Part shown: positions 1-33,456 of the stretch, piece after piece
How positions within the stretch are numbered: position 1 is the first letter of the stretch
Layout of the letters: each line of letters opens with the position of its first letter
From: an uncultured Clostridia bacterium
Lineage (GTDB): Bacteria; Bacillota; Clostridia; Christensenellales; Borkfalkiaceae
Direction: 5' to 3'
DNA length: 33,456 nucleotides
Assembly (NCBI GenBank): GCA_947631325.1
Contig: CANRKX010000013.1
Span: 1 to 33,456 of the forward strand
Made by a program: the position numbers and the translations under genes
Notes under the pieces: model-generated
Told to the model about the DNA's origin: nothing
The model's input: the letters and a program-made list of their open reading frames with translations, nothing else
Database searches by the model: none

Positions 1-75
1 GTGTGAGATGAGCGAGCGCATACGTCCGCGCGAGCGGTGCCCGAGACGGCTGTCTTTCCTTACAGCCGTCGAGAC
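1..75 (+). repeat. Modular hairpin repeat, copy 0 (cut by window edge)
   Basis: This partial copy shares the frame GAGCGAGCGCATACGTCC followed by GCGCGAGCGGTG and CCGA with copies at 26676-26800 and 27053-27278. After CCGA comes a perfect 9-bp hairpin: GACGGCTGT (45-53), loop CTTTCCTT, ACAGCCGTC (62-70), then GAGA. The arm sequence differs from those in the other two copies but is fully self-complementary. It lies just downstream of hisIE. No coding potential is credited to it. Confidence 0.8.
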
Positions 76-79
76 AGAT

Positions 80-109
80 GTCTTTTTCGTAACGAAGCGA
101 GAAAAAGAC
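80..109. repeat. Second hairpin downstream of hisIE
   Basis: GTCTTTTTC (80-88) pairs perfectly with GAAAAAGAC (101-109) around a 12-nt loop. It abuts the modular repeat and is 20 bp past the hisIE stop. It could help end the his transcript, but no T-run follows it on the minus strand, so I treat it as part of the repeat element. Confidence 0.5.
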
Positions 110-129
110 GGATGAAGGTTGCCTTCCCC

Positions 130-777
130 CTACTTCATCCTCTCCTGCTTCACCTTTTTGTCCACCACATGCCGCTTTTTCAGCTCGTCCAAAACCTCGG
201 CGGACTTAATGCCCATCTCCGCCATCAGCACGAACACGTGATAGCACAAGTCGGCAATCTCAAACACCGTCTCGTTCTTGTCGCCGCCCTTGCCCGCAAC
301 GATGACTTCGGTGCACTCCTCGCCCACCTTTTTAAGTATTTTGTCAATGCCCTTCTCAAACAGATAGCTCGTGTACGACCCCTCTTTTTTCTCCGTCTTT
401 CTCCCCTCGATAAGCTCGTACAGCCCGTCGAGCGAAAAGCTTTCAAAATTTTCGGAATGATACACCAAATCCTCAAAACAGCTGTCGTTCCCGAGGTGGC
501 AGGCGGGTCCGTCCTTCACAACTTCCACCCACAGCGCGTCCCTGTCGCAGTCGGCGACGATTGATACGATATGTTGGAAGTTCCCCGAAGTCTCCCCCTT
601 CCTCCACAGCTTTTGTCTCGAACGCGAGTAAAAGCAGGTCTTGCCCTCGTCCATGCTTATTTTCAGGCTCTCCTCGTTCATATATGCGAGCGTGAGTATT
701 TTTTTTGTATAAAAATCGGTCACTATCGCGGGTATAAGCCCCCGCTCGTCAAATTTCAAATCGCTTATTTCAACCAT
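130..777 (-). CDS. hisIE: Bifunctional phosphoribosyl-AMP cyclohydrolase / phosphoribosyl-ATP pyrophosphatase
   Basis: This fused enzyme carries out histidine steps 2 and 3. The HisE part hydrolyses PR-ATP to PR-AMP, and the HisI part opens the adenine ring to give ProFAR. HisI occupies about residues 1-105, with KGETSG near 60, the metal-binding DCDRDAL at 76-82, and Cys93, His94 and Cys100. HisE covers about 110-215, with the VGEECTEV helix typical of MazG-like pyrophosphatases. The protein is 215 aa, a normal length for the fusion. The start is the ATG overlapping the hisF stop (TGATG), with GAGG 5 nt upstream; a GTG one codon earlier is possible. It is the last gene of the operon. Confidence 0.95.
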   Translation of the reverse strand: MVEISDLKFDERGLIPAIVTDFYTKKILTLAYMNEESLKISMDEGKTCFYSRSRQKLWRKGETSGNFQHIVSIVADCDRDALWVEVVKDGPACHLGNDSCFEDLVYHSENFESFSLDGLYELIEGRKTEKKEGSYTSYLFEKGIDKILKKVGEECTEVIVAGKGGDKNETVFEIADLCYHVFVLMAEMGIKSAEVLDELKKRHVVDKKVKQERMK

Positions 778-1532
778 CACAACCTCACTTCCACGCCCTC
801 TTCTTTAAGGCGCGATTTTAAATCTCTTATGTCTATTTCGCCGAAGTGAAAGACCGAAGCCCCCAGCCCCGCGTCTACGTCCACCTCTTTAAAGAGGTCT
901 ATAAAGTGCTCTATACTCCCCGCCCCGCCCGAAGCGACGACGGGTATATTCACGGCTTCAACCACCTCTTTCAACATGGGTATATCAAATCCGCCCTTCA
1001 CGCCGTCGGTGTCGATGGAATTTACAACCACTTCCCCCGCGCCGCTCTTTTCGGCGAATTTCACCCATTGAATGGCGTCAATACCCGTGTCCTCGCGCCC
1101 GCCCTTTGCAAAGATTCTGAACTTCCCGTCCACCCTCTTTACGTCCGCGCTCAAAACCACGCATTGATTGCCGTATTTTCTCGCGGCTTCCCCTATGAGC
1201 TTGGGATTTTTTATCGCCCCCGTGTTTACGCTCACCTTGTCCGCGCCGCATTTCAAAACCCTGTCGAAGTCGTCAAGGGTATTTATCCCCCCGCCGACGG
1301 TAAGCGGAATGAACACCCTCTTTGCCACCTCTTTTAAGACGTCTTTAAAAAGCTTCCGCCCCTCGAAGCTCGCCGTAATGTCGTAAAATACGAGCTCGTC
1401 CGCCCCGCCCGAAGAATATCTCTCGGCGAGCGTCACGGGGTCGTCCACGTCGGCAAGCCCCACAAAATTTTTGCCCTTCACAACCCTGCCGTCCCTCACG
1501 TCAAGGCAGGGTATAATTCTCTTTGCAAGCAT
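777..1532 (-). CDS. hisF: Imidazole glycerol phosphate synthase, cyclase subunit HisF
   Basis: HisF uses ammonia delivered by HisH to turn PRFAR into imidazole glycerol phosphate and AICAR. It is a 251-aa (beta-alpha)8 barrel. The two catalytic aspartates are in the standard places: Asp11 in IPCLDVRDGRVVKG and Asp130 in LSADVKR. The phosphate-binding loop TVGGGI lies near residue 79. The ATG chosen has GGGAG 5 nt upstream. An in-frame TTG nine codons earlier has no such site. The glutaminase partner HisH is two genes upstream. Confidence 0.97.
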   Translation of the reverse strand: MLAKRIIPCLDVRDGRVVKGKNFVGLADVDDPVTLAERYSSGGADELVFYDITASFEGRKLFKDVLKEVAKRVFIPLTVGGGINTLDDFDRVLKCGADKVSVNTGAIKNPKLIGEAARKYGNQCVVLSADVKRVDGKFRIFAKGGREDTGIDAIQWVKFAEKSGAGEVVVNSIDTDGVKGGFDIPMLKEVVEAVNIPVVASGGAGSIEHFIDLFKEVDVDAGLGASVFHFGEIDIRDLKSRLKEEGVEVRL

Positions 1533-1596
1533 GTTAACTCCCATATATATGCGGGGCAATTAAAAATTTTAAGAAATTTTCCGCCCCGGATTTCCC

Positions 1597-2310
1597 TTAT
1601 AAAGCCGCGGCGACAGTCTCTTTCAAGTCCAACTTGTTTTCGTATAACGCCTTGCCCAAAATGGCGGCGTAAACTCCCATTTCCTTCAATTTTCTTATCT
1701 CGTCCAAGGTGGTTATCCCGCCCGAAGCCGTCACTTTAAGCCCCGCAATTCTCACAAGACTTTCAAAGGCTTTAAGGTTAGTTCCCCTCATCGCCCCGTC
1801 GGTGGAAATGTCGGTATATATCACGTTTTCCACGCCAACGTCGGCAAGCCTTCTGCAAAAGTCGCCCGCGTCGATATTTGTTATCTCCCGCCAGCCCTTT
1901 ATCGCCACCTTGCCGCCCGCCGCGTCCACGCCGACCGCCACCTTTTGGGGGAATTTTTCAGCCATTTCCTTCACGAATTCAAAATTTTCGACGGCGGCAG
2001 TTCCCAATATTATCCGCCCCGCTCCCGCCGAAATATAGCTCTCTGCCTGCGCAAAGCTCCTTATCCCGCCGCCTATTTCGACGAACAGACCCGAAGATTT
2101 GATTATCTCTTCCACGACCTTGACGTTTTCCGCCCTGCCCGATTTTGCCCCGTCCAAGTCCACGGCATGCAGAAATTTCGCACCCTCTTCCTTGAACTTT
2201 TTCGCCGCCCCGACGCAGCTTACGGGGTAATTTTTTGCGGTAGAGTAGTCGCCCTTAAAAAGCCTTACCACCTTCCCGCCCAATATGTCCACCGCGGGGA
2301 ATATTTCCAT
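1597..2310 (-). CDS. hisA: ProFAR isomerase HisA
   Basis: HisA isomerises ProFAR to PRFAR, the fourth histidine step. It is a 237-aa TIM barrel and a paralogue of HisF. Asp8 (FPAVDILGGKVVRL) and Asp129 (VGVDAAGGKVA) are the acid/base pair. VEIGGGIR near residue 78 and TASGGI near 195 are the two phosphate loops. The start ATG has GGAGG 7 nt upstream. Unlike most genes in this operon it does not overlap its predecessor: a 100-nt gap with short repeats and a possible 21-codon ORF separates it from hisH. Confidence 0.96.
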   Translation of the reverse strand: MEIFPAVDILGGKVVRLFKGDYSTAKNYPVSCVGAAKKFKEEGAKFLHAVDLDGAKSGRAENVKVVEEIIKSSGLFVEIGGGIRSFAQAESYISAGAGRIILGTAAVENFEFVKEMAEKFPQKVAVGVDAAGGKVAIKGWREITNIDAGDFCRRLADVGVENVIYTDISTDGAMRGTNLKAFESLVRIAGLKVTASGGITTLDEIRKLKEMGVYAAILGKALYENKLDLKETVAAAL

Positions 2311-2311
2311 T

Positions 2312-2377
2312 TCAAACTCCTCCCGACTCCTTCACTATCTCCGCCTTAAATCTTTCAGACGTCCTCAACATTTGCAT
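2312..2377 (-). other. Possible 21-codon ORF in the hisH-hisA gap
   Basis: An ATG preceded by AGGA at a 5-nt spacing opens a 21-codon frame (MQMLRTSERFK...) that stops with TGA one base before the hisA ATG. The hisA ribosome site lies inside it, so it could couple hisA translation to hisH. The peptide resembles nothing I know and the frame is short, so it may be chance. Confidence 0.2.
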
Positions 2378-2412
2378 ATTAATCCTTCAAACGTCCTCAA
2401 AATCTCCCTTTC
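2330..2412 (-). repeat. Three imperfect direct repeats, hisH-hisA gap
   Basis: On the minus strand the element GTCTGAAAG / GTTTGAAGG / GTCTGAAAG occurs three times at spacings of about 24 and 32 nt. The first two units end in TTGAGGAC just before the next begins. The array fills most of the only sizeable gap inside the his operon. No function is evident. Confidence 0.45.
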
Positions 2413-3016
2413 AGACAGTTCCGAAAGCCTTTAAAATCTTAAGCCCCGTCTCGCCGCTCTTCTCGGGGTGAAACTGCACGCCGAACACATTTTCCCTCTG
2501 TACTGCGGCAGTCACGTCCACGCCGTAAAAACAGCTCGCCGACAGGCTCTCCCCGCACCCCACCGCGTGATAGGAGTGCACGAAATACACGTATTCCCCC
2601 TCGTCCACGAGCGAAAAGAGGGGATTTTTCTTCAGAATATGCAGGCTGTTCCACCCCATATGCGGAATTTTCAGCCCCGAAACGCTCTCAAAAAGCGGTC
2701 TCACCTCGCCCGAAATGAGCCCAAGCCCCTCGTGCTCGCCGTACTCAAAGCTCCTGTCAAACAGCAGCTGCATACCAAGGCAAATGCCCAAAAGGGGCTT
2801 TCCTTCCAAGGCTTCTCTTTTTATCGTATTATCCAGCCCAAGCGCCCGCAACTTTTTTGCCGCGTCACCGAAAGCTCCGACCCCGGGTAAAATTATTCTG
2901 TCCGCTCTCGCTATGTCTCCCCTCTCAGAGGTCACTCGGCACTCAAACCCCAACTTTTTAACAGAACTTTCGAGCGAGAAGAGATTGCCCACGCCGTAAT
3001 CTATTATGGCAATCAT
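2411..3016 (-). CDS. hisH: Imidazole glycerol phosphate synthase, glutaminase subunit HisH
   Basis: HisH hydrolyses glutamine and channels ammonia to HisF. It is a 201-aa class I glutamine amidotransferase. The nucleophile is Cys79 in LLGICLGMQLL, and the His183-Pro-Glu185 dyad lies in VQFHPEKSGETG. The oxyanion strand is LPGVGAFG near residue 43. The start overlaps the hisB stop (ATGA), implying coupled translation. Confidence 0.97.
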   Translation of the reverse strand: MIAIIDYGVGNLFSLESSVKKLGFECRVTSERGDIARADRIILPGVGAFGDAAKKLRALGLDNTIKREALEGKPLLGICLGMQLLFDRSFEYGEHEGLGLISGEVRPLFESVSGLKIPHMGWNSLHILKKNPLFSLVDEGEYVYFVHSYHAVGCGESLSASCFYGVDVTAAVQRENVFGVQFHPEKSGETGLKILKAFGTV

Positions 3017-3624
3017 AGCTTCCCCTTGCTCGACGGCACTCCCCCGCCGACCACCTTGACGGCTTCCGCCATCGTCCGCGCAAACGCCTTAAAAACGCAC
3101 TCTATGATATGGTGGGTATTCTTTCCGTATAATTTTTTGAAGTGCAGCGTCACCCCCGCGCACCTTGAAAAGGCGGCAAAGAACTCCTCCGCAAGCTCGG
3201 TGTCGAAAAGCCCCACTCTCTTTATCGTCTCCTCGTCCTCGCCGTCCAGAACCTTTGCCGAAGGCAGCTCCACGTCGAAATTGAGAAAGCCCCTCCCGCT
3301 AATGTCCGCGGCGCATAAAATAAGCGATTCGTCCATGGGTATTATGGAGTGAGCGTATCTTTTAATGCCCCTCTTGTCGCCCAACGCCTCCTTGAATTGC
3401 TCGCCCAAAACTATCCCGATATCCTCGGTGGTATGGTGGAAATCGACGTCGCAATCTCCCTTGCAGACCACCTTATATCCAAATCCCGAGTGCACCGCAA
3501 AGAGCTCCAACATATGGTTCAAAAAGCCGCACCCCGTGTCAATTTCATAGCTCCCGCCGTCGAGGTCGAGCTCGGCAAAAATTTCCGTCTCCCTCGTCTT
3601 TCTCTCAATCTTCGAAGTCCTCAT
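3013..3624 (-). CDS. hisB: Imidazoleglycerol-phosphate dehydratase HisB (monofunctional)
   Basis: This enzyme dehydrates IGP to imidazole acetol phosphate. It is 203 aa, the monofunctional length, with no fused HAD phosphatase. Metal-binding His-rich motifs are present: CGFLNHMLELFAVHSGF near residue 32, DFHHTTEDIGI near 62, and NTHHIIECVFKA near 168. The absence of a fused phosphatase agrees with a separate PHP-type HisJ at 8539-9333. The start overlaps the hisC stop (ATGA). Confidence 0.97.
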   Translation of the reverse strand: MRTSKIERKTRETEIFAELDLDGGSYEIDTGCGFLNHMLELFAVHSGFGYKVVCKGDCDVDFHHTTEDIGIVLGEQFKEALGDKRGIKRYAHSIIPMDESLILCAADISGRGFLNFDVELPSAKVLDGEDEETIKRVGLFDTELAEEFFAAFSRCAGVTLHFKKLYGKNTHHIIECVFKAFARTMAEAVKVVGGGVPSSKGKL

Positions 3625-4670
3625 AAAATTTCCTCCAACGCCCCGACGAGGGCTTGCATGTCCCCCTCCGAGCCTATGGTTATTCTCAAAAAGTTTTCAA
3701 TTCTCCTCTCGTCAAACCGCCTGACGAGAATTCCTTTTTCCTTTAATTTTAGGTATATTTGCTTTCCGCTCGCCCCCGCGTATTCCGCAAGTATGAAATT
3801 CGCCGTCGACGGAAGGACGAAAAACCCCATTTTTTTTAATATATTCGTATATTTTTCGCGAGTTTGAATGATTTTTTTTGTGCACTCGCGGAAGTACTCT
3901 TCGTCCCTCATCGCCTCCGCCGCAATCGCCCCCGACAGCCTGTTGACGTTGTACGGATTGAATGAAAATTTGACCCTCTTCAAGTCGTCGATGAGCTCTT
4001 TATCCCCTATCGCGAAGCCCACCCTCGCCCCCGCGAGCGAGCGCGACTTCGAAAAGGTCTGCACGACGAGCAGATTTTTGTATTTTTTTATAAGGGGTAT
4101 ACAGCTTTCGCCGCCGAAATCGACGTACGCCTCGTCCACCACGACGACCCTGTTTTCATTTGCCTTGATAATTTTTTCCATCTCGCTCACGGGCAAAAAT
4201 ATTCCCGTCTGAGCGTTGGGATTGGCGATAACAACGCATTTTCCCGTCCTTTCAAACGCCCCTGCGTCCACCGTGAAGTCCTCTTTCAGGGGTATTATCT
4301 CGCTCTCCCTCTTAAAGAACTGCGCGAACACCCTGTAAAATCCGTATGTTATGTCGGCAAACGCCGCCCCCCTCTCCGCAAAGGCGGCAAAGGCAAAGGC
4401 GAGGGCTTCGTCAGAGCCGTTCGTGGCTATCACGTTTTCGCAATTGACCCCATAATATGCCGCAATTACGCCGCAAAGCTCGCCGCTCTCGGGGTCGGAA
4501 TACAGCCTTAAATTCTCCAGCGCGCTTTTATCAATCCTTTCGATTGAGTATCTCGTGGGGAAGTAGGGGCTCTCGTTTGTGTTGAGCTTCACGTATCTTT
4601 TGTCCTGCGGCTGTTCCCCGGGTACGTACGGCGATAGAGATTGCAGCTCTCTTGCAAAAAACCCGCTCAT
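3621..4670 (-). CDS. hisC: Histidinol-phosphate aminotransferase HisC
   Basis: HisC is a PLP enzyme that converts imidazole acetol phosphate and glutamate to histidinol phosphate and 2-oxoglutarate. It is a 349-aa fold-type I, class II aminotransferase. The Schiff-base lysine is Lys208 in TFSKSRSLAGARVG. Asp179 in VVDEAYVDF contacts the PLP ring nitrogen, and NTNESP near residue 30 and NPNAQTG near 150 are family motifs. The start overlaps the hisD stop (ATGA), with GGGTAGG just upstream. Confidence 0.96.
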   Translation of the reverse strand: MSGFFARELQSLSPYVPGEQPQDKRYVKLNTNESPYFPTRYSIERIDKSALENLRLYSDPESGELCGVIAAYYGVNCENVIATNGSDEALAFAFAAFAERGAAFADITYGFYRVFAQFFKRESEIIPLKEDFTVDAGAFERTGKCVVIANPNAQTGIFLPVSEMEKIIKANENRVVVVDEAYVDFGGESCIPLIKKYKNLLVVQTFSKSRSLAGARVGFAIGDKELIDDLKRVKFSFNPYNVNRLSGAIAAEAMRDEEYFRECTKKIIQTREKYTNILKKMGFFVLPSTANFILAEYAGASGKQIYLKLKEKGILVRRFDERRIENFLRITIGSEGDMQALVGALEEIL

Positions 4671-5944
4671 TTTCCTACCCTCGCTCCCACGGATTTCGCA
4701 TGCCCTTCAAGTCCCTCGGCTTTGGCGAACGCCATAATGTCGTCCGCCGCCTTTTGGAGGGCGTCGTGTTTATAGTATACGTATTGAGTGGTCTTTACGA
4801 AGTCGTCCACGCCGAGGGGGGAAGAAAATCTCGCCGTCCCGCTCGTCGGCAGGGTATGATTTGCGCCCGCAAAGTAATCGCCCACCGCCTCGGGCGTCTC
4901 GTATCCGAGAAAGACCGACCCCGCGTTTTTGACGTATTTTAAGAGTTTAAAGGGCTCTTCAACGCACAGCTCGAGGTGCTCTGGCGCATACTCGTTGGCA
5001 AGCTCCACCGCCCTTTCAAGGCTATCGGCGACGATTATTCTGCAATTGTTCTCAATCGACTTTTCCGCCACCTCCCGCCTCGGCAAATCTTTTAATCTTT
5101 GGTATAGCCTTTCTATGGTCTTACGCGCCGCCTTCTCGCTGTCCGTCATCAGTATCGCCGTTGCAAGCACGTCGTGCTCGGCTTGCGATAATAGATCCGC
5201 GGCGACCCAATCGGGGTTGGAATTTGCGTCCGCCACCACCAGAATCTCGCTCGGACCCGCAATCATGTCAATGCCGCACGCCACGCCGTACACGAGCTTT
5301 TTCGCCGTCGCCACGAAGTCCCTACCGGGGCCCGTAATCTTGTCCACCTTGGGCACTGTCTCGGTGCCGTATGCAAGGGCTGCAATCGCCTGCGCCCCGC
5401 CCATCTTGAACACCCTGTCCACCCCGCAGAGCTTGGCGGCAACGAGAACTTCGGCTCTCACCTTGCCGTCGGCTTTCACGGGCGTCGCCATCACGATCTC
5501 TTTAACCCCCGCAATCTTTGCGGGCACGGCGTTCATTATGACCGTCGAGGGATAGGCAGCCGTTCCCCCGGGCACGTAAATCCCCGCCCTCTCGACGGGC
5601 GTCACCTTCTGCCCCACAATCCTGTCGCCCTCGTCAATTTCAAACCCCTCGCGCTTTTGTGCGGCGTGGAATTTTTTTACGTTTATAACACTCCGCTCCA
5701 GCGTATTCAAAAGCTCTGGCGAAACTTCCTCAAAAGCCCTTTTAAATTCCTCTTCTTTAACTTCGATAGTCTCTCCCTTAAACCCGTCGAAGCGTTCGGA
5801 ATATTGCCTTAAAGCTTCATCGCCCCTCTCTCTCACGTCGGCGATTATCGCCTTAACTTTATCCTCTATCTTGGAGGTCATCTCCTCCCTCGCGCCGAAC
5901 AGCTCTTCAGCCGATTGCCCCGCATATATTATGGGTTTAATCAC
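4667..5944 (-). CDS. hisD: Histidinol dehydrogenase HisD
   Basis: HisD oxidises L-histidinol to histidine with two NAD+, the last step. The sequence has the conserved zinc and catalytic regions GPSEILVVAD, LLSQAEHDVLA (Gln and His), NEYAPEHLEL (general-base region), and GANHTLPTSGTARFSSPLG. I chose the GTG that overlaps the hisG stop (GTGA), with GAGGGGGTG a few bases upstream. It gives 425 aa beginning MIKPIIYAGQ. A longer reading from 6031 would add residues unlike the family. Confidence 0.95.
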   Translation of the reverse strand: MIKPIIYAGQSAEELFGAREEMTSKIEDKVKAIIADVRERGDEALRQYSERFDGFKGETIEVKEEEFKRAFEEVSPELLNTLERSVINVKKFHAAQKREGFEIDEGDRIVGQKVTPVERAGIYVPGGTAAYPSTVIMNAVPAKIAGVKEIVMATPVKADGKVRAEVLVAAKLCGVDRVFKMGGAQAIAALAYGTETVPKVDKITGPGRDFVATAKKLVYGVACGIDMIAGPSEILVVADANSNPDWVAADLLSQAEHDVLATAILMTDSEKAARKTIERLYQRLKDLPRREVAEKSIENNCRIIVADSLERAVELANEYAPEHLELCVEEPFKLLKYVKNAGSVFLGYETPEAVGDYFAGANHTLPTSGTARFSSPLGVDDFVKTTQYVYYKHDALQKAADDIMAFAKAEGLEGHAKSVGARVGK

Positions 5945-6561
5945 TTTATGCACCCCCTCAACTTCTCGTTTAAAACGTCTATCTCCGCGCGCTTGAAGCT
6001 GTACGCGGCTTTGCCGCAGATAAGCCTGCAACTTATGTCCGATATCCTTTCTATTATAGTTAGGTCGTTCTCTTTAAGCGTCGTTCCCGTCTCCACGATG
6101 TCCACGATTACGTCCGATATTCCAAGTACGGGACCGAGCTCTATCGACCCGTTGAGTTTGATTATATCAATCTTTCTGCCCACGCCCAAAAAGTAGTCTG
6201 CGGCGATTTTGGGGAACTTTGTCGCAACGCGTAAAGGTCTCGACTTATCGTCCTTGAAATCCTTTTTTGCCGCCACGCACATGCAGCACTTGCCCATGCC
6301 GAGGTCTGAAAGTTCGTAAACTTCCGCCCCCGACTCGTCAATTACGTCCTTGCCCGCAACGCCCACGTCCGCCGCGCCCAAGGTGACGTATACGGGCACG
6401 TCGGCGGGCTTGACCCAAAAGTAACTGACCTTGCCCCCGCCGTCGCGAAAGACGAGCTTGCGCGACCCCTTTTCATATTGCTCGCAGCCGTAACCGCAGG
6501 ATGCGAGCATGGCGTATACCTTTTCGCCCAATCTGCCCTTTGGCAGCGCAATGTTAATCAT
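5941..6561 (-). CDS. hisG: ATP phosphoribosyltransferase catalytic subunit HisG (short form)
   Basis: HisG condenses ATP and PRPP to PR-ATP, the committed and feedback-controlled step. At 206 aa it is the short form, which lacks the C-terminal regulatory domain and needs HisZ, encoded immediately upstream. INIALPKGRLGEKVY opens the catalytic fold, and DIVETGTTLKEN near residue 165 is the PRPP-binding loop. The ATG overlaps the end of hisZ by 8 nt, with AGGGA upstream. The 12 residues that a longer start would add do not belong to the family. Confidence 0.96.
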   Translation of the reverse strand: MINIALPKGRLGEKVYAMLASCGYGCEQYEKGSRKLVFRDGGGKVSYFWVKPADVPVYVTLGAADVGVAGKDVIDESGAEVYELSDLGMGKCCMCVAAKKDFKDDKSRPLRVATKFPKIAADYFLGVGRKIDIIKLNGSIELGPVLGISDVIVDIVETGTTLKENDLTIIERISDISCRLICGKAAYSFKRAEIDVLNEKLRGCIK

Positions 6562-7627
6562 CTTTTCCCTCCGCCGCGACAATCTCGCCCGCAAAGAAAG
6601 CGGGCGCGCACTTTGTCATAAGCACGTTCTTGCCCTCACTTCTGAGCCCTGCCGCAATCTTCAAAGCTCTCTTTCCGTTATCTTCATTATATATCACCGC
6701 GACGTCCGCGCTCTTGGGCTTGTCGCCCGCATATCTCGGTATCTCGCCGAGGTATAGCGCGAAGCCGATAGCCCCCGCCTTTAACCCCAGCTTTTGTGCG
6801 AGTCCGTCATATCTTCCGCCCGAAAGAGCCGCGGCGGGCGCGCCCTCGATATAGCCCTTGAACATCGCCCCGCTGTAATAATCCCTATCTCCCACGACGG
6901 AAAAGTTGAGTTCTATCCTCTCCCTTCCCTGCGCCATCTCTTTAAGCTCCTCAATTTCCCGACCTATATCGACAAATTTCGCCATTTTATAGAGCTCGGA
7001 AAAGGCGTCCTCTTGTTTGGGCGGCAGGACGATAAGAGACCTGAGCATTTCCGCCCCCTTCCCGTCCACTCCCGCGCGGGTTACAAACCTCTCGAAGTCG
7101 TGTCTGTTTTTTCGGGATAGGTATTGCCTGTACTCCTCCCCGTCCTTGGGCGAGAGTCGGGCGAATTCCTCCACCTTTTTGACAATGCCCGCATGAGACA
7201 GATCGAGTAGATATTTGTCGGAAATTGTCGCAAGCGTTCCCAAGGCAAGCTCTATGCACTCGCACTCCACCGCGCCGTCCACGTCGCCTATAACCTCGAC
7301 GCCCATCTGCGCCACTTCGCCGACCGACCCGTCTCGTCCCCGCCTGTACACGTTCTCGTCGTAAAAGACCTTCTTGGTCCCCTGCGCCGCCCGCATGTTC
7401 TTGACGACGCTCATGGTTACGTCGGGTCGGAGAGCCAAGAGCTTTCCCCCCGCCGTAAAGGTTATGGCGTCGCCCTCGGGCAAAAAGGACTTGTTCTCGG
7501 CGTACAGCGAGTACTCCTCAAATCCCGGCAGCCTGAAATATTCATAGCCGTAACTCAAATACAATTTTTTCAGCAGAACGCAAGCCCTCTGCTCGCTGTT
7601 CAAAAAGTCCAAATTCAACTCACTCAT
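6554..7627 (-). CDS. hisZ: ATP phosphoribosyltransferase regulatory subunit HisZ
   Basis: HisZ is a catalytically inactive relative of histidyl-tRNA synthetase. It forms a hetero-octamer with short HisG and gives it activity and histidine feedback. The class II synthetase fold shows as EEYSLYAE, TFTAGGKLLALRPDVTMSVVKN near residues 57-78, DENVYRRG, and LSGGRYDGLAQKLG near 270. The full histidine motifs of a true HisRS are not evident. The 357-aa start used here (MSELNLDFLN) has GGAGAG close upstream. A GTG 13 codons earlier with GGA upstream is possible. The gene is followed without a gap by hisG. Confidence 0.92.
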   Translation of the reverse strand: MSELNLDFLNSEQRACVLLKKLYLSYGYEYFRLPGFEEYSLYAENKSFLPEGDAITFTAGGKLLALRPDVTMSVVKNMRAAQGTKKVFYDENVYRRGRDGSVGEVAQMGVEVIGDVDGAVECECIELALGTLATISDKYLLDLSHAGIVKKVEEFARLSPKDGEEYRQYLSRKNRHDFERFVTRAGVDGKGAEMLRSLIVLPPKQEDAFSELYKMAKFVDIGREIEELKEMAQGRERIELNFSVVGDRDYYSGAMFKGYIEGAPAAALSGGRYDGLAQKLGLKAGAIGFALYLGEIPRYAGDKPKSADVAVIYNEDNGKRALKIAAGLRSEGKNVLMTKCAPAFFAGEIVAAEGKDD

Positions 7628-7690
7628 TTTGTCTCTCCGTTCACTTTCTTCTTGCGTCTCCCGCACTCCGCTATTTCCTTATATTTATTA

Positions 7691-7984
7691 TTACTGTTCT
7701 TCACTTTCGACTTCGATATATTTTTTATATCCGCCGCTTCCGTGCAGAAAACTGCGGGAAACGCGGCTCAACGTCGCGCTCGAAAGTTCGGTTTTGGCGA
7801 TTATCTCGTTATAGGTCATTCCCTCGGCAAGCAGCTTTGCCGCATAGCACCGCAACGCCATCTGCTCCACTTCCTTATACGTACATAAGTCGGACAGCAA
7901 ATCTCTCATTCCCTCGCGGCTTTCTGGCTTTAACAGCACCTCGCACAACTCGTCAATCTTCTTTTTAAGCATATCTTCCGTCAT
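7691..7984 (-). CDS. yerC: YerC/TrpR-family DNA-binding regulator
   Basis: This is a 97-aa TrpR-like protein of the YerC/YecD family. Residues about 35-85 carry the TrpR-type fold with the helix-turn-helix TYNEIIAKTELSSATLSRVSR. In Bacillota such genes are often linked to his operons and have been proposed to regulate histidine biosynthesis; here it is the first gene of the operon, ending within about 65 bp of hisZ. I chose the ATG with GGGGTGAT 7 nt upstream, a strong match to the anti-Shine-Dalgarno. A GTG at 7996 is the alternative. The specific effector, probably histidine, is inferred from context only. Confidence 0.85.
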   Translation of the reverse strand: MTEDMLKKKIDELCEVLLKPESREGMRDLLSDLCTYKEVEQMALRCYAAKLLAEGMTYNEIIAKTELSSATLSRVSRSFLHGSGGYKKYIEVESEEQ

Positions 7985-8004
7985 ATCCCATATCACCCCA
8001 TTAT

Positions 8005-8049
8005 TTTAATATTTTTAAATCGTATATCCCAAATCTTTAATATTTTTAA
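8005..8049 (-). promoter_or_regulatory. Paired AT-rich direct repeats upstream of yerC
   Basis: The 14-mer TTTAATATTTTTAA occurs exactly twice, at 8005-8018 and 8036-8049. The two copies are 31 bp apart, about three helical turns, just ahead of the yerC ribosome site. The spacing on one face of the helix is what a dimeric regulator would need. This is a candidate operator, perhaps for YerC itself; binding is not shown. Confidence 0.35.
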
Positions 8050-8092
8050 TCCCCACTCATCACAACTATGCGGCAAGCGTTTCAACATTATT

Positions 8093-8214
8093 TCCCAAGA
8101 CCACGAGGGGCTCCCTCGACTCAATCGAACCCGCGAACGCGGGCTTCTCAATCGCTCTGCCGTTTCCCAAAGGGAACCCTCGGCAGGGTGTCGCTTCGCT
8201 CGCTCGGGATGACA
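8093..8214. repeat. Composite hairpin repeat, part 1 of the hisJ-yerC gap
   Basis: A chain of small perfect hairpins: CGAGGG/CCCTCG (8104-8118), CCCGCG/CGCGGG (8130-8143), TTCCC/GGGAA (near 8164-8176) and ACCCT/AGGGT (8176-8189). They are followed on the minus strand by the boundary TGTCATCCCGAGCGAGCGAA (8214 downwards). TGTCATYCTGAGCG-type motifs are common intergenic repeats in many bacteria. The TCAATCGAA-plus-hairpin segment recurs at 26807-26829 with different arms. Confidence 0.65.
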
Positions 8215-8277
8215 CTCTCATCCCCGCTCGTCCCGTGCCGTCATTCAAACCTAATGTGAACCCCGCTTTTCCAATGC

Positions 8278-8352
8278 TGTCATATTGAGCGGAGCGCGGC
8301 TTAAAAGCCGCGCGCAGTCTGCTATCGCAGCGGTACGTCGAAGGATCCCCTC
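8278..8352. repeat. Composite hairpin repeat, part 2 of the hisJ-yerC gap
   Basis: It starts with TGTCATATTGAGCGGA and contains a perfect palindrome, GCGCGGCTT/AAGCCGCGC (8294-8313), then CTGC/GCAG (8319-8330), and ends in CGTCGAAGGATCC. The TGTCAT...AGGATC frame with hairpins inside is the same design as the unit at 8187-8214, in the opposite orientation. Confidence 0.6.
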
Positions 8353-8465
8353 GGGTATACGGTCTGCATTTCTAAATATTTTACCATAATATAACTTTCC
8401 CACTTTTAAAGGGGGAGAGTACCCGAACCGCTACTAAGGTTCGGGGGAGAGAAGGTTGTTCCCCC
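8346..8465 (-). repeat. 120-nt repeat, inverted copy 1 (partner at 26563-26682)
   Basis: Read on the minus strand, 8465-8387 matches 26563-26641 of the plus strand in 78 of 79 positions. A weaker match runs on to 8346. The core is a hairpin, CCCGAACC / GGTTCGGG with loop TTAGTAGC, flanked by 9-bp direct repeats CTCTCCCCC. It lies 74 nt downstream of hisJ and upstream of yerC. Confidence 0.85.
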
Positions 8466-8479
8466 TCGTCCTTTTCCCC

Positions 8480-8508
8480 ATTATACTTTATCACGCTAAA
8501 TCAGTAAA
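8480..8508 (-). promoter_or_regulatory. Predicted promoter reading towards yerC-his
   Basis: TTTACT (8508-8503), 17-bp spacer, TATAAT (8485-8480) on the minus strand. It lies past hisJ and would fire through the repeat-filled gap into yerC and the his operon, giving a leader of nearly 500 nt. The -10 is perfect and the -35 matches three of six. A weaker promoter nearer yerC cannot be excluded. Confidence 0.45.
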
Positions 8509-8538
8509 GCGTTTTGGGCATAAAAAATCAATCTTTTT

Positions 8539-9333
8539 TCAGATTTTATAAATTTTCCGCCTGCGCCCCTCGAAATAGCACCCCTCTTCAAAGCCTATAT
8601 CCCTCAAAATCGCCTTTGCCTCGCCCTCGCCGCGGCAGAAGTCTGCGGCGGTGTGCGCGTCGCTCCCGAAAGACACAAATCTCCCCCCGAGCTCAAAGTA
8701 TCTCTTTATTATCTCGCGGGGCGGCAACGTCGCCTCTGAAGAGCCGTTTGCCGAAGTGTTCACTTCAAGGCACTTGCCGCGCTCAATAAGCCCCTTTAAA
8801 ATATTGTCCCAAAGCTCGGAAAATTCCGAGTATCTCAACGCCCTGTCCTCATAGGGCGCATAGCGCGAGATATATCCCATATGCCCGATAACGTCGAAGT
8901 CCAGCCCACACTTCACGCTCTCCGAAAGTGCGTTTAGATACAGCGCGAAAGCCTGCTCTCTCTCCAATCCGTCGAAGAATTTGGGGAAGTAACAATCCCC
9001 TCTCCCCCTCAAGGTGTGCACGCTCAAAATTACGCAGTCGAAGCCCTCGCTTGCAACGAGGTCGCGATAGTAGGGAAGGGCGTCGCGCGAATATCCCAGC
9101 TCCACTCCCTTCAAAATGTTCATGTCGGGGAAGTTGTTTTGAAGCCTTTTTATCTCCATATCGTACTCCTTGAAGTCGGGCAGCGGTCCGCCCTCCTCGA
9201 GAAAGACGTCATAGTCGCAGTGCTCCGAAAAAGTGAGCGTTTTTATGCCCAAATTTTTCGCCGCCGCAATGTAATTTTCGGGGTTTTCACTGCTGTCATA
9301 GGATATTTTGGTGTGTAAATGGATGTCTATCAT
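8539..9333 (-). CDS. hisJ: Histidinol-phosphatase, PHP family
   Basis: This enzyme removes phosphate from L-histidinol phosphate, the step missing from the operon at 130-7984. It is a 264-aa PHP-domain hydrolase with the metal-binding set in order: DIHLHTK at residues 3-9, SEHCDYD near 39, KGVELGYS near 81, SVHTLRG near 113, GHMGYISRY near 155, and GSDAHTA near 227. It has its own promoter upstream and is transcribed in the same direction as the his operon. The ATG chosen has no recognisable ribosome site; a TTG seven codons earlier has none either. Confidence 0.92.
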   Translation of the reverse strand: MIDIHLHTKISYDSSENPENYIAAAKNLGIKTLTFSEHCDYDVFLEEGGPLPDFKEYDMEIKRLQNNFPDMNILKGVELGYSRDALPYYRDLVASEGFDCVILSVHTLRGRGDCYFPKFFDGLEREQAFALYLNALSESVKCGLDFDVIGHMGYISRYAPYEDRALRYSEFSELWDNILKGLIERGKCLEVNTSANGSSEATLPPREIIKRYFELGGRFVSFGSDAHTAADFCRGEGEAKAILRDIGFEEGCYFEGRRRKIYKI

Positions 9334-9341
9334 GTCAATTT

Positions 9342-9355
9342 GTTGCGCGCGCAAC
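9342..9355. promoter_or_regulatory. 14-bp perfect palindrome before hisJ
   Basis: GTTGCGCGCGCAAC is a perfect palindrome in the hisJ 5' untranslated region, 8 bp before the ATG, where a ribosome site would normally be. It could be an operator or an mRNA hairpin that hides the start. No regulator is identified. Confidence 0.35.
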
Positions 9356-9398
9356 TTTTATTTTGGCAAAAAAGCGGCGCAAAATCTCCCTTTTTTTC

Positions 9399-9426
9399 AT
9401 TATAACACTATATTTTAAAATATCAA
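9399..9426 (-). promoter_or_regulatory. Predicted hisJ promoter
   Basis: TTGATA (9426-9421), 16-bp spacer, TATAAT (9404-9399) on the minus strand, giving a leader of about 60 nt before the hisJ ATG. Confidence 0.6.
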
Positions 9427-9437
9427 GCCCATAAAAT

Positions 9438-9466
9438 TTGCTTTTTTCAAATGTCTTTGATAAAAT
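9438..9466 (+). promoter_or_regulatory. Predicted promoter of the secreted-protein gene
   Basis: TTGCTT (9438-9443), 17-bp spacer, TAAAAT (9461-9466), 22 bp before the ATG at 9489. It is back to back with the hisJ promoter. Confidence 0.5.
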
Positions 9467-9488
9467 GAAAAAAAGCGGAGAAAATGGC

Positions 9489-10679
9489 ATGAAACACAAA
9501 AAGTTACTCATATTTTTTATTTCGATATTCACTGTATTTGTCGCCCTCGGCACCTTTTTGTTGATTTGGTTCTGCGGCGACAGCTATCCCGATTTCAACG
9601 ACTTCAGCCCGACGGTCTCCATCCCCGGACTTCGCGAAGGAGCCGTTCCCCAAGGCGTCGCGAGCTACAACGACGACTACGAATATATGCAGGATGAAGA
9701 GCAAAAAACGGCAAAACAGGACTATTATTTTATAAGTTCCTATATGAAAAAGGGACCCTCCCGCATATACGTAACGGGCTCAAAGACGGGCTATATTGGC
9801 TATGTAACCATGAAAAACGAGGACGGAAGCGACTATACGGGGCACTGCGGAGGGGTTGCGACCAACGGCTACACCTTCTGGCTGACCTCTGACGACACGG
9901 TATTCGTCCTCAAAACCGCGGCGGACAGCGGCTACACCAACGCCGCGCGCGAGATTATCGGAAAGGCGGCAAAGCCCGAGGGCGAAAACACGATAACCTT
10001 CACCGCGTCCTTTGCGGCTAACTGCAACGCCTCGTTCTGCTATTATTACGACGCGCCCGACAGCACCCTCGACAAACTGTACGTCGGCGAGTTCTACCGC
10101 GCGAAAAACTATGAGACGGACGAGCGCCACCACCTCACCACAAAGGTCTCTCAAGTTGAAAATAAGGCGTTTTGCTATGAGTACAGCGTGACCACTTCGT
10201 CCTCGAATAAGTACGGATTGACCACTTTAAGCTCCACTTTGAACCTCAAAACCGAGGATCTCGTGCCCAAAATCGACTATGTATATTCGATAACCGACGA
10301 AATTCAGGGCTTTGCGCGCACAAAGGACGGGCTCGTACTTTCGAGAAGCTGGGGGCTTAAAAACTCCACCTTGTACTATCACGATTGGAACAAGATTCAC
10401 CCCTCTGCGGGGGCGAGCAGTCTGAGCGGAAAGACGGATATAATATATTCGGGCTTGACCACCAAGGACGGCAACAAGTTCATATATAAGGACGTCTCCG
10501 TCTACTATGTGGACAACTCTTCGCTCATAAGGGAGTACTCCATACCCTCCATGTCCGAAGGGCTGTGCTATTCGGGCGGAAAGGTGCAGGTTCTCTTCGA
10601 GTCGGCTTCCTATAAATACAACAAGTTCGTGCGCTGCCAGCTTAAGGATATCTATGGCTTCATTCCGAGGGCAAAATAG
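9489..10679 (+). CDS. Membrane-anchored secreted protein, probably beta-propeller-like
   Basis: I do not recognise a named family. The protein is 396 aa and starts MKHKK, followed by a hydrophobic segment (about residues 6-28, ISIFTVFVALGTFLLIWF). This is either an uncleaved anchor or a signal peptide, and the rest should lie outside the cell. The body is rich in Tyr, Ser, Thr and Gly. PQGVASYNDDY, SRIYVTGSKTGYIGYV, GHCGGVATNGYTFWLTSDDTVFVL and IQGFARTKDGLVLSRSW look like repeated propeller blades of the type that read out as stored-state or NHL-like proteins. No catalytic motif is visible. The ATG has GGAG 8 nt upstream. It is transcribed alone and ends in a strong hairpin. Confidence 0.7.
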   Translation: MKHKKLLIFFISIFTVFVALGTFLLIWFCGDSYPDFNDFSPTVSIPGLREGAVPQGVASYNDDYEYMQDEEQKTAKQDYYFISSYMKKGPSRIYVTGSKTGYIGYVTMKNEDGSDYTGHCGGVATNGYTFWLTSDDTVFVLKTAADSGYTNAAREIIGKAAKPEGENTITFTASFAANCNASFCYYYDAPDSTLDKLYVGEFYRAKNYETDERHHLTTKVSQVENKAFCYEYSVTTSSSNKYGLTTLSSTLNLKTEDLVPKIDYVYSITDEIQGFARTKDGLVLSRSWGLKNSTLYYHDWNKIHPSAGASSLSGKTDIIYSGLTTKDGNKFIYKDVSVYYVDNSSLIREYSIPSMSEGLCYSGGKVQVLFESASYKYNKFVRCQLKDIYGFIPRAK

Positions 10680-10709
10680 CGATATATATTAAAATTTTCG
10701 CACTTTAAA

Positions 10710-10737
10710 GCCCCCGTTCCGACATGGGAACGGGGGC
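10710..10737 (+). terminator. Terminator between convergent genes
   Basis: GCCCCCGTTCC (10710-10720) pairs with GGAACGGGGGC (10727-10737), 11 bp, followed on the plus strand by a T-rich tract (ATATTTTTATGATTTTTT). It ends the secreted-protein gene and may also serve the aminopeptidase from the other side. Confidence 0.85.
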
Positions 10738-10754
10738 ATATTTTTATGATTTTT

Positions 10755-12128
10755 TTACTTGCAGAACGCCTTGCAAGCGGTGTACAGCGAGTAGACGTCC
10801 GCCTTTGATATGAGCTCATAGGGGGCGTGCATCGAGAGGACGGGAACGCCGACGTCAACCGTGTCTATGCCGAGGTTGGAGATGTACTTTGCGACGGTGC
10901 CGCCGCCGCCGACGTCAATCGCGCCGAGCTCGCCCGTCTGCCAAATGACTCCGTTGTCCTCGAACACGTCGCGTATCCAGCCCATGAATTCTGCGGGCGC
11001 GTCGTTCGTCATGCTCTTCCCGCGGGAGCCCGTGTACTTGGAGACAGCCGCGCCGCAGTGGACGTAAGCCGAATTCCTCTTTTCGTATACCGAGCTGTAT
11101 GCGGGGTCGTAACCCGCGGTAACGTCCGCCGATATGCACTTGGAATTAAGGCGCACCTCGATGGGGTTTGCGCCGAAAGATTGGGCAATGGTGTCGATAA
11201 CGTCCTGCACTATCCTGGATTTCATGCCCGTCGTGCCCTCCGAGCCTATCTCCTCCTTGTCGGCAAAGATCGAAATCAAGGTATGGGGGCTGTCGGCGGA
11301 GTCGAACATGGCGCGCATTTCGGGATAGGCGCACACCTTGTCGTCATGCCCGTATGCAGTTATCAACGTGCGGTCGAAGCCGACGTCGCGCGCTTTGCCT
11401 GCGGGCACGAAACAGAGTTCGGAACACTGCAAATCCACCTCGGTCATGCCGTATTTCTTGTTGAGAAGGTTCAAAATTGCGCTCTTTACGCACTCCTTTT
11501 CCTCCTCGTCCTCGCCAATCTCGGGCAGACCGCCGACGACGGCGTTAAGGCTTTCGGCGTCAATCGCCTTTGCCATGGGCTTTGCCGCCTGCTCGCCCCC
11601 GAGATGGGGCAAAAGGTCGGTGACGTAGAATACGGGGTCGTTTTCGTCCTCGCCCACGCACACCTCCACCCTTTCGCCGCCGCGAAGCATGACGACGCCG
11701 TGCAACGCCAAGGGGATAGTAGTCCACTGATACTTCTTGATTCCGCCATAGTAGTGGGTCTTTAAGTAACATAAGCCGCTGTCCTCATAGAGGGGATTGG
11801 GCTTCAAGTCGAGGCGGGGCGAGTCCACGTGGGCGACCATTATCCTCACGCCGTCCTTAGCAACGTCCTCGCTGCCGACCTTGATTAAAAATACGTTTTT
11901 ATTTCTGTTGATGAGATAGCGTTTATCGCCCGAGCTGAGCTTTTCGGAGAATGAAAAGGGAGTATAGCCCATCTCCTTCGCCATCCTTTCGGCTGTCACA
12001 GCCGCGTCGCGCTCTGTCTTTGCGCTGTCGAGAAATTTTTTGTAGTCCTCGGCAAAGGAGTATATCCTTTCAAGCTCCTTGCCGTCTGCCTTTTTATATA
12101 CGTTGGTGCGCGTATATTTGAGTTCCAT
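10755..12128 (-). CDS. M18 family metallo-aminopeptidase
   Basis: This is a cytoplasmic zinc aminopeptidase of family M18 (aspartyl-aminopeptidase/LAP4 type), removing N-terminal residues from peptides. It is 457 aa, normal for the family. Metal and catalytic regions include MVAHVDSPRLDLKPNP near residue 85, AYGHDDKVCAYPEMRA near 258, FADKEEIGSEGTTGMKS near 287, and VPVLSMHAPYELISKADVYSLY near the C terminus. The ATG has GGAGG 7 nt upstream; the longer frame from 12206 adds residues unlike the family. It is monocistronic, divergent from the Rnf operon. Confidence 0.92.
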   Translation of the reverse strand: MELKYTRTNVYKKADGKELERIYSFAEDYKKFLDSAKTERDAAVTAERMAKEMGYTPFSFSEKLSSGDKRYLINRNKNVFLIKVGSEDVAKDGVRIMVAHVDSPRLDLKPNPLYEDSGLCYLKTHYYGGIKKYQWTTIPLALHGVVMLRGGERVEVCVGEDENDPVFYVTDLLPHLGGEQAAKPMAKAIDAESLNAVVGGLPEIGEDEEEKECVKSAILNLLNKKYGMTEVDLQCSELCFVPAGKARDVGFDRTLITAYGHDDKVCAYPEMRAMFDSADSPHTLISIFADKEEIGSEGTTGMKSRIVQDVIDTIAQSFGANPIEVRLNSKCISADVTAGYDPAYSSVYEKRNSAYVHCGAAVSKYTGSRGKSMTNDAPAEFMGWIRDVFEDNGVIWQTGELGAIDVGGGGTVAKYISNLGIDTVDVGVPVLSMHAPYELISKADVYSLYTACKAFCK

Positions 12129-12152
12129 AGTTTTTCCTCCTTCCGACATAAA

Positions 12153-12182
12153 ATTATACTTGTCTGTAAATCTCAAAGTCAA
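12153..12182 (-). promoter_or_regulatory. Predicted promoter of the M18 aminopeptidase gene
   Basis: TTGACT (12182-12177), 18-bp spacer, TATAAT (12158-12153) on the minus strand. Confidence 0.6.
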
Positions 12183-12209
12183 GTCAAAAACCCCATTTTT
12201 TATCAAATT

Positions 12210-12232
12210 TTTTTGCCTTTGAAGGGCAAAAA
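12210..12232. other. Terminator-like hairpin between divergent promoters
   Basis: TTTTTGCC (12210-12217) pairs with GGCAAAAA (12225-12232), with T-rich flanks on both strands. It lies between two divergent promoters, upstream of both start sites, so it may insulate the two units rather than end a gene. Confidence 0.4.
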
Positions 12233-12247
12233 TTTTTATCTTTTCTA

Positions 12248-12276
12248 TTTACTAATTATATAAAAAGTAGTATAAT
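12248..12276 (+). promoter_or_regulatory. Predicted promoter of the Gx transporter-rnf operon
   Basis: TTTACT (12248-12253), 17-bp spacer, TATAAT (12271-12276). The ATG at 12286 is only 9 bp after the -10, so the transcript should start almost at the start codon. Confidence 0.6.
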
Positions 12277-12285
12277 GGGATTATT

Positions 12286-12828
12286 ATGGGAAAGGGCGCG
12301 TATATATCGCGAAAAATTGCGGCGATTTCGCTGCTTACGGCGTTGAGCCTTGTGACCTTCATTTTGGAAGGGCTTCTCCCCCCGATGTTCATCCCCGGGG
12401 CAAAGCCGGGGCTTGCAAATATCTTTTCGCTCGTCGCTCTCATTATGTATTCGCCCGTCGAGGCGTTCGCCGTGGTTGCAATACGGACGCTTTTGGGGTC
12501 GCTTTTTGCGGGCAACATATCCGCCCTCATATATTCGCTTACGGGCGGGGTCGTGGCGATGGGGATATCCTCGATACTTCTATACCTCGTACACCCCAAA
12601 GTTTCGGTGATGGCAATCTCGGTTGCCGCCGCCGTATCGCACAACGTAACGCAGGATATCGTGTTCGTGTTTATCTCGGGCACGCCGCTGATGCTGGGAT
12701 ATATGCCCTATTTGATACTTCTCGGCATACTGTCGGGCGCGGTCGTCGGGGGAGTGACGTTGCTCATCTTTCACGGCGTTCCCCAAAACGTATTCGATAA
12801 ATTACTTTTAAGGAAAACTCAGGATTAA
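12286..12828 (+). CDS. Gx transporter family protein (heptaprenyl diphosphate synthase component I-like)
   Basis: This is a 180-aa integral membrane protein of the family annotated as Gx transporter or heptaprenyl diphosphate synthase component I. About five hydrophobic segments are visible, and FILEGLLPPMFIPGAKPGLANIF (split around residues 24-46) matches the family's hallmark PG.KPGLANI. Despite the old name, these proteins look like small ECF-type substrate components; the substrate is unknown. It is 37 bp upstream of rnfC and in the same orientation, so it is probably the first gene of the Rnf transcript. No ribosome site precedes the ATG. Linkage to Rnf, ApbE and NusG-II genes suggests a role in flavin/quinone redox, which is inference. 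Confidence 0.8.
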   Translation: MGKGAYISRKIAAISLLTALSLVTFILEGLLPPMFIPGAKPGLANIFSLVALIMYSPVEAFAVVAIRTLLGSLFAGNISALIYSLTGGVVAMGISSILLYLVHPKVSVMAISVAAAVSHNVTQDIVFVFISGTPLMLGYMPYLILLGILSGAVVGGVTLLIFHGVPQNVFDKLLLRKTQD

Positions 12829-12865
12829 CCTGTTTTTTTGCAAATAATCGCAACGGAGGTCAGAT

Positions 12866-14161
12866 TTGAAAGCAGTTAGAGGCAAATACTTCTTCGGCGG
12901 CGTTCACCCGCACGACAGAAAGGCGCTCTCCTCGGCTTCGCCGTTGGAGACAATGCCGCTGCCCGAAGAAGTGGCTATTTCAACCTCGCAGTCGCTCGGC
13001 AAACCCGCCGAACCCATAGTGGAAGTCGGGGCGTACGTCAAGGCGGGCGAGCTGATAGCCAAGGCGTCGGGACCCATTTCTTCCGACGTGTTCGCGAGCC
13101 TTTCGGGTACGGTTGAAGCCGTGCGCGAGGAGCCGGGGGCAAACGGGGTCAACGAGACGTTTATAGTTATAAAGAGCGACGGAAAGGACGAAAAGGCGTA
13201 CCTTCCTCCCCTATCTTCCCCCTCTGCGGAGGAGATTAAGGCGAGGATAAAGGACGCAGGGATTGTCGGTCTCGGCGGGGCGGGCTTCCCCACCGCCGTC
13301 AAGGTTGCGCCCAAAACGCCCGTGGATACACTCATCTTAAACGGCGCGGAGTGCGAGCCCTATCTCACCTGCGACCATAGGCTCATGCTCGAAAAGACGG
13401 ACGAGATAGTCCGCGGCGCGGGGTATATCGCAAAGGCTCTCGGCGTCGAAAACATAATAATCGGCATAGAGGGCAACAAGCCCGACTGCATACAAAAATT
13501 CGAGCCGTACGACAATATAAAGGTCGTAATACTCAAAAAACAGTACCCGATGGGGGGCGAAAAACAGCTTATATACGTAACCACGGGCAGAAAGGTGGGG
13601 CTCGGGAAGCTCCCCGCGGACAGCGGCGTCGTCGTGCAGAACGTTGCGACGGCGTTTGCCGTGTGCGAAGCCGTGGAACTCGGAAAGCCCCTGTTTGAGA
13701 GGGTTGTCACCGTCTCGGGCGAAGCCGTAAATACTCCCAAGAATATCTGGGTGAGGTTAGGCACGAAGGTGCAGAGCGTTGTGGACTTCTGCGGCGGCGA
13801 AAAGAGCAACCCCAAAAAGGTTGTGCAGGGCGGACCCATGACGGGGCTTGCGCTGGCGAGTTACGACGTATACACCCATAAGACCACCTCGGGCATACTC
13901 CTTATGAGCCCCGAAGAGGCGGCTTGCGAGGAGCCGACGCCCTGTTTGAACTGCGGCAAGTGCGCCGACGTGTGCCCCATGAAGCTCATGCCCATGAACA
14001 CCGCCTTTTATGCGGCGGCGGGCGACTTCGACGCGGCGGCAAAATACGGCGGAACGCTCGCCTGCATAGAGTGCGGCGCGTGCGAGTATATCTGCCCCGC
14101 AAAGAGACCTTTAATTCAGGCAATCCGCAAGACAAAGGCGGAATTGAGGAAAAAGAAGTGA
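12866..14161 (+). CDS. rnfC: Rnf complex subunit RnfC (NADH-binding, iron-sulfur)
   Basis: RnfC is the peripheral subunit that exchanges electrons with NAD(H) in the ferredoxin:NAD+ oxidoreductase that pumps Na+ or H+. It is 431 aa. The N-terminal sandwich region (FFGGVHPHDRKALS, then AYVKAGELIAKA near 60) precedes the nucleotide/FMN region with GLGGAGFPTAVK near 135 and LNGAECEPYLTCDHR near 158. Two 4Fe-4S motifs, CLNCGKCADVCP and CIECGACEYICP, lie in the last 80 residues. The start is TTG with GGAGGT 5 nt upstream. Confidence 0.96.
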   Translation: MKAVRGKYFFGGVHPHDRKALSSASPLETMPLPEEVAISTSQSLGKPAEPIVEVGAYVKAGELIAKASGPISSDVFASLSGTVEAVREEPGANGVNETFIVIKSDGKDEKAYLPPLSSPSAEEIKARIKDAGIVGLGGAGFPTAVKVAPKTPVDTLILNGAECEPYLTCDHRLMLEKTDEIVRGAGYIAKALGVENIIIGIEGNKPDCIQKFEPYDNIKVVILKKQYPMGGEKQLIYVTTGRKVGLGKLPADSGVVVQNVATAFAVCEAVELGKPLFERVVTVSGEAVNTPKNIWVRLGTKVQSVVDFCGGEKSNPKKVVQGGPMTGLALASYDVYTHKTTSGILLMSPEEAACEEPTPCLNCGKCADVCPMKLMPMNTAFYAAAGDFDAAAKYGGTLACIECGACEYICPAKRPLIQAIRKTKAELRKKK

Positions 14162-14176
14162 GGAGAATGAAATATT

Positions 14177-15217
14177 ATGGATAATACCGTTGTAATTTCC
14201 ACCCCTCCCCACGTCAAATCGAAGAGAACGACAAGGGGGATAATGGGCGACGTTGCGATAGCCCTTTTACCCGCCGCCATTGCGGGAATCGTGTTCTTCG
14301 GCTGGCAGGCGTTGGTTATCGAAATCGTCTCGGTGCTCGCCTGCGTTGCAACCGAGTTCTGCTACTACTTCATTGCAAACGGCGGATTTGCCAAAAAGTG
14401 CAAAAATGCCGGAAAGGTGTGCAAGAAGTGGCTGCACCAATTCGATCTGACGTCGGTAGTGACGGGGCTCATACTCGCCCTCATACTTCCCTCCACCGCA
14501 AAGTGGTATGAAGTGTTGATTGGTGGGATATTCGCAATAGCTATAGTAAAGATGTTCTTCGGAGGCACGGGCAAGAACCTTGTCAACCCCGCGTCCGCGG
14601 CGAGGGTGTTCATGTTTTTGAGCTTCTCGCTGACGACTTACGTTGCGGCAAAGATAGGACCCATAATGCTCGAGAGCGAGCTGTATACGGGCGCGACAAA
14701 CCTTTCGGGGCACCTTTTAACCGCTCAGTCCACGGCAATGCACCCCATAGACCTATTGGTGGGCACGGGCGTTGCGGGCTGTATAGGCGAGACGTGCAAG
14801 GCGGCTATCATAATAGGTTATATCTACCTCGTCGTGCGCAAGGTCATAAAATGGTGGCAACCCGTGCTGTTCTTGGGGCTGTTCGGCTTCACCGCCGTGC
14901 TGCTTTCGGGCTTTGCGATGGAGAGCTATAAATTCGACATGTCGCTCTTCCTGCCCCACATTATGTCGGGCGGCGTCATGTTTGCGGCGGTGTTCATGTT
15001 CACCGACTACGTCACCTCGCCCAAGTGCGTATGGGGGCAGCTCTTCTACTATGCGGTGGGCGCGATACTCCTGGCGCTTTTAAGATACTTCACGAAGATC
15101 GAAGTTGCGTCCTTCGTCATACTCATAATGAACCTCTTCGTGCCCCTCATAGACAGATATTTCATAAGAAAGCCCTTCGGATATATAAAGGAAAAAAAGG
15201 CAAAGGAGGGCAAATAA
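14177..15217 (+). CDS. rnfD: Rnf complex subunit RnfD (flavinylated membrane subunit)
   Basis: RnfD is a 346-aa membrane subunit with about ten hydrophobic segments. FFGGTGKNLVNPASAARVF (about 127-145) is the family signature. TGAT at residues 171-174 is the likely covalent FMN site, with Thr174 as acceptor, a target of ApbE (encoded at 19081-20196). GAGGAG lies about 11 nt before the ATG. It is second in the operon and its stop abuts rnfG (TAAATG). Confidence 0.95.
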   Translation: MDNTVVISTPPHVKSKRTTRGIMGDVAIALLPAAIAGIVFFGWQALVIEIVSVLACVATEFCYYFIANGGFAKKCKNAGKVCKKWLHQFDLTSVVTGLILALILPSTAKWYEVLIGGIFAIAIVKMFFGGTGKNLVNPASAARVFMFLSFSLTTYVAAKIGPIMLESELYTGATNLSGHLLTAQSTAMHPIDLLVGTGVAGCIGETCKAAIIIGYIYLVVRKVIKWWQPVLFLGLFGFTAVLLSGFAMESYKFDMSLFLPHIMSGGVMFAAVFMFTDYVTSPKCVWGQLFYYAVGAILLALLRYFTKIEVASFVILIMNLFVPLIDRYFIRKPFGYIKEKKAKEGK

Positions 15218-16288
15218 ATGACCGTTAAAGAGTTCTTTAAGAGCACCTCTTTCAAGTGCATATGCGTACTTCTGACGATACTTCTGGTCTGCGGCATCTT
15301 CTTAACCGTAATGTACGGGCTGTTGGAAGTGACCGAGGGCGAGAGATTGCAGAGGGCGGTTGCCAAGGTATATGCGGGCGAGACGGTGGAAATTTACGGC
15401 AAGGGCGCGGACGGAGAGCAAACGCTTATCGGCGCCGACGAAAAAGCCCCCCAAGGACTCATTTCGGAGAGCGTTGTGCAGAGCACTTCGACCGTAAACC
15501 AAATGTATAAGATAACCTTCCCCGACAGCAAGAGGGTTGACTACCTCGTGCAGGTGACGGGGACGGGCGGTTACAGCGGCGGCACGGTCACCTGCTGGGT
15601 GCCCGTACAGATGAACGAGGACGGCACGGCGATAGCGGGGATAGGAAAGGTTTCGATAGCGTCCAACGTCGGACAGTCGTTCATAGGCAAAATACAGGAC
15701 GCGATGCTTGAAAGCTACGGTCCCGCCTACGAGGACGGAAAGCTGTACACCCCCGCGGACGGGTTTGTTTCGGCGGGCGCGTCGCTCTCCTCCACCGCCA
15801 TCGACAATGCTGTGAACGGCGCGATAATATATGTGAAGAGCGCCATACTCGGCATAGTTCCCGGCGGGCAGTTTGCAGGGTTTGACGATCCCCACGGGCT
15901 GATAAATACAGACCTTTCGAGCTTTGAGGCGGCGGACGGCGTTGTGACATACAAGATCGTTACAAAGGGCTCGGCTGACGACAGGAACATGCACCCCGGT
16001 CAATTTACGCTTACCATAATTGTCGACGCGACAAAGACGGTCGATGACATTATAATTGACGACAACGGCTCGACGGGCGAATACGGCAAGCACATGTACG
16101 GCATAAATAACTATATCGGCAAGGGGCTTGAATATTTTGAAGGGCTGCTCGGCGACGGCTGGGCATATCCCTCCGACGGCGAAATAATAACGGGCGCAAC
16201 GGAATCCAACTACAATGTGGTCTATGCGTGCGCGTACGCCGTCAAAAATTATCAGAACTGCATTGACCGTGCGGGAGGTAACAACTGA
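15218..16288 (+). CDS. rnfG: Rnf complex subunit RnfG, long form with two FMN-motif regions
   Basis: RnfG carries covalent FMN facing outside the membrane. Here it is 356 aa, well above the roughly 200 aa usual for the subunit. One transmembrane helix (about 13-36) is followed by an FMN_bind-like domain (about 85-210) with GYSGGTVTCWVPVQMNEDG and the motif AGAS (186-189), then AVNGAIIYVKSAI. A second similar region (about 240-350) ends with DGEIITGATES, Thr328 being a perfect acceptor. The first motif has Ser instead of Thr; the second is canonical. This may be a tandem duplication, with one or two flavins. GGAGGG precedes the ATG. It overlaps rnfE (TGATG). Confidence 0.9.
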   Translation: MTVKEFFKSTSFKCICVLLTILLVCGIFLTVMYGLLEVTEGERLQRAVAKVYAGETVEIYGKGADGEQTLIGADEKAPQGLISESVVQSTSTVNQMYKITFPDSKRVDYLVQVTGTGGYSGGTVTCWVPVQMNEDGTAIAGIGKVSIASNVGQSFIGKIQDAMLESYGPAYEDGKLYTPADGFVSAGASLSSTAIDNAVNGAIIYVKSAILGIVPGGQFAGFDDPHGLINTDLSSFEAADGVVTYKIVTKGSADDRNMHPGQFTLTIIVDATKTVDDIIIDDNGSTGEYGKHMYGINNYIGKGLEYFEGLLGDGWAYPSDGEIITGATESNYNVVYACAYAVKNYQNCIDRAGGNN

Positions 16289-16938
16289 TGAACAAGTATA
16301 AGAGAATTACCCTCGACGGGTTGATATTCCAAAACCCCACCTTTATGCTCGTGTTGGGCACTTGCCCCACGCTGGGGCTCATCTCCTCCGCCTTTTCTGC
16401 GGCGGGCATGGGGCTGACGGTAGTTATAATCCTCACCCTCTCCAACGTCATAATATCTGCGTTGAAGAACGTGATACCCAACGCCGTGAGAATACCCTGC
16501 TATATAGTTATAATCGCGACGCTCGTCACATTCATGAGAATGTTGCTTGAAAAGTTTATGCCCGATCTGTACGACAGTTTAGGCGGGTTCCTCGCCCTCA
16601 TCGTCGTCAACTGCATAATACTCGGCAGGGCGGAGGCGTTTGCCAACAAGCACACCGTAGTTGAGTCTGCAGTGGACGGACTTGCGAACGGATTCGGCTT
16701 CACCATAGCCCTGACGCTCATGGGCATCGTGTGCGAGCTTATAGGCAGCGGGTCGCTGTTCGGCGCGCATATCATGGACTTCACGATAGGCATATTCGCG
16801 ACGCCCGCGGGTTCCTTCCTCGTATACGGCATATCCATTGCCCTCTTCGTCTTCGTGATAGACCTCTTCGAAAAGGCAAAGCGGGTCAAGATAAACAAGC
16901 TTGCGCGCGAAAATATGTTGGATAAGGAGGTTGCATAA
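16288..16938 (+). CDS. rnfE: Rnf complex subunit RnfE
   Basis: RnfE is an integral membrane subunit that, with RnfA, forms the ion-translocating core of inverted helices holding an iron-sulfur centre. It is 216 aa with six hydrophobic segments. NPTFMLVLGTCPTLGL (12-27) is the family motif, including the Cys thought to bind the membrane cluster, and a second Cys occurs in VVNCIILGRAEAFANK near 110. Its ATG overlaps the rnfG stop, with GGGAGGT upstream. Confidence 0.95.
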   Translation: MNKYKRITLDGLIFQNPTFMLVLGTCPTLGLISSAFSAAGMGLTVVIILTLSNVIISALKNVIPNAVRIPCYIVIIATLVTFMRMLLEKFMPDLYDSLGGFLALIVVNCIILGRAEAFANKHTVVESAVDGLANGFGFTIALTLMGIVCELIGSGSLFGAHIMDFTIGIFATPAGSFLVYGISIALFVFVIDLFEKAKRVKINKLARENMLDKEVA

Positions 16939-16943
16939 AAATT

Positions 16944-17546
16944 ATGGCTACGTTTATTGCGATAGTTCTTGCGGCGGTCCTTACCAATAACTTCATAACC
17001 GTCAAAACTTACGGCATTTGCCCCTTCCTCGGCGTCTCCAAAAAGACTTCCTCGGCGGTGGGCATGGGCATTGCGGTGACCATCGTCATGGTCATTGCCA
17101 CCCTCGTCACCTATCCCGTATACACCTATGTCATGGTGCCCCTGCACTTCGAGTTTTTGGAGATTATCTTCTTTATCTTCATAATAGCTTCGCTCGTGCA
17201 GATGCTTGAAAAGGTGATACAAAAGCTTTCGCCTGCACTGTACGGCGCGATGGGCATATATCTGCCCCTCATTACCACAAACTGCGCCGTTTTGGGAGTT
17301 ACCGAGCTGGTTATAGGCGATATGTCGCAGTTCCTTGCGGGGGCGACGATGAATATCGGCTGGGCGGTGCTGTACGCGCTGTTTGCGGGGCTCGGGTTCA
17401 CCCTTGTCATGATAATAATGAGCGGCATGCGCGAGAAGCTCAACTACTACAAGACGCCCAAGGCGCTTTCGGGCTTCCCCACCGCGATGGTCACGGCGAG
17501 CTTTATATGTATGGCGTTTATGGTCTTTACCTATATCGTCATTTAA
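16944..17546 (+). CDS. rnfA: Rnf complex subunit RnfA
   Basis: RnfA is the partner of RnfE in the membrane core. It is 200 aa with six hydrophobic segments. NNFITVKTYGICPFLGVSKK (15-34) and TTNCAVLGVTELVIG near 110 carry the two conserved cysteines in the positions that mirror RnfE. It follows rnfE by 5 bp, with GGAGGTTG upstream of the ATG. Confidence 0.95.
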   Translation: MATFIAIVLAAVLTNNFITVKTYGICPFLGVSKKTSSAVGMGIAVTIVMVIATLVTYPVYTYVMVPLHFEFLEIIFFIFIIASLVQMLEKVIQKLSPALYGAMGIYLPLITTNCAVLGVTELVIGDMSQFLAGATMNIGWAVLYALFAGLGFTLVMIIMSGMREKLNYYKTPKALSGFPTAMVTASFICMAFMVFTYIVI

Positions 17547-17558
17547 AGGAGGCGGGAA

Positions 17559-18494
17559 ATGAATTTACTTGAAATTACCACGCAGACCTGGATTACGGTC
17601 GGCATAGTTGCGGGGATATTTGCGGGGAGCGCACTTTTAATAGGCGCACTCATACTCATCGTCGGCAAGGTGTTTAAGGTCAACGTCGACGAAAAGGTCA
17701 CGAAAATTCTCGAAAATCTTGCGGGAGCCAACTGCGGCGGCTGCGGGTGCTCGGGGTGCTCGGGATTTGCGACAAAGCTTGCGGGCGGACAGGGCGATAT
17801 AAACGACTGCCACGTCACCTCGCCCGAAAAAAAGGCGGAAATTGCCAAGCTTTTGGGCATTGAGTTAAAGGACGAAGAGCCGACGGTTGCCGTTGTGAAG
17901 TGCCACGGTAAGAGCGAATACTGCGGGGAGAAGTTCGAATATTCGGGCAATCCCACTTGCGCGGGGAACGCGTCGCTTTTGGGCGGAAACAAGAGCTGTT
18001 CGTTCGGGTGTCTCGGCGGGGGCGACTGCAAAGTTGTATGCCCCGAGAACGCAATCGAAGTGACCGACGGACTTTCGGAAGTCAATCCCGATTTGTGCGT
18101 TTCCTGCGGGTCGTGCATAGCCACCTGTCCCAAAAAGATAATTGAGCGCATACCTGCGAGCGCGCCCGTGTACGTCGCCTGCTCCTCAAAGTGCAAGGCG
18201 AAAGAGGTGATGAGCGTGTGCAAGGTGGGCTGCATAGGCTGCGGCATGTGCGCGAGAAGCTGCCCCCACGGTGCCATAACCATGAAGGACAATTTGCCCG
18301 TGTTCGACTACTCCAAGTGCACGGGGTGCCTAACATGCGTTAATAAGTGCCCGAGGAAGATAATTCTCGTCCGCAACGTCGCAAAGGCGGCTGAGGAAAA
18401 ACCCGCGGCGGAGAAGGCGCAAGCTGAGAAGCCTGCGGAAAAGCCCGAAGTCAAGGTTGAAAAGCCCGCGGAGAGCGACGGCGAAAACAAATAA
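17559..18494 (+). CDS. rnfB: Rnf complex subunit RnfB (ferredoxin-type, multi-cluster)
   Basis: RnfB accepts electrons from reduced ferredoxin. It is 311 aa. An N-terminal membrane helix (about 12-37) leads to the 4Fe-4S domain ANCGGCGCSGCSGF (57-70) with Cys84 in NDCHV. Then come ferredoxin-type motifs: CSFGC...CKVVCP (147-162), CVSCGSCIATCP (180-191), CIGCGMCARSCP (225-236) and CTGCLTCVNKCP (254-265). The last 35 residues are a low-complexity Ala-Glu-Lys-Pro tail of unknown use. GGAGG precedes the ATG. It is last in the operon and is followed by a strong terminator. Confidence 0.96.
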   Translation: MNLLEITTQTWITVGIVAGIFAGSALLIGALILIVGKVFKVNVDEKVTKILENLAGANCGGCGCSGCSGFATKLAGGQGDINDCHVTSPEKKAEIAKLLGIELKDEEPTVAVVKCHGKSEYCGEKFEYSGNPTCAGNASLLGGNKSCSFGCLGGGDCKVVCPENAIEVTDGLSEVNPDLCVSCGSCIATCPKKIIERIPASAPVYVACSSKCKAKEVMSVCKVGCIGCGMCARSCPHGAITMKDNLPVFDYSKCTGCLTCVNKCPRKIILVRNVAKAAEEKPAAEKAQAEKPAEKPEVKVEKPAESDGENK

Positions 18495-18515
18495 AATTAT
18501 TAAAAAATAAAGTGC

Positions 18516-18549
18516 GCGGCGGCGGAACGAAAATTCGTTCCGCCGCCGC
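18516..18549 (+). terminator. Terminator of the rnf operon
   Basis: A 16-bp perfect stem, GCGGCGGCGGAACGAA (18516-18531) with its complement at 18534-18549, follows the rnfB stop by 20 bp, with TTATTTA after it. It also lies downstream of the converging NusG-II gene and may be used from both sides. Confidence 0.8.
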
Positions 18550-18558
18550 TTATTTACC

Positions 18559-18590
18559 GCGTTATTTAAGGCATATTCCCGCGCCAATTT
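18559..18590 (+). repeat. 32-nt intergenic motif, copy 1
   Basis: It contains the 20-mer GCATATTCCCGCGCCAATTT (18571-18590). The reverse complement of 24796-24827 matches the 32 nt in 28 positions and the 20-mer in 19. Both copies lie directly beside a long GC-rich terminator stem, between stop codons and hairpin. Confidence 0.6.
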
Positions 18591-18594
18591 ATCT

Positions 18595-19056
18595 TTAACC
18601 GACGATTATGGTGCCGTCGTCGCCCCTGCCCAAGGGGATAATTTTGAGCCCGTGCGGGGAGCAATAAATTACGCCGTCGCTATCCACTATGGCGGGCGTG
18701 TACACGCAGTCCTTGCCCTTGCAGTCGGCTTCCTCCACGCGCACGGAGCGGGCGGCAACGTCGATTTTGATGACGTTATAGCCCTTGACGCAAGTGACGC
18801 GAACGGATACTATTCCGTCCGTAATCTCCTCTTCCACCCCCTCGCCCGAGATATTGCCGCCGCCGTCGAAGGCATAGGTATATTTGAGCTCGCCGCCCGA
18901 ATACACCTCAATACCCGAAAAGGGCTTGTCGCTCTTGGTCAGAAATACGGACAAAAAGACCGCGACGAGGATTACCGCCACGGCTGAATAGATAATGAGG
19001 TCGAGGGGCTTGAACGCCCTGTCCCTTTTTACCTCTTCCACCTTTTTGAACGACAT
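18595..19056 (-). CDS. NusG domain II (NusG_II) membrane protein
   Basis: This is a 153-aa protein with a basic N-terminal stretch, one transmembrane helix (about 18-40) and an outside NusG-domain-II-like fold: CKGKDCVYTPAIVDSDGVIYCSPHGLKI near the C terminus carries the family's Cys and His pattern. Function is not established; such genes recur beside ApbE, Gx-transporter and Rnf genes in Bacillota. It starts 24 bp after apbE and is co-transcribed with it. AAAGG lies upstream of the ATG. A role in flavin or redox assembly is inferred from linkage only. Confidence 0.85.
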   Translation of the reverse strand: MSFKKVEEVKRDRAFKPLDLIIYSAVAVILVAVFLSVFLTKSDKPFSGIEVYSGGELKYTYAFDGGGNISGEGVEEEITDGIVSVRVTCVKGYNVIKIDVAARSVRVEEADCKGKDCVYTPAIVDSDGVIYCSPHGLKIIPLGRGDDGTIIVG

Positions 19057-19080
19057 GATGACCTTTTATTTATATTGTTT

Positions 19081-20196
19081 TTATGTGAGAGGCTTTAAAG
19101 CGCCGTCGAGGAGCTCGAAGCCGCCCTGCATATTGGTGTAGTAACGCAGTTCTCCGCCCTCCTCGCACGCGAAAGCGACGCGGTGGGTTGAGAGCTTGGA
19201 GTTGATGAATGAGACCGCCTCGGCGGGGGTCATAGTCATGAGGGCGGTTGTTATTGCGTCGTCCTCCGCCGCCGTTCCCCCTATCACCGTGACAGCCGCC
19301 ATGCCCGAAGTTATGGGGCGGCAGGTTGAGGGGTCTATTATGTGGCAGTAGCGCGCGCCGTCGAAGACGTAATACTTTTCATAGTCGCCGCTCGTCGAGA
19401 GAAGGCTGCAAGATAGGGGGATTGAAAGATATGCGCCGCCCGACTTGCGGGGGTGGACGAATTGGAGTTTGAAGTCGCCGTCGGTGAATTTTTTAAGGGC
19501 GATACTGCTTGAGCCGAAGGAAAAATAGCCCATTTCAAAGCCGTACTTTTCAAACAGCCCGTCGATTAAATCCACGGCATAGCCCTTGCCGACGCCGCCC
19601 AAATCTATCTTTAAGGACAGCTCCTCATCCCCCGATTTTATTGTGAAATTTGGCTTGGTTGCATAATATGTGCCATCCTTTTGCTCTGTGATAACCTCCG
19701 AAAAGTGGGAAGCGAGCTCGGCATAGAGGTCGGTTTGAGCCGTGGAAGGAAGGTCGGCGGAAGTTTGGGGATAGACCCAATCAGAGCCGAAGCCGAAAGC
19801 CTGAACGCCATAGTAGACGGCGGGATTGTAGCTGCCGTCGGTGAAGTTATAGGCGTCGATTGCGATATTCAGGACGGTGAAAGCCCGCTCGTCGAGCTCC
19901 ACCCTCTCCCCCGCCGCAGCCGCGTTGAAGCGCGAGACGAAGGACGTGGATATGTTTGCCGACAGCGAGCCGTCAACAGACTTTAATATGAGCTCGGTCT
20001 CCGCCGCCATGTCCGAAAAAGCCTGCTCTCTTTGGGGGTCGGAGAAGTCTGCATAGGCGACGAGAAAGCCGTCGGTGCCCATTATGTTCCAAAAGGTGCG
20101 GCTTTTTTGGCTTATGCCCGTCCTCTGACCGCAGGCGCAGAGAAAAGTTGAAGCGAGGACGCATATCGTTAAAAACAGGGTCAGAATTTTCTTCAC
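19081..20196 (-). CDS. apbE: FAD:protein FMN transferase (ApbE), lipoprotein
   Basis: ApbE splits FAD and links FMN to a Thr or Ser of target proteins outside the membrane. Here the obvious targets are RnfG and RnfD in the neighbouring operon. It is 371 aa with a lipoprotein signal (residues 1-21) and lipobox LCAC, Cys22 being lipidated. Family motifs are DLGGVGKGYAVD near 187, HIIDPSTCRPITSG near 280 and the metal/FAD-binding AEDDAITTALMTM near 315. The GTG start lies 6 bp after a TATAAT, without a ribosome site, so translation may be leaderless. Confidence 0.94.
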   Translation of the reverse strand: MKKILTLFLTICVLASTFLCACGQRTGISQKSRTFWNIMGTDGFLVAYADFSDPQREQAFSDMAAETELILKSVDGSLSANISTSFVSRFNAAAAGERVELDERAFTVLNIAIDAYNFTDGSYNPAVYYGVQAFGFGSDWVYPQTSADLPSTAQTDLYAELASHFSEVITEQKDGTYYATKPNFTIKSGDEELSLKIDLGGVGKGYAVDLIDGLFEKYGFEMGYFSFGSSSIALKKFTDGDFKLQFVHPRKSGGAYLSIPLSCSLLSTSGDYEKYYVFDGARYCHIIDPSTCRPITSGMAAVTVIGGTAAEDDAITTALMTMTPAEAVSFINSKLSTHRVAFACEEGGELRYYTNMQGGFELLDGALKPLT

Positions 20197-20202
20197 GGTT
20201 AT

Positions 20203-20231
20203 ATTATAGTACCAATCTTACCAAAAATCAA
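20203..20231 (-). promoter_or_regulatory. Predicted apbE promoter
   Basis: TTGATT (20231-20226), 17-bp spacer, TATAAT (20208-20203) on the minus strand. Transcription would begin at or next to the GTG start at 20196. Confidence 0.6.
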
Positions 20232-20234
20232 GCG

Positions 20235-20262
20235 GCGGCGGCTTTCAATTGAAAGCCGCCGC
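20235..20262 (-). terminator. Terminator of lgt
   Basis: A perfect 28-nt palindrome, GCGGCGGCTTTC-AATT-GAAAGCCGCCGC. On the minus strand it is followed by TTGATTTTTGG. It ends lgt, and its tail doubles as the -35 of the apbE promoter. Confidence 0.8.
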
Positions 20263-20299
20263 AATTAAGACGAAAGATAATTAAAATGAGTTTTGCGCG

Positions 20300-21181
20300 T
20301 TATGCGGCAACGCTATCCCCCTTGACCTCTTCTTCCTTTTTTTCGGAGTGGAGTTCGGGGTGCTTCATGTGCTTTGCGAGCACGTATTTTTGCAGGAAGA
20401 AGTAGCCGAAGCCCAAGACAATCATGACGATCGACCATATCTGCGAGGGATAGAGCGACGCGCCCGGGAAGAGTTCGCCGCGATAGTCGCCGCGGACGTA
20501 CTCAATTCCGAATCGCCAGACGCCGTATGCGACGGCATACAGCCCGAAACCCGAATAGAAGGAAAACTTGAAGTACAAAATCATCATAACCGCCGCAAGA
20601 AATACCAAGAACAGGCACTCATAGAGCTGGGTGGGAATGACGAGGGTGGGAAGCTGTGTGCCGTAGGGCGCCGAGCAGGGCAGACCGAAAACCCCATCGG
20701 GGGCGGGCTTGCCATAGCAACAGCCGCCGAAAAGACAACCGAGCCGCCCGAACGCGTGGGCGATGACGATGCCTATCGGGATGAAGGGAAGGGCGTCAGT
20801 TAAGGTGGCGTTCATGTTGTTTTGAAGGAGCTTTATCTTTGTGCGGGGGGCTATCACATAGATATACAGCCAATACACGCACAAAAAGCTGACGACGCCG
20901 CCGATAAGCCCGCCGATAAAGGTCATTCCGCCCAGCGAAAAGCCGTCCTCGGGGTTGGCGATAAAGTCGTACACCGACTGGAAGAGCATTGCGGCGAAGA
21001 TGCCGAAGCCCGTGCCGAAGATGCCGATTATCAAGATCTTGTCCGTCGCTTCCTCGTTGAACTTCATCTTCCACATGGTGAAAAGGAGAAAGAGAAAACA
21101 CATTATTATGCCGACAGCCATGCATATGCCGTATGCGTATATGCCGCTGTTGCCTATCTTAAATAGCGGTTCGGGATGCAT
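20300..21181 (-). CDS. lgt: Prolipoprotein diacylglyceryl transferase Lgt
   Basis: Lgt transfers diacylglycerol from phosphatidylglycerol to the lipobox Cys of prolipoproteins such as the ApbE encoded next to it. It is 293 aa with seven hydrophobic segments. HAFGRLGCLFGGCCYGKP (about 141-158) is the clostridial form of the Lgt signature, including the essential Arg and the Cys-rich variant of the loop. RFGIEYVRGDYRG near 231 is the second conserved region. GGAG lies 7 nt before the ATG. The gene is monocistronic with its own promoter and terminator. Confidence 0.93.
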   Translation of the reverse strand: MHPEPLFKIGNSGIYAYGICMAVGIIMCFLFLLFTMWKMKFNEEATDKILIIGIFGTGFGIFAAMLFQSVYDFIANPEDGFSLGGMTFIGGLIGGVVSFLCVYWLYIYVIAPRTKIKLLQNNMNATLTDALPFIPIGIVIAHAFGRLGCLFGGCCYGKPAPDGVFGLPCSAPYGTQLPTLVIPTQLYECLFLVFLAAVMMILYFKFSFYSGFGLYAVAYGVWRFGIEYVRGDYRGELFPGASLYPSQIWSIVMIVLGFGYFFLQKYVLAKHMKHPELHSEKKEEEVKGDSVAA

Positions 21182-21206
21182 TGTTTACTCCGTTTTTTTT
21201 GATATC

Positions 21207-21235
21207 AATATAGCAGAACTTTTTTAAGCTGTCAA
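21207..21235 (-). promoter_or_regulatory. Predicted lgt promoter
   Basis: Consensus TTGACA (21235-21230), 17-bp spacer, TATATT (21212-21207) on the minus strand, giving a leader of about 20 nt. Confidence 0.7.
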
Positions 21236-21308
21236 ACGATTGGGGGCACAATATTGCGCGGGCAAGCGTTTGCGGGCGGTTAAAACTTTGATTTTTGATT
21301 ATGTTCTC

Positions 21309-22976
21309 TTATTTGGATTGGGGGTTAGCCTTCAGAAGGTTGTTGACGGCGGAGATCAGGGCTTTATAGCTGCTCTTTATTATATCGTCGTCCACGCCCG
21401 CGCCCCAATATGCGCTGTCGCCGTATTCCACGCCTATATAGGATATCGCCTTGGCGCGCGAAGTGTCGGTGAGGGCGTGCTGCTCATAGCCCGTCAGAGT
21501 ATAGGATAAATCAAAATATTTTTTTATGGCGTTGGAGACTGCGTCCAATCTGCCGTTGCCGTTGCACTTGACGACACGTTCCTTGCCGTCCGAAAAGATC
21601 GTGACAGTGGCTTCTATGCCGTTGACCTGCCTGAAATGGCACTCGGTTACGTCGAACACCGTGCGGGGGCGGACGAACTCCTCTTCGAAAATCTTATAGA
21701 GTTCGTCGGGCTTCAATTCCTTGTGGAGCCTGTCGGAGACGGCTTTCGCCTTATAGCCCATCACTTCCTTCATGCGGCGGGGCATATCCACGCCGAAGTT
21801 CTGCTTCAAGACGTAGCCCACTCCCCCCTTGCCCGACTGAGAGTTGATGCGGATGACGTCGGAGTCGTACTCCCTACCGACGTCCTTGGGGTCTATCGGA
21901 AGATAGGGCACAGTCCACTCGGCGTCGTCCGACGTGCGGAGAGCCATGCCCTTGGCGATTGCGTCCTGATGGGAGCCCGAGAACGCCGCAAATACCAATT
22001 CGCCCGCATAGGGTTGGCGGGGAGATATCGACATACCCGTGAGTTTTTTGTATGCGCCGACGACATAGGGCATGTCGGAAAAGTTGAGCTTGGGGTCGAC
22101 GCCCTGCGAATACATATTCATTGCGAGCGTCACTATATCGACGTTGCCCGTGCGCTCGCCGTTGCCGAAGAGAGTTCCCTCTATCCTGTCGGCGCCCGCC
22201 AAGAGCCCCATTTCCGCCGCCGCGACCGCACAGCCCCTGTCGTTATGGGGATGAAGGGAGATGACGGAATTTTCGCGATAGTTCATGTGCTTTGAAATGA
22301 ACTCCACCTGTTGGGCATAGACGTGGGGTATGGCGTTCTCCACCGTGGCGGGGAGGTTGACGATTGCCTTTTTTTGAGGGGTGGGCTTCCATACGTCCAA
22401 CACGGCGTTAATAACTTCGAGGGCGTATTCGGGCTCGGTGCCCGTGAAGGACTCGGGCGAGTACTCGAAGCGATAGTCAGCGCCCGACTTTAAAGTGAGT
22501 TCGGAAAGCAAAGCCGCGCCGTCGACGGCTATCTTCTTGATATCCTCCCTGTTCTTCTTAAAGACCTGTTCGCGCTGGGCGACCGAGGTGGAATTATAGA
22601 CGTGCACTATGACATTCTTTGCGCCGTCGAGACTGGCAAAAGTCTTTTTTATAATGTGTTCGCGCGCCTGAGTCAAGACCTGTATAGTGACGTCGTCGGG
22701 AATGAGCTGTTGCTCTATAATGGCGCGGAGGAAGGAATATTCGGTCTCCGAGGCGGCGGGAAAGCCCACCTCTATCTCCTTAAATCCCAATTCGACGAGG
22801 AGTTTGAAAAATTCTATCTTCGTCCTCTCGTCCATGGGCTCGATAAGGCTCTGGTTGCCGTCGCGAAGGTCCACAGAGCACCAGACGGGCGGGGCGGTTA
22901 TCTTATCTTTCTTCGCCCAATCCATACACCTTTCGGGGGGCATAAAATACTGTGTACGGTACTTTTTGCAGTTCAT
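21309..22976 (-). CDS. leuA: 2-isopropylmalate synthase LeuA
   Basis: LeuA condenses acetyl-CoA and 2-oxoisovalerate, the first step of leucine synthesis. It is 555 aa, the longer LeuA type also found in actinobacteria and fungi. The HMGL-like catalytic barrel has SVDLRDGNQSL near residue 34 (substrate-binding Arg-Asp) and the metal motif SLHPHNDRG near 243, followed by GTLFGNGERTGNVD. The C-terminal regulatory domain with VKCNGNGRLDAVSNAIKKYF binds leucine for feedback. GGAG lies just before the ATG. It is controlled by the T-box leader upstream. No other leu genes are in the window. Confidence 0.95.
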   Translation of the reverse strand: MNCKKYRTQYFMPPERCMDWAKKDKITAPPVWCSVDLRDGNQSLIEPMDERTKIEFFKLLVELGFKEIEVGFPAASETEYSFLRAIIEQQLIPDDVTIQVLTQAREHIIKKTFASLDGAKNVIVHVYNSTSVAQREQVFKKNREDIKKIAVDGAALLSELTLKSGADYRFEYSPESFTGTEPEYALEVINAVLDVWKPTPQKKAIVNLPATVENAIPHVYAQQVEFISKHMNYRENSVISLHPHNDRGCAVAAAEMGLLAGADRIEGTLFGNGERTGNVDIVTLAMNMYSQGVDPKLNFSDMPYVVGAYKKLTGMSISPRQPYAGELVFAAFSGSHQDAIAKGMALRTSDDAEWTVPYLPIDPKDVGREYDSDVIRINSQSGKGGVGYVLKQNFGVDMPRRMKEVMGYKAKAVSDRLHKELKPDELYKIFEEEFVRPRTVFDVTECHFRQVNGIEATVTIFSDGKERVVKCNGNGRLDAVSNAIKKYFDLSYTLTGYEQHALTDTSRAKAISYIGVEYGDSAYWGAGVDDDIIKSSYKALISAVNNLLKANPQSK

Positions 22977-23247
22977 AATTCTCCTTGTCGCGCCGTTTAA
23001 AAAAACGGCGCCTCTTTTAAATTAAAGAGGCGTCTTTCTAACGCTGTACCACTCTTCTTCACGGCATAAGCCGCCTTTTAAGCGCAAACACGCTTTCCCC
23101 TTGTACGGCGGGCGACCGTTTGCGGCTACTTTGATTTCACCCCAACTGCTCTGCGGCGAGTTCGCAAAATTTCTTCGTGCGCCTCACACCGAACGGCGCA
23201 TCTCTGAACCCGAAATATAAGTTACTATTCCGCTTCATCGCATTATA
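22977..23247 (-). promoter_or_regulatory. T-box leader of leuA, Leu (CTC) specifier
   Basis: The T-box sequence AGAGTGGTACAGCG is at 23055-23042 (minus). A -10 TATAAT lies at 23247-23242, and the stem I AGTAA element at about 23223-23227. On the opposite side of the specifier loop, GAA (23163-23161) is followed by CTC (23160-23158) and a G, then a helix: CTC is a Leu codon, matching leuA. The leader should let transcription through when uncharged tRNA-Leu pairs with it. The -35 is not clear. Confidence 0.88.
22990..23034 (-). terminator. T-box terminator of leuA, with a second overlapping hairpin
   Basis: CGCCTCTTT pairs with AAAGAGGCG (stem arms at 23032-23024 and 23017-23009), followed by CC-G and seven T. 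An additional perfect 9-bp hairpin, GCGCCGTTT/AAACGGCGC (22990-23011), takes the T-run as its loop and one arm and overlaps the foot of the terminator. The two cannot form fully together. Confidence 0.8.
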
Positions 23248-23281
23248 TCTTTCGGGAAAATCCCTATTTATATATATGTTA

Positions 23282-24679
23282 TCACTTTGAGCCGCGTTCG
23301 TCAAGTACTTTTTTCAAAGTTTGACCTTTTGCGCCCTTTCTGAGGGTCAAGGTGAAGAACGCGAGAGCGACGAACATACTTACGGACCAACCTATCGCCC
23401 AAGCCCAGCAGACGCCCGAAAAGCCCCAGCCCGCATATGTCAATATGTACACGAGCGCAACCCTTAATATGAGGTCGGTGAAGGTGCTGACGGTAAAGCC
23501 TATGTTTCCGCCGCAGCCGCGGACGGTGCCGTCCGCCACTATCTTCGTGCAGACGACGGGCAGAAAACAGGAGACTATGGTCAAAAACTGCTTGGAATAG
23601 TCGAGGGCGGCTTGGGTCAACTTCTCGCTCTGAATGAATACCGAAGTCAACGCCGCGGGGAAGGAGACGAAAATTATCAAAAACAGGACGCTTGTGGCGA
23701 CGGCGTACGTCCATACAGCCAAAAAGCCGCGCCCCACTCGGGGGAACTTGCCCGCCGCCTTGTTCTGCGCGCAGAAGTTGGAGAGACCGCCCGTCATGTT
23801 GCTCACCCCCATATTCGCCATGCAGATGAGCTTGAATGCCGTGGTGAAGCCCGTCGTCGCGTCCTCGCCCAGAAGATTTATCCTCTTCATGACGAAAAAG
23901 TTGCCGACGGAGACGAAGCTTTGCTGCAATATTATTGGCACCGAGGTGGCGGTCAAATCCTTTAATATATCGAAGTCGAACTTCTTGGGCTTGGAATCGG
24001 GCTTGACCTTGGAGAGCTTTTTGATGAGGACGAAGGCGGTCAATACGCTTGACAGCGCCTGCGAGATGAAGGTTGCCCATGCCGCGCCCGCGACGTCGAA
24101 ATGAAGGACGGCGACAAACAATAAATCGAGACCGACGTTCAATATCGACGAGGCGACGAGGAATAAAAAGGGAGTTTTGCTGTCGCCGAGAGCCGAGCAT
24201 ATGCCGCAGCCGAGGTTATACAAAAAGACGAAGGGCAGAGAGCCCGTGTAGATATACAGATAGGAAAGGCAATCGGAAAAATAGGAGCCGTGGACGCTTA
24301 AAGCCGTCAGAAGCTGAGGGGCAAGCCCCAACCCCAGCGACATGACGACGGCGCAGAGGACGGCGAAGGCTATCATTGCGGTATTTACCGTCTCGCGCAC
24401 TCTTTTATTGTCGCCGCCGCCGAAGTGCTTGGCGACGATGACCGAACAGCCGCTGTTGGCGCCGAGGGCGAAGGCAAGGAGGATATTTATAATATTGGTG
24501 GCGTTGCCTATCGCGTCGACGGCGAGGGCTCCTTCCTTTGCGAAGTTGCCCACGACGAGAAGGTCGGCAAGCGAGTAGAGCTGCTGGACCATTGCACTGC
24601 CGAAGAGGGGCAGGCAATATAAAAGAAGGGTCTTCCACACTCCCCCTTCGGTTAAGTTGACGGTTGCGCGCGTTTTCAT
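23282..24679 (-). CDS. MATE family efflux transporter
   Basis: This is a multidrug and toxic compound extrusion protein, exporting organic cations or drugs using a Na+ or H+ gradient. It is 465 aa with twelve hydrophobic segments in two halves. The N-terminal LTEGGVWKTLLLYCLPLFGSAM and QQLYSLADLLVVGNF near 34 are typical of DinF/NorM-like proteins of gut Clostridia. The substrate cannot be told. The ATG lies 10 bp after a TATAAT with no ribosome site, so a leaderless message is predicted. Confidence 0.92.
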   Translation of the reverse strand: MKTRATVNLTEGGVWKTLLLYCLPLFGSAMVQQLYSLADLLVVGNFAKEGALAVDAIGNATNIINILLAFALGANSGCSVIVAKHFGGGDNKRVRETVNTAMIAFAVLCAVVMSLGLGLAPQLLTALSVHGSYFSDCLSYLYIYTGSLPFVFLYNLGCGICSALGDSKTPFLFLVASSILNVGLDLLFVAVLHFDVAGAAWATFISQALSSVLTAFVLIKKLSKVKPDSKPKKFDFDILKDLTATSVPIILQQSFVSVGNFFVMKRINLLGEDATTGFTTAFKLICMANMGVSNMTGGLSNFCAQNKAAGKFPRVGRGFLAVWTYAVATSVLFLIIFVSFPAALTSVFIQSEKLTQAALDYSKQFLTIVSCFLPVVCTKIVADGTVRGCGGNIGFTVSTFTDLILRVALVYILTYAGWGFSGVCWAWAIGWSVSMFVALAFFTLTLRKGAKGQTLKKVLDERGSK

Positions 24680-24689
24680 ACCACTCGAT

Positions 24690-24718
24690 ATTATAGTTTA
24701 CGGCGCGGCAAAATGCAA
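24690..24718 (-). promoter_or_regulatory. Predicted MATE gene promoter
   Basis: TTGCAT (24718-24713), 17-bp spacer, TATAAT (24695-24690) on the minus strand, 10 bp before the ATG at 24679. Confidence 0.6.
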
Positions 24719-24752
24719 TTGATTGAGGGGGTGTTTTATTTTATTTTTAAAA

Positions 24753-24789
24753 GGGGCGGCGGGCGCGATATTGACGCGCCCGCCGCCCC
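24753..24789 (-). terminator. Terminator of ssb
   Basis: GGGGCGGCGGGCGCG (24753-24767) and its complement (24775-24789) form a 15-bp stem. On the minus strand it is followed by TTTTAAAAATAAAAT. It ends the deacetylase-ssb transcript. Confidence 0.85.
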
Positions 24790-24795
24790 AAATTC

Positions 24796-24827
24796 AAATT
24801 GGTGCGGGAATATGCTTGAATTAACGC
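24796..24827 (-). repeat. 32-nt intergenic motif, copy 2
   Basis: On the minus strand it contains GCATATTCCCGCACCAATTT, the near-twin of 18571-18590, here between the ssb stop codon and its terminator stem. Confidence 0.6.
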
Positions 24828-24831
24828 TGTT

Positions 24832-25518
24832 TTACTCGTTCGTCTCGAAGGTACGGGGCGCCGAATAGAGGTCGAATTCCTCGTCTATATCGAACTCCGC
24901 GTCGTCGTCAAAGGCGGCGAGCTTGGAGATGGACACCTCATACGCCGTCATGGTGACGAAAGTTTCGTCGGGCTGTTTTTTCTGATACTCCCTGCTCTGT
25001 ATTCTGCCCGACAGCGCAACTTTATCGCCCACGGACAGGTTGCGCACGAAGCGGGCGTTTCTGCCCCAAGCTATCGCGGGGATATAGTCCGACTTGTTGT
25101 AACTGCGGTTGACGGCGATAAGGAGGTCGGCTATCTCACGGTTGAAGGGCGTGGTTCTGTACACGGGCGGCTTGCAGATATAGCCCGAAAGCACAATTGA
25201 GTTGGGGTTTTTGCCCGGCTGGGAGTCGAGAAGTTCGCGGATAAAGACTGTGAGCATTAAGCGGGATTTGCCGTTTTCGAGCTTGTTGTAACTGCGGAAC
25301 TGCCCCAAGGCGCATATCTCGCCGCCCGGTTTTAAGTCGGGGGTCATTATCCTCTCCGATACCGTGACGGGAAGGATATCAGCCTGACCCGACAGCCGCA
25401 TTACCTTTACGGGGAACTCGTAAAATCCCTCGCCGTACACCTCGTGCGAGAACTTGGCTTCCGCCGCTATCTCGCCGCATAAGTAGACCTTGTTGTTTTT
25501 CTCCGTGTTGTAATTCAT
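24832..25518 (-). CDS. ssb: Single-stranded DNA-binding protein with two OB folds
   Basis: This is a 228-aa SSB-like protein. Residues about 8-95 look like a first, divergent OB fold (NKVYLCGEIAAEAKFSHEV ... RLMLTVFIREL). Residues about 103-195 are a clear SSB domain (NSIVLSGYICKPPVYRTTP, IPAIAWGRNARFVRNLSVGDKVALSGRIQSREY). The acidic tail (DDDAEFDIDEEFDL) lacks the usual DDDIPF tip that recruits partner proteins. This suggests an accessory SSB rather than the replicative one. The ATG with GGAGG upstream was chosen over a longer frame. It lies 72 bp after the deacetylase gene and is probably co-transcribed with it. Confidence 0.85.
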   Translation of the reverse strand: MNYNTEKNNKVYLCGEIAAEAKFSHEVYGEGFYEFPVKVMRLSGQADILPVTVSERIMTPDLKPGGEICALGQFRSYNKLENGKSRLMLTVFIRELLDSQPGKNPNSIVLSGYICKPPVYRTTPFNREIADLLIAVNRSYNKSDYIPAIAWGRNARFVRNLSVGDKVALSGRIQSREYQKKQPDETFVTMTAYEVSISKLAAFDDDAEFDIDEEFDLYSAPRTFETNE

Positions 25519-25556
25519 TATAAGCCTCCACAAATTGTTTTTCCTTGAAATTTGTC

Positions 25557-25597
25557 ATATATATCGCTATTTTGCTATACCGCTATACGGCTATACG
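25557..25597 (-). repeat. Short tandem repeat across the deacetylase stop
   Basis: On the minus strand four to five units of period 8 (CCGTATAG, CCGTATAG, CGGTATAG, CAAAATAG, then CGATATAT) run from the stop codon of the deacetylase into the ssb leader. The stop TAG is in the first unit. Confidence 0.55.
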
Positions 25598-26355
25598 GCG
25601 GGAATCTGGCGACCCGTGCTATCCAGAGTGTAGCCCTCGCGATAGATGAGTTCGCCCACGGGCACGAAAGTGTAGCCCCTGTTTTTGAGCGTTTCAACGA
25701 TTATCGGGACGGCTTCCGCCGTGTGCAGACCGTTGTTGTGCATCAGGATTATCGAGCCGCTCTTTGCGCCGTTGATGACGCGCATTGCAATGTCGGTTGC
25801 AGACAAATCGCGCCAATCGAGGCTGTCGACATCCCACTGAATGGTGTACAGTCCCAATTCAGACGCCGTCTTTATAAGTTCGTCGTCATAGTCGCCATAG
25901 GGCGGGCGGAAGAGCTCGACGTTCTTTCCCGTTATATCTTTAATAGCCTGAGACGAGGTGGAAAGTTCGAGACGAATTTCATCCGCGCTCTGTTTGGACA
26001 TATAGGAGTGGGTTGCCGAGTGGGTGCCTATCTCACAGCCCGAAGAGTCAATCTTCTTGACGAAATCGGGATACTTTTCAGTCCAGAATTCGACCATGAA
26101 GAAGGTTGCCCTGACGTTGCCCGCCTTTAAAGCCTTTAATATGTCGTCGGTGTGCTCGGTGCCCCAAGCGCAATCGAAGGTGATGGAGATATACTTATCC
26201 TCCCTCCCCACGCTGTATATGGGCAAAAGGCGGGGCGACATGTTGTAATAGACGGCATATGCGCCCGTGAAGTGCGCCGAGACGCACAAAACCGCGATGA
26301 GGGCGATTGAGCAAATCGAAGCTATGACCGCCTTTAAATTGAGTACTTTTATCAA
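25591..26355 (-). CDS. Polysaccharide deacetylase (CE4, PdaB-like)
   Basis: This is a 254-aa carbohydrate esterase family 4 protein, expected to remove acetyl groups from peptidoglycan or another polysaccharide outside the cell. The N terminus has a membrane anchor or signal (about 10-35). The NodB domain shows motif 1 as TFDCAWG near residue 59, where the usual second Asp is Cys, as in the PdaB group where this motif is relaxed. Motif 2 is HSATHSYMS, motif 3 RPPYGDYDD, then DVDSLDW and LMHNNG. The first Asp and both His are present. The start is TTG, with AGGAG 6 nt upstream. A substrate cannot be assigned. Confidence 0.87.
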   Translation of the reverse strand: MIKVLNLKAVIASICSIALIAVLCVSAHFTGAYAVYYNMSPRLLPIYSVGREDKYISITFDCAWGTEHTDDILKALKAGNVRATFFMVEFWTEKYPDFVKKIDSSGCEIGTHSATHSYMSKQSADEIRLELSTSSQAIKDITGKNVELFRPPYGDYDDELIKTASELGLYTIQWDVDSLDWRDLSATDIAMRVINGAKSGSIILMHNNGLHTAEAVPIIVETLKNRGYTFVPVGELIYREGYTLDSTGRQIPAV

Positions 26356-26562
26356 TGACTGCTCCTATATGATACACGTATGGCGACCGAAAATTCGGGC
26401 GTTTTTGCGCTTTTATTTTTGTATTTTGTCATTTTCGGGGCTTGGGGGAAAAGGGAAGTGACAAGCCTTTTAGGTAAATATATTCGCCGAGGGGAGAGAT
26501 TAGAACGGGAAGAAAAAGATACCCGCCGCGGAAATTTTCCGCGGCGGGGGAATGTTTATATT
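26356..26562. other. Deacetylase upstream region
   Basis: Upstream of the TTG start this stretch holds the AGGAG ribosome site and a GC-rich perfect hairpin (26522-26548). I see no gene, and no strong promoter for the deacetylase. Confidence 0.5.
26522..26548 (-). terminator. GC-rich hairpin, possible terminator
   Basis: CCCGCCGCGGAAA (26522-26534) pairs with TTTCCGCGGCGGG (26536-26548). On the minus strand it is followed by TATCTTTTTCTT. It is the first strong stem downstream of gatB, 730 bp away, and could end read-through from that operon or insulate the deacetylase gene. Confidence 0.5.
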
Positions 26563-26682
26563 GGGGGAACAACCTTCTCTCCCCCGAACCTTAGTAGCGG
26601 TTCGGGTACTCTCCCCCTTTGAAAGTGGGAAAGTTATATTAAGGTGAGATTATTAGAAATGCCAACCGAGACCACGAGGGGA
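26563..26682 (+). repeat. 120-nt repeat, inverted copy 2 (partner at 8346-8465)
   Basis: The plus strand here matches the minus strand of 8346-8465; the first 79 nt are identical but for one base. The hairpin CCCGAACC (26583-26590) / GGTTCGGG (26599-26606) sits between two exact CTCTCCCCC repeats (26577-26585 and 26609-26617). At its right end it runs straight into the modular hairpin repeat. Confidence 0.85.
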
Positions 26683-26800
26683 CGAGCGAGGACTTCCCAA
26701 AAACAGCACAGTGCGCTGTTTTGCCGAGCGAGATGAGCGAGCGCATACGTCCGCGCGAGCGGTGACCGAGCAGGGCGCATTTCCTTACGCCCTGCGAGAA
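26676..26800 (+). repeat. Modular hairpin repeat, copy A
   Basis: The order is GAGGGGACGAGCGAGGACTT, hairpin 1 (AAAACAGC 26700-26707 / GCTGTTTT 26715-26722), GCC, the frame GAGCGAGCGCATACGTCC + GCGCGAGCGGTG + CCGA, hairpin 2 (GCAGGGCG 26770-26777 / CGCCCTGC 26788-26795), GAGAA. Frame sequences match copies 0 and B. Arms differ from copy to copy but always pair. Confidence 0.85.
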
Positions 26801-26805
26801 CTTCC

Positions 26806-26855
26806 ACTCAATCGAACCTGCTTCGCAGGATTCTCATTCGGTCAGAATGACAACA
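26806..26855. repeat. TCAATCGAA hairpin module plus TGTCAT boundary
   Basis: CTCAATCGAA followed by CCTGC-TTC-GCAGG (26817-26829) and TTCTCATTCGG, ending (minus strand) in the boundary TGTCATTCTGA. The equivalent at 8121-8150 has CCCGCG-AA-CGCGGG in the same place. Confidence 0.7.
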
Positions 26856-26876
26856 GGGAACGAGCCGCGCAAATGT

Positions 26877-26904
26877 TAATAGGAAGCCTTGCTAATAGGA
26901 AGCC
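26877..26904 (+). repeat. 12-bp direct repeat, period 16
   Basis: TAATAGGAAGCC occurs at 26877-26888 and again at 26893-26904. No function is evident. Confidence 0.6.
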
Positions 26905-27008
26905 GCGGTTCGGAGAAACGAGCATTCAAAAATAATAATGTTGCAAGCAAAACCACGCTTTTGCGCAGCAGCCCCAATTTGCAAATACCTTTGCCTCAGT
27001 AGGGTGAA

Positions 27009-27052
27009 TGTTTGTGATTATATTATATGTGCGCCCTTAAATATCACAAACA
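27009..27052. repeat. 10-bp inverted repeat with 24-nt AT-rich centre
   Basis: TGTTTGTGAT (27009-27018) and ATCACAAACA (27043-27052) are exact complements around an AT-rich centre. It abuts copy B of the modular repeat and may mark its edge. Confidence 0.5.
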
Positions 27053-27278
27053 GAGGGACGAGCGAGGACTTCTCAAAACAGTGGACACCCACTGTTTTGC
27101 CCCCGCGAGGTGAGTGAGCGCATACGTCCCGCGCGAACGGTGTCCGAACACGGCGTTGCCCTTACGCCGTGTGAGAAGCGAGCGACGACCGCAGGGAGTG
27201 TACAATGAAGTACACGACCAAGGCGGAGCGATGTTCAACACAGTATCGCGACGTTTATACGAAGCGCGAAAGCGGGAG
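27053..27278 (+). repeat. Modular hairpin repeat, copy B (longest)
   Basis: GAGGGACGAGCGAGGACTT, hairpin 1 (AAAACAGTGG 27075-27084 / CCACTGTTTT 27089-27098), the frame GAGCGCATACGTCC + GCGCGAACGGTG + CCGA, hairpin 2 (ACACGGCGT 27148-27156 / ACGCCGTGT 27164-27172), GAGAAGCGAGCGACGACC, hairpin 3 (GTGTAC 27198-27203 / GTACAC 27210-27215), then CGACCAAGGCGGAGCGATG and a GC-rich tail that reaches the gatB stop codon. It may therefore be the 3' untranslated part of the gatB mRNA. Confidence 0.85.
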
Positions 27279-28688
27279 TTAGAGTAAGCGTTTGATAATC
27301 GCATCGGCGGCGCGGATATCCGCCTTGCCTTGGGTTGCACGTTTAATATAGCCGTACAGGGCGGAGATAGCCTTTTCCTTGCCGGCCTTGAAGTCGGCGA
27401 CGGCTTGGGGATTGGCGGCGATTGCCTCGCGGCAGAGCTTTTCAAGCTCCCCCTCGTCCACTCCCTTTACGTCTTCTGTCGAGATATAGTCGCTCACCTT
27501 TCCGCCGTTTGTAAGCATTTTGGAAAGGGTCATCTGAGCGAGGGTGGGGTTGATTTTTCCGCTATCCAACAGCTTGACAAGTTCGGCAAATTGGGCGGCG
27601 TCGAAGGGGAGAGAGAACTTCTCCTTCTGCTCCTCGGTGGCGAACCGGGAATAGATTGCGCCCGTTATGAGGTTTGCCGAATTGCGGGCGGACGCGCCCG
27701 AATTTATACAACTTTCGAAGAAGTCGCAGACAGCCTTATATTTGTAGAGCTGGCGAGCCGTGTGGTCGCTTAATTGCAGCATATCCCTGTACCTTTTTAA
27801 TTTTTCGAGGGGTAATTCGGGGAGGGAAGCCTGTGCTTTTTGCACCTCTTCTTCGGGGATAATTATCGTGGGAAGGTCGGGCTCGGGGAAGTAGCGATAG
27901 TCCTGCGCGTCCTCCTTGGTGCGCATTACGTACGTCTCGCCCGTGTGCTCGTCATAGCGCATCGTCGCCTGTTCCACCTTGCCGCCCGACGAGAGTATTT
28001 CAGCCTGTCGCGAATATTCATACTCCATCGCCTTTTCAATAAAGCTCATGGAGTTCATATTCTTGATTTCGGTGCGCGCGCCGAGGTAGTCTGCGCCCTC
28101 GGGACGGAGCGAAATATTGACGTCGCAGCGCATGCTGCCCTCCTGCATCTTACAGTCGGAGACGGCAAGATAGCGCATGATGAGCTGAAGTTTTTCGACG
28201 TACTCCCTCGCTTCTTCGGGCGAGGAGATATCGGGCTCGGACACTATTTCGATGAGGGGCACGCCGCCGCGGTTATAATCGACGAACGTAAAGCCCCTGT
28301 CGTGGACGAGTTTGCCCGCGTCCTCCTCGATGTGTATTCGGGTTATACCTATCTTTTTGCCGCTCTCGAGCTCGACATAGCCGTGTTCGCAGAGGGGCTT
28401 ATCGAACTGCGAAATCTGATAAGCCTTGGGAAGGTCGGGATAGCAATAGTTCTTTCTGTCGAGGTGGGTGACGGTGTTTATCTTGCAGTGCAGGGCGAGA
28501 CCTGCGCGGATTGCGAACTCGACCACCCTTTTATTGAGGACGGGAAGAGCCCCCGGCTGACCCGTGCAGACGGGGCAGCAATGGGTGTTGGGCGCGCCGC
28601 CGAAAGCCGTGGTGCAGGAGCAGAATATCTTGGTTGCGGTAGCGAGCTCCACATGAGTTTCGAGACCCGAGACGAGTTCGTACTTCAT
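27279..28688 (-). CDS. gatB: Asp/Glu-tRNA(Asn/Gln) amidotransferase subunit GatB
   Basis: GatB binds misacylated tRNA, phosphorylates the carboxyl group with ATP and completes amide transfer with ammonia from GatA. It is 469 aa. The N-terminal cradle starts YELVSGLETHVEL, with the zinc-type cysteines CSCTTAFGG ... HCCPVCTGQPG at about 23-46 and the family run NRGGVPLIEIVSEPD near 160. The helical and YqeY-like tail domain ends at residue 469. The ATG overlaps the gatA stop (ATGA), with GGGGGTG upstream. It is last in the operon; its stop touches a repeat element. Confidence 0.96.
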   Translation of the reverse strand: MKYELVSGLETHVELATATKIFCSCTTAFGGAPNTHCCPVCTGQPGALPVLNKRVVEFAIRAGLALHCKINTVTHLDRKNYCYPDLPKAYQISQFDKPLCEHGYVELESGKKIGITRIHIEEDAGKLVHDRGFTFVDYNRGGVPLIEIVSEPDISSPEEAREYVEKLQLIMRYLAVSDCKMQEGSMRCDVNISLRPEGADYLGARTEIKNMNSMSFIEKAMEYEYSRQAEILSSGGKVEQATMRYDEHTGETYVMRTKEDAQDYRYFPEPDLPTIIIPEEEVQKAQASLPELPLEKLKRYRDMLQLSDHTARQLYKYKAVCDFFESCINSGASARNSANLITGAIYSRFATEEQKEKFSLPFDAAQFAELVKLLDSGKINPTLAQMTLSKMLTNGGKVSDYISTEDVKGVDEGELEKLCREAIAANPQAVADFKAGKEKAISALYGYIKRATQGKADIRAADAIIKRLL

Positions 28689-30133
28689 AATTCCACACCC
28701 CCTTTTTCGGGTTTGCATTTTGAGACGCCGCAAAGTTCGAGGGCGTGCGCCGCGTTTAAAGTTGTGCTGTCGTTAAAGGGCGAGCCTATAATCTGGACGC
28801 CGATGGGAAGCCCGCTTTTGTCGCTGCCGCAGGGGAGCGAGACGGCGGGCAAGCCCGCTATATTCACGGGCACCGTACACATATCCGATAAATACATTTC
28901 GACGGCGTTATTTTGGGTATATCCCAAGGGGAATGCCGTGTTGGGCGCGGTGGGAGCGACGAGGATATCGCACCTTTCAAACAGCTCGTTGAAGTCTTCC
29001 TTTATGCTCTCGCGGAGAAGGCAAGCCTTTTTGTAATAGGCGTCGAGATAGCCGCCCGAGAGCACATACGTGCCGAGCATTATGCGCTTTTGCACTTCCT
29101 TGCCGAAGCCTTGGGTGCGGGTCTTTATAATCATATCGTCGACCGAAGAGTAGTTTTGGGCGCGGAAACCGTAGCGGATGCCGTCATATCTGCCCAGATT
29201 GGAAGAAGCTTCGGCGCAGGCTATTATATAGTAGACGGGAAGGGCGGATTTTAAGGAGGGCGCGGAGTATTCGCATATGGTTGCGCCGCAACTTTCAAGA
29301 CCCTTTAAAGCCCTTTCCACCGCCCCCTTTATCTCGGGGGAGAGCCCCTCGAAAAACTCAGAGACGACGCCCACTTTCATTCCCTTTATATCGCCCGTGA
29401 GCTCTCCGATATCGGGGCACTTGCGGGAAGTCATGTCGCGCTCGTCCTCGCCCTTTACGGCGTTGAATACGATTGCCGCATCCTCAACGGAGAGGGCTAT
29501 CGCCCCGATCTGGTCGAGCGAGGAGCCGTATGCGATGAGCCCGTAACGGGAGACGGCGCCATAGGTGGGTTTGAAGCCGACGACGCCGCAGAAGGCGGCG
29601 GGCTGGCGCACGGAGCCGCCCGTATCCGAGCCGAGGGCAAAGGGCGCGAGCCCTGCGGCGACGGCAGCCGCCGAACCGCCAGAGGAGCCGCCCGTGACGC
29701 GGTTTAAGTCCCTCGGGTTTTTGGGTGCGCCGAAACAGGACGTCTCGCTCGTGGAGCCCATGGCGAATTCGTCCATGTTGGTCTTGCCGAGAAGGGGGGC
29801 GCAGATATCCTTTAATTTTTTGTAGGCGGTGGCGTCATAATAGGGCTTGAAGCCCGAAAGTATTTTGGAACAGCAAGTAGTCTCTATTCCGTCGGTGCAG
29901 ATATTGTCTTTCAGGGCGAAGGGTATGCCCGTTAAGGGGGCTGCCTCTCCCCTCGCTATCATCTTGTCGGCGCGCTCGGCAGCAAGGAGAGCCTCGTCGA
30001 AACACCTCGTCACATAGGAGTTGATTTGGGGGTCGCGATTTTCAATAACTTCAATATACTTGCGGGTCAATTGCACCGAACTTATCTCTTTGTCGCGAAG
30101 AAGGCGGGATAATTGTTTTAGAGTAGCCGTCAT
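28685..30133 (-). CDS. gatA: Asp/Glu-tRNA(Asn/Gln) amidotransferase subunit GatA
   Basis: GatA is the glutaminase subunit, an amidase-signature enzyme that frees ammonia for GatB. It is 482 aa. The Ser-cisSer-Lys triad is visible: Lys in PFALKDNI near 76, the cis-Ser and nucleophile in GGSSGGSAAAVAAGLAPFALGSDTGG (split about residues 147-172). NMDEFAMGSTSE near 121 is another family motif. The ATG overlaps the gatC stop (ATGA), with GGAGG upstream. Confidence 0.97.
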   Translation of the reverse strand: MTATLKQLSRLLRDKEISSVQLTRKYIEVIENRDPQINSYVTRCFDEALLAAERADKMIARGEAAPLTGIPFALKDNICTDGIETTCCSKILSGFKPYYDATAYKKLKDICAPLLGKTNMDEFAMGSTSETSCFGAPKNPRDLNRVTGGSSGGSAAAVAAGLAPFALGSDTGGSVRQPAAFCGVVGFKPTYGAVSRYGLIAYGSSLDQIGAIALSVEDAAIVFNAVKGEDERDMTSRKCPDIGELTGDIKGMKVGVVSEFFEGLSPEIKGAVERALKGLESCGATICEYSAPSLKSALPVYYIIACAEASSNLGRYDGIRYGFRAQNYSSVDDMIIKTRTQGFGKEVQKRIMLGTYVLSGGYLDAYYKKACLLRESIKEDFNELFERCDILVAPTAPNTAFPLGYTQNNAVEMYLSDMCTVPVNIAGLPAVSLPCGSDKSGLPIGVQIIGSPFNDSTTLNAAHALELCGVSKCKPEKGGVEL

Positions 30134-30423
30134 TTTACCACCCTCCTCACGGTGAAATAGCCGCCCTCGGACACGACGTTCGAGGTGACCTTTTCGACGG
30201 GCAGGCTTTCCTTGACCTCATCTTTACGAAGGTCGGCAAAGGCTATCTCGCTTCCGCCCACCTCGCGGATTTTGGTGGTATCGCCCGCGATTTGGGAATT
30301 TATTCTGTCGGCAAATTCCACAATCTCGTCAAAGTCGCCCGAAAAGGCGGCGGCGCGCTCGTCGTCGAAGTCGAGCTTGGAGAGCTTTGCAAGCCACTTA
30401 ATCTCATCAACGGATATCGACAT
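30130..30423 (-). CDS. gatC: Asp/Glu-tRNA(Asn/Gln) amidotransferase subunit GatC
   Basis: GatC is a small scaffold that wraps around the GatA-GatB interface. It is 97 aa, the usual size. VDEIKWLAKLSKLDF opens with the family pattern, and FDEIVEFADRINSQI near 32 follows. It lies 3 bp after aspS, with GGTGAGGT before the ATG, so all four genes are one transcript. Confidence 0.93.
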   Translation of the reverse strand: MSISVDEIKWLAKLSKLDFDDERAAAFSGDFDEIVEFADRINSQIAGDTTKIREVGGSEIAFADLRKDEVKESLPVEKVTSNVVSEGGYFTVRRVVK

Positions 30424-30426
30424 AAT

Positions 30427-32151
30427 TTACCTCACCTTTATGTGTACTTCGCGCAGCTGCGTTTCGGTGACTTCGGACGGGGCGCCGCACATTAAATCCT
30501 GACCCGACGCGCTCATGGGGAAGGCGATGACCTCGCGTATATTTTCCTCGCCGCGGAGGAGCATAATCATTCTGTCCAGCCCCGGAGCCATGCCCGCGTG
30601 AGGGGGTGCGCCGAATTGGAATGCCGTGTACAGCGCGCCGAATTTGGACTTTAAGGTCTCCTCGTCATAGCCCGCGATTTCAAAGGCGCGCTTCATTACG
30701 TCGAGGTCGTGGTTCCTCACCGCGCCCGAAGAGAGCTCGACGCCGTTGCACACTATGTCATACTGATAGGCGAGCACCTTGTAGGGGTCGCCCTCAAGCG
30801 CATTTAGTCCGCCCTGCGGCATTGAGAAGGGGTTGTGGGTAAAGGCGGGGTTGCCGTTCTCGTCCTCTTCATACATGGGGAAGTCGTTGACGAACAAGAA
30901 GCGGAAGCTGTCCTTTTCAATCAAATCCAACCTTTCGCCCAACTCGGTGCGTATTTTGCCCGCGAGGACGGGGGCGGTTTTGGAGCTGTCCGCTATAAAG
31001 AAAATGGTGCTGCCCGACTTCAAGCCCGCAATATCTATTAAAACGGGCTTTAACTGTTCGGGGATATACTTATCTATGGGACCCTTGAAGGACAAATCGT
31101 CGCCCACTTCGAGATAGCCCAAGCCGCCCATGCCTATCGATTGGGCAAAGGCGAGCATCTTTTCGTGGAAGCCCTTGCTCATGAGGGAGTCCACCCTTAT
31201 CGCGCGGACGGTTGCGCCCACGAAGGGCTTGAAGGTGCATTTTTGGAAGAAGTCGGTTAAATCGATTATCTTCAAGGGGTTGCGAAGGTCGGGTTTGTCG
31301 GTGCCGTATTCGAGCATAGCCCGCTCATACGACATTACGGGGAAGGGAAGCTCTGTAATCTTGCTGTCGGGGGCGAATTTTTTGAAAGTGTTATACAATA
31401 CCCTTTCGCCCACTTCGAACACGTCCTTTTCGGTGGCGAACGCCATTTCGAAGTCGAGCTGATAGAATTCCCCGGGCGAGCGGTCGGCGCGGGCGTCCTC
31501 GTCGCGGAAACAGGGGGCAATCTGATAATACTTATCTATACCCGAGACCATTAAAAGCTGTTTGTACTGCTGGGGGGCTTGGGGAAGGGCGTAAAACTTG
31601 CCCTTAAAGCGGCGCGAGGGGACTATGTAGTCGCGCGCGCCCTCAGGCGAGCTGGCGCAGAGAATTGGCGTCTGCACCTCCAAAAATCCCATGCTCTCCA
31701 TTTGAGAGCGAAGAAATTTGATGACTTCGGCACGGAACACCACCGCGTCCTTTACCTTTCTGTTTCTCAAATCCAAAAATCTGTATTTTAAGCGCACGTC
31801 CTCGCGCGTTTCCTTGGACGTGACAATTTCAAAGGGCAAACTTTCGCGTACTTTGCCCAATATATCCACTTTTTTGCAGTTCAACTCCACCGTGCCTGCG
31901 GGGATTTTGGGGTTGTACGTGTCCTCGTCGCGGTGCTCGATTATGCCCGAGACCGACACGCAGTCCTCACGCGATATCCCCTTCAAGAGGGCTGTGTCGC
32001 GCATGACCACCTGAACCACGCCATAAAAATCGCGAAGGTCGATAAAGGACACGCCGCCGTGGTCGCGGATGTTTTCCACCCAGCCCGCGAGGGTCACTTC
32101 CTCGCCCACGCATTGTTCGCCTATTAAGTCTGCCGTCTTCGTGCGATACAT
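30427..32151 (-). CDS. aspS: Aspartyl-tRNA synthetase, probably non-discriminating
   Basis: AspRS charges tRNA-Asp and, if non-discriminating, also tRNA-Asn with aspartate, which GatCAB then amidates. It is 574 aa from the ATG chosen here; a GTG three codons earlier sits too close to GGAGGA. It has an OB anticodon domain (1-105), class II core with APQQYKQLLMVSG and CFRDEDARADRSPGEFYQLD, a bacterial GAD insert (about 280-415), and motif 3 GLDRMIMLLRGEENIREVIAFP. Residue 31 is His (NIRDHGGVSF), which in bacterial AspRS is linked to accepting tRNA-Asn; discriminating E. coli has Leu30. The second such position is Thr, neither of the two standard choices. Confidence 0.95.
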   Translation of the reverse strand: MYRTKTADLIGEQCVGEEVTLAGWVENIRDHGGVSFIDLRDFYGVVQVVMRDTALLKGISREDCVSVSGIIEHRDEDTYNPKIPAGTVELNCKKVDILGKVRESLPFEIVTSKETREDVRLKYRFLDLRNRKVKDAVVFRAEVIKFLRSQMESMGFLEVQTPILCASSPEGARDYIVPSRRFKGKFYALPQAPQQYKQLLMVSGIDKYYQIAPCFRDEDARADRSPGEFYQLDFEMAFATEKDVFEVGERVLYNTFKKFAPDSKITELPFPVMSYERAMLEYGTDKPDLRNPLKIIDLTDFFQKCTFKPFVGATVRAIRVDSLMSKGFHEKMLAFAQSIGMGGLGYLEVGDDLSFKGPIDKYIPEQLKPVLIDIAGLKSGSTIFFIADSSKTAPVLAGKIRTELGERLDLIEKDSFRFLFVNDFPMYEEDENGNPAFTHNPFSMPQGGLNALEGDPYKVLAYQYDIVCNGVELSSGAVRNHDLDVMKRAFEIAGYDEETLKSKFGALYTAFQFGAPPHAGMAPGLDRMIMLLRGEENIREVIAFPMSASGQDLMCGAPSEVTETQLREVHIKVR

Positions 32152-32160
32152 ATTGCTCAC

Positions 32161-32452
32161 TCCTCCTAAAAATAAACAAAAAATAATCGTCCCAAAATCA
32201 ATTTAGGACGAAATAAAATCCGCGGTGCCACCTAACTTATTGCAATAAAGCAATCACTTTATGCGCCCCTGACGCGGGCTCTTCGGCGCGCCCTACTGAG
32301 CCTTTAAGCCTTTCGGGTTTGCGGCTCGCGAGTGTTATTCGCACGCCCTCATTCTGCGGAATTTTCAGCGGGTACCGCTCTCTGTCAAGCGAGCTTGCGT
32401 GTTACTTCTCTCGGTCAAAGCCTTTAATAATTATAAATTTATGCCAATTATA
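32161..32452 (-). promoter_or_regulatory. T-box leader of aspS-gatCAB, Asn (AAC) specifier
   Basis: The T-box sequence AGGTGGCACCGCG is at 32233-32221 (minus), followed by the terminator hairpin. Stem I begins with GAGAGAAGTAA (AGTA element). On the other side of the specifier loop GAA (32340-32338), T, AAC (32336-32334), A precede the closing helix CTCG. By the rule that the specifier is followed by a purine next to that helix, the codon is AAC for Asn. This fits an operon that makes Asn-tRNA. The one-base shift from the GAA element compared with the leuA leader makes the reading slightly less certain. Confidence 0.85.
32178..32210 (-). terminator. T-box terminator of aspS
   Basis: CGTCCTAAA pairs with TTTGGGACG (one G-T pair), then ATTATTTTTTG on the minus strand. 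It is the off-state of the T-box leader. Confidence 0.8.
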
Positions 32453-32475
32453 ATGCATTATTATCAATTTGTCAA
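32447..32475 (-). promoter_or_regulatory. Promoter of aspS-gatCAB
   Basis: Full consensus: TTGACA (32475-32470), 17-bp spacer, TATAAT (32452-32447) on the minus strand. Confidence 0.85.
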
Positions 32476-32489
32476 TGATTTTTGACCCA

Positions 32490-33456
32490 TTATTTGAGCT
32501 TGCCCTTCTTTTTACGTATTTCCTTTACCTCTTTTTCATAGCCGTAATCGGAAGGGGTGTAATAAATTCTGTCCTTCAAGGCGTCGGGGAGATACTGCTG
32601 GTCCACCCAGCCGCCCGCATAGTCGTGGGGATATTTATATAATCTGCTCTGAGCCTTGGCCTCCTTGTCGCCATAGCTGTTGTCGCGAAGATAGGCGGGC
32701 ACTCCTTCGTCGTCGCGCACCTCCCTTGCGTCGCGGACGGCGGCGTCTTTGGCGATAACGACCGTGTTGGACTTGGGGGCTTCGCATACATAGATTATGG
32801 CGTTGGACAGGGGGATTATTCCCTCGGGATAGCCCGTCTTTTCGAGGGCGTACATGGCGGAAGTTGCCACGACGAGGGCGTTGGGGTCTGCCATTCCCAC
32901 GTCCTCGGACGAGTGAATGACGAGACGGCGGGCGACGAGCATGGGGTCGCACCCGCCCTCGATTAATCGCATTGCATAGTAGAGCGCGGCGTTGGAATCG
33001 CTCCCCCGAAGGGACTTGCAAAATGCCGATAAATAGTCATAGTAGTCGTCCTCGTTGTAGGAGAGCGCCTTGTGTTGGATGGACTGCTCGGCGTCGGACA
33101 GGGTGACCTTTATCGTGCCGTCCGACTTGGGCGGGGTGGTGAGGACGGCGAGCTCGAGGGCGTTATAAGCCGTGCGAAGATCGCCGCCCGCGACGCGGGC
33201 TATATGTTCGAATGCGGCGTCCTCCACCTCGGCGGGATAGTTGCCCAAGCCGCGGCGTCTGTCCTTCAATGCCTTCCTCAAAGCCCCCTCTATCTCCTCG
33301 CGGGTCAAGGACTTGAACTCGAATACCCTGCACCGTGAGACGATTGCGGGGGTCATTGAGGCATAGGGATTTTCGGTGGTGGAGCCTATAAATATAATTG
33401 TGCCCTGCTCTATGGCGGGGAGAAGGGAATCGGACTGCGTCTTGTTGAAGCGGTGG
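32490..33456 (-). CDS. rarA: Replication-associated recombination protein A (RarA/MgsA), 5' end outside window
   Basis: RarA is an AAA+ ATPase of the clamp-loader-like group (MgsA/WRNIP1) that acts at stalled replication forks. The visible 321 residues begin in the ATPase core: HRFNKTQSD, the Walker B-following strand GTIIFIGSTTENPYAS (sensor 1) and TPAIVSRCRVFEFKSL with the arginine finger. The rest is the MgsA C-terminal domain with HSSEDVGMADPNAL, DYAGGWVDQQYLPD and a basic tail. The reading frame stays open to the window edge, so the internal Met at 33356 is not the start. Confidence 0.93.
   Translation of the reverse strand, partial: HRFNKTQSDSLLPAIEQGTIIFIGSTTENPYASMTPAIVSRCRVFEFKSLTREEIEGALRKALKDRRRGLGNYPAEVEDAAFEHIARVAGGDLRTAYNALELAVLTTPPKSDGTIKVTLSDAEQSIQHKALSYNEDDYYDYLSAFCKSLRGSDSNAALYYAMRLIEGGCDPMLVARRLVIHSSEDVGMADPNALVVATSAMYALEKTGYPEGIIPLSNAIIYVCEAPKSNTVVIAKDAAVRDAREVRDDEGVPAYLRDNSYGDKEAKAQSRLYKYPHDYAGGWVDQQYLPDALKDRIYYTPSDYGYEKEVKEIRKKKGKLK

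Follow-up and report, generated by a model that had tools for sequence, protein, structure and literature searches.

Dispersed and probably mobile palindromic repeats that keep a three-hairpin fold while their arms vary

What kind of element keeps perfect hairpins while the arms of these hairpins differ from one copy to the next? The question is raised by repeats in a window of 33,456 nucleotides, the whole stretch of DNA analysed here, which makes up the whole of contig C13 in a draft genome of 1.46 Mb and 78 contigs. The original prediction described three copies (0, A and B) with variable arms, each followed by its exact complement. All the named arms are indeed present: GACGGCTGT at 45 with its complement at 62, GCAGGGCG at 26770 and 26788, ACACGGCGT at 27148 and 27164 and, in a second slot, AAAACAGC at 26700 and 26715 and AAAACAGTGG at 27075 and 27089. 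The hairpin lengths of 26, 26 and 25 nt are also correct. The copies are real as well, but their extents had to be redrawn, copy A covering 26680-26799 and copy B 27056-27176; the end of copy B had been placed at 27278, about 100 nt too far. Likewise, the two hairpin slots exist, but a third hairpin had gone unrecognised: the supposed "conserved frame" around ATACGTCC is hairpin 2 itself (GCGAGCGC/GCGCGAGC, with an internal tandem G.A). The outer stem of hairpin 1 and the tandem G.A pairs beneath hairpins 1 and 3 had been missed too.

The unit is 119-124 nt long and, read on the + strand, contains three hairpins in the order GGACGA - hairpin 1 - AUGA - hairpin 2 - GGUGMC - CGA - hairpin 3 - GAGA. 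In hairpin 1, a one-sided internal loop separates the outer stem from the inner one. Eight pairs make up hairpin 2 and 8-9 pairs hairpin 3, whose loop contains CCTTR. Tandem G.A pairs form the base of hairpins 1 and 3. Copy A (26680..26799, + strand) scores 129.3 bits with the covariance model R1, which was built from an alignment that includes copies A and B. Its hairpin 1 (26683..26732, +), drawn from sequence, column pairs and covariation, has a C-GA foot, an outer stem GCGAGG/CCGAGC with an internal tandem G.A, and an inner stem AAAACAGC/GCTGTTTT. Hairpin 2 (26737..26760, +) reads GCGAGCGC - ATACGTCC - GCGCGAGC, with its tandem G.A in mid-stem, and hairpin 3 (26767..26798, +) pairs GCAGGGCG with CGCCCTGC between a C-GA and a GA-G foot. 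Copy B (27056..27176, +) scores 121.1 bits with the same model. The outer stem of its hairpin 1 combines two types, GCGAGG facing CCCCGC with one A.C mismatch. In its hairpin 2 (GTGAGCGC/GCGCGAAC; 27114..27138, +) a C-G pair of copy A is replaced by T-A, and its hairpin 3 (ACACGGCG/CGCCGTGT; 27145..27175, +) has the same C-GA / GA-G foot. Copy 0 (1..74, +) lacks its 5' part at the contig start and keeps hairpins 2 and 3 (model positions 46-120, 74.5 bits).

Copies A and B sit between two leftward-running ORFs, and the one downstream of them (27279-28733) looks gatB-like from its sequence. The covariance model finds 20 copies in the window's genome. Copies lie at or close to the ends of four contigs (C13, C33, C53 and C73); hence, the element probably breaks the assembly and its copies are undercounted. 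An extra 20-22 nt separates hairpins 2 and 3 in 4 of the first 41 copies (L013, L101, L103, L107), as an optional insert TCGTACCGAAGGCG..AGCCTTAC with a small hairpin of its own.

The fold was examined in several ways, of which alignment A1 and the alignment-free tests are not fitted to the covariance model, while alignments A2, A3 and that of the tRNA-linked copies are. A1 (MAFFT) holds 37 of 41 distinct full copies from four genomes, the 4 insert-bearing copies being excluded; its structure was drawn by hand from the same sequences, so that slid controls favour it. In A1, 90.3% of the cells are standard pairs (79.3% after shuffling) and 115 cells are changed on both sides, against 29.9 in shuffles, none of 500 shuffles being as high; 4 cells are one-sided. 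The number of further pair types showed no excess (23 vs 23.9 shuffled). A covariation test had been proposed along with the original prediction, and A2, an alignment by the covariance model of 72 distinct copies taken from other genomes, provides it: all 29 modelled pairs have changes on both sides, with 451 both-sides-changed cells (115.8 shuffled) and a covariation score of 0.568 (0.164 shuffled). None of 500 shuffles was as high on any of five measures, and the three hairpins covary separately.

In the alignment-free test, the linkers of 95 distinct elements were the only anchors and the arms were never aligned. Hairpin-3 arms match their own partner at 6.56 of 7 Watson-Crick positions, compared to 2.85 with the partners of other copies; the corresponding values are 5.88 and 3.54 of 7 for hairpin 2, and 3.92 and 2.00 of 5 for the outer stem of hairpin 1. 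The 95 elements contain 41 distinct hairpin-3 arm pairs (27 perfect), 24 for hairpin 2 (9 perfect) and 40 for the hairpin-1 outer stem (22 perfect), a diversity that a few recombined parent copies do not account for. In addition, RNAalifold recovers the same three hairpins from A3, which is fitted to the model, when no structure is supplied. Minimum-energy folds of single copies fail to show the fold (copy A, z of -1.05 on the + strand and -1.45 on the - strand). Both sides of the arms thus change together, as had been claimed, and what is kept is the fold and not the sequence.

Two further ideas on the structure were set aside. A pseudoknot between the 5' GGACG and a hairpin-2 loop CGTCC is predicted in some single folds; it was rejected because the loop is unconserved beyond the window's close relatives and the 5' GG changes along with the flanking sequence. 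A transcription terminator was also rejected, the A/T tract of hairpin 1 being replaced by GCACAGC/GCTGTGC in many copies.

The search for further copies in relatives, suggested at the outset, was productive: at an E-value of 0.001 the covariance model finds the element in 75 of the 93 genomes of the genus, from none found to 93 copies per genome (the latter in G056). A sample of the order gave 16 of 297 genomes, among which nine belong to the same genus, five to other genera of the family and two to other families, with one match each. A sample of the class gave 3 of 391, one of them weak (E 5.7e-4); searches over more than 40 genomes use stricter filters, and their zeros are therefore no proof of absence. 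The element is confined almost wholly to one bacterial family. Six stretches of genome contigs match the exact frame, those from Alphaproteobacteria and Prevotella without the rest of the element. A phage origin was considered and dropped, two exact-pattern scans of viral contigs, with patterns that fit some variants only, giving no match.

The family has been amplified and turns over. Nine identical 114-nt copies are found in one genome (G223) and four identical 120-nt copies in another (G056); their flanks are similar and made of other repeats. A larger unit may therefore be what moves, or recombination may account for part of the spread. gatB was found in 42 of the 93 genus genomes, and 30 loci, 67-78% identical, were fetched. 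The window's own is the sole occupied one: none of the 29 loci from other genomes carries the element at gatB, and 23 of these 29 genomes hold one or more copies at other sites. In several of the gatB matches from relatives, the aligned stretch includes a single TGA or TAA, which may be the gene end only.

The ends of the element are defined: beyond G(G)ACGA and GAGA(A), conservation drops almost at once (at -4 and about +3) across 156 flank contexts, some of them from loci fetched through the tRNA pattern described below. Of these contexts, 68 fall within hairpin repeats of the CTCCC../..GACTGAGG type, 19 follow ..CCACGGGG, 15 are in a tRNA 5' half, 9 follow ..GCAAATTG and 45 are of other kinds. 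In the window itself (positions 26800-26870 and 27178-27275) and at other loci, the flanks belong to other palindromic repeat families with variable hairpins; examples are repeats of the ..GGTCAGAATGACA and CTCCC../..GACTGAGGGG types. A strict-pattern scan of host repeats gave 7 empty and 2 filled sites, and a wider comparison was made by eye. No clean empty/filled pair was seen in unique orthologous sequence and no insertion event was observed, the relatives being too distant to provide such a pair (gatB 67-78% identical over the 30 loci). By eye, 98 flank contexts showed no consistent direct repeat as a target-site duplication, and no clean empty site.

In our preferred reading, to which we give a probability of about 0.6, these units of about 120 nt are non-autonomous mobile repeats of one family, recognised as a folded single strand. 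We infer that new copies arise by insertion. The + strand, as ssDNA or RNA, would fold into the three hairpins, and a putative protein supplied in trans would recognise this folded strand. Only well-folded copies would then multiply, and the fold would be selected at the level of the element. Against this reading stand the lack of an observed insertion event and of a mobilising enzyme in 20 high-copy genomes, and the copies associated with tRNA genes, which suggest a host role for some.

These tRNA-linked copies were searched for in the 93 genus genomes with a 16-nt pattern that joins the end of the tRNA-Arg D-arm to the element start. The pattern gave 26 hits in 20 genomes, compared to 3 hits for the reversed pattern. 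Scanning 25 of these loci revealed an intact tRNA-Arg(acg) at 16 of them (in 15 genomes), a tRNA-Val(gac) at 2 and none at the other 7, and the covariance model finds the element in all 15 tRNA-Arg genomes, partly degenerate in two. The arrangement is a tRNA-copy 5' half, the element, an anticodon-arm-like piece, about 50 nt and then the intact tRNA. Individual loci (L146, L150, L154, L195 and several of L251-L270) display such a partial tRNA-Arg(acg) interrupted by the element directly 5' of an intact tRNA-Arg(acg). At loci outside the pattern, 17 element-tRNA pairs lie within 300 nt of each other among 151 distinct elements, 15 in the same and 2 in opposite orientation, the window's own genome being among the 2. 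The element also occurs 3' of an intact tRNA, within an apparent second partial copy, for Arg (L184, L164), Thr (L151), Leu (L149) and Ser (L173). L149 (1390-1640 region, - strand) and L173 carry composites of about 253 nt, closed by tRNA-Leu- and tRNA-Ser-derived stems respectively, that hold the element and a common second module, GGTCGGAGG.CTCTACCGACGAC - hairpin - CCGTGCGCCGCGCYCAAGCGGC.

This setting could point to a host-functional structured RNA that acts in cis, for instance as a tRNA leader or spacer, the dispersed copies being pseudogenes or paralogues. The copies that immediately precede an intact tRNA-Arg(acg) in 15 of 93 genomes and the common orientation of 15 of the 17 pairs agree with it, as do TTGACA/TATAAT promoter-like stretches seen by eye ahead of several tRNA-linked copies. 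The fold is preserved in these copies too: over 21 rows (Arg, Val and one row from another genus), 21 of 29 pairs are changed on both sides. On the other hand, the copy number ranges from none found to 93, and gatB is occupied at 0 of 29 loci. Orientation relative to protein genes is unbiased. In a survey of the neighbours of 82 copies, based on crude ORF calls, 56 have an ORF on both sides, of which 17 are co-directional, 18 antisense, 14 convergent and 7 divergent, and 5 of the 82 copies overlap a long ORF. The even split between co-directional and antisense places also speaks against a structured RNA in 3' regions, one of the possibilities first put forward. Moreover, the tRNA-Arg-type copy of the window's genome is at best 0.79 identical to tRNA copies elsewhere, compared to 0.82 to an ordinary copy of its own genome and 0.84 to one of another genome; vertical descent of this copy is thus unsupported, ordinary copies being as close or closer. 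Taken together, we regard a host RNA as unlikely.

A variant with RNA at its centre is a longer shot: the + strand could be an RNA co-transcribed with tRNA genes that spreads through an RNA intermediate, a bacterial counterpart of tRNA-derived short retroposons. If so, retroposition would leave the partial tRNA-element fusions beside intact tRNAs (Arg, Val, Pro, Thr, Leu, Ser), and selection on the three-hairpin RNA fold would be selection for its own retro-copying. The pairing of element and partial tRNA raises the question of how such fusions arise. A dedicated reverse transcriptase was rejected as the mobiliser, being detected in 7 of 20 high-copy genomes only.

A REP-like repeat whose hairpins, as ssDNA, would be substrates of a Y1 (RAYT/IS200-type) transposase is just as improbable as the retroposon variant. 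Strand-specific hairpins, defined feet and tetranucleotide-like conserved linkers would suit such an enzyme, and a Y1_Tnp match is present in 9 of 20 high-copy genomes. However, 11 of the 20 have no match (among them G000, G002, G006, G014, G016 and G098), although drafts may miss one, and there is no GTAG tag and three non-identical hairpins take the place of an inverted doublet. Among 31 genus genomes, all drafts, 8 have a match, the window's own having none. Eight of the 20 high-copy genomes, including the window's own, have neither a Y1 transposase nor a reverse transcriptase. A search for an autonomous partner between neighbouring copies was also unrewarding, the longer ORFs of one cluster (L216) looking by eye like ordinary cellular ones.

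Under the preferred reading of mobile repeats, one strand would be the recognised form, and the tandem G.A pairs bear on this. In A1, the tandem under hairpins 1 and 3 has G.A in 37 of 37 rows at both, and A.G in 35 and 37 of 37, respectively. Under each of the two hairpins it is kept in 64 of 72 A2 rows, and in A3 it is kept in 47 (hairpin 1) and 46 (hairpin 3) of 47 rows; two A2 rows have GC/GC in its place under hairpin 1. Sheared tandem G.A pairs in a YGAR context are stable in RNA and DNA. The two central positions of hairpin 2 are GA/GA in 58, Watson-Crick in 43 and other in 5 of 106 distinct elements, or 7, 12 and 5 of the 24 distinct arm pairs. This alternation means that covariation tests limited to standard pairs undercount hairpin 2.

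A DNA cruciform bound by a protein had been among the initial suggestions, here widened to include a bent site, with a chromosomal protein as the partner and selection in double-stranded DNA. The perfect inverted repeats, intergenic places and absent orientation bias are what it would predict. A cruciform read equally on both strands is nevertheless weakened, since a tandem G.A on the + strand would be T.C on the opposite one and since the tandem trades with Watson-Crick pairs. The element also has three separate short stems and conserved single-strand linkers, and we hold a cruciform to be very unlikely. Two other measures do not discriminate between the strands: G.T intermediates outnumber A.C ones by 42 to 29 (p 0.15, not significant), and total energies of 41 copies are close (-2045.6 on + vs -2029.0 on -). 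The non-significant excess among these intermediates and the 5 of 24 hairpin-2 arm pairs that are neither G.A nor Watson-Crick also count against the strand claim of the mobile-repeat reading.

How the arms change was followed within G056, where 53 of 93 copies were fetched, 47 of them distinct, and double and single stem changes were counted by copy-pair distance; since the same copy enters several sequence pairs, these are not independent. At 1-3 differences (33 sequence pairs), there are 0 double and 19 single changes. The counts become 15 and 100 at 4-8 differences, 321 and 289 at 9-15, 1466 and 483 at 16-30, and 4436 and 577 beyond 30, a double share of 0.88. At least one non-Watson-Crick cell is found in 27 of the 47 distinct copies. 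One-sided changes therefore come first and compensation later, as expected for selection on the fold and not for copying of arms, and a mobile element that rewrites its stems, as once envisaged, does not fit. Template switching at palindromes, by which stems would be rewritten in one step and pairing copied instead of selected, could explain the nearly all-double differences between distant copies (115 double vs 4 one-sided cells in A1) and one hairpin 3 standing alone as an extended perfect palindrome (L083), but as the main process it is already refuted by the G056 counts and it is extremely improbable overall. Modules also reassort: hairpin-2 types GCAAGCAC and GTTTGCGC occur with hairpin-3 types CAGCGGCTG and CAACAGCGG in 4 of 4 combinations (12, 1, 2 and 4 times).

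The family offers a natural experiment on shape selection, with hundreds of copies in which all 29 modelled pairs vary on both sides, and with the order of events, one-sided change and later compensation, visible within one genome. Should spreading depend on the fold, the repeats could become a tool to find an enzyme that handles folded single strands in Clostridia, where it would be sought in the absence of a consistent Y1 transposase.

How does the element compare with known systems? No paper describing it was found in the literature covered, subscription journals and preprints lying largely outside. At the gathering score, Rfam families match the whole window only at two T-boxes elsewhere; these leaders lie at 23023-23247 (-) and 32201-32427 (-), with 105.8 and 104.9 bits. 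Up to an E-value of 10, the region 26600-27300 gave one sub-threshold mir-2 match, and six further loci gave tRNA only. REPs and REPINs are dispersed, intergenic, non-coding repeats with conserved ends (PMC3116915, PMC8266576), and REPINs commonly show arm-compensating changes that keep pairing (Bertels and Rainey 2011, PMC3116915). The element resembles them in being dispersed, intergenic and non-coding, with conserved ends and variable arms that stay paired, and its design is therefore not without precedent. REPs are also strand-specific folded substrates, the E. coli REP being sensitive to stem mismatches with TnpA-REP (PMC3116915, PMC8266576). The element differs in its feet, C-GA / GA-G (G.A column 37/37 in A1, 64/72 in A2) in place of the GTAG tetranucleotide, in its tandem G.A, in having three different hairpins in a row and not two inverted REPs in one long hairpin, and in lacking a consistent Y1 (RAYT) transposase.

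CGTC-tagged REPs are reported to be dispersed palindromic repeats without a dedicated transposase, with one 8-9 bp stem, a 4-5 nt loop and a CCA-like tail (Di Nocera 2013, PMC3733652). The 5' GGACGA of the element reads TCGTCC on the other strand, the sole fit and at one end; the element is 120 nt long with three stems, and its first pairs (A-T in CGTC-REPs) and tail differ. BOX, RUP and SPRITE of pneumococcus, as portrayed in Croucher 2011 (PMC3049150), are modular, extensively structured intergenic repeats of a Firmicute that are considered to be non-autonomous mobile elements, and terminal inverted repeats resembling those of IS are discussed. BOX-type repeats, compared here by description, are the nearest in size and host phylum; no terminal inverted repeat was seen in the element. 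Its ends, GGACGA and GAGA, are by eye not complementary, unlike the terminal inverted repeats of a MITE, and its high, variable copy number and identical copies are those of a MITE or other non-autonomous mobile element. Outside bacteria, the GC-clusters of yeast mitochondria, an organelle of a eukaryote, are a family of short, palindromic, dispersed DNA sequences regarded as mobile. Overall, we class the element as a new family among the dispersed palindromic, probably mobile repeats.
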